Part shown: positions 1 through 64,000 of the stretch, piece by piece
Position numbering within the stretch: position 1 is the first letter of the stretch
Layout: every line of letters starts with the position of its first letter
NCBI RefSeq assembly: GCF_018135625.1
Contig: NZ_CP073078.1
Coordinates: 4,124,501 to 4,188,500 of the forward strand
Direction of reading: 5' to 3'
DNA from: Phenylobacterium montanum
GTDB taxonomy: Bacteria; Pseudomonadota; Alphaproteobacteria; Caulobacterales; Caulobacteraceae
DNA length: 64,000 nucleotides
The notes under the pieces: generated by a model
Database searches by the model: none
What the model was told of the DNA's origin: nothing
The model's input: the letters and a program-made list of their open reading frames with translations, nothing else
Position numbers and translations under genes: made by a program

Positions 1-160
1 CGCTCTCAAGGCGCTGGTCGCAGCCCTTGATCCCGCCCTGGCTGAGGCCCTGGACGGCAAGGGCGTGACCGCGGCGGTGGCGCGGGTGGCGGTGCGCGGC
101 GACGTGGCTCTCTCCCCCGGCGTCGAGGTCGCCTTCATGCCGCCCATGAGCGGGGGGTGA
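1..160 (+). CDS. moaD: Molybdopterin synthase sulfur-carrier subunit MoaD (C-terminal part only)
   Basis: The 5' end is cut off by the window edge; the readable frame begins at base 2. The visible 52 residues end in FMPPMSGG, the C-terminal Gly-Gly tail of the ubiquitin-like MoaD fold, which is adenylated and thiocarboxylated to donate sulfur to cyclic pyranopterin monophosphate. The segment before it (GDVALSPGVEVAFMPP) matches the last strands of the beta-grasp domain. moaE begins 4 bases after the stop, so the two subunits of molybdopterin synthase are translated together. The family usually has about 80-90 residues, so roughly 30 are missing upstream. Identity rests on the GG tail and the adjacent moaE. 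Confidence 0.85.
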   Translation, partial: ALKALVAALDPALAEALDGKGVTAAVARVAVRGDVALSPGVEVAFMPPMSGG

Positions 161-163
161 GGC

Positions 164-607
164 TTGCGTGTGCTGTTGCAGGCCGAGCCGTTCGATCCGG
201 GCCAACTCCTGACCGGTTTCTCTACGGGCCGCGCCGAGACCGGCGCCGTCGTCAGCTTCACCGGCCTGGCGCGCGCCGGCGAGGGGGCGGTCGAGCGGCT
301 GGTGCTGGAGGCCTATCCCGGCTTCACCGACGCCGAGATCGTCCGCATGGCCGAGGCGGCTGTGGCGCGGTTCTCGCTGCAGGACGTGCTGGTGGTCCAC
401 CGCACCGGCGAGATCGCGCCGGGCGAGGCGATCGTGTTCGTGGCCACGGCCGCCGCCCATCGGCGCGAGGCCTTCGAGGCCGCCGACCACCTGATGGACT
501 ATCTGAAGTCCCGCGCTCCGTTCTGGAAGAAGGAGCGCGGCCCGGACGGCGAGCGCTGGATCGAGCCGACCGAGCGGGACCTGAAGGACGCCGAGCGGTG
601 GACGTGA
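164..607 (+). CDS. moaE: Molybdopterin synthase catalytic subunit MoaE
   Basis: Large subunit of molybdopterin synthase: it binds the MoaD thiocarboxylate and converts cyclic pyranopterin monophosphate to molybdopterin in the cytosol. The 147 residues are full family length. Family signatures are visible: SFTG near residue 31, HRTGEIAPGE (79-88), AAAHRREAF (97-104), and the active-site lysine region YLKSRAPFWKKE (113-124). The start is a TTG right after the moaD stop. The next candidate, GTG at 170, would remove only two residues, and the family's usual N-terminus (short basic start, then QAEPFDPG) fits TTG. It sits in a moaD-moaE-moaB-moaC-moeA run. Confidence 0.95.
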   Translation: MRVLLQAEPFDPGQLLTGFSTGRAETGAVVSFTGLARAGEGAVERLVLEAYPGFTDAEIVRMAEAAVARFSLQDVLVVHRTGEIAPGEAIVFVATAAAHRREAFEAADHLMDYLKSRAPFWKKERGPDGERWIEPTERDLKDAERWT

Positions 608-665
608 CGCCGCTCCTTCGATCCCCTAGATAGGCCGCAAGTTCCCGCAACCCGCGAGGCCCGCC

Positions 666-1220
666 ATGACCGCCCCCTTTTCCGCCCCAGGCGGCAGAAT
701 CGACGAGAGCCTGAACTTCAAGCCGGTACGAGTGGCGGTGCTAACCGTCTCCGACACCCGCGACGAAAGCAATGACACCTCTGGCGATCTCTTGGCCGAA
801 CGCGTTGTGGCGGCCGGCCACGTCCTGGCCGCTCGCGCCATCGTCCGGGACGACCGGGCTGCCATCCGGGCCAAGGTGACGGGGTGGATCGCGGCCGGCG
901 AGGTCGACGCCATCGTCACCACCGGCGGCACGGGCCTGACCGGTCGCGACATCACGCCCGAGGCGCTGGAGCCGCTGTTCGACAAGGTGATCGACGGCTT
1001 TTCGGTGGTGTTCCACATGGTCAGCTATCAGTCGGTGGGACTCTCGACCCTGCAGTCCCGGGCTACGGCCGGGCTGATCGGCGGGGTGATCGTGTTCTGC
1101 CTGCCGGGCTCCAACGGGGCGGTGCGCGACGGCTGGGACAAGGTGATCGCCGCCCAGCTCGACAGCCGGCACAAGCCCTGCAACATGGTCGAGCTGATGC
1201 CGCGGCTGAACGAGGTCTGA
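666..1220 (+). CDS. moaB: Molybdenum cofactor biosynthesis protein MoaB (molybdopterin adenylyltransferase-like)
   Basis: MoaB/MogA fold protein that adenylates molybdopterin before metal insertion or assists that step. Hallmarks of the MPT-binding fold are present: LTVSDTRDE near residue 26, [12 protein letters not shown] (84-95) and CLPGSNGAV (145-153). The 184-residue length and the C-terminal [13 protein letters not shown] are typical of the MoaB branch. A GAGG ribosome site lies 6 bases before the ATG. The gene follows moaE after a 58-base gap and runs into moaC with 5 bases between, so it belongs to the same transcription unit. Confidence 0.93.
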
Positions 1221-1225
1221 GCGGC

Positions 1226-1702
1226 GTGGCCAAACTCACCCACATCGACGACCAGGGCCGCGCGCGGATGGTCGACGTCTCGGACAAGCCCGCCACCGCG
1301 CGCGAAGCGGTGGCCGCGGGCCTGGTTCGCATGGCGCCCGAAACCCTGGCCCTGGCGCTCGGCGGCGGGGGCAAGAAAGGCGATGTGCGGGCTGTGGCCG
1401 AGATCGCCGGCGTGATGGCCGCCAAGCGGACCAGCGAGTTGATCCCCATGTGCCACCCGCTTGTGCTGTCGAAGGTCGCGGTGGAGGTGGTCGAGGCGCC
1501 GGAGGGCCTGGCCGTGACGGCCCGGGTCAAGACCACTGGCCCAACGGGTGTCGAGATGGAGGCCCTGACCGCTGTCTCGGTGGCCTGCCTGACCATCTAC
1601 GACATGCTGAAGGCGGCCGACAAAGCCATGACCATCGAGGCGGTGCGCCTGTTGGAAAAGAGCGGCGGCGCTTCCGGTGATTTCCGGCGGGACGGGCCAT
1701 GA
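1226..1702 (+). CDS. moaC: Cyclic pyranopterin monophosphate synthase MoaC
   Basis: Second enzyme of molybdenum-cofactor synthesis, converting the MoaA product (3',8-cyclo-GTP) to cyclic pyranopterin monophosphate. The frame is open far upstream, but homology begins only at the GTG at 1226: the protein then reads VAKLTHID followed by the conserved MVDVSDK (15-21), giving 158 residues, the normal size. Other signatures are LIPMCHPL (72-79), [17 protein letters not shown] (104-120) and YDMLKA..KAM. No moaA is in the window. The stop overlaps the moeA start as ATGA, indicating translational coupling. Confidence 0.95.
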
Positions 1703-2889
1703 AGAACCTAGCGGTCGAGGACGCCCGCGCCCTGGTGCTGAAGGGCCTGCCGCCTGTCGGCGCTGAGACCGTTTTGCTTGCTGAGTGTCCCGGCCGGGTG
1801 CTCGCCGAAGCGGTCGTCGCCGCGCGCGACCAGCCGCCATTTGACGCCTCGGCCATGGACGGCTGGGCGGTTCGCGGCCCTGGGCCATACTACCGCATCG
1901 TCGGAGAGAGCGCGGCCGGCCACCGTTATCCCCGGCCCCTGGCGGCGGGCGAAGCGGTTCGCATCTTCACCGGCGCGCCGGTCCCGGCGGGCGCCGACAG
2001 GGTCGTGCTGCAGGAGGACTGCGCGCGCGCCGGCGACGATGTGAATGCGCCCGCTGCGGAGCCGGGCGCGACCACCAACATTCGCCCAGCCGGCGGTGAT
2101 TTTCGCGCCGGCGATATGCTGCTCTCGGCGGGCCAGCGGCTCGACGCTTGGCGGCTCGGCCTGGCCGCCGCGGCGGGGCGGGCGAACCTGCTGGTCGCGC
2201 GGCGGCCCAAGGTTGCGATCCTCTCCACCGGTGAGGAGATCGTTCCGATCGGCTCGGTCCCGGGGCCGGATCAGATCTTCAATTCCGGCGGCCCGACCCT
2301 GGCCAGCCTGGTCGAGCGCTGGGGCGGCGAGGTGGTCCATCTGGGCCAGGCGGGCGACGACGAGACGGCCATCGCCGACGCGGTATCGGCCTGTGGCGGC
2401 GAGGTGGTGGTGACCCTGGGCGGCGCCTCGGTCGGCGACCACGATCTGGTCAAGCCGGCCCTGACGCGGCTTGGCCTCGATCTCCGTTTCATCACCATCA
2501 AGCTGCGCCCCGGCAAGCCGACCTGGTTCGGGATCCTGGACGACGGTCGGCGCGTGCTGGGCCTGCCCGGCAATCCGGCCTCGGGCCTGGTCTGCGCCGA
2601 ACTGTTCCTGCGTCCGCTCCTCAACGCCCTGCAGGGCGCGGCGCCGGGCCCAAAACTCGAGACTGCGCAATTGATGCGGCCTGCGCCCGCCAACGGCCCG
2701 CGCGAGCACTGGGCCAGGGGCCGCCTCGCGACGGTCGGCGGCATCCTGCAGGCGGACATCATGGGCGACCAGGACAGCTCCCTGGTCTCGGTCTTCGCCC
2801 ACGCGGACGCCCTGATCCGCCGTCCGGCCGGCGCGCCGGCGGCTGAAGCGGGCGCGGTGGTCGAGGTCCTGCGGTTGGATCGGCTCTAA
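1699..2889 (+). CDS. moeA: Molybdopterin molybdenumtransferase MoeA
   Basis: Catalyses insertion of molybdate into adenylated molybdopterin. The 396 residues carry the MoeA N-terminal region with [11 protein letters not shown] (48-58) and the beta-barrel segment [17 protein letters not shown] (91-107). The central MPT-binding domain has STGEE (176-180), GGASVGDHD (241-249) and [10 protein letters not shown] (289-298). The C-terminal domain is present in full. It begins inside the moaC stop codon and its own stop overlaps by a few bases with the convergent xdhC-like gene, a tail-to-tail arrangement with no room for a terminator between them. Confidence 0.95.
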
Positions 2890-3860
2890 GCCCTCGCGGC
2901 GTGGCCTTCGCGCTCGCCGATAATCTCGGCGATGACCGCCACCGCCACTTCCCAGGGCGCCTTGCCGCCGAGGTCGAGGCCGATCGGGCCTTTCAGCCGG
3001 GTCAGGGCGGCCTCACCGACGCCGGCTGCGCGCAGGCGCGCCAGGCGCTCGGGCAGGCGCCGGCGCGCGCCCAGCACGCCCACATAGCCGGCGGCTGAGG
3101 GCAGGGCGGCCAGCAACGCAGCCTGGTCGGTGTCCCAATCGTGCGTGGCCACCGCCACCGCGGTCCAGGGGTCGGGGTTCAGCGCCGCCAGGGCTTCGGC
3201 AGATTCGCTGCGGCTGTAGGCCACGTCGCCGATCGCTGGGGCCTCGGCCGGACCCTTGGGGCGGATCAGATGAGTCTCGAAGCCGGCCTGGGCGCCAAGC
3301 TGGGCGATGGCGAGGGCGATCGGGTCGGCCCCGACCACCGCCAGGCGCGGGACCGGCAGGTAAAGGCGGCGCACCTCGAATGGCTCGGCCGAGATCGCGC
3401 ACGCCGGCGCCTCGCCATTGGGCTCGATCAAATCGCGACGTTCCCCGTCGGTGCGCCAGAGGGCGGGGCGGCGGGCGGTGGCCAGCTCAAGCAGCCGGCC
3501 CACAGCTGGGTCATCCGGCGCCAAGCGCTCCACCAAGAGCTCGATCCGCGCCCCGCAGAGCAGGCGGATGTCCGGCCAGGGACCGCCTTCGCCATAGACC
3601 AGCCGCCGCGGCCGTCCATCCGCCAGGGTCTCGGCCGCATGCAGGGCCACGTCGCCCTCGACGCAGCCGCCGGACAGGAACCCGGAGACGATCCCCTCGG
3701 CGAACAGCATCTGGGCGCCGGGCGGGCGCGGGCCGCCGCCCTCGACCGTGTGCAGGGTGACCAGGGCGGCGGGAAGGCCGCGCGCGCGGGCGTCGGCCAG
3801 GGCTGGCCGCATGTCGTCGGCATAGCCGAACAGCGGCCAGTCGGGGAGGGAGGAAAGCAT
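2886..3860 (-). CDS. XdhC/CoxI family molybdoenzyme maturation protein
   Basis: Member of the XdhC/CoxI family, which binds molybdenum cofactor, promotes its sulfuration and inserts it into xanthine-dehydrogenase or CO-dehydrogenase type enzymes. The N-terminal half has the family box IVSGFLSGGCVEGDV (57-71). The C-terminal half is Rossmann-like (RLAVVGADPIALAIAQLG) and ends in the typical GVLGARRRLPERL and PIGLDLGGKAPWEVAVAV. I start at the ATG at 3860 because the 13 residues of an upstream in-frame start (3899) look unconserved. Neighbours make cofactor, so a role in final maturation is likely, but no molybdoenzyme structural gene lies in the window to identify the client. Confidence 0.85.
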   Translation of the reverse strand: MLSSLPDWPLFGYADDMRPALADARARGLPAALVTLHTVEGGGPRPPGAQMLFAEGIVSGFLSGGCVEGDVALHAAETLADGRPRRLVYGEGGPWPDIRLLCGARIELLVERLAPDDPAVGRLLELATARRPALWRTDGERRDLIEPNGEAPACAISAEPFEVRRLYLPVPRLAVVGADPIALAIAQLGAQAGFETHLIRPKGPAEAPAIGDVAYSRSESAEALAALNPDPWTAVAVATHDWDTDQAALLAALPSAAGYVGVLGARRRLPERLARLRAAGVGEAALTRLKGPIGLDLGGKAPWEVAVAVIAEIIGEREGHAARA

Positions 3861-3973
3861 CGCTGTGAAGTTGGGGGCGAGTCGCCGCGCGTCAAGCAAT
3901 TATCGCTACCAGTTCTTTAATGGTTTTCGGCGCAGGGTAGCGAAACGACAAGAACAATCCGGTGTGATGTCTT

Positions 3974-4846
3974 ATGAGTTCGCCGCTCGCCAGGCTTGGA
4001 TTCGGGGCTGCGCAGTTTCCGCTGGATGGCGCTGCCCCGGCGCGTGGACGCCCGCCCGAGGCGGAAGTGGCCGAGATCATGAGCCTGGCCGCGCGCTCGG
4101 GCCTTTCGGTGTTCGACACCACCCATGGCGCCCCGCACGCCGAGCAGGTGATCGGCGAGCGCATGCCGCGCCCGGCCCCCTATCGCGTGATGGTCAAGAC
4201 CTCGCGCGCCGATCGCGGCGGCGACTATATCGAGGACGCCGCCCGCGCCAGCCTGCGACGGCTGGGCATGCGCGGCGCCGACGCCATCGTCGTCCAGGTC
4301 GCCGGCGACCTGATGAGCCCCTATGGCGGCGACAGCTGGAACCGGCTCTGCGCCCTGCGCGACGAGGGCGTGTTCAAGAAGATCGGCATTTCGGTGTTCG
4401 CCTCGGACGACCCGGTGGGCCTGGTCAAGCGCTTCAAGCCCGATATCGTCCAGGCTCCGGCGAGCCTTCTGGACCAGCGCCTGCTGGCGGACGGGTCCCT
4501 GGCGCGCATCGCCGAGATGGGGATCGAGGTGCAGCTGCGCTCGATCTTCCTGCAAGGGCTGCTGTTCCTGCCGCCGGACCGCGTGCCGGGGCCGATGAAG
4601 AACGCCGCCTCGATGATCTCGCGGGTTCGCCGCATGATCGCCGAGGGCCGCTCCGATCCGCTGCAGGCCGCCCTGGGCTTCGCCCTCTCGCGGCCCGAGG
4701 CCTCCAGCGTGCTGGTAGGCGTGACCTCGGCGGCGGAGCTGCAGGCGATCATCGCTGCGGCCAACCGCCCGCCGCCGGACCTCGACTGGAACGAGATGGC
4801 TCTGGCCGACGCCAGCGCCCTCGATGGCAAGGGCTACGCGGCCTAG
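3974..4846 (+). CDS. Aldo/keto reductase-like protein with eroded catalytic tetrad
   Basis: The 290-residue TIM-barrel sequence follows the aldo/keto reductase pattern: early LGFGAAQFPL, then FDTTHGAPHAEQVIGE (47-62), VMVKTS (72-77), GVFKKIGISVF and a late SVLVGVTSAAEL cofactor-binding segment. Of the four family catalytic residues only Asp48 and Lys75 are evident. The tyrosine normally a few residues after the Asp is replaced within HGAPH, and the histidine of the usual LVH motif is Gln (VVQVAGD, 106-112). It may have changed chemistry or be a binding protein. It is divergent from xdhC, with a 113-bp gap between them. No clear ribosome site fixes the start; a homologue alignment would test it. 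Confidence 0.75.
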   Translation: MSSPLARLGFGAAQFPLDGAAPARGRPPEAEVAEIMSLAARSGLSVFDTTHGAPHAEQVIGERMPRPAPYRVMVKTSRADRGGDYIEDAARASLRRLGMRGADAIVVQVAGDLMSPYGGDSWNRLCALRDEGVFKKIGISVFASDDPVGLVKRFKPDIVQAPASLLDQRLLADGSLARIAEMGIEVQLRSIFLQGLLFLPPDRVPGPMKNAASMISRVRRMIAEGRSDPLQAALGFALSRPEASSVLVGVTSAAELQAIIAAANRPPPDLDWNEMALADASALDGKGYAA

Positions 4847-4849
4847 GGG

Positions 4850-5665
4850 CTACACTCGCAGCCGGCTCTCCACCACCGTCACGGCCTGACCGCGCAGCAG
4901 CACGCGTGCGCCCTTCAGCTCGACCTCCAGGTCGCCGCCGCGGCCGGGGTAGGCCTGGTGGCAGCGGAAAGCGGGGCGACCAAGCTTCTCCGCATAGAGC
5001 GGGGCTAACATGCAGTGGGCCGAGCCGGTGGTCGGGTCCTCCGGTATGCCTGAGCCCGGCGCGAAGAACCGGCTGACCACCTGATAGGGACGGCCCGCGT
5101 CGGCGGTAGCGACTACAGAAACGTTGCCGCAGCCTGCACTGGCCTCGGCGCCGATCGGCTCCAGTTTGCTGAGATTGGGCGTCAGCGCGCGCAGCGTTTC
5201 TTCGCTGTCGAGCACCGCAATCAGGTACTGGCCGACCCAGACCTCGGCCGGTTTCACGCCCAGGGCCTCGGCCAGGCCCTCGGGCTCGACGGTGCGGCGG
5301 GGCGGGTCGGCGGGAAAGTCCATCTCGATCCCCGCCTCGGTCCGGCGCACGGTCAGGACTCCGGACTTCAAGGTCTCGAAGGCGATCTCGGCGGCCTGGA
5401 CGCCCAGCTCGTTCAGCAGCACGTGCGAAGAGGCGAGGGTGGCGTGGCCGCACAGCGGGACCTCCACCGCCGGGGTGAACCAGCGCAGCCCGAACCGGGC
5501 GGGGTCCGCCGTCTTGAGCAGGAACGCGGTCTCGGCCTGATTGTTCTCCGCCGCCAGGGCCTGCATCCAGCGGGCTTCGGGCCAGGCCTCGAAGGGCTCG
5601 ACCACACAGGCGGGATTGCCCTTGAACGGGGCGGCGGCGAAGGCGTCGACGGTCCATTGGCGCAT
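4850..5665 (-). CDS. PhzF family isomerase/epimerase
   Basis: Diaminopimelate-epimerase fold protein of the PhzF family; known members isomerise phenazine precursors or other small acids, but the substrate here is not deducible. Starting at the ATG at 5665, which begins the canonical [10 protein letters not shown], the protein has 271 residues. Visible family features are FKGNPACVV (14-22), the catalytic Glu45 in [20 protein letters not shown] (71-80) and, near the C-terminus, [11 protein letters not shown]. An upstream in-frame ATG at 5701 would add 12 unconserved residues. It is divergent from a MocR-type regulator with an inverted repeat between them (5710-5749), suggesting control by that regulator. 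Confidence 0.88.
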
Positions 5666-5709
5666 GGGAGGGGCTCCAAATTCAGCAATGGACAGAGACA
5701 TCTCGCGAG

Positions 5710-5749
5710 ATTATCACTATGTCAAAATCAATATTGTCATAGATACAAT
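5710..5749. promoter_or_regulatory. Candidate operator: imperfect 15-bp inverted repeat between phzF-like gene and mocR-type gene
   Basis: ATTATCACTATGTCA (5710-5724) and TGTCATAGATACAAT (5735-5749) are reverse complements at 11 of 15 positions, with a 10-base spacer; the right arm itself overlaps ATTGT-N7-ACAAT (5733-5749). The block is markedly AT-rich in a GC-rich region and abuts the regulator's ATG at 5751. It lies in the only space between the two divergent genes. MocR regulators commonly act on their own divergent promoter, so this is the likely binding site (inference). Confidence 0.6.
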
Positions 5750-5750
5750 C

Positions 5751-7130
5751 ATGCAGGCAAGCTGGAGCCCGACCCTGCCGGAGGGCGAGACACCGGTCTA
5801 CGAGCGTCTGGTCGGGGCGCTGGCGAACGATATCGCCACCGGGGCGCTGGCGCCGGGCGATCGCCTGCCGCCGCAACGCGACCTGGCCTATCGCCTGGGC
5901 CTGGGCGTCGGCACCGTCACCCGCGCCTATGCCGAGGCCGAGCAGCGGGGACTGCTGTCCTGCCAGGTCGGTCGCGGCAGTTTCGTCGCCTCCCGGCTGA
6001 GCGAGACCCCGGCCGATGGCCCCATCGACCTGACCCGCAGCCTGCCACCCATGGCCGCATCCTCGGCGCGGCTGTCGGCGGCCTTGGCGCGGGCCGCGCG
6101 TGATCCCAAGGCGGTTGAGCGACTGGCCTACGCCCCGCCGGCCGGGTTCGCCGAGGACCTGGAGGCGGGCGCTGCCTGGCTGAAGCAGATCCACCGGTGG
6201 GACGAACTGGAGCCTGGGCGGTTGCTTACCTGCTCGGGCGCGCAGCAGGCGGTTGCGGTGGCTCTGGGCGTCGCCGCGCGGCCGGGCGAGGCGGTTATCG
6301 GCGAGGCCGCGAGCTTCGCGGGCCTCAAGTCCCTGGCCGGTCTGATGGGCTATCGGCTCATCCCCGCCGGCATGGATCGCGAAGGCTTGACGCCCGAGGG
6401 GCTGGCGCAAGCGGCCAGGGAAAGCGGCGCGCGGGTCGCCTATGTGCTGCCGACCCAGAACCCCACCGCCCGGCTGATGAGCGAGGCGCGCCGGCGCGAG
6501 ATCGTCGAAGTCGCGCGATGGCTGGACCTGATCCTGATCGAGGACGACCTCTACGGCGCCTATGCCGGCGGTTTCGGCCTGCCGCGCCTGGCCCCGCTGG
6601 CGGCGCTGGCGCCCGAGCGCACCCTGTTCGTCAGCGCTCTATCCAAGTCGGTGGCCCCAGGGCTCCGGCTGGGCTGGCTGGCCCTGCCCGAGGGCGGCGA
6701 TTGGGCCGACCGGGCCTATTCGGCCCTGCATGCGGTGGCACTGGGCGGGCCGACCCTGGGCGGGCTGATCGCCTGCCGCTGGATCGCCGACGGGACCGCA
6801 GAGACCATCCTGGCCGAGAACCGGCTGGAGCTGGAGGCGCGCGTGGACCTGGCGGCGGAGGCGCTGGGCCCGGCGATGGAACGCCCGACCATGGCCGCCT
6901 TCCCCCACGTCTGGCTGCCCCTGGCGGAACTGGAGGCCGAGCGGGTGGGAAGCCGGGCGCTGAGGGCCGGGGTGGAACTGACCCCCGCCGATGGGCCGAT
7001 CCTGCCGGGCGGCGGCATGTCGGGGCTCAGGCTTTGCCTGGGCGGCGCGCCCGACCGGGCCAGCCTGGCCCGCGCCCTCGCCGTCGTGCGCGACGCCCTG
7101 GCGCCTGCGGCTGCACGGACCCTGGTCTAG
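5751..7130 (+). CDS. MocR-type (GntR wHTH plus aminotransferase-like) transcriptional regulator
   Basis: A 459-residue fusion of a GntR winged helix-turn-helix and a fold-type-I aminotransferase-like domain that binds PLP. The DNA-binding part spans about 12-80 (VYERLVGALANDIATGALAPGDRLPPQRDLA). The aminotransferase part has LLTCSGAQQAVAVAL (158-172), Asn237 (TQNPT), Asp265/266 (IEDDLYGAY), the PLP lysine Lys299 (SALSKSVAPG) and Arg306. The start is the ATG at 5751, directly at the edge of the inverted-repeat operator; an upstream in-frame extension runs into the divergent gene and is not protein-like. MocR proteins often control PLP, amino-acid or amine metabolism; here the divergent PhzF-type gene is the obvious candidate target. 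Confidence 0.9.
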   Translation: MQASWSPTLPEGETPVYERLVGALANDIATGALAPGDRLPPQRDLAYRLGLGVGTVTRAYAEAEQRGLLSCQVGRGSFVASRLSETPADGPIDLTRSLPPMAASSARLSAALARAARDPKAVERLAYAPPAGFAEDLEAGAAWLKQIHRWDELEPGRLLTCSGAQQAVAVALGVAARPGEAVIGEAASFAGLKSLAGLMGYRLIPAGMDREGLTPEGLAQAARESGARVAYVLPTQNPTARLMSEARRREIVEVARWLDLILIEDDLYGAYAGGFGLPRLAPLAALAPERTLFVSALSKSVAPGLRLGWLALPEGGDWADRAYSALHAVALGGPTLGGLIACRWIADGTAETILAENRLELEARVDLAAEALGPAMERPTMAAFPHVWLPLAELEAERVGSRALRAGVELTPADGPILPGGGMSGLRLCLGGAPDRASLARALAVVRDALAPAAARTLV

Positions 7131-7132
7131 CC

Positions 7133-7582
7133 ATGGCGCAGGTCGTGCAAGCCCCAGCTGGATATGAGTTGAGCGACGATCCCGAGCGGTTCGACTTCGA
7201 CCGGGGCTGGCGCTGGATCGGCCAGGAGAGCTACTGGGCGGCCGGCATTCCGTGCGACCTGTTCGAGAAGGCGCTACGAAACAGCCTGACCGTCGGCGCC
7301 TATGCGCCGGACGGAGCCATGGCGGCCATGGCGCGGGTGGTGACCGACCGGGCGACCTTTGGCTGGGTCTGCGATGTGTTCGTGGACGAGGCGCATCGCG
7401 GCGCGGGGCTCGGCAAGGCGCTGATGAACTATCTGAAGGCCCACCCCGACCTGCAGGGCTTTCGGCGGCTGCTGTTGGCCACGCGCGACGCTCACGGCCT
7501 CTATGCCGGCTTCGGCTTCAGGCCGCTATCGGCCGTGGAGACCTGGATGGAGATCCGCGAGCCGGACGTCTACCGGCGTTAA
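7133..7582 (+). CDS. GNAT family N-acetyltransferase
   Basis: A 149-residue acetyl-CoA-dependent acyltransferase of the GNAT fold. The acetyl-CoA binding core [23 protein letters not shown] is clear, with the R/Q-x-x-G-x-G/A motif as HRGAGLG near residue 90, followed by [18 protein letters not shown], the usual beta5-alpha4 segment and Y-x-x-x-GF turn. The ATG at 7133 follows the regulator's stop by 2 bases, so co-transcription is likely. The substrate cannot be inferred. The gene's stop overlaps by 4 bases with the convergent smc. Confidence 0.85.
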
Positions 7583-10500
7583 GCCACCATTGCTTCGGCC
7601 TGCTTCAGGTCAACCGAGACCAGTTGCGAGACCCCGCGCTCGGGCATGGTGACGCCGAACAGCCGGTCCATGCGGGCCATGGTCACCGGGTTGTGGGTGA
7701 TGGCGATGAAGCGGGTCTGGGTGCGCTGGGTCATCTCGGCCAGCATGTTGCAGAAGCGATCGACATTGGCGTCGTCCAGCGGCGCGTCGACCTCGTCCAG
7801 CACGCAGATCGGGGCCGGGTTGGCCAGGAACACGCCGAAGATCAGGGCCGCGGCGGTCAGGGCCTGCTCGCCGCCGGACATCAGGCTCATGGTCGAGAGC
7901 CGCTTGCCGGGCGGACAGGCGAAAATCTCCAGGCCCGCCTCCAGCGGGTCGTCGGACTCGATCAAGCGCAGTTCGGCCTGGCCACCGCCGAACAGGGCCA
8001 GGAACAGGCTCTTGAAGTGCTCATTGATCACCTCGAAGGCGGCCAGCAGACGTTCGCGCCCCTCGGCGTTCAGGGCCTCGATGCCCTCGCGCAGGCGGGA
8101 AATGGCGCCGGAGAGGTCGCCGCGCTCGGTCTTCAGGGTGTGCAGGCGGGTTTCGTACTCGACCATTTCTTCCTCGGCCCGCAGGTTGACCGGGCCGATG
8201 GCGTCGCGGTCGCGCTCCAGGTTGGACAGGTGCTGCTCGACCCCGGCCGGATCGGCCGGCACAGCCACGGCGTCGTCGCTGAGCCGGCGGCCGAGCTCCT
8301 CCGGCTCCATGCGGACAGCTTCGCGTAAGGCTCCGGCGATCTCCACCAGGCGCTCGCGCCCCGCCTCGTGGCGGGCGGCGGAGGCGGCGCGCAGCTCGCG
8401 GGCTTCGCCGGCGGCGGCCTCTGCGGCTCTGGCGGCCTTGTCCGCATCGGTGCGGGCGGTTTCGGCGGCGGTGAGGGCGTCGGCGGCCTTGACCTGGCGG
8501 GCCTCAGCGGCGGCCAGCTGGTCGAACAGGTCGGCCCTGCGGCTCTCCAGCCCGCGCGGCGCCTCGCGCGCAGCGTCGAGGGCGATGACGGCCTTGTCGA
8601 GATCCAGGCTGAGGGTCTCCAGCCGCTTGGCGGCGGCTTCGGCCCGGCGCGTCCAGTCGGCGCGGTCGCGCTGGGCGCGCTCCAGCCGGGCGGCGCGGCC
8701 GGCGCGCTCGCGGGTCTCGGCGTCCAGGGCGGCGCGGGCCCGGGCGGCGGCCTCGCGAGCGGCTGTGACGGCGGCGCGGGTCTCGGTCAGGCGCACGGCG
8801 GCCGTGTCATCGGCGCTGAGACCCTGGAAGGCGGTTCTAGCGGCCTCGGCGGCGGCTTCGGCCTCGGCGCGCTCGGCGTCGAAGCGGGCGATGGTCTCGT
8901 CCAACGACTGAGCGCGAGCCTCGCGGCGGGCGATCTCGCGGGCCCAGCGGTCGGCTTCGTCGCGGGCGACGCCGACGGCGCGCTCGGCCGCTTCCGGAGC
9001 TTTGCGGGCGCTGCGCAGGGCCTCTTCCGCGGCCCGCAGCCCCGTGGTCGCCGCCTGGTGCGCCTTAGCGGCCTCGGCGGCTTCCGGGGTCAGGCTTTCG
9101 ATCTCGGCCTCCAGGCCCGCGAGGCGGCGGCGCTGCTCCAGGCGCACGGCCGCCGGCCGCGGCGCCTCGGCGCGGGCGACAAAGCCGTCCCAGCGCCAGA
9201 GGTCGCCCTCGCGGGAGACCAGGCGCGCGCCTGGCGGGATCAGGGCTTGCAAGCGCTCGCCATCGGCGCGGGCGACCACGGCGGTCAGGGCCAGGCGCGC
9301 GGCCAACTCCGCCGGCGCCTTGACCTGCGGCGCGAGAGGTTCGGCGCCCTCGGGCCAGACAATGCTGACGGCCGGATCGCGGCCGGCCCAGTGGGCGGCG
9401 GCGCGCTTGTCTAGCGCCGCGTTCAGGTCGTCTCCCAGGGCTGCAGCCAGGGCGGCTTCGTAGCCGGCGTCTGGGGAAACCTGATCCAGGGCCGGCGGGT
9501 AGGGGCTCTTGGCCGAAGTCTGGGTCAGCTGGGCGAGGCCCCGGGCCTCGGTCTTCAGCCGGCCCAGGCGGTCCTCGGCCTTGCGCGTAGCGTCGCGGGC
9601 GGCGGCCTCGGCGGCGGCGGCTTCGCCTTGCGCCTTCTCCGCGGCGGTCAGGACTTCACGAGCTTCGCGCAGGGCGGCCAGCGCGGCCTCGAAGCGGGCC
9701 TTGGCCGCCTCGGCCTCGGGTGCGGCGACGGGGCCCAGGGCCTCGCGGTCGGCCTTGGCGGTGTCAAGCGCCCGGCGGCTGCGGGCCAGGCGCGCTTCGG
9801 CCTCGGTCTGGCGCTGCTCGGCGGCGCGGCGCTCGGCTTCTTGCGCGGCGACCTGGGCGGCCAGGGCCTCAAGCCCGCCCTCGGCCTCGGCTCTAGCCGC
9901 TTCGGCCGCCTTCACCTGCTCAGTCAGCTCCGGCACACGTTCGGGCGCAGCCTCGGCGGCGGCGTCGAGCTCGGCCAGCTCGGCCTCGATGCGTGAGAGG
10001 GCGATCTTGGCGTCCTGGGCGATCTGCTCTTCCCGCTCCTGATCGGCGGTGAAGCGCTCGACGTCGGCGGCGTGGCGGTCGACCTCGGCCTGGGCCTGCT
10101 CGACCTCACGCTCCAGCCGGTCGTTCTCGATCGCCAGGCGATGCAGCACGGCGCCGGCGATCTGCGCCTCCTCGCGCAAGGCGGGCAAGCCGGTCTCGGC
10201 CTCCGCCGCGGCGGCCTGGGCCGACGCCGACGCGCGTGCGGTTTCCTCGACCCGCGCCAGGGCGTCGCGCGCCTCGGCCTCGGCCCTGGTCAGGGCGGCC
10301 AGGGCGTCGCGCCAGCGGGCGTAGTGCAAAGCGCCCTGCAACGCGCGGATCTCGGCCGACAGGCGCTTGAACTTCTCGGCCTGACGCGCCTCGCGCTTCA
10401 GCCGGGCCAGGGCCGTTTCCAGCTCCTTGGCCACGTCGTCCAGCCGGTCGAGGTTGGTCTCGGCCGCTCTGAGGCGCAGCTCGGCCTCGTGCCGGCGGGT

Positions 10501-11022
10501 GTGTAGGCCGGAGACGCCGCCGGCCTCCTCCAGGATCATGCGCCGGTTCTGCGGCTTGGCGGCGATCAGCTCGCTGATCTGGCCCTGGCGAACCAGGGCC
10601 GGAGAATTGGCCCCGGTGGAGGCGTCGGCGAACAAGAGCTGCACGTCGCGGGCCCGCAGTTCGCGCCCATTGACCCTGTAGGTGGAGCCGGCCCCCTTAT
10701 CGATCCGCCGCACCACCTCCAGCACCGGCTCATTGGCGAACTGGGCCGGCGCCGTACGGTCGGCGTTGTCGATGGTCAGGGTGACTTCGGCGTGGTTGCG
10801 CGAGGGGCGATTGCCCGAGCCGGCGAAGATCACATCGTCCATGCCGCCGGCCCGCATGGCCTTGGCCGAGGTCGCGCCCATCACCCAGCGCAGGGCTTCC
10901 AGAAGGTTGGACTTGCCGCAGCCGTTCGGACCCACGACCCCCGTCAGGCCCGGCTCGATGCGAAACTCGGTCGGCTCGACGAAGGATTTGAATCCGGAAA
11001 GGCGCAGCTTCTGGAAGTGCAA
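7579..11022 (-). CDS. smc: Chromosome segregation ATPase SMC
   Basis: Structural-maintenance-of-chromosomes protein that, with ScpA/ScpB, organises and helps segregate the chromosome. The 1147 residues show Walker A GPNGCGKS (31-38) at the N-terminus, two very long Ala/Glu/Arg-rich coiled coils flanking a hinge near the middle, then the ABC signature [16 protein letters not shown] and Walker [14 protein letters not shown] at the C-terminus. Translation must begin at the TTG at 11022: the family's N-terminal sequence ([14 protein letters not shown]) starts exactly there and no ATG or GTG is placed well. It follows a DsbA-like gene on the same strand with a 7-base gap. Confidence 0.97.
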
Positions 11023-11029
11023 GGCGGCC

Positions 11030-11653
11030 CTAGTGCGCCTTTCGCGCCGCGGCTATGGCGGCGTCCAGCTCGGCGAGAGTCATCTCGCCGGAATCGTAGC
11101 GCTTGCCGTTGATGATGAAGGTGGGCGTGCCGGTGATCTCGTCCCGCCTGGAATAGAGGTCCACACGGGCGTCGAGGTCGGCCAGGCCCTTGCCGTCGAA
11201 TACGCAGGCTTCGAACTGCTGCTGGGTCAGGCCCTGGGACTTGGCCGCCGCGCCCAGCACGCCCTGGATGTCGCCATTCTGATAGATTTCATGCTGGTGG
11301 CGGAAGACCTGGTCCAGGATGGGAAAATACTTGGCCTTGCCGCCGCAACGGGCGGTCAGGAACCCCGCCGCCGCAACCTCCGTCGGCGCGGTCAGGATCT
11401 CGCGCATCACATAGCGCACCTTGCCGGTGTCGATGTACTTGGCCTTGAATTCGGGGAAAATTTCGTTGTTGAACCGGGCGCAGTGTGGACAGCTGGCCGA
11501 GGCGTACTCGATCACCGTCACCTTGGCCTTGGGGTTGCCCAGGGTCATGTCGTCAGGCTTGACCGTGAAGTCCGGCGCAGCCGTGGCGCCAGTCGCCAGG
11601 GCTATGACGAACAGGCCCGCCAGGGCGGCGGCTCTGCGATTGAACAGGCGCAC
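11030..11653 (-). CDS. Periplasmic DsbA-like thiol:disulfide oxidoreductase
   Basis: Thioredoxin-fold protein of 207 residues with a cleavable signal peptide ([20 protein letters not shown], cleavage probably after ATGATAA) and the redox pair CPHC at Cys55-Cys58 in [15 protein letters not shown]. The cis-proline loop is GTPTFIING. This is the DsbA/DSBA-like class found beside smc in many alphaproteobacteria, acting in the periplasm to oxidise or isomerise secreted proteins. It is a tandem paralogue of the next upstream gene; the two share the [12 protein letters not shown] and GFLTARC blocks. A third cysteine pair (Cys in GFLTARC and in FEACVF) may form a structural disulfide. Confidence 0.88.
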
Positions 11654-11722
11654 CTCGAGGGTCCTTTCGGAAGTCGCGCTACGGATTAAAGCCCGATTCT
11701 GGCCTTACGGGCGCCCTTCACC

Positions 11723-12346
11723 CTATTTCCCCGCCTGGGCGGCGGCGATGGCGGCGTCGAGGCTGGCCAGTGTCTGCTCGCCGTCCAGCTTCTTGCCGTT
11801 GACGAAGAAGGTCGGGGTGCCGGTGATACCGTCCTGCTTGGCGTAGCGCTCGACCCGGTCCTGCAGCTGGTTGATGGCTTTTTCGTCGTTGACGCAGTTG
11901 TTGAACTGGCTTTCCGACAGGCCGGCGGACTGGGCGATGCGCAAGAGGCCGCCGTGGAAGTCGCCGGACTGATAGATGGCTGTCTGGTCGTGATAGATGG
12001 TGTCCAGAACTTTGAAATAATTATCCTTTCCGGCGCAGCGCGCGGTCAGGAAGCCGGCGGCGGCGAAGTTTTCCGGCGGGGTCAGGAACTCGCGGAACAC
12101 ATAGTTGATCTTGCCCGTGTCGATGTACTTGGCCTTGAAGGCCGGGAAGACGTCGTCGTTGAACCGGGCGCAGTGCGGGCAGCTGGCCGAGGCGTACTCG
12201 ATCACCGTCACCTTGGCGGCGGGGTTGCCCATGCTCATGTCGTCGGCGGTGGCGGCGGCCTTGTTGCCGAACAGTTTGTCGCAGCCCGCCAGGCTGACCG
12301 ACAGGGCGGCGGCGAGGACGAGGACGCGACGATCGAAAAGACGCAT
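11723..12346 (-). CDS. DsbA-like thiol:disulfide oxidoreductase lipoprotein
   Basis: Second DsbA-like protein, 207 residues from the ATG at 12346, which has AGGAG 8 bases upstream; an upstream in-frame start would add 22 unconserved residues. It differs from its paralogue in having a lipobox (VSLAGC, lipidated Cys22), so it should be membrane-anchored, facing the periplasm. The redox motif is CPHC (Cys56-Cys59) and the cis-proline loop is GTPTFFVNG. Sequence resemblance and head-to-tail placement indicate gene duplication. Family members act as thiol oxidants or DsbG-like isomerases; which applies here is not visible. Confidence 0.88.
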   Translation of the reverse strand: MRLFDRRVLVLAAALSVSLAGCDKLFGNKAAATADDMSMGNPAAKVTVIEYASASCPHCARFNDDVFPAFKAKYIDTGKINYVFREFLTPPENFAAAGFLTARCAGKDNYFKVLDTIYHDQTAIYQSGDFHGGLLRIAQSAGLSESQFNNCVNDEKAINQLQDRVERYAKQDGITGTPTFFVNGKKLDGEQTLASLDAAIAAAQAGK

Positions 12347-12431
12347 GAGCTGGCTCCTGCCGCAGGCATTGTTCTTTGTTTGCGGCTTCGCCGCTGGCGG
12401 GCCGCTTGTCAACGGGCGGGTTGTTGGCGGT

Positions 12432-12983
12432 TCAGCTTCCCCGCCGAAGAACCTCGCGGCCGAGGGTCCTTAGCGCAGCAGTAAGGCCTAAATCTGTTCC
12501 GCGGGCCAGGCTAGCCTCCAGCTCGGCCTCGGCGGCGGCGTCCAGCGGCTTGGCCTTGCGCCGGCGGGTTTCGGCGGCCTTGGTGGCGGCTGGCGGAGGG
12601 CGCCGCACCACGCCTTGGACGATGCGCAGCCGCTCGACTGCGCCTGCGCCCAGGAACAGATTGACCCGGGAGATGATATCGGCGGCCTGGTGCTGAATCA
12701 GGGTGGCGGCGGGGCCGTCGACCTTCAGCTCCAGCGCTGCGCCGGCGCCGCCGCGGCCCTTGCTCAGCTTCACAGGCTCGGTGCGGGCGGCGATGGCCTC
12801 GCCGACGATCTCGCGCCAGCGGGCCTGCAGGCCCTCGGGGCCTTGGCCGAAGCGCTCGTCCAACTGTTTGATCAGGCCGTTCAGAGCCTTGCCGGCCGAG
12901 GGCGCGACGCGGCGCACGGGGCGGGTGCGCTTTTCGGCCAGGATGCGGCTGGCTTCCTCGGGGCTGGGCAGTGGGCGCTGCAT
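12432..12983 (-). CDS. DUF721 (DciA-like) protein
   Basis: A 183-residue protein whose central part (about 35-125: ALNGLIKQLDERFGQGPEGL, then WREIVGEAIAARTEP, then HQAADIISRVNLFLGAG) is the DUF721 domain. That domain defines DciA, the ancestral loader of the replicative helicase DnaB in bacteria lacking DnaC/DnaI; assignment to DciA is by domain, not proof. The C-terminal tail is basic then acidic and probably disordered. The start is the ATG at 12983; a much longer open frame upstream overlaps mutY and is not coding. It is divergent from mutY with a 60-bp gap and lies upstream of the dsbA-dsbA-smc run. Confidence 0.82.
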   Translation of the reverse strand: MQRPLPSPEEASRILAEKRTRPVRRVAPSAGKALNGLIKQLDERFGQGPEGLQARWREIVGEAIAARTEPVKLSKGRGGAGAALELKVDGPAATLIQHQAADIISRVNLFLGAGAVERLRIVQGVVRRPPPAATKAAETRRRKAKPLDAAAEAELEASLARGTDLGLTAALRTLGREVLRRGS

Positions 12984-13043
12984 GTGGAACAGGATAGCTG
13001 TGGGCGGCGGCCGAGTCTCGCCCGCATCACCCCAGGAGCATGG

Positions 13044-14120
13044 ATGCTTTCTGTCGCAGAGACCCGCCGTCGGCTCCTCGCCTGGTATGACAAGAGCGCC
13101 CGCAGCCTGCCCTGGCGTGCGCCGCCGGGCGCGCATCGGCGGGCCGATCCCTATCATGTATGGCTGTCCGAGGTGATGCTGCAACAGACCACCGTGCCGC
13201 ACGCCACGCCCTATTTCCTGAAGTTCCTGGCCACGTGGCCGACGGTCGCCGACCTGTCCGCCGCGCCGGACGAGGCGGTGATGGCCGCCTGGGCCGGGCT
13301 CGGCTACTACGCCCGCGCCCGCAACCTTCTGGCCTGCGCCCGCGCAGTGGCGGCGCTGCCGGGCGCCGCCTTCCCCGACACCGAAGAAGCCCTGCGAGCG
13401 CTCCCGGGCGTGGGCGCCTATACGGCCGCGGCGGTGGCGGCGATCGCCTTCGACCGGGCGGCCAACGTGGTCGATGGCAATGTCGAGCGGGTGATGGCGC
13501 GGCTCTACGCAGTCGAGGAGGCCCTCCCTGCAGGCAAGCCGGCGCTGAAGGCCCTGGCTGCGGGCCTCGTGACCGGCGAGCGGCCGGGCGACTGGGCCCA
13601 GGCGCTGATGGACCTGGGCGCCACGGTCTGCCGGCCCAAGGCGCCTCAGTGCGAGGCCTGCCCCCTCGCCGGCGGCTGCGCGGCCAGGGCCACGGGCGCG
13701 CCGGAGAGCTATCCGCGCAAGCAGGCCAAGGCGGAGCGGCCGCGCCGCTATGGAGCCGCCTTCCTGGCGCTTCAAGGTGACCAGGTCGGGCTGGTGCGAC
13801 GCCCGCCGAAGGGGCTCCTGGGCGGGATGCTGGCCTTGCCGACCAGCGACTGGGGTGAGCGGCCCCTCGCCGAAGCGGAAATCATGGCGGCGGCGCCGGC
13901 GGCCCTGATCTGGCGTCCGGCCGGCGAGATCGAGCACGTCTTCACCCATTTCGCCCTGACCCTGTCGGTCTGGCGGGCCGAGGCGGCGGATGCGGTCGAA
14001 GGACTGATCTGGTCGCCGCGCCGCGACCTTGAGGCCCTGCCCAGCGTGTTCCTGAAAGCGGCGCGCCAAGGCCTCGCCGCGCCAGTCGGCAAGGGAGTGA
14101 ATATGAGGCGGACCGGTTAG
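13044..14120 (+). CDS. mutY: A/G-specific adenine glycosylase MutY
   Basis: Removes adenine mispaired with 8-oxoguanine. From the ATG at 13044, with AGGAG 5 bases upstream, the 358 residues include the catalytic-Glu motif SEVMLQQT (42-49), the helix-hairpin-helix LPGVGAYTAAAV (120-131), the catalytic Asp144 in VVDGNVERV, and the [4Fe-4S] cluster ligands C-x6-C-x2-C-x5-C at Cys196, Cys203, Cys206 and Cys212. The C-terminal part (about 230-345) is the NUDIX-like domain that reads 8-oxoG, with the HVFTHFALTL strand typical of MutY. It is divergent from the DUF721 gene. Confidence 0.97.
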   Translation: MLSVAETRRRLLAWYDKSARSLPWRAPPGAHRRADPYHVWLSEVMLQQTTVPHATPYFLKFLATWPTVADLSAAPDEAVMAAWAGLGYYARARNLLACARAVAALPGAAFPDTEEALRALPGVGAYTAAAVAAIAFDRAANVVDGNVERVMARLYAVEEALPAGKPALKALAAGLVTGERPGDWAQALMDLGATVCRPKAPQCEACPLAGGCAARATGAPESYPRKQAKAERPRRYGAAFLALQGDQVGLVRRPPKGLLGGMLALPTSDWGERPLAEAEIMAAAPAALIWRPAGEIEHVFTHFALTLSVWRAEAADAVEGLIWSPRRDLEALPSVFLKAARQGLAAPVGKGVNMRRTG

Positions 14121-14121
14121 A

Positions 14122-14613
14122 TCAGGCGGCGCGGATGCCGGTCGGAGCGAGGTCGCCCTGGACGCCCAGCAGCGCGTCGTAGCCCAGGATCATGTCGACA
14201 TCGACGCCGTTGCTGGCCAGGGGCAGGCGCAGCCACAGGATCGACAGGTGCCCGGCGCCACGCCAGGCGAAATTGTGCACGCCGACGCCCGGGCGGCGCT
14301 GCTCGACCACCTTGTCCAACTCTGCGCGCCAGTACTCGGCCGAAGCGGAATTGTAGACCTCGCCCAGGGTGTGGCCGGTGATCTCGCGGCCATAGACGCT
14401 GTAGAGCCCGGTGCCAGCCAGGCGCAGGCGGTAGTCGCGCGGGTCGGACAGCACGTCGATCAGGCTGACCGTGGGCAGGTGCCGCTTGAAATGCGCGGGG
14501 TGGATGCTGCGTCGCCCAGGCAGCTTCGCGCCGTCGCGGCGTGAGGCCCAGTAGGCGAACAACTCCTCATGTGCACGAACCGCCGTAGCGGGCCCGCCCG
14601 AATGCGCAAGCAT
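14122..14613 (-). CDS. PAS-domain (PAS_5-type) protein
   Basis: A 163-residue soluble protein that is almost entirely one PAS-like sensory domain of the class common in alphaproteobacteria (PAS_5/DUF1488-like wording varies): YWASRRDGAKLPGRRSIHP, then HLPTVSLIDVL, DYRLRLAGTGLYSVYGREITG and VYNSASAEYW. No output domain, transmembrane segment or signal peptide is present, so it may bind a ligand and act through a partner. The ATG at 14613 has AAGGA about 7 bases upstream; an upstream in-frame start at 14739 adds unconserved sequence. It converges on mutY and has an AT-rich upstream region (14620-14665). Confidence 0.75.
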   Translation of the reverse strand: MLAHSGGPATAVRAHEELFAYWASRRDGAKLPGRRSIHPAHFKRHLPTVSLIDVLSDPRDYRLRLAGTGLYSVYGREITGHTLGEVYNSASAEYWRAELDKVVEQRRPGVGVHNFAWRGAGHLSILWLRLPLASNGVDVDMILGYDALLGVQGDLAPTGIRAA

Positions 14614-14811
14614 CTGCGGATTCCTTAACAACCCGTTGGAATCACAATAAATGATTATCACTCGAGCAACGAATCGCTGGCAAGCGGAAATCCTGTCCGT
14701 GACAAGGCTTTGTCGCGGGTTGTGGCGTGAGCTCCGCACAGGTCCGAAGCAGCCGCCCCAATTCGATCGCGTTAAGATTTGGCGTGGGGCGGACCGTTCT
14801 TTTCGGCCAAC

Positions 14812-14840
14812 GAAAAACGCCCGGGATCGCTCCCGGGCGC
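14812..14840 (-). terminator. Rho-independent terminator of mucR
   Basis: Perfect 8-bp stem GCCCGGGA (14819-14826) / TCCCGGGC (14831-14838) with loop TCGC, followed on the minus strand by a run of five T (14813-14817 read as AAAAA on plus). It sits about 40 bases beyond the mucR stop, in the right orientation to end that transcript. Confidence 0.85.
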
Positions 14841-14875
14841 TCTTCTCAAGGTTGTCCCAGTGGGAAGCGGACGGC

Positions 14876-15295
14876 TCAGCGGCCCTTGCGCGGCGCCTGG
14901 CGTCCGCCCTGACCCAGGCCCATCTGCTTGGCCAGGTCCGAACGGGCCTTGGCGTAGTTCGGGGCTACCATCGGATAGTCCTTCGGCAGGCCCCACTTCG
15001 CCCGATATTCCTCGGGGCTCATATTGTACTTGGTGCGCAGGTGGCGCTTCAGCGACTTGAACTTGCGCCCGTCCTCCAGGCACACCAGATGATCGGGGGT
15101 GATGGAGCGCTTGACCGGGACGGCGGGTTCCTTGGGCGGCGCTTCGACCGGCGCCGGGCCGGCGGTGACCCCGGAAAGGGCCCGATGGATGCTCTGAATC
15201 AGCGAGGGAAGGTCGGCGGCCGATACTGAATTGTTGCCCACGTACGCGGACACGATATCCGCCGTCATCTCGATAATTTCCGATGTGTCGTCCAT
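14876..15295 (-). CDS. mucR: MucR/Ros family transcriptional regulator
   Basis: A 139-residue heterochromatin-like regulator of the MucR/Ros family, which binds AT-rich promoter DNA and controls exopolysaccharide, motility and cell-cycle genes in alphaproteobacteria. An N-terminal helical oligomerisation region ([15 protein letters not shown]) precedes a Pro-rich linker and the Ros-type finger [20 protein letters not shown], then [21 protein letters not shown] and a conserved [18 protein letters not shown] tail. Classical zinc ligands are incomplete: Cys72, Asp75, His85, Tyr90. Reference MucR proteins tolerate such changes. It is followed by a clear intrinsic terminator. The 15296-15560 region upstream probably holds its promoter, and MucR is usually autoregulated. 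Confidence 0.9.
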
Positions 15296-15561
15296 CTTTA
15301 TCTCTGTCCGTCTCGGTTTGATCCCAGCGGCGCTTACACGTTCTTACGCCAAGTGCCGACCTGCATATAGAGCTTCACAGGCGGGGACAACGGGTAAAAT
15401 TCAAGCCAGAACACTATTTCAGCGCCAAGAAATGGCCAAGATCACGACATGGCCTCACGAGAGCCACAAATCCTGGAGAGATTGATTTCGAAGTTGAAAT
15501 CTGTGCTTCAGCTTGCTGTCTTGAACGAACCCGACGGGAGCATGGCCAGCACGGACGTTGC

Positions 15562-16788
15562 TTAACGCCCGAATTCACCCGAAAACGCGAGCATGGCCGT
15601 GCGCTGTGGCACCGAGTATTCGTCGGTCACCCCTGCGCCGCCCTCCTCGATCGCCTTCAGCAGCGCCGGTGTCAGGGCGGAGGACAGGGACCAGTTCCAG
15701 TAGCGCAACACCGTCTGCGCCCGGTCGACGGCGATCATGTCATAGGTCACCAGCACCCGCTCGAGCGCGGGGTCGGGGCCGCCGTCGGGGTCCGTTTCGG
15801 GGCGGCCCAGGCCGCGCCACAGGCTGCGCAGGGCCGACTTCGGCAGGCCGGTGGCCTTGCACAGGATGGCGATCGGCTCGCCCCCGACATCGGCGAAGAT
15901 CTTGGCCCCAGTCATCGGCTTGACGCCCGAAAGGTAGGAGATCTCCTCCGCCGTCTCCGAACTCAGGCCCGGTTCGGCGGCGGCGATGGCGGCTTCCAGG
16001 CTGTCGAACGGGCTCTTTTCGATCGCGGCCCGGTTGCGCTGGCGCCGTTCGATGAATTGCAGCGCCTTGCGCGAGAGGGGGTCTTGCCAGCTCTCTTCGG
16101 CGGCCAGGGAGAAGACGTCGCCGGCGGCCTCCTGCATCACCTCGCGCGACACGGCGAAGCGCTGCAGGATCTGCCTGCGGGCTTCGGCGTCGGCCCACCA
16201 GAACAGCACATAGGCGTGGGAGGGGCGCAGCTCAGCGCGGCGCAGCAGCAGCGGCAGGATGCGGGGATGGTTGCGGGTGGCGGCGACCAGGGTTTCAACC
16301 GCGTCGGCCGACAGCCGGGCGAGATCGTTGCGCAAAAGGGCTTCGACCACCTCGGGCTCGAGGTCGACGGCGATCAGGGCCTCGGCCACCACGTCGCTGA
16401 CGCCGCGCCTCTGGGCGACCGCCTTGCGATGGTCGTGGGTCGTGCGGCGGACGCAATCCACCAACTCGGCGTCGCTCAGCGAGGCGCTGTTGGCCAGCAG
16501 CACATTGGCCACCTCGAAGGTGTCGCGAAGCAGCAGGCGCGCCAGGGTCGGCGGAATCTCGGTCAGGTTGGCCAGGCGGTTGGCGACGCGCACCCTATCC
16601 TCCGCCGAAGCCTCGCGCAGCATCTCGACCAAGAGGTCGGCGGTCACCGCGCGCTCGAAGGTGTTCACGCGGCTCAAGGGCAGGCAGACCACGTCGGCCA
16701 GCCGGCGCAGCAGAGCCCGCCGCGCGCGCGACGGCGGCGGTTCGGGCTCCTGGTCGGCGCCCAGGCTGATGGTCGACGGTTCGCTCAT
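15562..16788 (-). CDS. DUF2336 domain protein
   Basis: A 408-residue, mainly alpha-helical soluble protein of the DUF2336 family, which is largely confined to alphaproteobacteria and has no firmly known activity. The sequence is built of HEAT-like helical pairs (for example VTADLLVEMLREASAEDRVR, RVANRLANLTEIPPTLARLL, VDLEPEVVEALLRNDLARL, SADAVETLVAATRNHPRILP) with no catalytic motif, signal peptide or membrane segment. It starts at the ATG at 16788. It stands alone between mucR and the enoyl-CoA hydratase gene. Its helical-repeat form suggests a protein-interaction role (inference). Confidence 0.8.
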   Translation of the reverse strand: MSEPSTISLGADQEPEPPPSRARRALLRRLADVVCLPLSRVNTFERAVTADLLVEMLREASAEDRVRVANRLANLTEIPPTLARLLLRDTFEVANVLLANSASLSDAELVDCVRRTTHDHRKAVAQRRGVSDVVAEALIAVDLEPEVVEALLRNDLARLSADAVETLVAATRNHPRILPLLLRRAELRPSHAYVLFWWADAEARRQILQRFAVSREVMQEAAGDVFSLAAEESWQDPLSRKALQFIERRQRNRAAIEKSPFDSLEAAIAAAEPGLSSETAEEISYLSGVKPMTGAKIFADVGGEPIAILCKATGLPKSALRSLWRGLGRPETDPDGGPDPALERVLVTYDMIAVDRAQTVLRYWNWSLSSALTPALLKAIEEGGAGVTDEYSVPQRTAMLAFSGEFGR

Positions 16789-16926
16789 GGCGCGGGTTGA
16801 ACTAGCGCTCGCAGGTATCGCCAGGGACGGACCATGGCGCGCCGCGAGTTAACCCAGGGTTTGCATCGGAAGTCCACCGGCTGGACGCTCGCTAAAACGT
16901 CGCAGCCCATGGGCGCCGTCTCCGGC

Positions 16927-17814
16927 CTACTTGAATTCGGGCTGGGTCCAATTGGGCCAGATGTCGGGCAGGTCGCTGGACACGTGGTTCGGATAGTTCG
17001 GCGCCCGCTTCTCCAGGAAGGACGAGACCCCTTCCTTGGCGTCCTCGGCGCGGCCGCGGTACTGGATGGCGCGGCTGTCGGCGCGGTGGGCGTCCATGGG
17101 ATGGGCGGCGCCGAGCATGCGCCACATCATCTGCCGGGTCAGGGCCACCGAGACCGGGGCGGTGTTGTCGATGATCTCGCGGACGATCGCGCGGGCGGCG
17201 GGAAGCAGTTCGTCCGGCGCGTGCAGCGAACGGACCAGGCCGCGCTCGTGCGCCTCGGCGGCAGGGAACACCCGGCCGGAATAGCTCCATTCCAGGGCGG
17301 TGGAGATGCCGACGATGCGTGGCAGGAACCAGGACGAGGCGGCCTCCGGCGTGATTCCGCGGCGGGCGAAGACAAAGCCGAAGCGGGCCTCGGTCGAGGC
17401 GATGCGGATGTCCATGGCCAGCTGCATGGTCACCCCGATGCCGACCGCCGCCCCGTTCACCGCGCAGATCACCGGCTTGAGGCTGTCGAAGATGCGCAGG
17501 GTGACCCGCCCGCCGCCGTCGCGATAGACGTCGCCGACCTTGGCCTCCTCGCGGGCGCTCTCGCCGCGGGCGGCGTAGTCGAAGGTCTGGCCGCCGCTGG
17601 AGAGATCGGCGCCGGCGCAGAAGGCCCGCTGGCCAGAGCCGGTGACGATCACCGCCTTGACCGCGTCGTCGGCGTCGGTCTCGTCGAACGCCGCGATCAT
17701 CTCCAGCATCATCTGGGCGGTGAAGGCGTTCATCTTGTCGGGGCGGTTGAGGGTGATCGTGGCGATCCCGTCCTCGACCGAATACAGCAGGGTTTCGAAG
17801 CTGGGCGTCGCCAT
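16927..17814 (-). CDS. Enoyl-CoA hydratase/isomerase (crotonase superfamily)
   Basis: Crotonase-fold enzyme of 295 residues acting on acyl-CoA thioesters. Oxyanion-hole segments are visible: AFCAGADLSS near residue 65 and NGAAVGIGVTMQLAMDIRIA near 118, followed by FGFVFARRGITPEAASSWFL, where the catalytic-Glu region lies (TPEA). This pattern is common among enoyl-CoA hydratase/isomerases of uncertain substrate. It is divergent from the GMC oxidoreductase gene (144-bp gap), and a MaoC dehydratase and an acyl-CoA ligase lie nearby, so a shared role in fatty-acid or alcohol catabolism is plausible. Confidence 0.9.
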   Translation of the reverse strand: MATPSFETLLYSVEDGIATITLNRPDKMNAFTAQMMLEMIAAFDETDADDAVKAVIVTGSGQRAFCAGADLSSGGQTFDYAARGESAREEAKVGDVYRDGGGRVTLRIFDSLKPVICAVNGAAVGIGVTMQLAMDIRIASTEARFGFVFARRGITPEAASSWFLPRIVGISTALEWSYSGRVFPAAEAHERGLVRSLHAPDELLPAARAIVREIIDNTAPVSVALTRQMMWRMLGAAHPMDAHRADSRAIQYRGRAEDAKEGVSSFLEKRAPNYPNHVSSDLPDIWPNWTQPEFK

Positions 17815-17959
17815 TCTCTAAGCTCTCCTCTGGTCTTTCCCCTTGCTGGCGCCCCTGTCCGAGCGTCAGTCAAGACGGCCTGTCGCCCAACGTTGCCAAG
17901 CGCGCCAGGGCGGGCCATACCACCTTAGTGAACAACGATAATACGTCCAGGAGGAGACG

Positions 17960-19630
17960 ATGGCCGAACGGCTGGAAGCCGACTACGTGATCGTGGGGGC
18001 CGGCTCGGCGGGCTGCGTGCTGGCCAATCGGCTGAGCGCCGACGGCCGGACCCGGGTGATCCTCTTGGAAGCCGGCGGCGATGACCGTCCGACCAGGAAC
18101 CCCGGCCAGTTCATGTCCAACCTGATGATCCACGTCCCGGTCGGCTATGCCGAGACGCTGAAGGATCCCAAGGTCAACTGGCTCTATCCCACCGAACCCG
18201 ATCCCGGCACCGGCGACCGGGTGCACGTCTGGCCGCGGGGCAAGGTGCTGGGCGGCTCGTCCTCGATCAACGGCCTTTTGTATATCCGCGGCCAGCACAG
18301 CGACTACGACAACTGGCGCCAGCTGGGCTGCGAGGGCTGGTCCTGGGCCGACGTGAAGCCCTATTTCCTGCGCGCCCAGCATCAGGAACGGGGCGATATG
18401 GGCGGTATGCACGGCGTCGGCGGGCCGCTGAACGTCTCGGACGTGACCCAGAAACATGAAGTCTCCGACGCCGTGATCGACGCCTGCGTCGAGGCCGGCA
18501 TCCCGCGCAACGCCGATGTCAACGGCGCCGAGCAGGAGGGCGTCTGCTACTATCAGCTGACGGTCAAGAACGGCCAGCGCTGCTCGGCGGCGGTGGCCTA
18601 TCTGCACCCGGTGATGGGGCGCTCGAACCTGCGCGTCGAGACCGAGGCCCTCACCGGCAAGGTGCTGTTCGACGGCAAGCGGGCCGTGGGCGTCGAGTTC
18701 GTGCAGCACGGCCAGAAGAAGACGGCCATGGCCGCCCGCGAGGTGATCCTGTGCGGCGGGGCGATCAATTCGCCCCAGTTGCTGCAGCTCTCGGGCGTCG
18801 GCCCGGGCGAGCTTTTGCGCGAGCATGGGATCGAGGTTCTGGTCGACGCCCCGGGCGTCGGCGGGAATCTGCAGGATCACTACGTGATCAGCGCCACCTA
18901 TCGCCTGAAGCCGCATGTGATCTCGGTCAACGAGCTGACCAAGGGCGGCCGCTTCGTGGGCGAGGCGATCAAGTACTTGTTCCAGCGCAAAGGGCTTCTG
19001 ACGCTGTCGGCCGCCCATATCGCCGCTTTCTGCAAATCGCGGCCGGACCTGGCCAGCCCCGACATCCAGTTCCACATCCTCCCGGCGACCATGAACGTCG
19101 ACAAGCTGGTCAACGAGCAGAAGATGGTGCTGGAGGACTTGCCCGGCCTGACCATCGCTCCCTGCCAGGTGCGCCCCGAGAGCCGCGGCGACATCAGGAT
19201 CAAGTCGGCCGACCCCAGCGTCTATCCGGCGATCCGCGCCAACTATCTGAGCAACCCCCTGGACCAGGAGGTGGCGGTGGCCTCGCTGCACTGGGCGCGC
19301 AAGATCGCAAGTCAGCCTGCGCTGGCGCCTTACGTCGATCACGAGATGGCGCCGGGACCGGACTTCGCCACCGATGCGGCCCTTCTCGAATATGCCCGCA
19401 TGGCTGGCTCGACCATCTATCACCCGGTCGGCACCTGCCAGATGGGCCACGGGCCGCAGGCGGTGGTCGATCCGCAGTTGAAGGTTCGGGGCGTCGAGGG
19501 CCTTCGTGTAGTCGACGCCTCGGTGATGCCACGCCTCGTCTCCGGCAACACCAATGCCCCGACGATCATGATCGCCGAGAAGGCGGCGGACATGATCCTG
19601 GGCAAAGCGGCGCTCGCCAGCGCCGCCTGA
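17960..19630 (+). CDS. GMC-family FAD-dependent oxidoreductase (choline/alcohol dehydrogenase-like)
   Basis: A 556-residue flavoprotein of the glucose-methanol-choline family. The ADP-binding fold [18 protein letters not shown] lies at about 9-26, then [18 protein letters not shown] (GMC signature 1), [19 protein letters not shown] (signature 2), HPVGTCQMG with a catalytic His and the final [17 protein letters not shown]. These enzymes oxidise alcohols to aldehydes; aliphatic-alcohol (AlkJ-like) and choline dehydrogenases are the nearest types, and the exact substrate is unknown. The ribosome site GGAGGAG precedes the ATG. No signal peptide is present. A MaoC-type gene follows after 63 bases, suggesting an operon. 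Confidence 0.9.
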
Positions 19631-19693
19631 ATGCTTGCCGGCCCCGGTGAAATGGGTCATCAAAACGCGCGTTTAAATTTCGGAGGAAGCCAG

Positions 19694-20143
19694 ATGGCCG
19701 CTGTCGAATTCAAGGATCTGCCCGGACTGGTCGGCCAGGAGGTCGGGGTCTCCGACTGGCTGGAAATCACCCAGGACCGCGTGAACAAGTTCGCGGACGC
19801 CACCGGCGACCACCAGTGGATCCACGTCGATGTCGAGCGCGCCACCAAGGAGATCGGCGGCCCGATCGCCCATGGCTACCTGACCCTGTCGCTGATCCCG
19901 TTCCTCGGCGCCGGCCTTTTGAACGTCAAGGGCGTGACCCGGGGCATCAACTACGGCTCGGACAAGGTGCGCTTCACCAACATGGTCCGCGTCGGCAAGC
20001 GCGTGCGCCTGCGCCAGAAGCTGATCGGCGCCGAGCCCAAGTCCGGCGGCATCCAGCTGAAGAACGAGTGCACCATCGAGATCGAAGGCGAGGAACGCCC
20101 AGCCTGCGTCGCCGAGACCATCAGCGTCATTTACGGCGGGTGA
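19694..20143 (+). CDS. MaoC-like (R)-enoyl-CoA hydratase
   Basis: A 149-residue single hot-dog domain protein of the MaoC family, hydrating (R)-specific 2-enoyl-CoA. The catalytic motif is intact: FADATGDHQWIHVDVERA (Asp and His in the Asp-x4-His arrangement) followed by GGPIAHGYLTLSL. The C-terminal strand core (GKRVRLRQKLIGAEPKSGG) is typical. The ATG at 19694 has GGAGGAA upstream, which decides the start over an upstream in-frame ATG at 19631. It lies just downstream of the GMC oxidoreductase gene on the same strand. A hairpin with stem TTTCCCC/GGGGAAA (20155-20174) follows, without a U-run. Confidence 0.9.
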   Translation: MAAVEFKDLPGLVGQEVGVSDWLEITQDRVNKFADATGDHQWIHVDVERATKEIGGPIAHGYLTLSLIPFLGAGLLNVKGVTRGINYGSDKVRFTNMVRVGKRVRLRQKLIGAEPKSGGIQLKNECTIEIEGEERPACVAETISVIYGG

Positions 20144-20213
20144 GGTTTTTCTCTTTTCCCCCGCAACGGGGAAAGGGGCTAAGACCGAGCGCGATGTTTA
20201 AAGGACCCCGCCC

Positions 20214-20624
20214 ATGGCCGATTTCCGCAAAGTCACCGACGCCTTCACCGTTGCGCCGCAGATCGCGCCCGGGGACCTGGCCGAGGCCGCGGCCATGGGC
20301 TTTACGCTGGTGATCAACAACCGCCCGGACGGCGAGGCTCCCGGCCAGCCGACCAGCGCGGAGATGGCGGCGGCGGCCGAGGCGGCGGGGCTTGCCTACG
20401 TGCATATCCCAGTCATCGGCGGCCCTGGCCCGGCCCAGGTGCAGGCGGTCGCCGAGGCGGTCGCCGGGGCCGAGGGCCCGGTGCTGGCCTTCTGCCGATC
20501 AGGCACCCGCTCGATCGTCACCTGGTCGATCGGCCAGGCGGTCAGCGGCGCCCGCCCCCGCGACGAGCTGATCAAGCTGGGCGCCTCAGCCGGCTACGAC
20601 CTTTCCGGGGTGCTCGGAGGCTGA
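20214..20624 (+). CDS. TIGR01244/DUF442 family phosphatase-like sulfur transferase
   Basis: A 136-residue protein of the DUF442 (TIGR01244) family, with the dual-specificity-phosphatase fold and a C-x4-R P-loop, CRSGTR (Cys94-Arg99). The N-terminal ADFRKVTDAFTVAPQIAPGD and INNRPDGEAPGQP are family markers. In the Blh proteins of plant pathogens this domain is fused to a metallo-beta-lactamase persulfide dioxygenase and used in sulfide detoxification. Here a metallo-beta-lactamase-fold gene begins 4 bases after the stop, an unfused equivalent of that layout. Sulfurtransferase activity is inferred from family knowledge only. Confidence 0.8.
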   Translation: MADFRKVTDAFTVAPQIAPGDLAEAAAMGFTLVINNRPDGEAPGQPTSAEMAAAAEAAGLAYVHIPVIGGPGPAQVQAVAEAVAGAEGPVLAFCRSGTRSIVTWSIGQAVSGARPRDELIKLGASAGYDLSGVLGG

Positions 20625-20628
20625 TCCG

Positions 20629-21516
20629 ATGATCCCCTTCGTGCGCGAGATCGAGTTCGAATATGGCAAGCCGGACCAGGTCTCGCCCCTGATCCGGCGG
20701 GTGGTGGCCAACAATCCCGGGCCGTTCACCTACAGGGGCACCGGCGTCTATATCGTCGGCCGCGGCGAGGTGGCGGTGATCGACCCCGGCCCGCGGGACG
20801 AGGCGCACCTGGAGGCGCTGCTCGCCGCAACGTCGGGCGAGCGCATCACCCACATCCTGACCACCCACACCCATTCCGACCACTCGCCCCTGGCGCGGCC
20901 CCTGGCCGATCGGACCGGCGCGGTGGTGATCGGCCGCCCGCCGCCGGGCGACGCCGACGTCGCCATTCGCCTGGACGAGGGCCACGAGGCCGATTTTCGC
21001 CCAGACATCGAGGTCGCCGACGGCCAGGTCATCGAGGGCCCGGGCTGGACGCTTGAGGCGATCGCGACGCCTGGCCACGTGTCGAACCATGTCTGCTATG
21101 CGCTCAGGGAAGAGAACGCGCTCTTCAGCGGCGACCATGTGATGGGCTGGTCGACCACGGTGATCAGCCCGCCGCACGGGGACATGACCGACTACTACGC
21201 CAGCCTGGACAAGGTGGCGGCGCGCGACTTCTCCACCCTGTGGCCCACCCACGGCCCGCCGGTTACCGAGGTCGCGCCCTTCCTCGCAGCCTACAAGGCC
21301 CACCGCCTGGAGCGCGAGACGCAGATCATCGCGCAGATCAGGGCCGGCCGGACGCGGATTTCCGAGATGGTGCCGGTGATCTACGCCGCGGTCGATCCGC
21401 GCCTGCACCCTGCCGCCGCCCATTCCGTCCTGGCCCACATCATCCACCTGGAGCGCCAGGGCGTGATCGCCGCCGAGGGGCCGATGGGGCCGGGGGCGTC
21501 GTTCCGGGCGACCTGA
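20629..21516 (+). CDS. Metallo-beta-lactamase fold hydrolase (LACTB2-like)
   Basis: A 295-residue metallo-hydrolase with the zinc motif HTHSDH (80-85), the later ligand positions in TPGHVSNHVCY and LFSGDHVMGW, and a terminal WPTHGPP. The C-terminal 60 residues (about 230-290) resemble the small helical/winged extension of LACTB2-type proteins (TRISEMVPVIYAAVD, then HPAAAHSVLAHIIHLERQG). LACTB2 relatives are nucleases or thioester hydrolases; activity here is not predictable. It is closely coupled to the upstream DUF442 gene. A distinct ETHE1-like persulfide-dioxygenase pattern is not obvious. Confidence 0.85.
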   Translation: MIPFVREIEFEYGKPDQVSPLIRRVVANNPGPFTYRGTGVYIVGRGEVAVIDPGPRDEAHLEALLAATSGERITHILTTHTHSDHSPLARPLADRTGAVVIGRPPPGDADVAIRLDEGHEADFRPDIEVADGQVIEGPGWTLEAIATPGHVSNHVCYALREENALFSGDHVMGWSTTVISPPHGDMTDYYASLDKVAARDFSTLWPTHGPPVTEVAPFLAAYKAHRLERETQIIAQIRAGRTRISEMVPVIYAAVDPRLHPAAAHSVLAHIIHLERQGVIAAEGPMGPGASFRAT

Positions 21517-21616
21517 ACCCCCAGGAATACGAATGCAGGACCCATTTGCGGGCTAGGCTTTGCGCGCGCCGTCCGCATGATCGCCGCCAACGAGATCATA
21601 GGCTTAGGGGGTCAGC

Positions 21617-24043
21617 ATGGCGCGGCGCGTGGATCATTGGCTTTTGGGCGCAGCAGTGGCCGCGCTTGTGGCCAGCTCCGCTTCGGCGGCCACCGCGCCC
21701 AGCTACAGCCTGACGGCGAACGGCGTCACCCTCGAGGTCAGCGCGCCCCGGGCCGACATCGTGCGCATCCGCGCGGGCCATCCGGGCCTGCCGGAGGACG
21801 CCTCCTGGGCCGTCCTGCCCAGCGCGCGGGCGCAGAAGACGCCGCTGGAGGTCGCCGAGACGGCGGCCGAAGCCACGCTCACAACCTCGGCCCTCAGCGT
21901 GACCATCGACAAGACAACCTTGCACGTGACGGTCAAGGACCGCAGCGGGCGGTCGGTGCTGGACGACGCAGCCGGCGCCGGCCTCGCCTTTGGCCAGGGC
22001 GGCGGGTTTCGCTTGAAGAAGGCCATGCCGGCCGACGCCCACTATTTCGGCCTGGGCGACAAGGCCGGGCCGCTGGACCGGCGGGGCGGGTCCTTCACCA
22101 TGTGGAACACCGACGCCTACGGCTACGACGCCGCCAGCGACCCGCTTTACAAGTCGATCCCCTTCGTCCTGGGCGCCGACGAGACGGGTCATGCCTTCGG
22201 ACTGCTGGTCGACGACACCTGGCGCAGCAATTTCGACTTCGGCAAGGCCGCGCGCGACGTGCTGGAGGTCTCGGCCGAGGGCGGGCCGGTCGACTACTAC
22301 GTAATGGCCGGCCCGGACCCGAAGGCGGTGACCGAGGAATATGCCTGGCTGACGGGTCCTGCGCCCCTGGCCCCCGAATGGGCCCTGGGCTTCCAGCAGT
22401 CGCGCTATTCCTACGAGACCGAGGCCCGGGTGCGCGAGATCGCCGGGCGGCTGCGCGCCGACCGCCTGCCGGCCGACGTGCTCTATCTCGACATCGACTA
22501 CCAGGACCGCAACCGGCCGTTCACGGTCAACGGCAAGAGCTTCCCCGACCTGAAGAAGCTGGTCGGCGACCTGAAGGCGCAGGATTTCCGCGTGGTCCTG
22601 ATCACCGACCTGCACATCGCCGATGCGCCGGACCAGGGCTATGTCCCCTACGACACGGGCGCGAAGCTGGACGCCTTTCTGAAGGCGCCCGGCGGCGGGA
22701 CCTATGTCGGCGAGGTCTGGCCGGGGCCGGCGGTGTTCCCCGACTTCAGCCGGGCCAAGGTGCGAGGCTGGTGGGGCGGGCTCTACAAGGATTTCGTGGC
22801 CGACGGCGTGGCCGGCTTCTGGAACGACATGAACGAGCCGGCGATCTTCAAGCGCCGTGACCGCACCATGCCGCTGGACACAGTCCATCACATCGACGAG
22901 CCGGGCTTCGCCAGCCGCGACGCCAGCCACGCCGAGATGCATAACGTCTATGGCATGCTGAATTCCGAGGCGACCTATCAGGGCCTGTTGCAACTGACCC
23001 CCGACCAGCGGCCCTTCGTGCTGACCCGGGCGACCTATGCCGGCGGCCAGCGCTATGCGGCCACCTGGACCGGGGACAATTCCTCGACCTGGGGGCATCT
23101 GAAGCTCTCGACCGCGATGCTGGTCAATCTGGGCCTGTCGGGCTTTGCCTACAGCGGCGACGACATCGGCGGCTTCGCCGGCGACCAGCCGAGCGCGGAC
23201 CTTCTGACCCGCTGGATCGAGGTCGGGGCCTTCAATCCCATCTTCCGCGACCACGCCGCCAAGGGTAAGGCCGACCAGGAGCCCTGGGTCGGGGGTGCCG
23301 AGCACGAGGCGATCCGCCGCCAGTACATCGAGGCGCGCTACCGCCTGATGCCCTATCTCTATGGCCTTGCAGAGGACAACAGCCGCGCAGGCCTGCCGAT
23401 CATGCGGCCGGTGTTCCTGGAATATCCGACTATCCTCGGCGGCGGCGACATGGCCAATATGGCGGCCAACCAGTTCATGCTGGGGCCGGACCTGATGATC
23501 GCCCCGCCGGGCACCTGGGAGTCGCCCTCGTCCTATCCGGTGGTGCTGCCGGGCGGCGGCTGGTTCGACTACTGGACCGGCCGCAAGGTTGCGACGCCAA
23601 TCACCCAGGAGACGCCGCGGCTGGATCGCCTGCCGGTGTTCGTGCGCCCGGGCTCGATCATCCCGCGCCAGCCCCTGGTCCAGTCCACCATGGAGACGCC
23701 CAAAGGCCCGCTGGAACTGGCGGTCTATCCGGGGCCGGACTGCAAGGGATCGGTCTATCTGGATGATGGGACCAGTTTCGCCTACCGAAAGGGCGCGTTC
23801 CTGCGGCAGGGGTTCAGTTGTTCGTCTGCGAACGGGTCGACCACAGTGCGCATCGAGCCGCGCAAGGGATCATTCAAGCCTTGGTGGACCGGCCTGACCG
23901 TGACACTGCATGGCTGGGCGGCGCCGGCGGCCAAGGCGACGCTAGACGGCAAGCCGGTCCCGATGCGCTACAACGCCGAGCGTCAGGCGGTGATAGTGGA
24001 CTTGTCCGACGTAGTGGGAACGCTTGTCGTTGAGGGGCGATGA
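21617..24043 (+). CDS. Secreted GH31 family alpha-glucosidase
   Basis: An 808-residue glycoside hydrolase of family 31 (alpha-glucosidase/alpha-xylosidase group). A signal peptide is clear (LLGAAVAALVASSASA before ATAPSYSL). An N-terminal beta-sandwich (30-230) includes YFGLGDKAGPLDRRG. The TIM barrel follows with LPADVLYLDIDYQD, and the nucleophile motif WNDMNEP has its Asp near residue 404. Later barrel motifs are TRATYAGGQRYAATWTGDN and GYSGDDIGG-like FAYSGDDIGGFAG. C-terminal beta-domains end the protein. It should act in the periplasm or outside the cell on alpha-glucosides. No transporter or sugar regulator is adjacent, so it stands apart from a utilisation locus. Confidence 0.9.
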   Translation: MARRVDHWLLGAAVAALVASSASAATAPSYSLTANGVTLEVSAPRADIVRIRAGHPGLPEDASWAVLPSARAQKTPLEVAETAAEATLTTSALSVTIDKTTLHVTVKDRSGRSVLDDAAGAGLAFGQGGGFRLKKAMPADAHYFGLGDKAGPLDRRGGSFTMWNTDAYGYDAASDPLYKSIPFVLGADETGHAFGLLVDDTWRSNFDFGKAARDVLEVSAEGGPVDYYVMAGPDPKAVTEEYAWLTGPAPLAPEWALGFQQSRYSYETEARVREIAGRLRADRLPADVLYLDIDYQDRNRPFTVNGKSFPDLKKLVGDLKAQDFRVVLITDLHIADAPDQGYVPYDTGAKLDAFLKAPGGGTYVGEVWPGPAVFPDFSRAKVRGWWGGLYKDFVADGVAGFWNDMNEPAIFKRRDRTMPLDTVHHIDEPGFASRDASHAEMHNVYGMLNSEATYQGLLQLTPDQRPFVLTRATYAGGQRYAATWTGDNSSTWGHLKLSTAMLVNLGLSGFAYSGDDIGGFAGDQPSADLLTRWIEVGAFNPIFRDHAAKGKADQEPWVGGAEHEAIRRQYIEARYRLMPYLYGLAEDNSRAGLPIMRPVFLEYPTILGGGDMANMAANQFMLGPDLMIAPPGTWESPSSYPVVLPGGGWFDYWTGRKVATPITQETPRLDRLPVFVRPGSIIPRQPLVQSTMETPKGPLELAVYPGPDCKGSVYLDDGTSFAYRKGAFLRQGFSCSSANGSTTVRIEPRKGSFKPWWTGLTVTLHGWAAPAAKATLDGKPVPMRYNAERQAVIVDLSDVVGTLVVEGR

Positions 24044-24046
24044 CCT

Positions 24047-24328
24047 TCAGTCAAACTGCCGCTCGGGCCCACCTATATCGATGGAGAATTCGCTGTAACG
24101 CTTTGATAACGCCGCTCTGAGCGCAAGCACCGAACAGGGAATACCTGCCAGATAGCCAATGATGGCTGAGGCCGTCATTGGCAGCTGACCGGCGCCGGCA
24201 AAGCCGAAAAGAAATGCGATGATAAATGTGGTGGCGGCTCCTCCGGCCGCGCCGAAGATCGTTGCTCGCCAAAAGAATGCCCACCAGATCGCGACCAATT
24301 GTTTATTGGTTAGCGGAGTAGAACTCAT
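24047..24328 (-). CDS. Small two-span membrane protein, unknown function
   Basis: A 93-residue protein not assigned to any family I recognise. From the ATG at 24328 it has a short polar N-terminus (SSTPLTNKQL), a first hydrophobic segment at about 14-41 (WAFFWRATIFGAAGG, TTFIIAFLFGF) and a second at about 47-70 (TASAIIGYLAGIPCSVLALRA), then a polar tail. The region is less GC-rich than its neighbours, which could mean recent acquisition or weak selection. It converges on the GH31 gene with a 3-base gap and lies 42 bases beyond the acyl-CoA ligase stop's far side. A TTG at 24340 could add four residues. Confidence 0.55.
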   Translation of the reverse strand: MSSTPLTNKQLVAIWWAFFWRATIFGAAGGAATTFIIAFLFGFAGAGQLPMTASAIIGYLAGIPCSVLALRAALSKRYSEFSIDIGGPERQFD

Positions 24329-24370
24329 ACAGGCCCCCAACCTGAACCCCGACCTTTTCCTCAGCTTCCA

Positions 24371-26011
<1,641 letters not shown>

Positions 26012-26091
26012 GGTCACGTCCCCCTATTGTGCGTTGCGCAAATCGTAGTGCGCTGGGGGCTTGCGGGCAATCTCGCCGGAGCTCGCGGATC

Positions 26092-26760
26092 TTAAGGATA
26101 GAGCCGTGTCGTCGCCCAGGCAGCGTCCGGCGCCGAGCGCGTGAACACCAGCCTCTCGTGCAGGCGGAAGGGGCGGTCGCGCCAGAACTCCATGGCCAGG
26201 GGGCGGATGCGAAAGCCGGACCAGTGCGGCGGGCGCGGCACCTTGCCGACACCGAATTTCAGGGCGTATTCGGCCACCCGCTTTTCCAGGGCGAAGCGGT
26301 CGGGCGCCGGGCGCGACTGGTCCGAGGCCCAGGCGCCGATCTGGCTGTGACGGGCGCGGCCGGCGAAATAGGCGTCGGCCTCGGCCTCGCTGACCTGCTC
26401 GACCAGGCCGCGGACGCGCACCTGGCGGCGCAGGGACTTCCAGTGAAACAAGAGGGCCGCCTTCGGCTGGGCCAAAAGCTCCACACCCTTGGCGCTCTGG
26501 AAGTTGGTGTAGAATGTGAAGCCGCGGGCGTCGAAGTCCTTGAGCAGCACCATGCGCACGTCGGGCAGGCCATCGTCGTCGACGGTGGCGACGGCCATGC
26601 CGTTGGGATCGTTGATCTCGGCCGCCTTGGCTTCCTCGAACCATTCGGCGAACAGGGCCAGGGGGTCGGCGCCGTCCGGCAGGGGCGGCTCTGCGGCCCG
26701 GCCTGTGGCGTCATAGTCGGTCTCACTGGGCGAGGGCGGGATCAGGGTCGGCTTGGTCAT
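26092..26760 (-). CDS. pdxH: Pyridoxine/pyridoxamine 5'-phosphate oxidase
   Basis: FMN-dependent enzyme that makes pyridoxal 5'-phosphate, the last step of vitamin B6 synthesis and salvage. Its 222 residues show the PNPOx pattern: [42 protein letters not shown] (FMN binding), [17 protein letters not shown], and the C-terminal dimerisation domain with [21 protein letters not shown] and a final RLYP. The start ATG at 26760 heads an acidic N-terminus ([11 protein letters not shown]). It is divergent from the J-domain gene with an 84-bp gap. A TTAA-N7-TTGA site (26806-26820) lies in that gap. Confidence 0.93.
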
Positions 26761-26844
26761 GGCAGGGATATAGCGCCTCGCGGCGTCTCGCGCATCGCCT
26801 CAGGCTTAACCGACCATTGACCAAAATCAGGCCACGCTCCGGCG

Positions 26845-27522
26845 ATGAGCCAGGGGGAACCCGTCACCAGCTTTGTGCGCGCCGCCCGGGTTCTGGGTGT
26901 GGAGGCCGATTGCGGGCCCGATGCGCTGCAAAAAGCTTTCCGCGCCGCGGTCAAGCGCGCCCATCCCGACCGCCCTGGCGGCGACGCTGCACGGCTGAGG
27001 GCGGTTATCGAGGCGCACGAACTGTTGCGCGGGCGGAGAGAGACATCGCCTGCACCGTCGCCCGCCATCCTGACCATCACGCCGGGCGAGGCGCTCGCCG
27101 GCCTGCGCCGGCCCTTGCCGGCCGCGGACGGAACCATCCGCTTCGCCCGACTGCCTGCGGGCCTACGCGCCGGCGACCGGGTTCGGTTGGGGGCCGAGAT
27201 CCTGACCATCGCCATCAAGAGCCAGGCGGGCTTGTCGGTGATCGGCGACCACCTCTGCCTGAGCATCGAGGTCGAGCCTGCCCTGATGCGCCAGGGCGGC
27301 GAGGTTGGGGTGCAGACCCCCGCCGGTTCCCGCGCCCTGCGCGTCACTCGCCAGGACGCCATCCGCGGCCTCGCTCGCGTGGCCGGCGCGGGCCTGCCGG
27401 CGCGGGGAAGCCGGCCTCAGGGCGACCTCTTGGTGTGGCTGAAGCCCATGGACCTGCCCCAGGCCGGCGAAACCTCGGCCCAGGTCAAGCTGCGCCGCTT
27501 CGCCGCCGCCTGGGCCGCCTAA
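26845..27522 (+). CDS. Minimal J-domain protein with DnaJ C-terminal-like domain
   Basis: A 225-residue protein that starts with a short J-domain: SFVRAARVLGVEADCGPDAL, AFRAAVKRAHPDRPGGDAA, with the Hsp70-stimulating HPD at 40-42. After a short Pro-rich spacer (65-75) the rest resembles one substrate-binding domain of the DnaJ/CbpA C-terminal type (TPGEALAGL.RPLPAADGTIRF.RLPAGLRAGDRVRLG and LRVTRQDAI). There is no Gly/Phe linker and no zinc-finger cysteines (Cys24 is the main cysteine early on). It would act as an Hsp70 co-chaperone with a narrow client (inference). It is divergent from pdxH, and aroC starts 45 bases downstream. Confidence 0.75.
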   Translation: MSQGEPVTSFVRAARVLGVEADCGPDALQKAFRAAVKRAHPDRPGGDAARLRAVIEAHELLRGRRETSPAPSPAILTITPGEALAGLRRPLPAADGTIRFARLPAGLRAGDRVRLGAEILTIAIKSQAGLSVIGDHLCLSIEVEPALMRQGGEVGVQTPAGSRALRVTRQDAIRGLARVAGAGLPARGSRPQGDLLVWLKPMDLPQAGETSAQVKLRRFAAAWAA

Positions 27523-27567
27523 TTCTCAAGTTTCAACTTGGCCGAAGGATGCTCTAGAAGCATCCGC

Positions 27568-28656
27568 ATGTCGCACAACACCTTCGGCCACCTGTTCCGC
27601 GTCACCACCTGGGGCGAAAGCCACGGCCCGGCGCTGGGCTGCGTGGTTGACGGCTGCCCGCCGGGGCTGAAGTTGACGGCGGAGGACCTGCAGATCTGGC
27701 TGGACCGCCGCCGCCCGGGCGCCGGCAAGTTCGTCACCCAGCGCCAGGAGCCGGACGCGGTCCGCATCCTCTCCGGCGTGTTCGAGGACGAGCGCACCGG
27801 CGGGCCGGTCACTACGGGCACGCCGATCTCACTGATGATCGAGAATGTCGACCAGCGCTCGAAGGACTATTCCGAGATCGCCCGCGCCTTCCGGCCGGGC
27901 CATGCCGACTATGCCTACTTCGCCAAATATGGCGTGCGCGACTATCGGGGCGGCGGCCGTTCCTCGGCGCGCGAGACCGCGGCGCGGGTGGCGGCAGGCG
28001 GGGTGGCGCGCAAGGTTCTGGGTGAGGGCGTCACAATCCGCGCCGCCCTGGTGCAGATCGGCCCGCACGCCGTCGATCGCGCCCGCTGGGACTGGAACGA
28101 GATCGAGAAGAACCCCTTCTGGTGCCCGGATGCAGCCATGGTCGACGTCTGGGAGCGGCACCTGGAGGCGACCCGCAAGGCCGGCTCCTCCACCGGGGCC
28201 ATCGTCGAGGTCGAGGCCACAGGCGTGCCGGCCGGCTGGGGCGCGCCGCTCTACGCCAAGCTGGACGCCGAGCTGGCCGCGGCCCTGATGTCGATCAACG
28301 CCGCCAAAGGGGTCGAGATCGGCGAGGGCTTTGCGTCTGCGGCGCTCAGCGGCGAGGACAACGCCGACGAAATGCGCGCCGGCAATGACGGGCCGATCTT
28401 CCTCTCGAACCACGCCGGCGGCGTCCTTGGCGGCATCTCCACCGGCCAGCCGGTGGTGGCGCGGGTGGCGTTCAAACCGACCTCGTCCATCCTCACCCCG
28501 CGTCGCTCGGTCGACGAGAGCGGGGCCGAGATCGAGCTCAGGACCAAGGGCCGCCACGACCCCTGCGTCGGCATCCGCGCAGCCCCGGTGGTCGAGGCCA
28601 TGACCGCCTGCGTCCTGGCCGACGCTTTCCTGCGCCACCGCGGCCAGATCGGCTGA
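27568..28656 (+). CDS. aroC: Chorismate synthase
   Basis: Last enzyme of the shikimate pathway: 5-enolpyruvylshikimate-3-phosphate to chorismate, needing reduced FMN. The 362 residues start [20 protein letters not shown], the first family signature; later [25 protein letters not shown] region motifs (split: [12 protein letters not shown] and [17 protein letters not shown]) and [16 protein letters not shown] are all present. The ATG at 27568 is preceded not by a well-spaced ribosome site but by a perfect 7-bp hairpin (27547-27565) whose 5' arm begins in an AAGGA. The hairpin may shorten the distance between AAGGA and the start codon. Confidence 0.96.
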
Positions 28657-28820
28657 GATTTCACGGCCGGCAGGCGAGATGACAAGCCCGGCCGCGGCGC
28701 CCAGTATGCGTCGTCGTCGGGCTGATGATTCGCCGAACCTATGGGTTGAAGGGCCGAATTCAGTCTAGCGGCGCGGGCCATTATCGACCCAGGCGTTCAG
28801 GCGAAGAATACGGCGCAGAA

Positions 28821-29306
28821 TTGCGGTACGACCTTCTGAGCATACTGCTGGTTGACGACAACCATCACATGCGGGCGCTGCTCACGGCGATCCTGCGCGC
28901 CATCGGCGTGCGCAACATCTTCGACGCCGGCGACGGCGCCGAGGCCCTGCAGATCCTGCGCAACCACCCGGTCGACCTGATCATGACCGACCTGCAGATG
29001 CAGCCGCTGGACGGGCTCGACTTCGTGCGGCTGCTGCGCAATTCGCCGGACAGTCCATGCCCGATGATCCCGGTGATCATGATCACCGGCCACTCGACCC
29101 TGCGTCGGGTGGGCGAGGCGCGCGACGTGGGCGTGACCGAGTTCCTGTCCAAGCCGGTGACCGCGCGGGGCGTGCTGCAGCGGATCGGCCTGGTGGTCGA
29201 GCATCCCCGCCAGTTCGTGCGCACCGAGGACTATTTCGGCCCCGACCGGCGGCGCAAGCGCGACCCGGTGGCCGCCATGGCCAAGCGGCGTGCGGGGGAG
29301 CGGTAG
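28821..29306 (+). CDS. Single-domain response regulator with C-terminal basic tail
   Basis: A CheY-like receiver domain with no DNA-binding output. Starting from the TTG at 28821 it has 161 residues: acidic pocket VDDN (11-14), phosphoacceptor Asp57 (LIMTDLQM), Thr89 (MITG), Lys111 (LSKPV), then a conserved-looking tail EDYFGPDRRRKRDP (136-149). An ATG at 28725 in the same frame would add 32 poorly protein-like residues; neither start has a convincing ribosome site, so the N-terminus is uncertain. Similar REC proteins with an FGPDRRR tail occur in Caulobacterales (my recollection of the family). No kinase is adjacent, but two hybrid kinases lie 2-6 kb away. Confidence 0.8.
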   Translation: MRYDLLSILLVDDNHHMRALLTAILRAIGVRNIFDAGDGAEALQILRNHPVDLIMTDLQMQPLDGLDFVRLLRNSPDSPCPMIPVIMITGHSTLRRVGEARDVGVTEFLSKPVTARGVLQRIGLVVEHPRQFVRTEDYFGPDRRRKRDPVAAMAKRRAGER

Positions 29307-29314
29307 AGCAACCC

Positions 29315-29426
29315 AACATCCTTATCCTGAGGCGCCCGGCGCGAAGCGTCGGGCCTCGAAGGACGCAGTGGCGGCTCAGCGCGTCCTTCGAGGCCCGCTG
29401 CGCGGGCGCCTCAGGATGAGGATGTT
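29315..29426. repeat. Long imperfect palindromic intergenic element (REP/MITE-like)
   Basis: About 112 bp between the response regulator and queD. The outer arms AACATCCTTATCCTGAGG and CCTCAGGATGAGGATGTT match with one mismatch; inner arms containing GGCCTCGAAGGACGC and GCGTCCTTCGAGGCC pair perfectly around a short loop at about 29368-29378. Read as RNA it would form one long hairpin. Such CCTGAGG/CCTTCGAGG palindromes are dispersed in related genomes (general knowledge). No open frame or transposase is inside. Confidence 0.8.
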
Positions 29427-29465
29427 TGTAGGGCCGCCTGATCTGCGAGGCCGGCGCGCCCCTCC

Positions 29466-29834
29466 TCAGAGCCCCAGCGAGCAGCTCTCGCCGATGGTCG
29501 GGCGGGCGACCGTGATGCGCGACAGGCCGGGGAAGTCGGGCCTGAGCTTGCGGGCGAAGAACTGGCACAGGTGCTCCAGAGTCGGATTCTCCAGTCCCTC
29601 GTGCTCATTCAAGAGGCTGTGGTCCAACTCCAGCGCCGCGGCGCGAAGGGCATGGTCCAGGGCGCCCAGGTCGGCGACCCAACCGTCCGGCTCGCTGGCC
29701 GGGCCCCGCACCGTGGCCTCGACGCGGAACGAATGGCCGTGCATCCGCCGATAGGGATTGTCGGTCGGCCCGTTGTTCAGGTGGTGGGCCGCGTCGAAGG
29801 TCGCGGCCTTGGTGATTTCGAAGATGTCGCTCAT
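29466..29834 (-). CDS. queD: 6-carboxy-tetrahydropterin synthase QueD-like protein
   Basis: Second enzyme of the 7-deazaguanine (preQ0) pathway, converting dihydroneopterin triphosphate to 6-carboxytetrahydropterin. The 122 residues have the T-fold signatures: zinc histidines in FDAAHHL (13-19) and MHGHSF (31-36), the catalytic Asp-His in ELDHSLLNE, and the pterin-anchoring Glu in IGESCSL near the C-terminus. The nucleophilic cysteine usually found between the two zinc motifs is not visible here (NNGPTDNPYRR instead). It is the last gene of a queC-queE-queD run on the minus strand, with 31 bases after queE. Confidence 0.88.
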   Translation of the reverse strand: MSDIFEITKAATFDAAHHLNNGPTDNPYRRMHGHSFRVEATVRGPASEPDGWVADLGALDHALRAAALELDHSLLNEHEGLENPTLEHLCQFFARKLRPDFPGLSRITVARPTIGESCSLGL

Positions 29835-29865
29835 GAGTCCATGCGCCGCCGGACGCGCAGCAGCG

Positions 29866-30498
29866 CTAGGGCAGACCGAGATATTTGTGGGTTTGCACGC
29901 TTAAACGCCACTGAGGGTGGGAAAGGCAATAGTCGACCGCCTTTTGCGTATTGGCCTCGCGCTCGGGCCCGTCCATCGGCTGCAGGAAAAAGCGCTCGAA
30001 ATCGAGGCCGGCGAAGCGGGCCGGGTCGACGCCCGCTTGCGGATAGACCAGCTTGAGTTCCTGGCCGCGGGTCTGCAGCACCGGCGCATCGGCCTTGGGG
30101 CTGACGCAGATCCAGTCGATGCCGGGCGGGGCTTCGAGGGTGCCGTTGGTCTCGACCGCGATGGAAAAGCCGCGGGCGTGCAGGGCGGCGATCAGGGGCT
30201 CATCGAGCTGCAGCAGGGGCTCGCCGCCAGTGCAGACCACCAGGCGGTTCCGGTCCTCGCCGCGCCAGAGCGCAGCCACCGCGTCCGCCAGTTCGTCCGG
30301 CGTCTGGAACCGCCCGCCGCCCTCGCCGTCCATGCCGACGAAATCGGTGTCGCAGAAGGTGCAGACCGCCTTGGCCCGGTCGATCTCGCGCCCGCTCCAG
30401 AGGTTGCACCCGGCGAAGCGGCAGAACACCGCCGCGCGGCCGGCCTGGCCGCCTTCGCCCTGAAGGGTGAGAAAGATCTCCTTGACCGAATAGGTCAC
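29866..30498 (-). CDS. queE: 7-carboxy-7-deazaguanine synthase (radical SAM) QueE
   Basis: Radical-SAM enzyme that contracts 6-carboxytetrahydropterin to 7-carboxy-7-deazaguanine. The 210 residues start at a GTG whose bases overlap the queC stop (GTGA), and begin [16 protein letters not shown], the family's opening. The cluster-binding cysteines follow the QueE-specific C-x14-C-x2-C spacing (Cys31, Cys46, Cys49) in [17 protein letters not shown]-binding motifs [11 protein letters not shown] and VETNGT follow, and the end HKYLGLP is typical. It should form a pathway unit with queC and queD. Confidence 0.94.
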
Positions 30499-31232
30499 GG
30501 GACCGCCTCCAGCGCCGGCTGGCCCTCGGCCGACCACTCGGCCCAGCCCTTGGCGCGAAGTTCGCAGGCCGGGCAGGCTCCGCAGCCGGCGCCCCAGTCG
30601 TGCGGGGTGCGCTCGCCGGTGTAGCAGGTGTGGCTGTGGGTGATGGTCAGGTCGACCAGCGCCTGGCCGCCCAGGGCCTTGGCCAGGCCCCAGGTCTGGC
30701 TCTTGGTCAGCCACATCAGAGGGGTCTCGATACTGAAGTCGCGGGCCATGCCCAGGTTGATGGCCGCCTGCAGCGCGTCCAGGGTCTCGCGCCGGCAGTC
30801 CGGATAGCCGGAATAGTCGGTTTCGCACATGCCCCCGACCAGCACCTCCAGGCCCCGCCGATCGGCGAGGGCGGCGGCGTAGATCAGAAACGCAAGGTTG
30901 CGCCCGGGCACGAAGGTGGAGGGCAGGCCGCGTTCGGTCATCTCGATCGCACGGTCGGCGGTGAGGGCCGATTGTGCAACTTCGCCAAAGCTTTTCAGGT
31001 CTATGCGGTGGTCTTCGCCCAGCCGAGCCGCCCACGCGGGAAAATTGCGTGCGACCTCACGTCGCACCGCCTCGCGCGCCCGAAGCTCCACCGCATGGCG
31101 CTGGCCGTAGTCGAAGCCCACCGTCTCCACCCGCGGCCAGCGCTCCAGGGCCCAGGCCAGGCAGGCGGTGGAGTCCTGGCCGCCGGAGAACAGCACCAGG
31201 GCGCCGGGGGCGGTGTCAGCGGGCGCGGTAAT
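30495..31232 (-). CDS. queC: 7-cyano-7-deazaguanine synthase QueC, apparent ATT start
   Basis: ATP-dependent enzyme that turns 7-carboxy-7-deazaguanine into preQ0. The PP-loop SGGQDS lies at 16-21 of a 245-residue protein, followed by [20 protein letters not shown] and the zinc-binding cysteine cluster [21 protein letters not shown]. The usual choice, GTG at 31196, would leave the PP-loop strand without its N-terminal half and has no ribosome site. Reading upstream, an in-frame ATT at 31230-31232 lies exactly 7 bases after AAGGAG (31240-31245); an in-frame stop precedes it at 31236-31238. I therefore start there. A one-base error (ATG to ATT) is the alternative. Confidence 0.9.
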
Positions 31233-31495
31233 GATCTATCTCCTTGAAGCGAAAGGCGGCCTCGGGCCGGCGGGGCGAAGCCCGATCATATAGACGCCGG
31301 TGACCTCCGCCCCAAGGGGCGGCTCGGCTCCGCGGCGCCGGCGCCCGATCTTTCGCCAAGGTCGCGGCGCCGGGCGAAACCGCGCACGCCCCTGCGCGGC
31401 GGGTTCACGCCGCATCCGGGAAAATACGAACTGCTAGCGGTTTTAACGACTTTGCAAGCGAGAGGCGGCATCGTCGCCTCACAACTTGAGTCAGC

Positions 31496-32992
31496 ATGCG
31501 CAGAATGCCCGGCCTATCCAGTCTCATCGAAGTCTTCGAGCCGATCGACTCGAACGCCACCTGCGGGATGGCGCTCGATCGGTTCCTGGACGCTCCGCAC
31601 TGTGACCTGCTTGTCACAGTCGAGGCCGGTCGTCCCGCCGGCGTGGTCGTCCGTGGCGCGGTCCGCGCCCATGACGCCGCCCGCCCGATCGGCGACCTGA
31701 CCAGCCGCCCCCTGACCATCGAAGCCGACGCCGACCTGGAAGAGGCCTGCGCCCTGGTGCTTGACCATGCCGAACCCGTGGCCGGCCTGGTGGTGGTGCG
31801 GGACCAGCGCTATGTCGGCGTAGTCTCTGTTCGTAGCCTGCTGCGCGCGCGCAAGCCGGCCGAGTCCGGCGGCGACCGCCGCTTCCTCGACCTGATCAGC
31901 CATGAGATCCGCTCGCCGATGAACGGCGTGGTGGCCGTGGCCGAGCTGTTGCAGCGGCAGCCGCTGACCGCCGACGCCCACGCCTTCGTGCGCACCATCC
32001 TGGAATCCAGCCAGGCCACCTTGCGCGCGCTGAACGACGCCCTGGATCTGTCCCAGGCCGAATTCGGCCAACTGGCCCTGCAACCGAGTTCGGTGTTCCT
32101 GCGCGATGTGATGGACGGGGTGCAGGAGTGCTGGCAGGCCCGGGCCGCCGCCGACGGGGTCACCCTGCTGGTCGCCTATGACGGCGAGCCGGACCTAAAC
32201 GCCACCCTGGACGCCGGCCGCATGCGCCAGGTGTTCGACAAGCTGATCGAAGCGGCCATCGCCGACGGCGCCGGCGGCGCGGTCGAGGCCAGCCTGCGCG
32301 CGGTGCGCGCGCCGGGCGGATTGAAGCTGGAAGGCCGCGTGCGCGGCGGCGGCGGTGGCCTGGCGGCCCTGCATCTGGCCGAAGCCCTGGCGACTCCCGC
32401 CAAGGGGCCGGCTCAGGACGACATTAGCGCAGGCCTGGGCCTGGCGCTCTGCCAACGCATTCTCTCGCGCATGGGCGGCTCGCTCAGAGTCGACGACAAT
32501 GTCGGCGCCGGCGCCACCATCGCCTTCGAACTGGAAGCGCCTGAAACCGTCGCCCCCGCGGCCGAGAGCCTGGGCGAGGTCCAGGGACCGCGGGGCGCCG
32601 CCCATATCCTGGTGGTGGACGACAACGCCACAAACCGCATGGTGGCCGAGGCCCTGTGCGAAATGTTCGACTGCACCTCGGAATGCGCCGAGGACGGAGT
32701 AGAGGCGGTTGAGGCCGCTCGCACCGGCCGGTTCGACCTGATCCTGATGGACATCCGCATGCCGCGGATGGACGGGGTCGAGGCCGCCCGCGCCATCCGC
32801 GCCATTCCCGGCCCGGCCGGCGTGGTGCCGATTATCGCCCTGACCGCCAACGCCGACCCGGAAGACGCCAAGACCTATATCGAAAGCGGCATGCACAGCG
32901 TGGTCGAAAAGCCGATCAAGCCCGAGCGCCTGCTGCAGGCGATCAACGCGGCTCTGCCCGGCGCGCCGGACAGATCTGCGGCGGCGGCGTAG
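31496..32992 (+). CDS. CBS-like/HisKA/REC hybrid sensor protein with degenerate ATPase domain
   Basis: A 498-residue cytosolic hybrid kinase. Residues 10-118 look like a CBS-domain pair (ALDRFLDAPHCDLLVTVEAG, then DLTSRPLTIEADADLEEA and VVVRDQRYVGVVSVRSLL). HisKA follows with phospho-His136 in FLDLISHEIRSPMNG. The ATPase region is eroded: where an N-box (QVLxNLLxNA) is expected it reads QVFDKLIEAAIADGAG (245-260), the G1 Asp-x-Gly-x-Gly is absent, and only the G2-like AGLGLAL (312-318) remains. A canonical receiver follows (VDDN 374-377, Asp419, Thr450, Lys472). It may work as a phosphatase or phosphotransfer scaffold rather than a kinase (inference). It is divergent from queC and converges on another hybrid kinase. 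Confidence 0.82.
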   Translation: MRRMPGLSSLIEVFEPIDSNATCGMALDRFLDAPHCDLLVTVEAGRPAGVVVRGAVRAHDAARPIGDLTSRPLTIEADADLEEACALVLDHAEPVAGLVVVRDQRYVGVVSVRSLLRARKPAESGGDRRFLDLISHEIRSPMNGVVAVAELLQRQPLTADAHAFVRTILESSQATLRALNDALDLSQAEFGQLALQPSSVFLRDVMDGVQECWQARAAADGVTLLVAYDGEPDLNATLDAGRMRQVFDKLIEAAIADGAGGAVEASLRAVRAPGGLKLEGRVRGGGGGLAALHLAEALATPAKGPAQDDISAGLGLALCQRILSRMGGSLRVDDNVGAGATIAFELEAPETVAPAAESLGEVQGPRGAAHILVVDDNATNRMVAEALCEMFDCTSECAEDGVEAVEAARTGRFDLILMDIRMPRMDGVEAARAIRAIPGPAGVVPIIALTANADPEDAKTYIESGMHSVVEKPIKPERLLQAINAALPGAPDRSAAAA

Positions 32993-33168
32993 ACCAAGTT
33001 CAGTTTTCAAAACTTCGCTGCAAAGCCCTTCTCCCGATGAGAGAAGAAGGGACCCATTCGCACAGCGGCTGCGAAACGACCCGCGGCAGGTGGCGCGGCG
33101 CGTCAGCGTCGTGAAGGAGGGGGCGAGTCGGCCGTCGACGATCGCGCCCGAACCAAATCCGCTTTCTC

Positions 33169-35715
33169 TCAATGCACGGCCGAGGTCAGTGCCTCGGCTA
33201 ACTGGTCCTGCTCGTAGGGCTTTCTGAGGTGAGAGGCGTCCAGCCCATCGTCCAAGTCTTCTGAATCGCCGTAGCCGCTGGCGAAGATCACTTTCAGCTC
33301 CGGGCGCATGGCCCGGGCTTGCTGCGCCAACTCGGTGCCGCGCACCCCCGGCAGGCCGATGTCTGTGAACAGCACGTCGACCGGCTGCTTGCGCCTCAGG
33401 ATCTCCATGGCGCTCGGCGCGTCTCCAGCCTGCAGCGGGGTGAAGCCCAGGGCCTCGACCATGTCCACCGCCGCCATCCGGACCAGGGGGTCGTCCTCCA
33501 CAACCAGCACCACCGGCCGCGCAGCCTTCAGCATGGCGCTGATCCGCCGGGCCAGGGTCTCGCGGTCGTAGGGCTTGGACAAGAGCTGCACCCCCTCATC
33601 GACCCTTCCATCGTGGACAATGGCGTCCTCGGCATAGCCGGAAGTGTAGAGCACCGGCAGGCCCGGACGCAGCGCCTGGGCCTCGCGGGCGAGGTCGCGG
33701 CAGGTCACCGGCCCCGGCATGACCACGTCGGTGAACAGCAGGTCGATCCTGGCGCCGCTCTCCAGCATGTTCAGCGCAGCCGCCCCGTTGGGGGCGTGGA
33801 TGCAGGTGTAGCCATGCTCGCGCAGGATGCCGACCGCCGAGGCGCGCACCATGTCGTCGTCTTCGACCACCAGGATCACCTCGCTGGAGCCGTGCAGGGC
33901 GCCGGCCGGAGCTTCTGACGCTTCCTCGACCGCCTCCAGGCTGCGTGGCAGGTAGATTTTCACCGTCGCCCCCTCACCGGGCGCGCTGAACATCTGCACG
34001 TGGCCGCGGCTCTGCTTGACGAAGCCATAGACCATCGAGAGGCCGAGGCCGGTGCCCTTCTCCGCCCCCTTGGTGGTGAAGAACGGTTCGAACACGCGCT
34101 TCAGCGTCTCCTTGTCCATGCCGCAGCCGGTATCGGACACCGAGATCAGCACATAGTCGCCGCGCTCGAGTTCGCCGTCGCCGCCGGCGGCGACGCTTGT
34201 GTTCTCCAGCGCGATGGTCAGCCTGCCGCCGTCGGCCATGGCGTCGCGGGCGTTGATGGCCAGGTTCAGCACCGCGCTCTCCACCTGGGCGGGGTCGGCC
34301 GAGGTGTTCCACAGGTCCTCGGCGATCCGGGTCTCCACCTGCATCCTCTCGCCCAGGGTTCGTCGCAGGATCTCGGTCATGTCGCCGATCAGGCGGCCGA
34401 GATGGATCACCCTCGGCTCCAAGGGCTGGCGACGGGCGAAGGCCAGGAGCTGACGGGTCAGCTGGGCCGCTCGCTCGGCGGCGTGCAGGGCGTTCCTGAC
34501 CCGGGGCGCGCTCGGCCCTTCGCCGACCTGGGACGAGATCAGCTCCAGATTGCCGCGGATCACCTGCAGCAGGTTGTTGAAGTCGTGGGCTATGCCGCCG
34601 GTCAGCTGGCCGATCGCCTCCAGGCGCTGGCCACGGCGCATCTGCTCCTGGGCCCGCTCGCGATCGGTGACGTCGCGGCTGGAGCCGACGATCCGCTCCA
34701 CCTTCCCATCGGCGCCGCGCACAGCGGTCAGCAGGGACTCCCAGATCCGTTCGCCCTGGGGCAGAAACACATGGTCGCGGCTGAACAGCGGATGGTCGAC
34801 GGCGCAGACCGCGTCCAGATGGCGGACAAGTTGCGCCCCCCGGGCCTCGCCGGCCAGCACCTCTACGTCCAGCCCGCGAAGCTGCGCCAGGCTGGCGCCC
34901 ACGGCCCTCTCGTAGGCCGGATTGACCTCGGCCATCACATAGCGGCCGTCTGGGGTCACATCGAGCACGTAGAGCAGGTCGGCGGTGGTGCGGAACACCG
35001 CGCGGTAGCGCGCCTCGCTTTCGCGCAAGGCGCCTTCGGCGGCCTCGCGCTCGCCCACCTCGTGCCGCAGACGCCGATTGGCCCCAGAGACCGAGACGGT
35101 CAGGATCCCCAGGCCTGCAATGGCCGATCCGGCCAGCAGCAACCCGACCAGATAGCCGGTCAGATCCACGCTCGCCGCCCGCCGGGCTCGCTGGGCCAGC
35201 AGCGCGTTCTCGGCGTCGATCACCCCCTGGATCTCGCCCCGCAGCGCACCCATCGCAGCCTGGCCCTCTCCGAACTGCACGGTCCGCGCCAAATCCATGC
35301 GCCCGCTTCGCGCCAGCTCCACGCGCCGCTCGGCGACCGCCACCCGCTTGTCGACAAGATCCTCGACGGCTCGCACCCGGGCGGTCTGGTCGGCATTGTC
35401 GCGCACGAGGTCGCGAAGGTGCGCTTCGGAGGCCGGAATCTGGGCTCGGCTCGCATCGTAGTTGTCGAGGAAACGCGCGTCGTTCGTGGCCATGTAGCCG
35501 CGTTCGCCCGCCTCCACGTCCTGCACCAACGAAAACAGCCCGCGGGTAGCGTCGATCACCCTGTAGCTATGGTCGACCCAGTCTCGGCTCTGGCGCACCG
35601 AATAGAGGTGACCTGAGGCCAGGGCCAGGGCCAGCACGGCCAGCAGGACGAGCAGAGCCATAGGCGCGAGCCGCCCCTCATAGGCTTTCAGCCCTTCAGC
35701 CTTCGATCCGGTCAC
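33169..35715 (-). CDS. CHASE3/PAS hybrid sensor histidine kinase with two receiver domains
   Basis: From the GTG at 35715 the protein has 848 residues: a first membrane span (about 19-39, LLVLLAVLALALASGHL), a periplasmic CHASE3 sensor (SRDWVDHSYRVIDATRG, then DVEAGERGYMATNDARFL), a second span near 185-210, a PAS domain (about 235-345), HisKA with GGIAHDFNNLLQ, a full HATPase (N-box LNLAINARDAM, DTGCGMD, KGTGLGLSMV) and two receivers at the C-terminus with FTDVVMP and FTDIGLP phospho-sites. An intact HK with a C-terminal double REC suggests an internal phosphorelay. The start is uncertain: GTG codons at 35757 and 35715 and an ATG at 35853 are in frame, none with a strong ribosome site. Confidence 0.88.
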   Translation of the reverse strand: MTGSKAEGLKAYEGRLAPMALLVLLAVLALALASGHLYSVRQSRDWVDHSYRVIDATRGLFSLVQDVEAGERGYMATNDARFLDNYDASRAQIPASEAHLRDLVRDNADQTARVRAVEDLVDKRVAVAERRVELARSGRMDLARTVQFGEGQAAMGALRGEIQGVIDAENALLAQRARRAASVDLTGYLVGLLLAGSAIAGLGILTVSVSGANRRLRHEVGEREAAEGALRESEARYRAVFRTTADLLYVLDVTPDGRYVMAEVNPAYERAVGASLAQLRGLDVEVLAGEARGAQLVRHLDAVCAVDHPLFSRDHVFLPQGERIWESLLTAVRGADGKVERIVGSSRDVTDRERAQEQMRRGQRLEAIGQLTGGIAHDFNNLLQVIRGNLELISSQVGEGPSAPRVRNALHAAERAAQLTRQLLAFARRQPLEPRVIHLGRLIGDMTEILRRTLGERMQVETRIAEDLWNTSADPAQVESAVLNLAINARDAMADGGRLTIALENTSVAAGGDGELERGDYVLISVSDTGCGMDKETLKRVFEPFFTTKGAEKGTGLGLSMVYGFVKQSRGHVQMFSAPGEGATVKIYLPRSLEAVEEASEAPAGALHGSSEVILVVEDDDMVRASAVGILREHGYTCIHAPNGAAALNMLESGARIDLLFTDVVMPGPVTCRDLAREAQALRPGLPVLYTSGYAEDAIVHDGRVDEGVQLLSKPYDRETLARRISAMLKAARPVVLVVEDDPLVRMAAVDMVEALGFTPLQAGDAPSAMEILRRKQPVDVLFTDIGLPGVRGTELAQQARAMRPELKVIFASGYGDSEDLDDGLDASHLRKPYEQDQLAEALTSAVH

Positions 35716-35897
35716 GGCCACCCGCGCCGCCTGTGACGGCGGTCCTCCACCTGTCACCGAAAACACTAGCAGCGCCGATCGCTTACGGCGAGGGCCGTTT
35801 CGCGCCAGAGGCGAGCGGCTGCTCTGCGCACGCGCGTGCGGTTGTCCTTGCAAGCTGTGCTGCTATCGTCCGCCGGGTGACGCGTTCGGGAGGGGTG

Positions 35898-38800
35898 ATG
35901 CGGCTTCTGGTGTTCGGTGCGGCGTTCGCACTGCTTTCGGGGGCGGCCCATGCCGCCGACAAGCCGGTGATCGGGCCGCCGGCGCCCTGGGTCCAGCCGG
36001 CCTCGTCGAGCAAGGCGCTTGCGGCCGCGGCCGACCAGGCCGCCTTCCACGTGCTTTTGCTGGACCAGCAGGTGCATTTCGGCGACGAGGGCGTCTCGAC
36101 CTATGCCGAGACCCGCACCCGGGTCCAGACCGCCCAAGGGCTCGACGCCCTGGGCACCACGGTCCTGCCCTGGAACCCGGACACCGACACCTTGACCGTG
36201 CACCGTCTGGACATCCTGCGCGGCGGCCAGGTGATCAACGTGCTGGCCAAGCAGAACTTCACCATCGTCCGCCGCGAAAACAATCTCGAGCGGGCCATGC
36301 TGGACGGCGTGCTGACCGCGGTGATCCAGCCCGAAGGCCTGCAGGTCGGCGATGTGGTCGACCTGGCCTACACCCTGACACGCAAGGACCCGGCGGTTCA
36401 GGGGCGTGGCGAGCATCTGATCGGCGCCCTGCCCGACACGCCGATCGATCGGGTCCGGATGCGCGCGGTCTGGAGCCAGGCCAGGCCCGTCCGCTGGCTG
36501 GTCGGCGACGGTTTCGACCAGCCAGCGCCGAAGCCGTCCGGCGGCGCGGTCGAGTTGCTGCTCGACAAGGCCAACCTGCAGCCCCTGCATCCACCGACCG
36601 GCGCTCCTGGACGCTTCGCCTATCCGCGCAGCATGCAACTGAGTCAGTTCAGCTCCTGGGCGGACCTTTCCAGCATCATGCAGCCGCTCTACGCAAAGGC
36701 GGCCAGGCTGGGGCCGGACTCGCCGGTGGCGGGCGAGGCGGCCAAGATCCGCGCCGCTACCACCGACCCCAAGGCGCGAGCGGCCGCGGCCCTGGCCCTG
36801 GTGCAGAACCAGATTCGCTATGTCTTTCTGGGCATGAACGACGGCGGCCTGGTGCCGGCCGGCGCGGACCAGACCTGGAGCCGTCGCTTTGGCGATTGCA
36901 AGGCCAAGACCGCCCTGCTGATCGCTCTCCTGAACCAGTTGGATGTTCCCGCCGAGCCGGTGGTCGTCAGCAGCACGGGCGGCGACGGCATGGACGGCCG
37001 CATCCCCGCGATCGGCTATTTCGACCACGTGCTGGTGCGCGCCACCATAGCCGGGCGCGCCTATTGGCTCGACGGCACCCGCACGGGCGACACTTCTCTC
37101 GACACCCTGAAGACCCCGGCCTTCGGCTGGGGCCTGCCGATCCGCGCGGCCGATGCGGCCCTGATCCGGATGACGCCCGAGCCGCTGGACAAGCCGCAGG
37201 AGGAGCGGTCGCTGAGGCTGGACGCCACGGCCGGGATCGATAAGCCCGCGCCGGCCCACGCCGAAGCCGTCTTCCGCGGCGATGAGGGGCTGCTGATCAA
37301 ACTGAAGCTCGACAACGTCACCGCCACGGACCTGGACCGGGCGTTGAAGCACTACTGGACCGAAAATTACGACTTCATCGAGCCGTCCAAGGTCTCGGCC
37401 CAGTTCGACGCCAGGACGGGCGAGGAGCGGCTGACCCTGGACGGAACAGCGAAGATGAACTGGGAGGACCTGTCCGGAACCTCCGAGCGCCGCTATGAGG
37501 CCGAGAGCACCAGGCTGGGCTGGAAGGCGGACTTCAAGCGCGATCCGGGGCCTCATGCAGACGCCCCGTTCGCCGTGCCCTATCCCGCCTATGCCGAGGC
37601 GCGAGAGACGGTGCTGCTGCCGAACAATGGCGCGGGCTTCACCTTCAGCGGCGAGCAGGTCGACAAGACCGTGGCCGGCCGCGCCTTGCGGCGCACCATC
37701 TCGATCGACAAGGGCGTCTTCACCGTGGTGGCCAGCATGCGGTCCGTAGCCCAGGAATTCCCGGCAAGCGAGGCGCCGGCGGCGACCACAATCCTGACCG
37801 ACATGTCCAAGAAGACGGTCTACCTGAACTCGCCCAGCCTTTTCAGCCAACCGGCCGACAAGGCCAAACCGGCGCCCGAGGCGAAGACCACGGCAGATTT
37901 CATGGACCGCGGCCGGGCCAGAGCCACCAAGGGTCAGATCGCCGACGCCCTGGCTGATTTCGAACGCGCCATCGCCCTCGACCCGCAGAACGCCGCGGCC
38001 TATTCCGCCCGCGGCCTGATCCACCTGCAGCAGCGGCGACTGGACATGGCGCAGCAGGATTTCGACAAGGCCTTCTCGATCGACCCCAACGACTTCAACG
38101 CCACCCGCGGCCGCGCGGTCATCGCCGCCGAACAGCATCGCTACGCCGAGGCCCTGACCGGGCTGGACAAGGTGCTGGCCCTGGCCCCGAGCGACGCCTA
38201 CATCCTCAATGTTCGCGCAGGCGTCTACAGCGCCACTGGCCGGTTCGAGGACGCCCTGACGGACGCCGCCGCAGCCATGCAGGGCGATCCCGACAACCTG
38301 CAGATCGCCGCTTTCCGTATCAATCTCCTGGCCATGATGGGCGACCCGCGAGCCGTGGACGAGGCGGACCAGGCCCTGGCGCGGCATCCGGGAAACACCG
38401 GCCTGCTCTATGAGAAGGCCCACGCCCTGGCGCGCCTCGGCCGGCGCGCCGACGCGCAGAAGGTCTATGACGCGATCATCGCGGCCAAGCCATCGGTCGT
38501 CGCCTATCTGGCGCGGGCCCGAAACCGCGACCCTGCCGACCTGGACGGTCAGGTCGCCGACGCCGACGCGGCCCTGAAACTCGACCCCACCGCCGACGAG
38601 GCCCAGCTCATCCGCGCCGCCGCCCTGCTGCAGAAGGGCGACCGCGCCGGCGGCCAGGCGGCCATGGCCAAGGTGAGGATCGGCCCGCGCGATGTCCGCC
38701 TGAAGCTGGCCAGGGCCACCGCCTACGCTCGGAGCGGCCAGACGGCTCTGGCCAACCAGGACTTCTACGACCTGCGCACCGGCGCCGACAAAAACGCCAC

Positions 38801-39140
38801 CCTGCTGAACGACCTCTGCTGGCGACAGGCGGTCCTGGGGATCAATCTCGATTCGGCCCGCGCCGACTGCGAAAGCGCGCTCAAGCTGTCGCCGGACTAT
38901 GCCGAGGCGGTAGACAGCTACGCCTTCGTGCTGCTGCGCCAGGGCCGCGTCGACGATGCCCTGGCCCAGTACCAGGCCGCGGTGAAGCTGCGCCCCAAGC
39001 TGGCCGCCTCGCTCTATGGCCGGGGCTTGGCCGAACTACGCAAGGGCCTGACCGCCGAAGGCCACGCGGACCTTACGGCCGCCCGCGCCGCCTCGCCGAC
39101 CATCGAAGCGGAATTCGCGAGCTATGGGATGAAGCCGTAG
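35898..39140 (+). CDS. Exported DUF3857/transglutaminase-like/TPR protein
   Basis: A large (1080-residue) exported protein. A signal peptide (LLVFGAAFALLSGAAHA) follows the ATG at 35898, which has GGGAGGGG just upstream. A DUF3857 beta domain spans about 40-250. A transglutaminase-like domain follows with Cys in RRFGDCKAKTALLIALLNQL, His in GYFDHVLVRA and Asp in YWLDGTR, so a papain-like triad is present. From about 660 to the end the protein is a chain of tetratricopeptide repeats (ALADFERAIALDPQNAAAY, AQQDFDKAFSIDPNDFNAT and later units), suggesting a periplasmic peptidase or crosslinking enzyme with a protein-binding arm. The substrate is unknown. It is divergent from the CHASE3 kinase. 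Confidence 0.85.
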   Translation: MRLLVFGAAFALLSGAAHAADKPVIGPPAPWVQPASSSKALAAAADQAAFHVLLLDQQVHFGDEGVSTYAETRTRVQTAQGLDALGTTVLPWNPDTDTLTVHRLDILRGGQVINVLAKQNFTIVRRENNLERAMLDGVLTAVIQPEGLQVGDVVDLAYTLTRKDPAVQGRGEHLIGALPDTPIDRVRMRAVWSQARPVRWLVGDGFDQPAPKPSGGAVELLLDKANLQPLHPPTGAPGRFAYPRSMQLSQFSSWADLSSIMQPLYAKAARLGPDSPVAGEAAKIRAATTDPKARAAAALALVQNQIRYVFLGMNDGGLVPAGADQTWSRRFGDCKAKTALLIALLNQLDVPAEPVVVSSTGGDGMDGRIPAIGYFDHVLVRATIAGRAYWLDGTRTGDTSLDTLKTPAFGWGLPIRAADAALIRMTPEPLDKPQEERSLRLDATAGIDKPAPAHAEAVFRGDEGLLIKLKLDNVTATDLDRALKHYWTENYDFIEPSKVSAQFDARTGEERLTLDGTAKMNWEDLSGTSERRYEAESTRLGWKADFKRDPGPHADAPFAVPYPAYAEARETVLLPNNGAGFTFSGEQVDKTVAGRALRRTISIDKGVFTVVASMRSVAQEFPASEAPAATTILTDMSKKTVYLNSPSLFSQPADKAKPAPEAKTTADFMDRGRARATKGQIADALADFERAIALDPQNAAAYSARGLIHLQQRRLDMAQQDFDKAFSIDPNDFNATRGRAVIAAEQHRYAEALTGLDKVLALAPSDAYILNVRAGVYSATGRFEDALTDAAAAMQGDPDNLQIAAFRINLLAMMGDPRAVDEADQALARHPGNTGLLYEKAHALARLGRRADAQKVYDAIIAAKPSVVAYLARARNRDPADLDGQVADADAALKLDPTADEAQLIRAAALLQKGDRAGGQAAMAKVRIGPRDVRLKLARATAYARSGQTALANQDFYDLRTGADKNATLLNDLCWRQAVLGINLDSARADCESALKLSPDYAEAVDSYAFVLLRQGRVDDALAQYQAAVKLRPKLAASLYGRGLAELRKGLTAEGHADLTAARAASPTIEAEFASYGMKP

Positions 39141-39182
39141 GGGGGGGCAGGAAGGGCCCTTCTTCGCTGAAGCTTCGAAGGG

Positions 39183-39245
39183 CATCCTGCTTCGACTGGG
39201 TATTTTGCGACAGGTCCTGCGAAGCGCGGAGCGCGAAGCAGGATG
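39183..39245. repeat. Palindromic element abutting tRNA-Gln 3' end
   Basis: CATCCTGCTTCG (39183-39194) and CGAAGCAGGATG (39234-39245) are perfect 12-bp inverted arms; an inner imperfect stem (TCCTGC...GCAGGA with GAAGCGC / GCGCGAA) adds structure. The right arm overlaps the last bases of the tRNA-Gln CCA end (39244-39246). Read on the minus strand it lies immediately after the tRNA and could form its terminator or processing structure. No U-run follows. Confidence 0.65.
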
Positions 39246-39317
39246 GCTGGGGGACTAGGACTCGAACCTAGAATAACGGTACCAAAAACCGCTGTGTTAC
39301 CATTACACCATCCCCCA
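39244..39317 (-). tRNA. tRNA-Gln (anticodon TTG)
   Basis: Reverse-strand cloverleaf of 74 bases with encoded CCA. The acceptor stem is TGGGGGA/TCCCCCA with discriminator G; the anticodon stem GCGGT/ACCGT encloses loop TTTTGGT with anticodon TTG; the T-arm is CTAGG-TTCGAGT-CCTAG. The layout matches bacterial tRNA-Gln, including the U1-A72-type weak first pair typical of this tRNA. Confidence 0.95.
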
Positions 39318-39542
39318 GCAGGGCCGCGGTGTGCGGCGCGGTCACCCTGGGGCGCCGCGAGGCGGTGGGAAATATCGCAACCCCTCGGCCAATGCAACAG
39401 CGGCTGACGCACGATCGCAAAAACGGCGAAGCTGAAAGCGCTGTTCCCTGTGGGCGAGGCCCCGAAGCCTTGGATTTCCTGGCCTTTCGCCGCACTGCGA
39501 CACAGTGTCGGACGAAAGGCGCGCCGGCGGGCGCGAGTCGGC

Positions 39543-39571
39543 TTGCGGCCCCGGCGCGGCTGATCTATAAG
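39543..39571 (+). promoter_or_regulatory. Candidate sigma-70 type promoter of tRNA-Pro
   Basis: TTGCGG (39543-39548) and TATAAG (39566-39571) separated by 17 bases, ending 13 bases before the tRNA 5' end. The elements resemble the alphaproteobacterial housekeeping promoter consensus. An inverted repeat GGCGCGGC/GCCGCGCC brackets the -10. Confidence 0.55.
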
Positions 39572-39584
39572 CCGCGCCTCGCGT

Positions 39585-39661
39585 CGGAGTGTAGCTCAGT
39601 CTGGTAGAGCACCGTCTTCGGGAGGCGGGGGTCGCAGGTTCGAATCCTGCTACTCCGACCA
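39585..39661 (+). tRNA. tRNA-Pro (anticodon CGG)
   Basis: Plus-strand cloverleaf of 77 bases with encoded CCA: acceptor CGGAGTG/TACTCCG with a terminal G-T wobble and discriminator A, D-arm GCTC/GAGC, anticodon stem CCGTC/GGCGG with one wobble around loop TTCGGGA (anticodon CGG), and T-arm GCAGG-TTCGAAT-CCTGC. C1-G72 and A73 are identity elements of bacterial tRNA-Pro. Confidence 0.95.
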
Positions 39662-39836
39662 ATTTTCCCGCCCCCAAAAATCGCCGCCCTCGGCAAGAAC
39701 CGGACATGGCCCCGCAAGCTTCCGGACCACGATCTTGCTATTATTTAATCGGTCGCGGCCCTATGCACGCGCCGAGCGGCTGCGTATTGACGGGGCGAGG
39801 CTTCAACCTGCCGAAAACCGCCTGTCCGGGACGAAG

Positions 39837-41606
39837 ATGAGACAATTTCTGCTGACCATGGCCGGGGTCTTCGCCGGGCTGGTGCTGTTCTTCATCGGCG
39901 TGCCGTTCCTGATCCTCAGCCTGATCGCCAGTGCGGCCCATCCCGCTGCGACCCCGGCCAAGACGGTGCTGGCCCTGGACCTGCGCCGGGCGATGACCGA
40001 CCAGGAACCCGACGGCGTGCTGCCCTTCACCAACCGTGGCCTGGCTGTGATGAGCGTGGTCCAGGCGCTGCATCGGGCCGAGGGCGACGGCCGGGTCAAG
40101 GCCCTGTTCGTGCGCCTGCCGGAGGGCGGCATGGAGCCGGGCGAGGCCGATGAGCTGCGCCTGGCGTTCAAGCATTTCCGCGAGTCGGGTAAGCCGATCA
40201 TCGCCCACAGCCAGGGGCTCTATTCCTCCGGCGCCATAGCCTCGACCTACATGCTGGGGGCGGCGGCCGACCAGTTCTGGATGCAACCGGGCGCGCCGTT
40301 CCAGGTCACCGGCATGTCGATGTCGGACGTGTTCTTCAAGCGCTTCTTCGACAAGTACGGCGTCACCGCCGACTTCGAGCAGCGCAAGGAGTTCAAGAAC
40401 GCGGTCAACGGCTATCTCTACGACAACTACACCCCGGCCCACCGCGAGGCCGAGACCGGCTGGATGACTTCGGTCTACGACAGCGCCACCGACGCCGCTG
40501 CGGCCGACCGTAAGAAAGCGCCCGCCCAGCTGCGCGCCGTGCTCGAAGCCGGGCCTTATGACGCGGCCGACGCCAAGACCAAGGGTCTGATCGACCATGT
40601 GGGCCAGGTGCCCGAGGCCGAGGAGGCGGCGATCATCCAGGGCGGCGACGGGGCCAAGGTGGTGTCGGTCGACGACTATATCTCGGCCAACAAGACCGTC
40701 GAAGCGTCCACGGTCGGGCAGCCGGTGGTGGCGGTGGTCAACGCCGAGGGGGCCATTATGACCGGCCCCAACGAGGCCAGCTTCGGGGCCGAGAACGCCA
40801 ATTCCGACGCCATCGCCGGCGCGCTGCAGGCCGCGGCCAAGGACAGCGCGGTCAAGGCCATCGTGTTCCGCGTTTCCTCCCCCGGCGGCTCGGACACCGC
40901 CTCGGAACAGATCCTGGCCGCCGTGCGCGCGGCCAAGGCGCAGAAGCCGGTGGTGGTGTCGATGGGAACCTATGGCGCTTCGGGCGGCTACTGGATCTCG
41001 TCCCAGGCCTCGTCGATCGTGGCTGAGCCCACCACCCTGACCGGCTCGATCGGGGTTTTCGGCGGCAAGTTCGCCCTGGGGCCGGCCCTGGCCCGTTTCG
41101 GCGTCGATCTGCACGACATCAATGTCGGGGGCGAATATGCGGGGGCCGACAGCGCGACCCAGGACTTCACCCCCCAGCAGAAGGCCGCCTTCGCCGCCGA
41201 GATCGACCGGGTCTATGATGGCTTCATCGGCCGGGTCGCCGAGGGCCGTCACCTGAGCCCGGACAAGGTGCGAGAGATCGCCAAGGGCCGCGTCTGGACC
41301 GGGGTAGACGCCAAGAAGTGGGGCCTGGTCGATGAACTGGGCGGTTTCTACCAGGCGGTGGAGCGGGCCAAGGTTCTGGCCCATCTGGAAGGCCAGACCG
41401 TGCGCCTGAAGACGGTCAGCATCCGCCGCTCACCCTTCGACGCCCTGGCCAAGGCCTTCGGGGTGGATTCCACTTCGCTGCAGACCATGGCCACGGCGGC
41501 GCGGCTGTTCTCCGACCCGCGCGCCCAGGGCCTGGTCCACGCCATGGACCAGGAACGCCTGCGCGCCCAAGGCGCTGACGTCCTGGCCGAGACGCCACGG
41601 TTCTGA
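39837..41606 (+). CDS. sppA: Signal peptide peptidase SppA (67K type)
   Basis: Membrane-anchored serine protease that digests cleaved signal peptides. The 589 residues start with one transmembrane anchor (LLTMAGVFAGLVLFFIGVPF, about 5-35) followed by two tandem S49 peptidase domains, as in the E. coli long form. In the N-terminal domain the lysine of the Ser/Lys dyad is expected in FEQRKEFKNAVNGYLYD; in the C-terminal domain the nucleophilic Ser lies in MGTYGASGGYWISS, followed by LTGSIGVFGGKF. The ATG at 39837 is preferred over 39735, which would add 34 unconserved residues. It follows the tRNA-Pro gene and converges on hslO. Confidence 0.92.
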   Translation: MRQFLLTMAGVFAGLVLFFIGVPFLILSLIASAAHPAATPAKTVLALDLRRAMTDQEPDGVLPFTNRGLAVMSVVQALHRAEGDGRVKALFVRLPEGGMEPGEADELRLAFKHFRESGKPIIAHSQGLYSSGAIASTYMLGAAADQFWMQPGAPFQVTGMSMSDVFFKRFFDKYGVTADFEQRKEFKNAVNGYLYDNYTPAHREAETGWMTSVYDSATDAAAADRKKAPAQLRAVLEAGPYDAADAKTKGLIDHVGQVPEAEEAAIIQGGDGAKVVSVDDYISANKTVEASTVGQPVVAVVNAEGAIMTGPNEASFGAENANSDAIAGALQAAAKDSAVKAIVFRVSSPGGSDTASEQILAAVRAAKAQKPVVVSMGTYGASGGYWISSQASSIVAEPTTLTGSIGVFGGKFALGPALARFGVDLHDINVGGEYAGADSATQDFTPQQKAAFAAEIDRVYDGFIGRVAEGRHLSPDKVREIAKGRVWTGVDAKKWGLVDELGGFYQAVERAKVLAHLEGQTVRLKTVSIRRSPFDALAKAFGVDSTSLQTMATAARLFSDPRAQGLVHAMDQERLRAQGADVLAETPRF

Positions 41607-41729
41607 GGGGGCGCTGGCGATACGGGGCGAACCTACGGAGCACGTCTCTCATTAGCGAGAGGAGCGCGCCGCCAGCGCAACCCGGCCCGAGGATGAGCCA
41701 CTAGCGACCCAGGCAAATTCCAAACTGAC

Positions 41730-42647
41730 CTACGGCTCTACGGCGCCGGGCTCGAGTTCGTAGGTCCGCGAGCAATATTCGCAGGTGACGTGAATCTTGC
41801 CGTCGGCTTCGACCATTTCGGCGCGCTCCTCGGGCGTAAAGCTCCCGACCACGCTCTCGATCCGCTCCATGGAACAGCGACAGAAGGCGTGCAGGGCCTT
41901 CGGCTGAAACAGCCGCACCCCCTCCTCGTGGAACAGCCGCCAGAGCAACTGTTCGGGGGCGATGGTGGGGTCGATCAGCTCGTCCTCGCCGACAGTCTCG
42001 AACAGAGCCTGGGCAGTGCGCCAGGCCTCGCGGGTCTCGCCACGGGCTTCGTCGCCGGCGATGTTCTGCATCAGGATGCCGCCGGCCCGCCACTTGGGCT
42101 CAGCGTCCGTGGTCGCCTGGCCGACCGCGAGACGCACGCGGGTCGGGGTCTGCTCCGACTGGGCGAAATAGTGCTCGGCGCAGAGGGCCAGGGTTTCGCC
42201 CTCAATGGGCGTGACGCCCTGGTAGCGCTCCATGTCCGCGCCCTGGTCGATGGTCATGATGAAGACGCCCTGGCCCAAAAGGCTCTTGGCGCCCGGCCGG
42301 GTGAAGCCCTTGCTGGCCTCGGCCACCCGTTCGGCGTCGAAGCGGCAATAGCCGCGCAGGAAGCCCTCGGTGTCGTAGTCGGCCACCACATAAGCCACTG
42401 GCCCGTCGCCCTGAGCCTGCAGGATCAGCCGGCCGTCGAACTTGAGGCTAGCCCCCACCAGGGCGGTCAAGGCGCAGGCTTCGCCCAGCAGGTTGGCCAC
42501 GGGTTCGGGATAGTCGTGCCGGGTCAGGATTTCGTCGACCATCGGACCCAGTCGGGCGATGCGACCGCGCACGGGGCGCTCGCCGATCTGGAAGGCGGCG
42601 ACGAGATCGTCGGTGGGAGGCGGGGCGAGGGGGGTAGGTTCGGTCAC
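41730..42647 (-). CDS. hslO: Redox-regulated chaperone Hsp33
   Basis: Holdase chaperone activated by oxidation, protecting proteins under oxidative or heat stress. The 305 residues have the Hsp33 core (QIGERPVRGRIARLG, EACALTALVGASLKFDGRLI) and the C-terminal zinc switch with four cysteines: CRC (in HAFCRCSMERI) and CEYC. The start is GTG at 42647, with no obvious ribosome site. It follows argF on the same strand, separated by 197 bp that contain a perfect 123-bp palindrome, so it may be transcribed together with the arg genes, as in other alphaproteobacteria, or have its own promoter. Confidence 0.92.
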   Translation of the reverse strand: MTEPTPLAPPPTDDLVAAFQIGERPVRGRIARLGPMVDEILTRHDYPEPVANLLGEACALTALVGASLKFDGRLILQAQGDGPVAYVVADYDTEGFLRGYCRFDAERVAEASKGFTRPGAKSLLGQGVFIMTIDQGADMERYQGVTPIEGETLALCAEHYFAQSEQTPTRVRLAVGQATTDAEPKWRAGGILMQNIAGDEARGETREAWRTAQALFETVGEDELIDPTIAPEQLLWRLFHEEGVRLFQPKALHAFCRCSMERIESVVGSFTPEERAEMVEADGKIHVTCEYCSRTYELEPGAVEP

Positions 42648-42669
42648 TTAGGGCTTGCTGCAAATCTGT

Positions 42670-42792
42670 CCGCTCATCCCGGCGAATGCCGGGACCCAGA
42701 TCCTAAAGCGCCGTCATCGGGAATGACTTGCGGCTCTTTCGCCCAGGGGCGAGCCATATGATCTGGGTCCCGGCATTCGCCGGGATGAGCGG
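42670..42792. repeat. Perfect 32-bp inverted repeat element between argF and hslO
   Basis: Positions 42670-42701 and 42761-42792 are exact reverse complements, each containing CATCCCGGCGAATGCCGGGA followed by CCCAGAT; each arm is itself partly palindromic (CCCGGCGAATGCCGGG). The 59-base centre holds no recognisable gene. Comparable dispersed palindromes are common in related genomes. On either strand it could fold into a very stable hairpin. Confidence 0.85.
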
Positions 42793-42844
42793 GTGTTGTG
42801 GGCGGTGGGCCTCAAAATAGGTGAGCCCGCAGGAAATTGCGAGC

Positions 42845-43777
42845 CTAGCCCCCAAAGCACCAGGCCAGGATGGCCTTCTGGGCGTGGATGCGGTTTTCCG
42901 CCTCGTCCCAGACCACCGACTGCGGGCCGTCCAGCACCTCGTCGGTCACCTCCTCGCCGCGGTGGGCGGGCAGGCAGTGCAGGAACAGGGCGTCGGGCGC
43001 CGCCAGGGCCATCAGGTCGGCGTCGACCTGATAGGGCTCCAGCGCCGCCAGGCGTTCGTCGTGGTCCAGGTCGCCCATGGAAACCCAGGTGTCGGCGATC
43101 ACCGCGTCGGCCCCGGCGACGGCCTCGCGCGGGTCCTCGGTGATCTCGATCCTGGCTCCGCGCTCGATCCCCAGCACGATGTCGTCGCGGTTCGGCGCAT
43201 AGGCGGCGGGCGCGGCGACGCGCAGGGTGAAGCCCAGCTGGCCGGCCACGTGCATGAAGCTGGCGCACATGTTGTTGCCGTCGCCGACCCAGGCCAGGGT
43301 CCGCCCCGCCACGTCGCCACGGTGCTCTTCATAGGTCATGAGGTCGGCGATGATCTGGCAGGGGTGGCTCTTGTCCGACAGGCCGTTGATAACGGGCACG
43401 GCCGAGGCGGCTGCGAAGCGCTCCAGAGTCTCGTGGCTGTTGGCGCGGATCATCACCGCATCGACCATGCGCGAGAGCACCTTGGCGGTGTCCTCCACCG
43501 TCTCGCCGCGGCCGAGCTGCATATCGCTGGCGGTGGCGATGATCGAGCGGCCGCCCAGCTGGCGGATGGCGGCGTCGAACGAGAAGCGGGTGCGGGTCGA
43601 ATTCTTCTCGAAGATCATGGCCAGGGTGCGATCCCGGGCCGGGGCGTCGGCGTCGAAGCGGCCCTTGGGCCAGCCCAGGCGAGCGGTCTTGCGGGCGCGG
43701 GCGTCGGCGATCAGGGCGCGCAGGGTCGCCACGTCCTGCTTCCAGAGGTCGACGAAATGGCGGGGATGAGCGGTCAT
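42845..43777 (-). CDS. argF: Ornithine carbamoyltransferase
   Basis: Arginine-pathway enzyme forming citrulline from ornithine and carbamoyl phosphate. The 310 residues contain the carbamoyl-phosphate motif [11 protein letters not shown], the ornithine-side [11 protein letters not shown], the catalytic [11 protein letters not shown] near the C-terminus and DTWVSMGD. The ATG at 43777 opens [15 protein letters not shown]. It lies 86 bases downstream of argD on the same strand; argD-argF-hslO is a conserved alphaproteobacterial order. Confidence 0.97.
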
Positions 43778-43863
43778 CGGGGAAAATCCGAGAGGCGCCC
43801 CGCTCTGGTCTCAGAACGGGGCCACCGAGGCCAAGGGGATACGCATGAAACGCTTGGGCTGTC

Positions 43864-45078
43864 TTAAGCGGCCGCTTTTCGTCGGGCGGCTTCGCAGGCC
43901 TTCTCGAATTTCTCGATCGCCTCGCGGGCCTCGTCCAGCGACAGCACGAGGGGCGGCAGCAGGCGCACGCAGTTGTCGCCGCCGCCGGCGACCAGGAGGT
44001 GCTGGTCCCGCGCCAGGCCCATGAACTCGCGATTGTTGGTGGCGAGCTTGACCCCGATCAGCAGGCCCTTGCCGCGGATGTCCAGCACCACGTCGGGATA
44101 GCGGTCCTTCAGGCCCGCAAGCTGCTGGGTCAGGTAGCCGGAGACCTCGCGCACATGGGCCAGGGTCTCGGGCTTCGTGATCTCTTCCACTGCGGCGCTG
44201 GCCACGGCCATGGCCAGGGGGTTGCCGCCATAGGTCGAGCCGTGCGAGCCGACGGTCATGCCCTTGGCGGCCTCGGCGGTCGCGAGGCACGCCCCGACCG
44301 GGAAGCCGCCGCCAAGGGCCTTGGCTACGCACATGATGTCGGGGTTGGCCTCGCCGTCGGCCCAGTCGTGGGCGAACAGGCGGCCGGTGCGGCCAAGGCC
44401 GCACTGGACTTCATCATAGATCAGCAGTGCGCCGGATTCGTCGCAGATCTGGCGCAGTTCCTTCAACTGGGCCTCGGTCAGCGAGCGGCAACCGCCTTCG
44501 CCCTGCACCGGCTCGACGATGACGGCGCAGGTGGTGGGCGAGATGGCTGCGCGCACCGCCTCCATGTCGCCGAAGGGCAGGCGGGTGAAGCCGGGCAGCG
44601 GCGGGCCGAAGCCTTCGACATAGGCCGGGTTGCCGGCGGCGAACACCGCGGCGTAGGAACGGCCGTGGAAGGCGCCCTCGAAGCCGATCACGTCGATCCG
44701 CTCCGGCTGTCCATTGGCCCAGTGATACTTGCGAGCGGTCTTCAGCGCGCACTCCACCGCCTCGGTGCCGGAATTGGTGAAGAACACCACGTCGGCGAAG
44801 GTCGCGTCGCACAGCTTGCCCGCCAGGGCCTCCTGCTCGGGGATGCGATAGACGTTGGAGACGTGCCACAGCTTCTGCGCCTGGGCGGTCAGGGCTCCGA
44901 CCAGCTTGGGATGGGCGTGGCCCAGCGCATTGACGGCGATGCCGGCGACGCAGTCCAGATAGGCCTCGCCCTCGGTGGAATACAGGCGGCAGCCTTCGCC
45001 TCGCTCGAAGGCCAGCGGGGCGCGATTGTAGACGCCCATGATATGGTCGGTGCTGGCGGCGGGCTTTGCGTCGGACAT
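43864..45078 (-). CDS. argD: Acetylornithine/succinyldiaminopimelate aminotransferase
   Basis: PLP-dependent class III aminotransferase in arginine (and possibly lysine) synthesis. The 404 residues from the ATG at 45078 (GGAGG 6 bases upstream) carry VYNRAPLAFERGEGCRLYS, FTNSGTEAVECALKTARKYH, the PLP Asp in LLIYDEVQCGLGRTG and the PLP lysine in CVAKALGGGFPVGA. A longer in-frame start at 45099 is less likely. The leader contains a hairpin GGGCTCCC/GGGAGCCC (45100-45120). It is the first gene of the argD-argF-hslO unit. Confidence 0.97.
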   Translation of the reverse strand: MSDAKPAASTDHIMGVYNRAPLAFERGEGCRLYSTEGEAYLDCVAGIAVNALGHAHPKLVGALTAQAQKLWHVSNVYRIPEQEALAGKLCDATFADVVFFTNSGTEAVECALKTARKYHWANGQPERIDVIGFEGAFHGRSYAAVFAAGNPAYVEGFGPPLPGFTRLPFGDMEAVRAAISPTTCAVIVEPVQGEGGCRSLTEAQLKELRQICDESGALLIYDEVQCGLGRTGRLFAHDWADGEANPDIMCVAKALGGGFPVGACLATAEAAKGMTVGSHGSTYGGNPLAMAVASAAVEEITKPETLAHVREVSGYLTQQLAGLKDRYPDVVLDIRGKGLLIGVKLATNNREFMGLARDQHLLVAGGGDNCVRLLPPLVLSLDEAREAIEKFEKACEAARRKAAA

Positions 45079-45192
45079 CGAGGCCTCCCAAAGACGCAAG
45101 GGCTCCCACGCGGGGAGCCCGGAAGGCCGAGGCTTTTCGCCGTAGCGGCGGTTTCTGTCAACCTTGTGGGTGTGACAGAGGCCAGACCGGCC

Positions 45193-46020
45193 TCAGGTCT
45201 TCAGGCGATACCCCGTCTGGAACAGCCACCAGCAGGCCCCGGCCATGATCACGGTCAGCACCGCAACCAGCCACACACCGGCGCTGAGCGAGCCGTCCAT
45301 CTGGCCGATGAAGCCGTAGCGGAAGCCGGAGATCATGTAGAAGAAGGGGTTGTAGTGCGACACCGTGCGGAACGGCTCGGGCAGGCGGTCGACCAGATAG
45401 AAGGTGCCGGAGAGGAAGCTCATCGGCATGACCACGAAATTGGTCACCGCAGCCAGATGATCCCATTTCTCGGCCCACAGGCCCCCGACCATGCCCAGCA
45501 TGCCCATGACCAGCGAAGCGCCGAAGCCGAAATAGAGCACCGCCCACCAGTGCGTGATCTGGAAGCGAGCGAACACGAACACCGAAAGCGCCGTGATCAC
45601 ACCGACGAAGATACCCCGGGTGGCCGAGCCGGCGGCGAAGGCCCAGACCTGTTCGGTGGGGGTCAAGGGCGGGGTCAGGAAGTCCTGGGTCAGGCCCATC
45701 ATCTTGGCCTGCATCAGCGACGACGACGAATTGGCGAAAGCCGCGTTCATGATCGACATCATGATCAGGCCGGGGCCGATGAATACGGCGAAGGGCACGC
45801 CGTTGACCGGGGGGCGGGCGCCCTTGGCCGCCACGGTGAACACCATCAGATAGAGCAGGGTATTGACCACGGGCGCGGCCACGGTCTGCATCCCGACCTT
45901 CCAGAAGCGCCGCACCTCTTTCAGGTACAGGGTCTGGACGCCGGTCCAATTGACCCCCGGATAGGCCCTGGGGATCGGCGGGATCACGGGCGATGCCGTG
46001 CTGTCGGCCATGTCTTTCAT
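45193..46020 (-). CDS. ABC-2 type transporter permease
   Basis: A 275-residue membrane protein of the ABC-2 family (polysaccharide, drug or sodium exporters such as NodJ/YadH types). The topology is six hydrophobic segments after a cytosolic N-terminus (VNWTGVQTLYLKEVRRFWKV), with the family signature segment FLTPPLTPTEQVWAFAAGSATRG and the last-loop HYNPFFYMISGFRYGFIG. The matching ATP-binding protein is not adjacent in the window. The ATG at 46020 has AAGG just upstream. It precedes argD on the same strand but is 114 bp away and functionally unrelated. Confidence 0.85.
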   Translation of the reverse strand: MKDMADSTASPVIPPIPRAYPGVNWTGVQTLYLKEVRRFWKVGMQTVAAPVVNTLLYLMVFTVAAKGARPPVNGVPFAVFIGPGLIMMSIMNAAFANSSSSLMQAKMMGLTQDFLTPPLTPTEQVWAFAAGSATRGIFVGVITALSVFVFARFQITHWWAVLYFGFGASLVMGMLGMVGGLWAEKWDHLAAVTNFVVMPMSFLSGTFYLVDRLPEPFRTVSHYNPFFYMISGFRYGFIGQMDGSLSAGVWLVAVLTVIMAGACWWLFQTGYRLKT

Positions 46021-46095
46021 GCGCCTTGATGTGCGCTCTGGCGCCGGCCTCGGCAAGGGGCGCCGCGCAAGCGCCACGCAAGCCTCGTGGCATGC

Positions 46096-46226
46096 GACTC
46101 ATTAACCCACTATATATTGATCCTGTGGACGGACGACATGGCGCCCATTGTGTCCGTTAAGAGTTTAGTTACTGTATCTAGTAGGAGCGAGCCCCGGTCG
46201 GGGCGCCTGGGACTAGATGTTGAATC
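46096..46226 (+). promoter_or_regulatory. Upstream control region of gcrA: CtrA-like half-match and two GANTC sites
   Basis: Within 167 bp before gcrA: TTAA-N7-GTTA at 46157-46171 (one mismatch to the TTAA-N7-TTAA CtrA consensus), and GANTC methylation motifs GACTC (46096-46100) and GAATC (46222-46226). A weak TGTGGA match to a DnaA box lies at 46124. In Caulobacter gcrA transcription is tied to DnaA and CtrA and GcrA acts with GANTC methylation; relevance here is inferred. Confidence 0.5.
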
Positions 46227-46268
46227 CCGAGGCGGGCGGGGCCGCATGAAGGCGGGTGGAGGTGAGCC

Positions 46269-46757
46269 GTGGGCTGGACCGATGAGCGCGTTGAGAACCT
46301 GAAGCGTCTTTGGCTGGACGGCCTGTCCGCCAGTCAGATCGCCAAACAATTGGGCGGAGTGACCCGCAACGCCGTGATCGGCAAGGTCCACCGGTTGGGC
46401 CTGTCGGGCCGAGCTGCGCCCTCGCAGCCTACCCGCCCGGTGTTCAAGGCCCCGCGGCCGCCGCGTCCGGTCGCCACCGCCCCGGCTCCGCGCCGGGTCG
46501 AGACGCCCGCTCAGCCGGCGCCGGTCCCGACCGTCTATGTGGAGGAGCCCGGCTCGGCCACCGTGCTGACCCTGGGCGCGCACATGTGCAAGTGGCCGAT
46601 CGGCGACCCGTCCTCGGACGGCTTCACCTTCTGCGGACGCCGCGCCGGCGAAGGCCCCTATTGCATCGAGCACGCCCGGGTGGCCTATCAGCCGCAACAG
46701 CCCAAGAAGCGCTCCGGCGCCACCGAACTGGCCCGCTCGCTGCGGCGCTATATCTAG
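46269..46757 (+). CDS. gcrA: Cell-cycle regulator GcrA
   Basis: Sigma-70-associated cell-cycle regulator of the Caulobacterales that stimulates promoters carrying methylated GANTC sites. The 162 residues begin, from the GTG at 46269, with the DNA-binding domain WTDERVENLKRLWLDGLSAS, QIAKQLGGVTRNAVIGKVHR, then a Pro/Arg-rich linker and the C-terminal sigma-binding domain with CKWPIGDP..FTFCGRRAGEGPYC. GGAGGT precedes the start at good distance. The gene is followed by a histidine phosphatase gene 49 bases later. Its presence is one of the strongest taxonomic markers in the window. Confidence 0.96.
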   Translation: MGWTDERVENLKRLWLDGLSASQIAKQLGGVTRNAVIGKVHRLGLSGRAAPSQPTRPVFKAPRPPRPVATAPAPRRVETPAQPAPVPTVYVEEPGSATVLTLGAHMCKWPIGDPSSDGFTFCGRRAGEGPYCIEHARVAYQPQQPKKRSGATELARSLRRYI

Positions 46758-46806
46758 TTTTCGAGTTCAGTGAGCTTCCCGAGGGGGGAGCGGTGAGGCG
46801 GCGGCC

Positions 46807-47394
46807 ATGATCTATCTCGTGCGTCATGGCCGGACGACCTACAACAACGAGGGGCGATTCCAGGGGGGACTGGACTCGCCCCTCACCGCCCTGGGCCTGG
46901 AGCAGGCCTCAGCCAACGGGCGGCTTCTCAAGCGGCTGATCGGCTCGCCCGAAGGCTGGCGCATCCAGGCCAGCCCGCTCGGGCGAACCATCCACACGGC
47001 CCGACTTCTCTGCGCCGAACTGGGTCCGGGCGTCGGTTTCGAGACCGATGCTCGCCTGGCCGAGGTCCGTCTTGGCGAGTGGGAAGCGCTGACCGACGAG
47101 GAGATCGAGTCCGCTTCGCCAGGCGCCCGGGCCGGGACCACCCGCTACGACTTCTTCTTCCGCGCCCCGGGCGGCGAGACCTATGAGGCCTTCGCCGCGC
47201 GCCTGGGCGACTGGCTGGCCGAGGCGCAGGCCGATGCAAAGCCGCGCATCGCCATATCGCACGGCGTCGCCGGCCGGGTGTTGCGCGGGCTTTATCTGGG
47301 CCTGGAGCCGGCCGAGGCCCTGCGCCAGGAGGCGCCGCAGGACGCGGTGTTCCGCCTGGCGGATGGGCGGGTGGAGAAGATCGCCGCCGGCTGA
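46807..47394 (+). CDS. Histidine phosphatase family protein
   Basis: A 195-residue phosphoglycerate-mutase-like phosphatase with the catalytic RHG (6-8) in VRHGRTTYNNEGRFQG, a second conserved Arg in SPLGRTIHTA, the Glu in EVRLGEWE and the second His in ISHGVAGRVL. Cobalamin-type alpha-ribazole phosphatases and general PGM-like phosphatases share this layout; the substrate is not deducible. It is on the same strand as gcrA with a GC-rich gap of 49 bases and is probably co-transcribed. Confidence 0.88.
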   Translation: MIYLVRHGRTTYNNEGRFQGGLDSPLTALGLEQASANGRLLKRLIGSPEGWRIQASPLGRTIHTARLLCAELGPGVGFETDARLAEVRLGEWEALTDEEIESASPGARAGTTRYDFFFRAPGGETYEAFAARLGDWLAEAQADAKPRIAISHGVAGRVLRGLYLGLEPAEALRQEAPQDAVFRLADGRVEKIAAG

Positions 47395-47471
47395 AGCGCT
47401 TTCCCGGCGCCCTTTCCCCGGCTCAGGCTTTTTCGCTATCCATGCCGGCCATGGTCTCGGGGAGTGTCGGA

Positions 47472-49232
47472 ATGCGCAGGGTCTGGTTGTCTTTCGTCGC
47501 GGCGGCGGCGCTGTCGCTCGCCGAGGGTTCGGCCATGGCGGCGCATCCGACAGCCGATGCTCAGTTCAAGGCGATCTATTCGCGCGAATGGGCCTGGCGG
47601 AAGGCGCAGCTTTTGGTCGATGACGACGATACCGGCGGGCCGATCGAGGCGCACCTGCCGGACGTCAGCGCCAAGGCGCAGGGCCTGCGGCTGGCCTACT
47701 GGACCAAGACCCTGGGCGAGCTGGACCGGATCAAGCCCGCCGAACTCTCCAAAGGCGCCCAGGTCGACTACGCCGTCTATCGCGCCCAGATCGTCTCGCT
47801 GCTGAACGCCCAGAAATTCCGCGAGTGGGAGAAGCCGCTCAATTCCGACAGCTACTTCTGGGGCGACCTCGCCGGCGAGAGCCGCGAGACCTTCAAGACG
47901 GAAGCCGACTACAAGAACTTCCTGACCCAGCTGAACGAGGTCCCGCGGTATTTCGCCGACGAGACCGACAATATGCGCGCCGGCCTCGCCCGCGGCTTCA
48001 CCCCGCCCAAGGTCACTCTGCAGGGCCGCGACGCCACCATCGCCGCGGTAGCCGAGGCCAAGGACCCGAAGGACACCACCTTCTACAAGCCGTTCGTCGA
48101 CATGCCGGCGGCGATCCCGGCGGCCGAGCAGGCGGCGCTGCGGGCCGAGGCGATCAAGACGATCGCCGAGAAGGTGATCCCGGCGCACCAGGCGCTGCTG
48201 AAATTCATGCGCGAGGACTACCTGCCCCATGCGCAGGAGAGCCTGGCGGCCGAGGCCATGCCGGACGGCAAGGCCTATTACCAGTCCAAGATCCTCGAAT
48301 TCGCCACGGTCGACCTGACCCCGGACCAGATCCACCAGATCGGCCTGTCGGAAGTGGCGCGCATCCATACCGAGATGCTGCAGGCGATGAAGGACTCCGG
48401 ATTTTCCGGTGATTTCCCGGCCTTCCTGACCTTTCTGCGCACCGACAAGCGGTTCTACGCCCAGACGCCGGACGAGCTTTTGAAAGACGCCGCCTTCATC
48501 GCCAAGGAGTTCGATGGCAAGGCGGGGACCTGGTTCGGCCACCTGCCGCGCTCCCGGTTCGCCATCACGCCCGTGGCGCCCGAGATCGCCCCCTACTACA
48601 CCGCCGGCCGTGGCGGGCCGGGGGTCTATCTGGTCAACACCTATGACCTGCCTTCACGTCCGCTCTATGCGCTTAGGGCGCTGACCCTGCACGAGTCCGC
48701 CCCCGGCCACGCTTTCCAGATCCCGTTGGCGGCGGAGAACAAGGCCCAGCCGGAGTTCCGACGCCGCAGCTACATCTCGGCCTATGGCGAGGGCTGGGCG
48801 CTCTATTGCGAGCAACTGGGCGACGAAATGGGCATGTACCCCACGCCCTATGACCGCTTCGGCATGCTGAGCTATCAGATGTGGCGGGCGGCGCGCCTGG
48901 TGGTCGACACCGGCGTGCACCACATGGGCTGGAGCCGCCAACAGGCTCAAGGCTACCTGCGCGACAACACCGCCCTCTCCGAGCGCGAGATCACCACCGA
49001 GGTCGACCGCTACATCTCCTGGCCCGGCCAGGCCCTGTCCTACTATCTGGGTGAGCTGCAGATCGAAAAGGCGCGGGCCAAGGCCGAGAAGGCCCTTGGG
49101 CCGAAGTTCAACATCCGCGCCTTCCACGATGCGGTGCTGGAGCTGGGCTCGGTGCCCCTGCCGGTGATCGACGCCCGCATCGACCGCTTCATCGCCGAGG
49201 GCGGCAAAGGCCCCTATCCGGACGAGGAATAG
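47472..49232 (+). CDS. Exported DUF885 zinc metallopeptidase-like protein
   Basis: A 586-residue exported protein of the DUF885 family, distantly M32-carboxypeptidase-like. The signal peptide is RRVWLSFVAAAALSLAEGSAMA from the ATG at 47472 (GGGGAG upstream); an in-frame ATG at 47442 adds ten residues and is less likely. The metal-binding motif HESAPGH (in LTLHESAPGHAFQ) and the downstream Glu in AYGEGWALYCEQLGDEMG are conserved. Other family landmarks are YYTAGRGGPGVYLVNTYD, TGVHHMGWSRQQA and SYYLGELQIEKAR. It likely cleaves peptides in the periplasm; specificity is unknown. Confidence 0.88.
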   Translation: MRRVWLSFVAAAALSLAEGSAMAAHPTADAQFKAIYSREWAWRKAQLLVDDDDTGGPIEAHLPDVSAKAQGLRLAYWTKTLGELDRIKPAELSKGAQVDYAVYRAQIVSLLNAQKFREWEKPLNSDSYFWGDLAGESRETFKTEADYKNFLTQLNEVPRYFADETDNMRAGLARGFTPPKVTLQGRDATIAAVAEAKDPKDTTFYKPFVDMPAAIPAAEQAALRAEAIKTIAEKVIPAHQALLKFMREDYLPHAQESLAAEAMPDGKAYYQSKILEFATVDLTPDQIHQIGLSEVARIHTEMLQAMKDSGFSGDFPAFLTFLRTDKRFYAQTPDELLKDAAFIAKEFDGKAGTWFGHLPRSRFAITPVAPEIAPYYTAGRGGPGVYLVNTYDLPSRPLYALRALTLHESAPGHAFQIPLAAENKAQPEFRRRSYISAYGEGWALYCEQLGDEMGMYPTPYDRFGMLSYQMWRAARLVVDTGVHHMGWSRQQAQGYLRDNTALSEREITTEVDRYISWPGQALSYYLGELQIEKARAKAEKALGPKFNIRAFHDAVLELGSVPLPVIDARIDRFIAEGGKGPYPDEE

Positions 49233-49235
49233 ATT

Positions 49236-50041
49236 TCAGCGCGCCGCGTCGATCGCCGCCTGGGTCATCAGGGCCTGGCGCGTCTCGCGTACGTCATGCA
49301 CGCGCACCGCGGCGACGCCGGCCCGGGCGCCGGCCAGGACCACGGCCAGCGAGCCGCCCAGGCGGTCTGCTGCGGTGGCGCCGGCGGGGTCTATCTTGCG
49401 GATCATGCTCTTGCGGCTGGCGCCCAAGAGCACCCGGTGGCCCAGGCCGACCAGCCGGTCCATATGAGCGATCAGGGCCAGGTTGTGCTCCAGCTTCTTG
49501 CCGAAGCCGACACCGGGATCGAGCCAGATGGCCTCGCGCCGGACGCCGGCGGCGACCGCGGCCTCGACCCGCTGCATCAGCCGAGCGGCCACGTCCTCGA
49601 CCACGTCGTCATAGCGCGGGTCGTCCTGCATGGTCCGGGGATCGCCCAGCATGTGCATCAGGATCACCTCGCAGCCGAGCTCGGCTGCGGTCTCCGGGGC
49701 GCTGGGCGCGCCGAGGGCCATGACGTCGTTCCAGATGTTCGCGCCGGCCTCGATGGCCGCGCGGGCCACGGCCGGCTTCATGGTGTCGACCGAGATCGGG
49801 ATGGCGCTCTCGGCACGGATCGCCCTGATCACCGGGATAACGCGAGCCAGCTCCTCGGCCTCGGACACGGGCGCCGCGCCGGGGCGGGTGGATTCGCCGC
49901 CTATGTCGAGCAGGTCGGCGCCCTCGGCGACCAGCCTGCGCGCATGCGAAACGGCGGCCGGCTCCTCAAGGAAACGACCGCCGTCGGAGAAGCTGTCGGG
50001 GGTGATGTTGACCACCCCCATGACCAAACAGCGCCCGGAGA

Positions 50042-50045
<4 letters not shown>
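49236..50045 (-). CDS. folP: Dihydropteroate synthase
   Basis: Folate-pathway enzyme condensing 7,8-dihydropterin pyrophosphate with p-aminobenzoate, the sulfonamide target. The 269 residues have [16 protein letters not shown] (8-23), [12 protein letters not shown] and [16 protein letters not shown]. The ATG overlaps the ftsH stop as ATGA, so folP is translated after ftsH, a conserved alphaproteobacterial order (tilS-ftsH-folP). It converges closely on the DUF885 gene, with 3 bases between the stops. Confidence 0.96.
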
Positions 50046-51919
<1,874 letters not shown>

Positions 51920-51973
51920 CAACCTCGCCCTCAATAGGCAGTCTTCAGACGTCCAAACATAGGACGCCCCACG

Positions 51974-53275
51974 TCATTCCGCCACGCGCGTCAACGCCGC
52001 GCCAGCAACTTCGCTCCGAAATTCCTGCGAGATCACGCCGCAGGCGCCCCAGAACCGGGTCTTGACCAGCGTTCGGGCCAAAAGGCCGCGGCAAGGTCCC
52101 AGAACCGGTGAACAGGCTTCGCCGGAAGCGCCGACAATCGCCGGCAGGCCCCCGCGCAGAGCCGCGGGCCACGCCCTTAGACTATCGCGCTGGTCTTTAC
52201 AAAGCCTCGCCGCGCGGCCGGCCAGGGGCAGGACCTGGGCGGCGGCGTCCGAGCGGTTCTCGATTTCGAAGCGGCCGTCCCAGACGCCGGTCTCGCCCGG
52301 CGCCAGCTGGAGGCCGGGTAAGGCGTGGCGGCGATAGGCGCCGGCTTCGCGCGCGAGACGGATATCGTGGTCGGCTTCCAGCCGCACGCCGGCGAGGGTG
52401 GTGATCCAGGTGCGGGTCCCGGCCAGGCGGGCGACCAGGGCTTCCAGCCGCTCCCGCCGCGGCGGGGCCTCGCCGCCGCCGACCGAGGCCAGGGCGGCGG
52501 AGAGCAGGCGGCGGGCGATGTCGGGCGGCGTAGCGACGAGGCTCGCACGATCGAAGGCGAGGCCGCCGGCGTCGTCTGCCCGCGCGGAAGCGGCGAGGAC
52601 GGCCAAGGCTTCAATGTCCCGGTCCTGCGGCAGGGGCGGCAGGGTCTCGCTCCCCAGCCGTAGGCGGGCGCGGGCCCGCGGCGAGGCCGGGTCGACATTG
52701 GCCGGGTCCTCGATCCAGGCCAAGCCCAAGGGCTCCAGGCGCGCGCGGATCTCGGCCCGGCGCAGGCCGAGCAGGGGGCGCAGCAGGAAGACGCCGCGGC
52801 CTTCGGGCCAGACCGGCGAGGGGCTCCATTCGCGCAGCCAGCCGAGGCTGGAGCCCTCGGCGCGCATCAGTTCGGCCTCCAGGCGGTCGTCGGCGGTGTG
52901 GCCGAACACCACGACCTCGGCGCCCCTGGCGCGGGCGGCTTCGGCGATCAGGGCGTGGCGGGCGCGGCGGGCGGCGGCGGCGAGGCCACGTCGGGGCTTC
53001 TCGCCGGTCCAGGCGAGGACGGCGAAGTCGGCGCCGAGCTGGCGCGCCGTCGCCTCCGCCTGCCGCGTCCAGGCGCTGCTGTCGGCCTGGAGGCCGTGGT
53101 CAACGTGCAGGGCGATGACCGGCCGCTCGGCCCTGCGCGCCCAGGCCAGGGTCGCGACCAGGGCGGCGAGGGAATCCCCGCCGCCGGAATAGGCGACGGC
53201 GATGGGGCGGCGGCTGTCCGGCGCGAGCTTCCGGTCGAAGGCGGGAGTGATCAGATTGGAAACAGGCGGCTCCAA
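51974..53275 (-). CDS. tilS: tRNA(Ile)-lysidine synthase
   Basis: Modifies C34 of tRNA-Ile(CAU) to lysidine so that it reads AUA. The 433 residues start MEPPVSNLIT and carry the N-type PP-loop SGGGDS at 30-35, then HVDHGLQADSSAW and GHTADDRLEAELMRAEGSSLG, typical TilS strands, with a long less-conserved C-terminal half rich in Arg and Ala. It is 12 bases downstream of cpoB and upstream of ftsH, a standard arrangement. The C-terminus is longer and less regular than in E. coli. Confidence 0.92.
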   Translation of the reverse strand: MEPPVSNLITPAFDRKLAPDSRRPIAVAYSGGGDSLAALVATLAWARRAERPVIALHVDHGLQADSSAWTRQAEATARQLGADFAVLAWTGEKPRRGLAAAARRARHALIAEAARARGAEVVVFGHTADDRLEAELMRAEGSSLGWLREWSPSPVWPEGRGVFLLRPLLGLRRAEIRARLEPLGLAWIEDPANVDPASPRARARLRLGSETLPPLPQDRDIEALAVLAASARADDAGGLAFDRASLVATPPDIARRLLSAALASVGGGEAPPRRERLEALVARLAGTRTWITTLAGVRLEADHDIRLAREAGAYRRHALPGLQLAPGETGVWDGRFEIENRSDAAAQVLPLAGRAARLCKDQRDSLRAWPAALRGGLPAIVGASGEACSPVLGPCRGLLARTLVKTRFWGACGVISQEFRSEVAGAALTRVAE

Positions 53276-53287
53276 GTCACCACCGCC

Positions 53288-54178
53288 TCACCGCCCGCAC
53301 TGCGCCTGCTGGCGGACGGCGGCGGCGCGGGACTTGGTGGCGGGCGGCGCCTTGGGGTATTTGCGCTCCAGCTCGTGCAGGGCGGCGCAGGCGTCGTCGG
53401 GCTTGTTCAGCTTGATCAGGGCCTGGGACATGTCGATCACCGCGTCGGGGGCCCAGGCGGTCTTGGGCCAGCCGCGGATCGAGGCGATCGAGGCCTCGGC
53501 GGCGCCGGCATAGTCGCCCTCGGCATATTTGACCTTGCCCAACCAGTAGCGGGCGGTGGGGGCGCTGGGCTGGTCGCCATAGCGGTCCAGATAGGCCTGG
53601 AGCGCGGCCGCCGCGCCCGGATAGTCGCCGCTGAGCATCAGTTGCCGGGCCTGGTCGTAGGCCGACTTGGCGTCGACGGCGGCCGCCGGGCCAGTGGCCG
53701 CCGGCGGGACCGCCGCCGCGTTGGCCGGGGGTGCAGGCGGCGGGGGCGGGGCGGTGAGCAGGGCGACGGTCTTTTCCAGCTTGTCCATTCGATCGGACAG
53801 GGCCCCGGCGGCGGCCTGGGCGGTGGCGGCGTCCTGCCTGGCCTGGTCGGCGCGGTGGCCCAGCTCCTCCACCTGGCCGGTCAGGCCGCGCAGGGTGGTC
53901 TCCAGGTCGTCCAGCTTGGTCTGCAGGGCGGCGACCTCGGGGTCGGGCCCGGCGTCCTTGATCTCCACCGGCTTGCCGGTGGCCCTGGCCTGCAGGACGA
54001 TCGAGCGCACCTCGTTGACCTCGCGCTCCAGCCGGTCGAGGCGCTTCTTCGGCGGCTCGTTGGGGTCGAATTGCGGCGCTGCGGCCGCCCCGCCGCCCGC
54101 GGACTGGGCGTGGACGGGCGAGCCGATCATAAGCCCGAACAGGGCAAGGGCGCAGGCGGAGCGGAGAAGAGGCTGCAT
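53288..54178 (-). CDS. cpoB: Cell division coordinator CpoB (YbgF)
   Basis: Periplasmic Tol-associated protein that coordinates peptidoglycan synthesis with outer-membrane constriction. The 296 residues have a signal peptide (LLRSACALALFGLMIGSPVHA), an N-terminal coiled coil (about 40-135: KKRLDRLEREVNEVRSIVL, LQTKLDDLETTLRGLTGQVE), a Pro/Ala linker and a C-terminal TPR region (AYDQARQLMLSGDYPGAAAALQ, YWLGKVKYAEGDYAGAAEA, DACAALHELERKYPKAP). It lies after pal with an intervening 12-bp-stem hairpin. Confidence 0.92.
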   Translation of the reverse strand: MQPLLRSACALALFGLMIGSPVHAQSAGGGAAAAPQFDPNEPPKKRLDRLEREVNEVRSIVLQARATGKPVEIKDAGPDPEVAALQTKLDDLETTLRGLTGQVEELGHRADQARQDAATAQAAAGALSDRMDKLEKTVALLTAPPPPPAPPANAAAVPPAATGPAAAVDAKSAYDQARQLMLSGDYPGAAAALQAYLDRYGDQPSAPTARYWLGKVKYAEGDYAGAAEASIASIRGWPKTAWAPDAVIDMSQALIKLNKPDDACAALHELERKYPKAPPATKSRAAAVRQQAQCGR

Positions 54179-54216
54179 CAGTCGATATGACCTGGAGGCG
54201 GGGTCCGAAATACGGC

Positions 54217-54246
54217 GATGACCCCTGGCGTGAACCAGGGGTCATC
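54217..54246 (-). terminator. Strong hairpin between pal and cpoB (attenuator or processing signal)
   Basis: Perfect 12-bp stem GATGACCCCTGG (54217-54228) / CCAGGGGTCATC (54235-54246) with a 6-base loop. No clear U-run follows on the minus strand (GCCGTATTTC), so complete termination is doubtful; partial termination or mRNA stabilisation between pal and cpoB is likelier. Confidence 0.5.
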
Positions 54247-54274
54247 TGAACCGGGTACAGAAGCTCCGGCGGCC

Positions 54275-54832
54275 CTACTGGGCGCCGGCGGTGATCGCGG
54301 TATGGCCGTTGCGGTTATGCGCCCAGGCGTCCTCGCCCGTGCCCGGATCCACCGGCCGTTCCTTGCCGTAGGAGACGGTCTCGATGCGCGAGGCGGCGAC
54401 GCCGTGGGCGACCAGGAAGTCGCGCACCGCATTGGCCCGGCGGCCGCCCAGGGCGAAGTTGTATTCGCGGGTGCCGCGCTCGTCGCAATTGCCTTCGATG
54501 CGCACCTTCACCTGCGGATACTTGGTCAGCCAGCCCGCCTGGGCGGTCAGCACCGGCTCAGCGTCGGCTCTGATGTTGTACTGGTCGAGGTCGAAATAGA
54601 CCCGGTCGCCGGCGTTGACCACGAAGTCCTGGATCGAGCCCGGGGCCGGGCCGACCGGGGCCTGGGCCACGGGGGCCGGCGGCGGGGGCGGCGGCGGCGC
54701 GGGGGCCGGAGCCGGGGGCGGGGCCGGCGGCGGCTCGGGCGCCGGCTTGGGATGGGAGGCGCATGCGGCGATGGAGATGGCCGCCCCGGCGACCAGCGCC
54801 AGCCTGATGGTCCGCCGAACGTCGAAAGTCAT
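54275..54832 (-). CDS. pal: Peptidoglycan-associated lipoprotein Pal
   Basis: Outer-membrane lipoprotein of the Tol-Pal system that binds peptidoglycan. From the ATG at 54832 (AGGAG 7 bases upstream) the 185 residues show a lipobox IAAC (lipidated Cys24), a Pro/Ala-rich linker, and an OmpA-like domain with VYFDLDQYNIRADAEPVL, IEGNCDERGTREYNFALGGR and ANAVRDFLVAHGV. A longer in-frame start at 54865 is not needed. It lies about 125 bp downstream of tolB. Confidence 0.96.
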   Translation of the reverse strand: MTFDVRRTIRLALVAGAAISIAACASHPKPAPEPPPAPPPAPAPAPPPPPPPAPVAQAPVGPAPGSIQDFVVNAGDRVYFDLDQYNIRADAEPVLTAQAGWLTKYPQVKVRIEGNCDERGTREYNFALGGRRANAVRDFLVAHGVAASRIETVSYGKERPVDPGTGEDAWAHNRNGHTAITAGAQ

Positions 54833-54957
54833 GCGCGTGCTCCTTGGCAGTAGGATCTCGACCAACCTTTGCAGGTCAAAACGTGGCTTCTATAGGACGA
54901 ACCGGCCCGCAAAATCCTCACAAGCTGGAAACAATATGCGCGAGGGCGGTATCCGGT

Positions 54958-56280
54958 TCAATTTAACAGCGGCGACCAGGCCGGATCGTCGGCGGCGCCC
55001 GGATAAGGCTCAGCCTGCTCCACCCGGCCGCTGACGTCGACGGTCCAGAGGCGGGGCGAGCCACCGGGCTGCTGGCGGAAGAACATCAGCACCCGGCCGT
55101 TGGGGGCCCAGGTCGGGCCCTCGTCCAGATAGGCGGTGGTCAGGATGCGCTCGCCCGAGCCGTCCGGCCGCATCACCCCGATGTGGAAGGTGTTCCCTGT
55201 CTGCTTGGTGAAGGCGATCAGGTCGCCGCGGGGCGACCAGACCGGGGTGGTGTAGCGGCCCTCGCCGAAGGAGATGCGATGCTGGCCGGACCCGTCGGCG
55301 TTCATCACATAGATCTGCGGGCTGCCGCCGCGGTCGGAGTTGAACACCAGCTTGGAGCCGTCGGGCGAATAGGCGGGCGAGGTGTCGATCGAAGGATCGG
55401 CGGTCAGGCGCTTCAGCGCCCGCGAGCGCAGGTCCATGACGAAGATGTCGGTGTTGCCGCGCTCCTCGATGGAAAAGGCGACCTGGTTGCCGTCGGGCGA
55501 GAAGCGGGGGGCGAACACCATGCCCTTGAACCGGCCCAGGGTCTCCTGGCGGCCGGTCTCGATGTTGAACAGGTAGAGCGAGGCCCCGTCGTCGCGTAGC
55601 GACATGTAGGTGATTTCCTGCGTCGCCGCGGAGAACCTCGGGGTGAAGACCTGGGTCGCGCCCTCGGTCAGATAGCTGGGATTGGCGCCATCCTGGTCCA
55701 TGATCGCCAGGCGCCGGACCCGCTTAGCCTTCGGGCCGCTCTCGGCCACGAACACCACCCGGCTGTCGAAATAGCCCTTCTCGCCGGTCAGCTTCTCATA
55801 GACCTGGTCCGAGATCTTGTGCGCCACCCGCCGCCAGTTGTCGGGGGTTGAGGTCAGGGTCATGCCGCCGCCGGCGGCGGTGAGCGGGATCTGCTTCTGC
55901 GAAAACACGTCCCACAGGGCGAAATCCACATGCAGGCGGCCGTCCGCGTCCAGGCTGGTGCGGCCGATGATCAGGGCCTGGGCGTTGATCTGCTTCCAGG
56001 CCGAGAAGGCCGGGGGCTGGTTCACGTTCAGGCTGTTGTCGGTGAAGGTGGCCGGGTCCAGCGGCTTGAACAGGCCCGAGCGCTGCAGGTTCGCCGTGAT
56101 CACCTTGGCGATGTCGTCGCCATAGGGCGCCGACCCGCTGAAGCTGGGGATGGCGATCGGCAGGGGCTGCACCGCGGCCTGGTTGACGTCGACGGTGATG
56201 TCGGCGCGGGCGGGCGCGGTCGCTAGCCCGGCCAGGCAGAGGGCTGCGAGCAACAGGCGGATGAGAAGCATTGGCCGCAT
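54958..56280 (-). CDS. tolB: Tol-Pal system beta-propeller protein TolB
   Basis: Periplasmic six-bladed propeller that links TolA to Pal. From the ATG at 56280 (GAGGTGA 7 bases upstream) the 440 residues have a signal peptide ([22 protein letters not shown]), an N-terminal alpha/beta domain (30-170) and repeating propeller motifs ([56 protein letters not shown]). An ATG at 56301 overlaps the tolA stop but lacks a ribosome site. Confidence 0.95.
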
Positions 56281-56297
56281 GATCAGGTCACCTCGAC

Positions 56298-57122
56298 TCA
56301 TCTTTGACCGCAGGCTTGTCTAGCATTGAAGTTCACCGTGATCCTGGGGCCATAGAGCTGGTGCGGCAGGTTCTGGAACGGCGCCGCCTGGCCGACGGCG
56401 CTCTTGGCGCGGTCAGAGGCCGCACGCATCACCGGATCGCTGGCGCCGTCGCCGGAAGACTGCACGTCACCGAGCACGCCGCCATTGGGGGCCAGGCGGA
56501 AGCTGACCTTGATATTGGCGTCGGCCCCGCCTGAAACGTCGCAATTAGGGTTCCAGATCCGTTGCAGCTCGGCGGCCATCGAGGCGAGGGCTCCTGTGGA
56601 GGCCACGTCGCTGGCGCCGGCGGTGGCCTGGGCCTGGACGGCGGTGGCGGGTTTGGGCGGGCCCTTGGCGGCCGAGGACTTCTGGGCGCCGGCCGCGCGC
56701 TTGGCGGCGGGGGCCAGGCTCTTGGCCAGGGCGTCGAGGTCCAGGCTCTTCTCTTCCTTGGCCGGCTGGGGCTTCTGCGGCGAGGGCGCTGGCTTGGGCG
56801 GCGCCGGGACCGGCTTGGCCGGCGGAGGCTTGGGCTGCGGCGGCGCCGGCTGGGGCACGGGCGCCGGTTCGGGCGCGGCAGTCTGGGCCGGGGCCTGCGG
56901 CGTGGGCTCGGGCGTCTGAGCCGGCGAGACGTCCGGCGACTGAGCGGCGTTCTTCAGCGCGCCTTGCTCTTCCGAGGTGATCAGGGTCACCGGCACCACG
57001 TCGCCCATCTTCAAGGGGTGGCTCAGCCAGGGCAGGGCGAGCAGGCCGAACGCCAGCACCGCTGCGTGGAGCAGGACCGAGCCGGCCGCCGCCGGAAGCT
57101 GCGAGGAGCGCTCGCGCGTCAT
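56298..57122 (-). CDS. tolA: TolA-like energy-transducing protein
   Basis: Inner-membrane protein that spans the periplasm and transmits proton-motive force from TolQR to Pal. The 274 residues have one N-terminal membrane span ([17 protein letters not shown]), a long Pro/Ala/Lys/Gln linker (about 60-185) in place of the E. coli helical stalk, and a small C-terminal TonB/TolA domain ([32 protein letters not shown]). It sits between tolR and tolB; the 4-base overlap with tolR supports coupling. The identity comes mainly from layout and fold; sequence conservation is low, as usual. Confidence 0.9.
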
Positions 57123-57628
57123 CAGTGGGCTCCGTAGCCCTCGTTGCCCGGCAAGGGGGCGACCTTTTCAAGGCCGGAGGATGGCCCGCCGGTGTCGGTC
57201 ATGAGGCCGATCGAGGTGAAGCCCGAGGCCGAGAGGCTGGCCATCACCTGGGCGACGATGGCGTAGGGGGCCTTGCCGTCGGCCCGCACATAGACCGGCT
57301 TTTGCGTCCCGCTGTCGGCCAGGGCCCTCATGCGCGGGGCGAGGTCGGCGAAGGGCACTTCGGTGGCCTGCAGGAACAGGATCCCGTCGGCGCGGATGGT
57401 CACGGTCAGGGGCTCGTTGGGATTGCTGAGCGGATTGGCCTCGGTCTTGGGCAGCTCCACCGGCACCCCGGCGGTGAGCAGGGGGGCGGAGACCATGAAG
57501 ATGATCAGCAGCACCAACATCACGTCCACCAGGGGCGTGACGTTGATCTCGGCCAGGGCGCGGCGGCCGCGGCCTCTGCCCCTGCGCCGGCCGCGCCGGG
57601 CGTCGGAGGAGTCGAGCGAAAGGGCCAT
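57122..57628 (-). CDS. tolR: Biopolymer transporter TolR (ExbD family)
   Basis: Part of the TolQR proton channel. The 168 residues have a basic N-terminus ([14 protein letters not shown]), the single membrane span with the conserved proton-carrying Asp35 in VTPLVDVMLVLLIIFMVSAP, and a periplasmic ExbD/TolR domain with VELPKTEANPLSNPNEPL. The basic, Arg-rich start is longer than in enteric TolR. It lies 6 bases after tolQ and overlaps tolA. Confidence 0.95.
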   Translation of the reverse strand: MALSLDSSDARRGRRRGRGRGRRALAEINVTPLVDVMLVLLIIFMVSAPLLTAGVPVELPKTEANPLSNPNEPLTVTIRADGILFLQATEVPFADLAPRMRALADSGTQKPVYVRADGKAPYAIVAQVMASLSASGFTSIGLMTDTGGPSSGLEKVAPLPGNEGYGAH

Positions 57629-57634
57629 GCCGGA

Positions 57635-58339
57635 TCAGCCCCGCTCGGACAGGCGCTTGGCGATCGCCGCCGCCAGTTCGTCGGCGAAGCCGCCCAGCCG
57701 GTCGGCGAACTTGCCGGCGTCGGCGGAGAACTTGTTGTAGAAGATGTAGGCCGGGATGGCCGCGGCCAGGCCCACGGCGGTGGCGAACAGAGCCTCGGCG
57801 ATCGAGGGGGCCACCACGGCCAGGCTGGTGTTCTTCTGGGCGGCGATCGACTGGAAGGCGTGCATGATGCCCCAGACGGTGCCGAACAGGCCGATGAACG
57901 GCGAGGCGGTGGCGACGATGGCCAGGGAGCTCAACCCCGCCTCGACCCGGGCGCTCTCGCGGGCGACGATGATATCCATGCCGCGGTCGATACGCTGCAT
58001 CAGGAACGCGACCTGGCTTTCGTCCATGGCCGCGCGGCGGCTCTCGCGCCAGGTGCGCATGGCCAGCTGCAGGATGCGCGGCATGGCGCCGGCGGGGTTC
58101 TCGCCGGCCTCGGCGGCGATGTCGTCCAGCGGCCGGCCGGAGCCGACCTTGTCCTCGAACTGGTCGGCTTCCTTGTTCAGGGCCGAGAAGCGGAACCACT
58201 TGTCGATGATCACGGTCCAGGACCACAGCGAGGCAAGGACCAGGCCGACCATCACGCCCTTGACCACCCAGTCGGCGCGCATGAACACCGAAATGATCGA
58301 GAAGTTGTCGCTGCTCAGGGTGCTCTGGACCGCATCCAT
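57635..58339 (-). CDS. tolQ: Biopolymer transporter TolQ (ExbB family)
   Basis: Channel partner of TolR. The 234 residues have three membrane helices: about 23-43 (DWVVKGVMVGLVLASLWSWT), and two after a long cytosolic loop (SLAIVATASPFIGLFGTVWG and SIAEALFATAVGLAAAIPAY), with the ExbB/TolQ signature GLFGTVWGIMHAF. It starts at the ATG at 58339 and follows ybgC after a 68-base gap. Confidence 0.96.
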   Translation of the reverse strand: MDAVQSTLSSDNFSIISVFMRADWVVKGVMVGLVLASLWSWTVIIDKWFRFSALNKEADQFEDKVGSGRPLDDIAAEAGENPAGAMPRILQLAMRTWRESRRAAMDESQVAFLMQRIDRGMDIIVARESARVEAGLSSLAIVATASPFIGLFGTVWGIMHAFQSIAAQKNTSLAVVAPSIAEALFATAVGLAAAIPAYIFYNKFSADAGKFADRLGGFADELAAAIAKRLSERG

Positions 58340-58407
58340 AGGCTTGAGGGCTCCGAACTTAAGGCCTGTGCGGGCGATGCCCGGCCGAGGTGGTGAAACT
58401 AAGGCGG

Positions 58408-58854
58408 CTATTTTGCAAGCCAGGGAGAAATGGCTTCGACCAGACCCGCCGGCGGCTTGCGCGGGCGACCGCTGAGGCTGATGCAGGCGGCCTCGACCGC
58501 GGCCTGAGCGATCAGGGTCTCGGCCCGCAGGATCTTCTGGCTGATCATCAGGCGGGGACCCTTGACGGTGTCATAGGTGGTGCGGACCTCGAGCGCGTCA
58601 TCGATCCGCGCCGGCTGGCGAAAGTCGATGGCCAGGCGCGTGACCACGAAGGCGGCGGGATCGTCGCGCTCCAGGAGGTCGGTATGGCTGACGCCGGCCA
58701 CGCGCAGGAAGTCTGAGCGGCCGCGCTCGAAATAGCGGACATAGTTGGCGTGATAGACCACCCCCGTGAAGTCGGTGTCCTCGTAATAGACGCGGACCGG
58801 CAGCACGTGTTCCCGGCCTTCGAAGATCCCGGCGGTAGGGGCGGTCATGATCAC
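58408..58854 (-). CDS. ybgC: Tol-Pal system-associated acyl-CoA thioesterase YbgC
   Basis: Hot-dog fold thioesterase of 148 residues, with the 4-hydroxybenzoyl-CoA thioesterase active-site segment [20 protein letters not shown] (Asp27), followed by [10 protein letters not shown]. The first gene of the Tol-Pal cluster in many proteobacteria. It overlaps the ruvB stop (ATGA), so the ruvCAB and tol genes are read as one array. Its cellular substrate is unsettled even in E. coli. Confidence 0.93.
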
Positions 58855-59879
58855 TCCCCGTCGAACAGCCCCGCCTGCCCCTTGGGCGCCGGGGGCGGGA
58901 TGAGGCCGATGTGGGTGTAGGCTCTCGCAGCGGCGATGCGGCCGCGGGGGGTGCGCTGGATGAAGCCCTGCTGCATCAGATAGGGCTCGATCACGTCCTC
59001 GACCGCGTCGCGCGCCTCGGCGATGGCGTAGGCCAGGGTCTCGACCCCGGCGGGTCCGCCGCCATAGTGCTCGATCAGGCAGCGCAGGTAGCGGCGGTCG
59101 AGGCTGTCCAGCCCCGCCTCGTCCACCTCGAGCCGGGCCAGGGCGCGCGAGGCGCTGGAACGGTCGATGGCCTTGGCCCCCTCCGCCTCGGAGAAGTCGC
59201 GCACCCGGCGCAAGAGGCGCCCGGCGACGCGGGGCGTGCCGCGCGAGCGGGCGGCGATCTCGGCCGCGCCTTCGGGCGTCAGTTCGGCCCCCATCTTGCG
59301 CGAGGCGTGGTTCAGGACCCGCTGCAGTTCCTCGGGCGTATAGAATTCCAGCCGCAGCGGAATGCCGAAGCGGTCGCGCAAAGGCGTAGCCAGAAGGCCC
59401 GCGCGGGTCGTGGCCGCGACCAGGGTGAAGGGCTCCAGGTCGATGCGGATCGACCGCGCCGAGGGGCCCTCGCCGATGATCAGGTCGAGGACGTGGTCCT
59501 CCATGGCCGGATAGAGGATCTCCTCCACGGTCGAGGCCAGGCGGTGGATCTCGTCGATGAACAGGACGTCGTTGCGTTCGAGATTGGTCAGGATGGCGGC
59601 GAGGTCGCCGGCCTTGGCCAGCACCGGGCCGCTGGTGGCGCGGAAGTTCACGCCAAGCTCGCGGGCGACGATCTGGGCCAGGGTGGTCTTGCCGAGGCCG
59701 GGCGGCCCAAACAGCAGCACGTGGTCCAGGGCCTCGCCGCGGCCACGCGCGGCCTCGATGAAGATCTTCAGATTGGCCTTGATCGGCTCCTGGCCGACGA
59801 ACTCGGCGAAGGTCTGGGGCCGCATGGCGCGGTCGTGGCCTTCGGCCTCCTGCGGCTCGCCGGAGAGAATGCGGGTCAC
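58851..59879 (-). CDS. ruvB: Holliday junction branch migration DNA helicase RuvB
   Basis: AAA+ motor that drives branch migration with RuvA. The 342 residues start at a GTG overlapping the ruvA stop (GTGA). Motifs: [20 protein letters not shown], Walker [13 protein letters not shown] (58-66), Walker [11 protein letters not shown], sensor-1 [12 protein letters not shown] and the winged-helix C-terminal domain with [12 protein letters not shown]. All length and order features match the family. Confidence 0.98.
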
Positions 59880-60487
59880 CGGCCGAGCTCCTGCAGGGCG
59901 GCCTTGATCAGGGCCCGCTCATCGGCGCCCTCGCCCAGGCGGTCCTGGGCCTGCTCCACATGCCTCCGCGCCTGGGCCTCGGCCACGCCCAGGCCCATCA
60001 GGGCCGCGACCGCCTCGCCCGAGGCGGTGGGCTGGGCGGCGGCCCTGGCTGCCAGCGCCGGGACGCCCATGACGGGGCTGTCGCTGATCGGCTTGTCCTT
60101 CAGCTCGGTGATGATGCGCAGGGCCAGCTTCGGCCCTACGCCCTGCGCGCGGCCCACCGCGGCCTTGTCCTCGCGGGCGACGGCGCCGGCCAGTTCGCCC
60201 GGCGTGAGCACGTCCAGCACCCCCAGCGCCGCCTTGGGCCCGACGCCCTGGATGCTCTGCAGGATGACGAAGGCGCGACGCTCCTCGCGGGTCAGAAAGC
60301 CATAGAGGCGTGGGCCGGTGGCCTCGGCCCAGTGATGCTCCACGTGCACCAGGGCCTCGCCCCCCGGCGGCGGCAGGCGCGACAGGGTCTTCGAGCCGCA
60401 GCGGACCACATAGCCCACCCCGCCGACGTCGATCAGCGCCTCTTCCTCGCCAATCTCGGCCACCAGGCCCGTAAGGCGTCCGATCAT
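59876..60487 (-). CDS. ruvA: Holliday junction branch migration protein RuvA
   Basis: Tetrameric junction-binding subunit. The 203 residues have the OB fold ([20 protein letters not shown]), tandem HhH motifs ([17 protein letters not shown] and [19 protein letters not shown]), a flexible linker and domain III ([18 protein letters not shown]). The start overlaps the ruvC stop (ATGA). Confidence 0.97.
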
Positions 60488-60987
60488 GCGGCGGCTCCGA
60501 TGCGGCGCGCTCGGCGGGCATGGGCGTGGGCGATGGCGACGGCCAGGGCGTCGGCGGCGTCGGCCGTCGGGCCGCCGGCGCCGGGCAGGAGGCGGGCGAT
60601 CATGAAGGCGACCTGGTCCTTGTCGGCGCCACCCGTGCCGACCACCGCCTTCTTGACCACCTTGGCGGCGTATTCCGCCACCGGGATGCCGGCCTGGGCG
60701 GGGGCGATCATGGCCGCGGCGCGGGCGTGGCCGAGCTTCAGGGTCGAAGCGCCGTTGGCGGTGGCGAAGGTCTCTTCGATCGCGGCCTCGTGCGGGTGAT
60801 GGGTTTCGACGATGGCGGAGACCTCACGGAACAGCCAGACCAGCCGCTCGGCGAGGGACAGGGTGTCCTTAGGCGCGATCACCCCGTGGGCGATGTGGGT
60901 GAGGCGCGAGCCCTCCACCGACACCACGCCCCAGCCGGTGCGGCGCAGCCCGGGGTCCAGGCCAAGGATGCGAATCGCGTTCGTCAT
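60484..60987 (-). CDS. ruvC: Crossover junction endodeoxyribonuclease RuvC
   Basis: Dimeric resolvase of Holliday junctions. From the ATG at 60987 the 167 residues begin [20 protein letters not shown] (first catalytic Asp); the catalytic Glu lies in [16 protein letters not shown] and the last Asp residues in [17 protein letters not shown] longer in-frame start at 61071 reaches into the AT-rich regulatory region and is rejected. Three CtrA-type boxes lie 54-140 bases upstream. Confidence 0.97.
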
Positions 60988-61040
60988 GTGTTCCCAACCA
61001 TCGCCCGGAGACGGCCTCCTGGCAAAGGCGGATTTTTCGG

Positions 61041-61127
61041 TTAACCAGCCCTTAAAGAACGTGGTTATCAAAAGGTTAAAACAAAGTGTGAACAGGGCCT
61101 GAAAAATTATGGTTAACGACAGGTTAA
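61041..61127. promoter_or_regulatory. Cluster of three CtrA-type binding sites upstream of ruvC
   Basis: TTAACCAGCCCTTAA (61041-61055) and TTAACGACAGGTTAA (61113-61127) are exact TTAA-N7-TTAA sites; TTATCAAAAGGTTAA (61065-61079) has one mismatch. TTAA is otherwise rare in this GC-rich window. The sites lie between divergent ruvC and the small protein gene at 61276, nearer to ruvC. In Caulobacter this spacing is the CtrA consensus; regulation here is inferred. Confidence 0.7.
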
Positions 61128-61275
61128 CGCGTACGGAAGGTGGGATTCTACGTTAACTTTTAAGGGCCTGCCATTTGGGGAGCGGGCGCCTGCCTGTGAC
61201 GTGAGGGTCACAAATGATCCCTGTTTGTTCCGATATCGCTGGCGGGCATGGCGTGCGCGGGCTGGGGCCCCTATC

Positions 61276-61485
61276 ATGCGGCCCATGGAAACCCCGGAAG
61301 AAATCAGAACGCGGTGGCGGTATCTGCGCGACCTGCTCATCGACCAGTTGGGTCGGTTCGAGAGCGGCGCCCTGCGCCTGCACTCCAACGACCTGGACGT
61401 CAGCGTCGGCGCCATCGCCAAGCTGAAGCAGAACATACTCGACTTCGATCAGATGATCTCGAGGAGCGAGGCGCGCGAGCTCTGA
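61276..61485 (+). CDS. Small hypothetical protein
   Basis: A 69-residue protein, MRPMETPEEIRTRW..., rich in charged residues and apparently one helical domain (RYLRDLLIDQLGRFESGAL, RLHSNDLDVSVGAIAKLKQN). No known family comes to mind. Met codons at 61276 and 61285 are both possible starts; an upstream in-frame start at 61201 gives a Cys/Arg-rich, implausible N-terminus. It is divergent from ruvC across the CtrA-type boxes and converges on yebC. Protein-like codon use supports coding. Confidence 0.6.
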   Translation: MRPMETPEEIRTRWRYLRDLLIDQLGRFESGALRLHSNDLDVSVGAIAKLKQNILDFDQMISRSEAREL

Positions 61486-61506
61486 ACCCCGCGGGCGGCC
61501 GGGGGC

Positions 61507-62250
61507 TTACCCCCAGCTGGCCAGCTGCTCGTCGGTGAAGTCGGCGTTGGTGTAGACGGTCTGGACGTCGTCTTCGTCGTCCAGGGCGTCGATCAGCTTG
61601 AACAGGGTGGTCGCGTCGTCCGAGGACACCGGCGTCAAGGTCTTGGGCCGCCAGACGATGGCGGTGGACTTGGCGGCGCCCAGGCCGGCTTCGAGGGCCT
61701 CGATCACCGCGTTCAGGTCCTCGAAGGCGGTGAAGATGGTGTGGCCTTCTTCGTCGGACTCCACGTCCTGGGCGCCGGCCTCGATGGCGGCCTCCATGAT
61801 CGCGTCCTCCGAGCCGGCCTCGGCGGGATAGACGATCTGGCCCAGGCGCTCGAACATGAACGAGACCGAGCCGGTTTCGCCGAGATTGCCGCCGTTCTTG
61901 GAGAACAGCGAGCGCACCTGGGCGGCGGCGCGGTTGCGATTGTCGGACAGCACCTCGACAATCACCCCGATGCCGCCGGGGCCGAAACCTTCGTAGCGGA
62001 TCTCTTCGTAGTTGTCGGTCTCGCCGCCGGCCGCCTTCTTGATCGCGCGCTCGATGTTGTCGCGCGGCATGGATTCGGCCCTGGCGTTGTTGATCGCCAG
62101 GCGCAGGCGGGCGTTGGCGGCGGGGTCGGGCAGGCCCTGCTTGGCGGCCAGGGTGATGTCGCGCGAGAGCTTGGAGAACAGCTTGGAGCGCTTCTTGTCC
62201 TGGGCGCCCTTGCGGAACTGAATGTTCTTGAATTTTGAGTGGCCGGCCAT
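61507..62250 (-). CDS. YebC/PmpR family DNA-binding regulator
   Basis: A 247-residue TACO1/YebC family protein (transcription and translation-associated regulator). It begins [20 protein letters not shown], the family's hallmark, and continues with [71 protein letters not shown]. In several bacteria the gene neighbours ruvCAB, as here. The exact role is debated; recent work links members to ribosome stalling relief. Confidence 0.95.
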
Positions 62251-62364
62251 GGGGACCTTAGGTCGTGGTCTGAAACGAAAGTGGCGGGGCTTCTAGCGCC
62301 TCGGGCGCCGAAAGGCCATAGCGGGCGGCTTTCCTTCACGGCCGGGCCGCGCTATCGCCTGGGC

Positions 62365-63171
62365 ATGACCCCCTCATCTCCAGGCCGCGTCCTCGTCATC
62401 GCCGGATCGGATTCCGGCGGCGGGGCGGGGATCCAGGGCGATATAAAGACCATCACCGCGCTGGGCGGCTATGCGGCGACGGCGATCACCGCGATCACCG
62501 CGCAGAACAGCCTGGGCGTCTCGGCGATCCAGCGGATCGAGCCCGAGATGGTCGAACTGCAGGCCCGCGCGGTTCTGGCCGACATCGGCGCCGACGCGAT
62601 CAAGACCGGAATGCTGGGCGGCAGGAAGATCGTCGAGGCTGTGGCCGCGCTGATCGACGAGGCCGGGGTCCCGGCGGTGATCGACCCGGTGATGCTGGCC
62701 AAGAGCGGGGCGGCGCTTTTGAAGCCAGGCGCGATCAAGGCGTTCGAGGCCCTGATGGTCCCCCGCGCGGCACTTCTGACCCCGAACGCGCCGGAAGCCG
62801 AGGCCCTGACCGGGCTCAAAGTCGAGGACCTGGACGGCCAGCGCCGGGCGGGCGAGGCGCTGCTGAAACGCGGCGCCAGGGCGGTGCTGATGAAGGGCGG
62901 CCATGTAGCCGGAGCGACGGTCACCGACCTCCTGATCACTCCTGACGGCGAGACCAGCTTCGCCGGCCCCCGGCTCGAGACGCGCCACACCCACGGCACC
63001 GGCTGCGCCCTTGCATCGGCCTGCGCTACCGGCCTGGCCCAGGGCATGTCCCTGGAGGCTGCAGTGGCGCGGGCCTGGGCCTATGTCGGCGAGGCCATCC
63101 GCCAGGCCCCCGGCTTCGGCGGCGGCGCCGGGCCGCTGGATCTTGGCTGGCCGCTGAGGGGCCGGGTTTGA
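62365..63171 (+). CDS. thiD: Hydroxymethylpyrimidine/phosphomethylpyrimidine kinase
   Basis: Thiamine-pathway kinase that phosphorylates HMP and HMP-P. The 268 residues from the ATG at 62365 show VLVIAGSDSGGGAGIQGDIK (9-28), the ribokinase-fold core and the anion-hole motif HTHGTGCALASACATGL near residue 210. A longer in-frame start at 62239 overlaps the divergent yebC leader and is rejected. The stop overlaps the TTG start of the next gene (TTGA). No other thi gene is nearby. Confidence 0.95.
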   Translation: MTPSSPGRVLVIAGSDSGGGAGIQGDIKTITALGGYAATAITAITAQNSLGVSAIQRIEPEMVELQARAVLADIGADAIKTGMLGGRKIVEAVAALIDEAGVPAVIDPVMLAKSGAALLKPGAIKAFEALMVPRAALLTPNAPEAEALTGLKVEDLDGQRRAGEALLKRGARAVLMKGGHVAGATVTDLLITPDGETSFAGPRLETRHTHGTGCALASACATGLAQGMSLEAAVARAWAYVGEAIRQAPGFGGGAGPLDLGWPLRGRV

Positions 63172-63650
63172 GCGATCTCCAGGCCGAGCGCCTGGCCGAG
63201 ATGCTGGCCGCAAGCCCTACGCTGATGCGGGTCCTGACCATCGCCCGGGATCTCGCCCTGCCCGACTGGCGGCTGGTTTCGGGGGCGGTCTATCAGACGG
63301 CCTGGAACGCCCTGACCGGGCGCGCGCCGGACTACGGGATCAAAGACTACGACCTAGTCTATTTCGACGCTGCCGATGTCAGCTACGAGGGCGAGGACGC
63401 GCACATCCGCCGGGCGGCCGCGGCCTGTCCGCCGGATCTGTCGGACAAGGTCGAGGTGAGGAACCAAGCGCGTGTGCACCTGTGGTTCGAGGCCAGGTTC
63501 GGCGAACCCTATGCGCCGCTAGCCTGCACCGACGAGGCGCTGGAGCGGTTCGTCTCCCCGGCCTACGCCGTGGGGGTGCGCTTGGAGGCGGACGGGCGGC
63601 TCGACATCGCCGCCCCCTTCGGCCTGGACGAGTGTTCGCCCTGCGGCTGA
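63168..63650 (+). CDS. Nucleotidyltransferase family protein (DUF925), C-terminus lost by frameshift
   Basis: A 160-residue product of the DUF925/PF06042 nucleotidyltransferase-like family, with RLVSGAVYQTAWNALTGRAP, GIKDYDLVYFDAADVSYEGE, the DYD metal-type pair in DYDLVYFD and VRNQARVHLWFEARFG. It begins at a TTG overlapping the thiD stop. After APFGLDE (about 150-156) the frame runs out in CSPCG and stops. Members normally continue with FALRLRPNP and a WPE-type end, and exactly that sequence exists in another frame directly downstream (63635-63751). One missing base near 63632 explains it, so the product is probably truncated or the base is an assembly error. Confidence 0.75.
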   Translation: MSDLQAERLAEMLAASPTLMRVLTIARDLALPDWRLVSGAVYQTAWNALTGRAPDYGIKDYDLVYFDAADVSYEGEDAHIRRAAAACPPDLSDKVEVRNQARVHLWFEARFGEPYAPLACTDEALERFVSPAYAVGVRLEADGRLDIAAPFGLDECSPCG

Positions 63651-63751
63651 GGCCCAACCCGCGCCGCGGCCTCGCCTCCAGCTGGGCCAGGGTCACCCGC
63701 GGCGTGATCGCGCGCTGGCCCGAGGTCGCGGTCGAGGGGCCGCCGCTTTAG
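63633..63751 (+). pseudogene. Out-of-frame C-terminal remnant of the DUF925 gene
   Basis: Reading from 63632 in the frame of position 63482, the translation is VFALRLRPNPRRGLAS, then SWARVTRGVIARWPEVAVEG, ending at the stop at 63751. FALRLRPNP and RWPEVAVE are typical DUF925 C-terminal sequences and continue the upstream protein with no gap except one base. It has no start or ribosome site of its own. Confidence 0.65.
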
Positions 63752-63791
63752 GGCGTCAGGCCGAGCCAAGCGCCCGAAAGGACTGTCGATC

Positions 63792-63980
63792 CTAAAGCGC
63801 CCGCGCGCGGCGCAGGGTTTCGGCGTCTTCCAGTTGCGAACGCCGCTGGGCGATCTGTGTGTAGATCGTGGTGTCGACCACAACGGTCTGGGTCAGGCAT
63901 TCGATCGCTTCATCAATATCCAGAGGCGCCGGGCCGGCGTCAGGAATCGGCGTGAGGTCGGGATCGATGGGCAGGTCCAT
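63792..63980 (-). CDS. Small hypothetical protein
   Basis: A 62-residue acidic protein (MDLPIDPDLTPIPDAGPAPL, DIDEAIECLTQTVVVDTTI, then a basic C-terminus with QRRSQLEDAETLRRARAL). AGGGACC lies upstream of the ATG at 63980. No family is recognised, and there is no signal peptide or membrane segment. It converges on the DUF925 gene near the window's end, so its wider neighbourhood is not visible. Confidence 0.45.
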   Translation of the reverse strand: MDLPIDPDLTPIPDAGPAPLDIDEAIECLTQTVVVDTTIYTQIAQRRSQLEDAETLRRARAL

Positions 63981-64000
63981 GTCGCAAGGTCCCTCGGTGT

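Follow-up and report, generated by a model that had tools for sequence, protein, structure and literature searches.

The stretch of DNA between ruvC and a small divergent gene carries several TTAA-N7-TTAA sites, raising the question of which regulator binds them, which gene they control, and to what effect. The sequence-only reading of the window (the whole 64-kb stretch of DNA that was analyzed) had described two exact sites and one with a single mismatch in 61041-61127, additional TTAA tetramers at 61153 and 61160, and a scarcity of TTAA elsewhere. A motif scan bore out the three sites, the additional tetramers are present in the sequence, and 7 of the 26 TTAA tetramers of the window fall within the 123 bp of 61041-61163. 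The elements are the following:

60487-60987, minus strand: ruvC (Pfam PF02075, E=1.6e-43)
61041-61055: CtrA-type box 1 (ruvC-proximal), exact TTAA-N7-TTAA, -68 to -54 from the ruvC ATG; TTAACCAGCCCTTAA on the plus strand, TTAAGGGCTGGTTAA on the ruvC strand
61065-61079: CtrA-type box 2, one mismatch (TTAT-N7-TTAA), -92 from the ruvC ATG; TTATCAAAAGGTTAA on the plus strand, TTAACCTTTTGATAA on the ruvC strand
61113-61127: CtrA-type box 3, exact TTAA-N7-TTAA, -140 from the ruvC ATG; TTAACGACAGGTTAA on the plus strand, TTAACCTGTCGTTAA on the ruvC strand, with TTAACCAT (61109-61116) as its ruvC-side half
61153-61163: two extra TTAA half-sites (61153 and 61160), seen in the sequence at a spacing that is not that of CtrA

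This clustering exceeds chance expectation. The 64-kb window has four sites with at most one mismatch where 0.49 were expected, a count that 100 shuffles never attained. For the local null, we shuffled 61000-61200 (GC 0.50) while preserving its dinucleotide composition: two exact sites were observed against 0.015 expected (P=0.0004), 0.23 sites with at most one mismatch were expected (P=0.003), and seven TTAA tetramers compared with 1.98 expected (P=0.0002). Given seven tetramers, the chance that two pairs fall at the exact CtrA spacing is about 1%. The 5.65 Mb genome contains 22 copies of the exact motif and 20 of its reversed control; a lone exact site therefore says little, and it is clustering and conservation that support the case. 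The TTAA cluster might instead be a by-product of an AT-rich upstream element, such as a UP element or a MucR-type silencer site, with CtrA uninvolved, a reading that fits both the missing genome-wide enrichment and the 50% GC of this 200-bp stretch within a GC-rich window. We regard it as very improbable, given the composition-preserving shuffle, the retention of the box in relatives whose upstream 200 bp have about 60-70% GC, and the preference for the 7-bp spacing over other spacings in the ruvC promoters of the family. The window has a single near-CtrA box outside the ruvC cluster, at 26806-26820 (TTAACCGACCATTGA), between a pdxH-like ORF on the minus strand and a divergent J-domain-like ORF at 26845.

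CtrA is known above all as a regulator of replication, division, flagella and pili, and its targets in Caulobacter crescentus include ftsZ and cpaB. The 22 exact sites of this genome form 17 loci, the ruvC promoter included. Four sites lie between hemE (TIGR01464) and a DUF299/PpsR-type gene, in an intergenic region laid out like the replication origin (Cori) of Caulobacter. Exact motifs also occur at ccrM (NF050803, under the curated cut-off, yet the best match by far), at ftsZ (TIGR00065), twice between flgB and a divergent FliO/FliP-type pair, and at genes that, from their sequence, we take to be MipZ-like, PodJ-like and CpaB-like. CtrA targets of C. crescentus include ccrM, mipZ, podJ, flagellar genes and hemE, which is close to the origin (PMC4287350, PMC11264516). 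Since the same motif stands at classic CtrA loci and the genome encodes a canonical CtrA (NF045991, 414 bits), we consider the motif a mark of CtrA in this genome. The earlier interpretation of TTAA-N7-TTAA as a CtrA-type site is thus well supported by these loci, together with the positional conservation of box 1 described below, and CtrA is the likely binder of the boxes upstream of ruvC.

Comparison with related genomes showed that box 1 is conserved; the sequence-only reading had named a lack of conservation in close relatives among the results that would refute it. The position of the ruvC-proximal box is shared by all five genomes sampled in the genus: in the other four it starts at -65 to -68 from the ruvC ATG, being exact in G001 and G004 and carrying one mismatch in G002 and G003. 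Among these congeners, boxes 2 and 3 recur with the same spacing only in G003 (L100), which keeps all three boxes at -141/-92/-68, the counterpart of box 3, at -141, having one mismatch and retaining the GTTAACCATAA block; box 2 was not found in the other three congeners. The half-sites at 61153 and 61160 are not kept in G003 in the promoter alignment. Blocks common to the aligned promoters are GTTAACCATAA, TTTGTTTTAA, TTTGATAACCA, TTTAAGGG and CTTTGCC.

Across the family, 153 non-identical Caulobacteraceae ruvC promoters were compared, and 51 of them contain, within their last 100 bp, a box that departs from the motif by no more than one base. Identical sequences had been removed, but the remaining ones are related, so the 153 promoters do not count as independent events. 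The corresponding controls gave 1.5 for shuffles (maximum 4), 0 for the reversed motif, 2-11 for other spacers and 4 for the region from -250 to -150. Exact boxes numbered 11 against 0.05 expected, and one stands at -66 from the ruvC ATG in Caulobacter endophyticus, C. zeae and C. radicis. A recognizable box is absent from about two thirds of the ruvC loci of the family, among them those of Brevundimonas-like genomes (g3) and all those sampled in some other genera (g21, 0/6; g15, 0/6 within 100 bp; g13, 0/3), so CtrA control of ruvC is not universal in the family. In other families of the order, a one-mismatch site occurred in only three loci, and we rejected the box as an order-wide trait.

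The earlier reading had named either the ruvCAB-tol array or the small divergent gene as the target. The latter is annotated as follows:

61285-61485, plus strand: small divergent gene encoding 66 aa; start at 61276, or at 61285 by homologues

With 10 homologues among 199 family genomes, at 49-71% identity, this is a real gene; its protein fits no Pfam family. It is divergent from the array, and box 3 lies 172 bp upstream of its ATG, as would suit control of the small gene by the boxes. However, all three boxes persist in G003, where no homologue of the gene was found (the genome is about 80% complete), none of the ten homologues has a TTAA in its upstream 400 bp, and box 1 keeps its distance to ruvC in genomes that do not have the small gene. 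We therefore rejected the small gene as the target, deeming such control extremely unlikely; of the two proposed targets the evidence favors the ruvC side, and ruvC is the probable target gene of the boxes. None of the ten homologues is near ruvC, and several (L102-L111) share upstream ATGGCG and TATCAT/TACCGT-like blocks, possibly a promoter of their own.

The ruvC promoter also contains a LexA operator that the earlier note overlooked, and a degenerate site lies further upstream:

60979-60993, minus strand: LexA (SOS) operator, exact GTTC-N7-GTTC (GAAC-acatgac-GAAC), GAACACATGACGAAC
61079-61093, minus strand: degenerate LexA-like site GTTC-N7-GTTT, one mismatch, sharing one base with box 2; the same in G003

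The GAACACATGACGAAC operator spans the ruvC start codon (ATG at 60987-60985, minus strand) and is the sole exact GTTC-N7-GTTC match in the 64-kb window; it is uncertain whether the degenerate sequence is a LexA site. An exact operator is found near the ruvC start in 154 of 174 family loci, most commonly in the form GAACACATGATGAAC, and the genome encodes lexA (TIGR00498, 180 bits). For C. crescentus, ruvC is reported to belong to the late SOS genes, with damage-induced, LexA-dependent expression (PMC12700426). A longer, TTG-start ruvC frame running through box 1 (to 61071) was rejected because relatives start at the ATG within GAACACATGACGAAC. Two GANTC (CcrM) sites flank the region, one just within ruvC (60972-60976) and one upstream of the boxes (61144-61148); a GANTC lies within -60 to +30 of the ruvC start in 144 of 153 family loci, mostly right after the LexA operator. 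Elsewhere in the genome, the lexA promoter (L265:2228-2261) combines an exact LexA box with, at a distance of 4 bp, a CtrA-type box carrying one mismatch, which overlaps a TTGACA-like -35 and recalls the CtrA site predicted at Dinoroseobacter lexA, and recA has neither an exact LexA box nor a CtrA box nearby.

Relative to the LexA box, the CtrA-type box falls mainly into two position classes, at -59 to -62 (23 loci) or at -42/-43 (20 loci). The sequences of these two position classes differ between Caulobacter-type and Phenylobacterium-type genomes, which suggests either separate gains or a shift maintained by selection. Aligning the 23 promoters of the first class yielded a further conserved element:

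61021-61027, minus strand: CTTTGCC element, candidate -10 region; consensus across the 23 promoters with a box at -59 to -62

This element lies 27-29 bp downstream of the 5' end of box 1 and reads CTTTTCC in many Caulobacter. In predivisional cells, CtrA activates from full sites located near -35 (PMC4287350). If CTTT(G/T)CC is the -10, box 1 stands at the activating position of CtrA full sites; if it is the -35 instead, box 1 is too far upstream for the usual activation geometry. The only hit of a sigma-70 scan was weak and lay further upstream than the boxes, at 61174-61145.

We consider it probable, with fair confidence, that the 61041-61127 region belongs to the ruvC (ruvCAB) promoter and combines CtrA and LexA sites, with CtrA activating and LexA repressing until damage. 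The sites, their conserved positions, the genes for CtrA and LexA and the motif at classic CtrA loci are observed; we infer that CtrA binds, when and with which sign it acts, where the -10 lies and what the upstream boxes do. Phosphorylated CtrA would occupy box 1 (61041-61055) and most likely activate ruvC from the -35/-40 region, so that the capacity for Holliday-junction resolution would rise in the predivisional cell, and LexA, on the operator over the start codon, would keep ruvC repressed until DNA damage. Boxes 2 and 3 would be a younger extension that probably adjusts how the promoter responds to CtrA, through cooperativity or titration as at pilA.

The sign of the control could also be the reverse: CtrA may bind but repress or merely delay ruvC, with box 1 covering or blocking the promoter and the upstream boxes adding repression, as at hemE or pilA. 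CtrA represses where its sites overlap the -10, pilA is repressed by upstream sites (PMC4287350, PMC11264516), and the three boxes at ruvC resemble such multi-site promoters. We nevertheless consider repression unlikely: in Phenylobacterium-type promoters the box begins about 42 bp before the LexA operator, which suits an activating site at -35 more than one at -10, and the place expected of a -10, 27-29 bp downstream of the box, is taken by the conserved CTTT(G/T)CC.

CtrA control at ruvC may extend along the array, whose further genes are:

59876-60487, minus strand: ruvA (Pfam RuvA_N and RuvA_C), overlapping ruvC by a few bases
58851-59879, minus strand: ruvB, from ORF position and sequence, overlapping ruvA
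58408-58854, minus strand: ybgC-like thioesterase gene, an ORF overlapping ruvB
57635-58339, minus strand: tolQ, an ORF and the first gene of the tol array, 68 bp after ybgC

The sequence-only reading had suggested that envelope constriction might be coupled to the cell cycle in this way; CtrA control would then reach through ruvCAB-ybgC into tolQRAB-pal. The genes from ruvC to ybgC overlap or abut, just 68 bp separate ybgC from tolQ, and the order ruvC-ruvA-ruvB-ybgC-tolQ is kept in 32 named loci of relatives. On the other hand, the ybgC-tolQ gap ranges from 27 to 257 bp in relatives, leaving room for a separate promoter that tol may own. Moreover, tol-pal is expected to be required at all times, which would make read-through controlled purely by CtrA and LexA risky. 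We hold such an extension to be doubtful, and cell-cycle coupling of tol-pal constriction through the ruvC boxes is only possible.

The genome of the window (G000) encodes three CtrA proteins, at C1:2088159-2088857 (L266), C1:2416977-2417675 (L271) and C1:1284527-1285207 (L276). The first copy shares 88% identity with the second and 85% with the third, all three exceed the CtrA equivalog cut-off (NF045991), and they have a near-identical recognition-helix stretch and a C-terminal AA. At most one copy was found in each of the four other genomes of the genus, and more than one at the same threshold in just one other of 60 sampled genomes (copies 57-68% identical). In a tree, the paralogues place loosely near the genus, without strong support. 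One could imagine, although we find it quite improbable, that ruvC integrates several CtrA proteins: the three-box array would read the summed level of the three paralogues, with LexA on the start codon, and cell-cycle stage and damage would jointly set recombination capacity, possibly down to tol-pal.

The proposed promoter resembles several known systems. It shares with the CtrA-activated full-site promoters of C. crescentus (PMC4287350) the palindromic motif and its spacing, the presence of CtrA, and probably a box near -35 with a conserved element at the -10 place, but its target is a recombination-repair gene with a LexA operator. The C. crescentus pilA promoter, with four CtrA sites (PMC11264516), likewise combines one promoter-proximal site with irregularly spaced upstream ones; the ruvC sites are nearer to the consensus (two are exact), and ruvC is not a polar-organelle gene. 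In C. crescentus, the same gene is LexA-controlled and has a GTTC-N7-GTTC operator at its start (PMC12700426), in a study whose main text does not mention CtrA, whereas the ruvC analyzed here has a CtrA-type box as well, 62 bp upstream of its operator. The CtrA and LexA regulons are also joined in Dinoroseobacter shibae and Rhodobacter, with CtrA predicted at lexA (PMC6473078); in that case CtrA and LexA act for the most part on different genes within a single process, and the main text of the paper is silent on ruv genes.

We found no CtrA-ruvC link in the text of the open papers searched, and ruvC is probably a new predicted CtrA target. The combination of boxes and operator indicates that the gene is probably under both cell-cycle and SOS control. 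If true, Holliday-junction resolution would be governed by the cell cycle as well as by the SOS response in much of the Caulobacteraceae, and this would offer an explanation of how cells with sister chromosomes could raise their repair capacity ahead of any damage signal.
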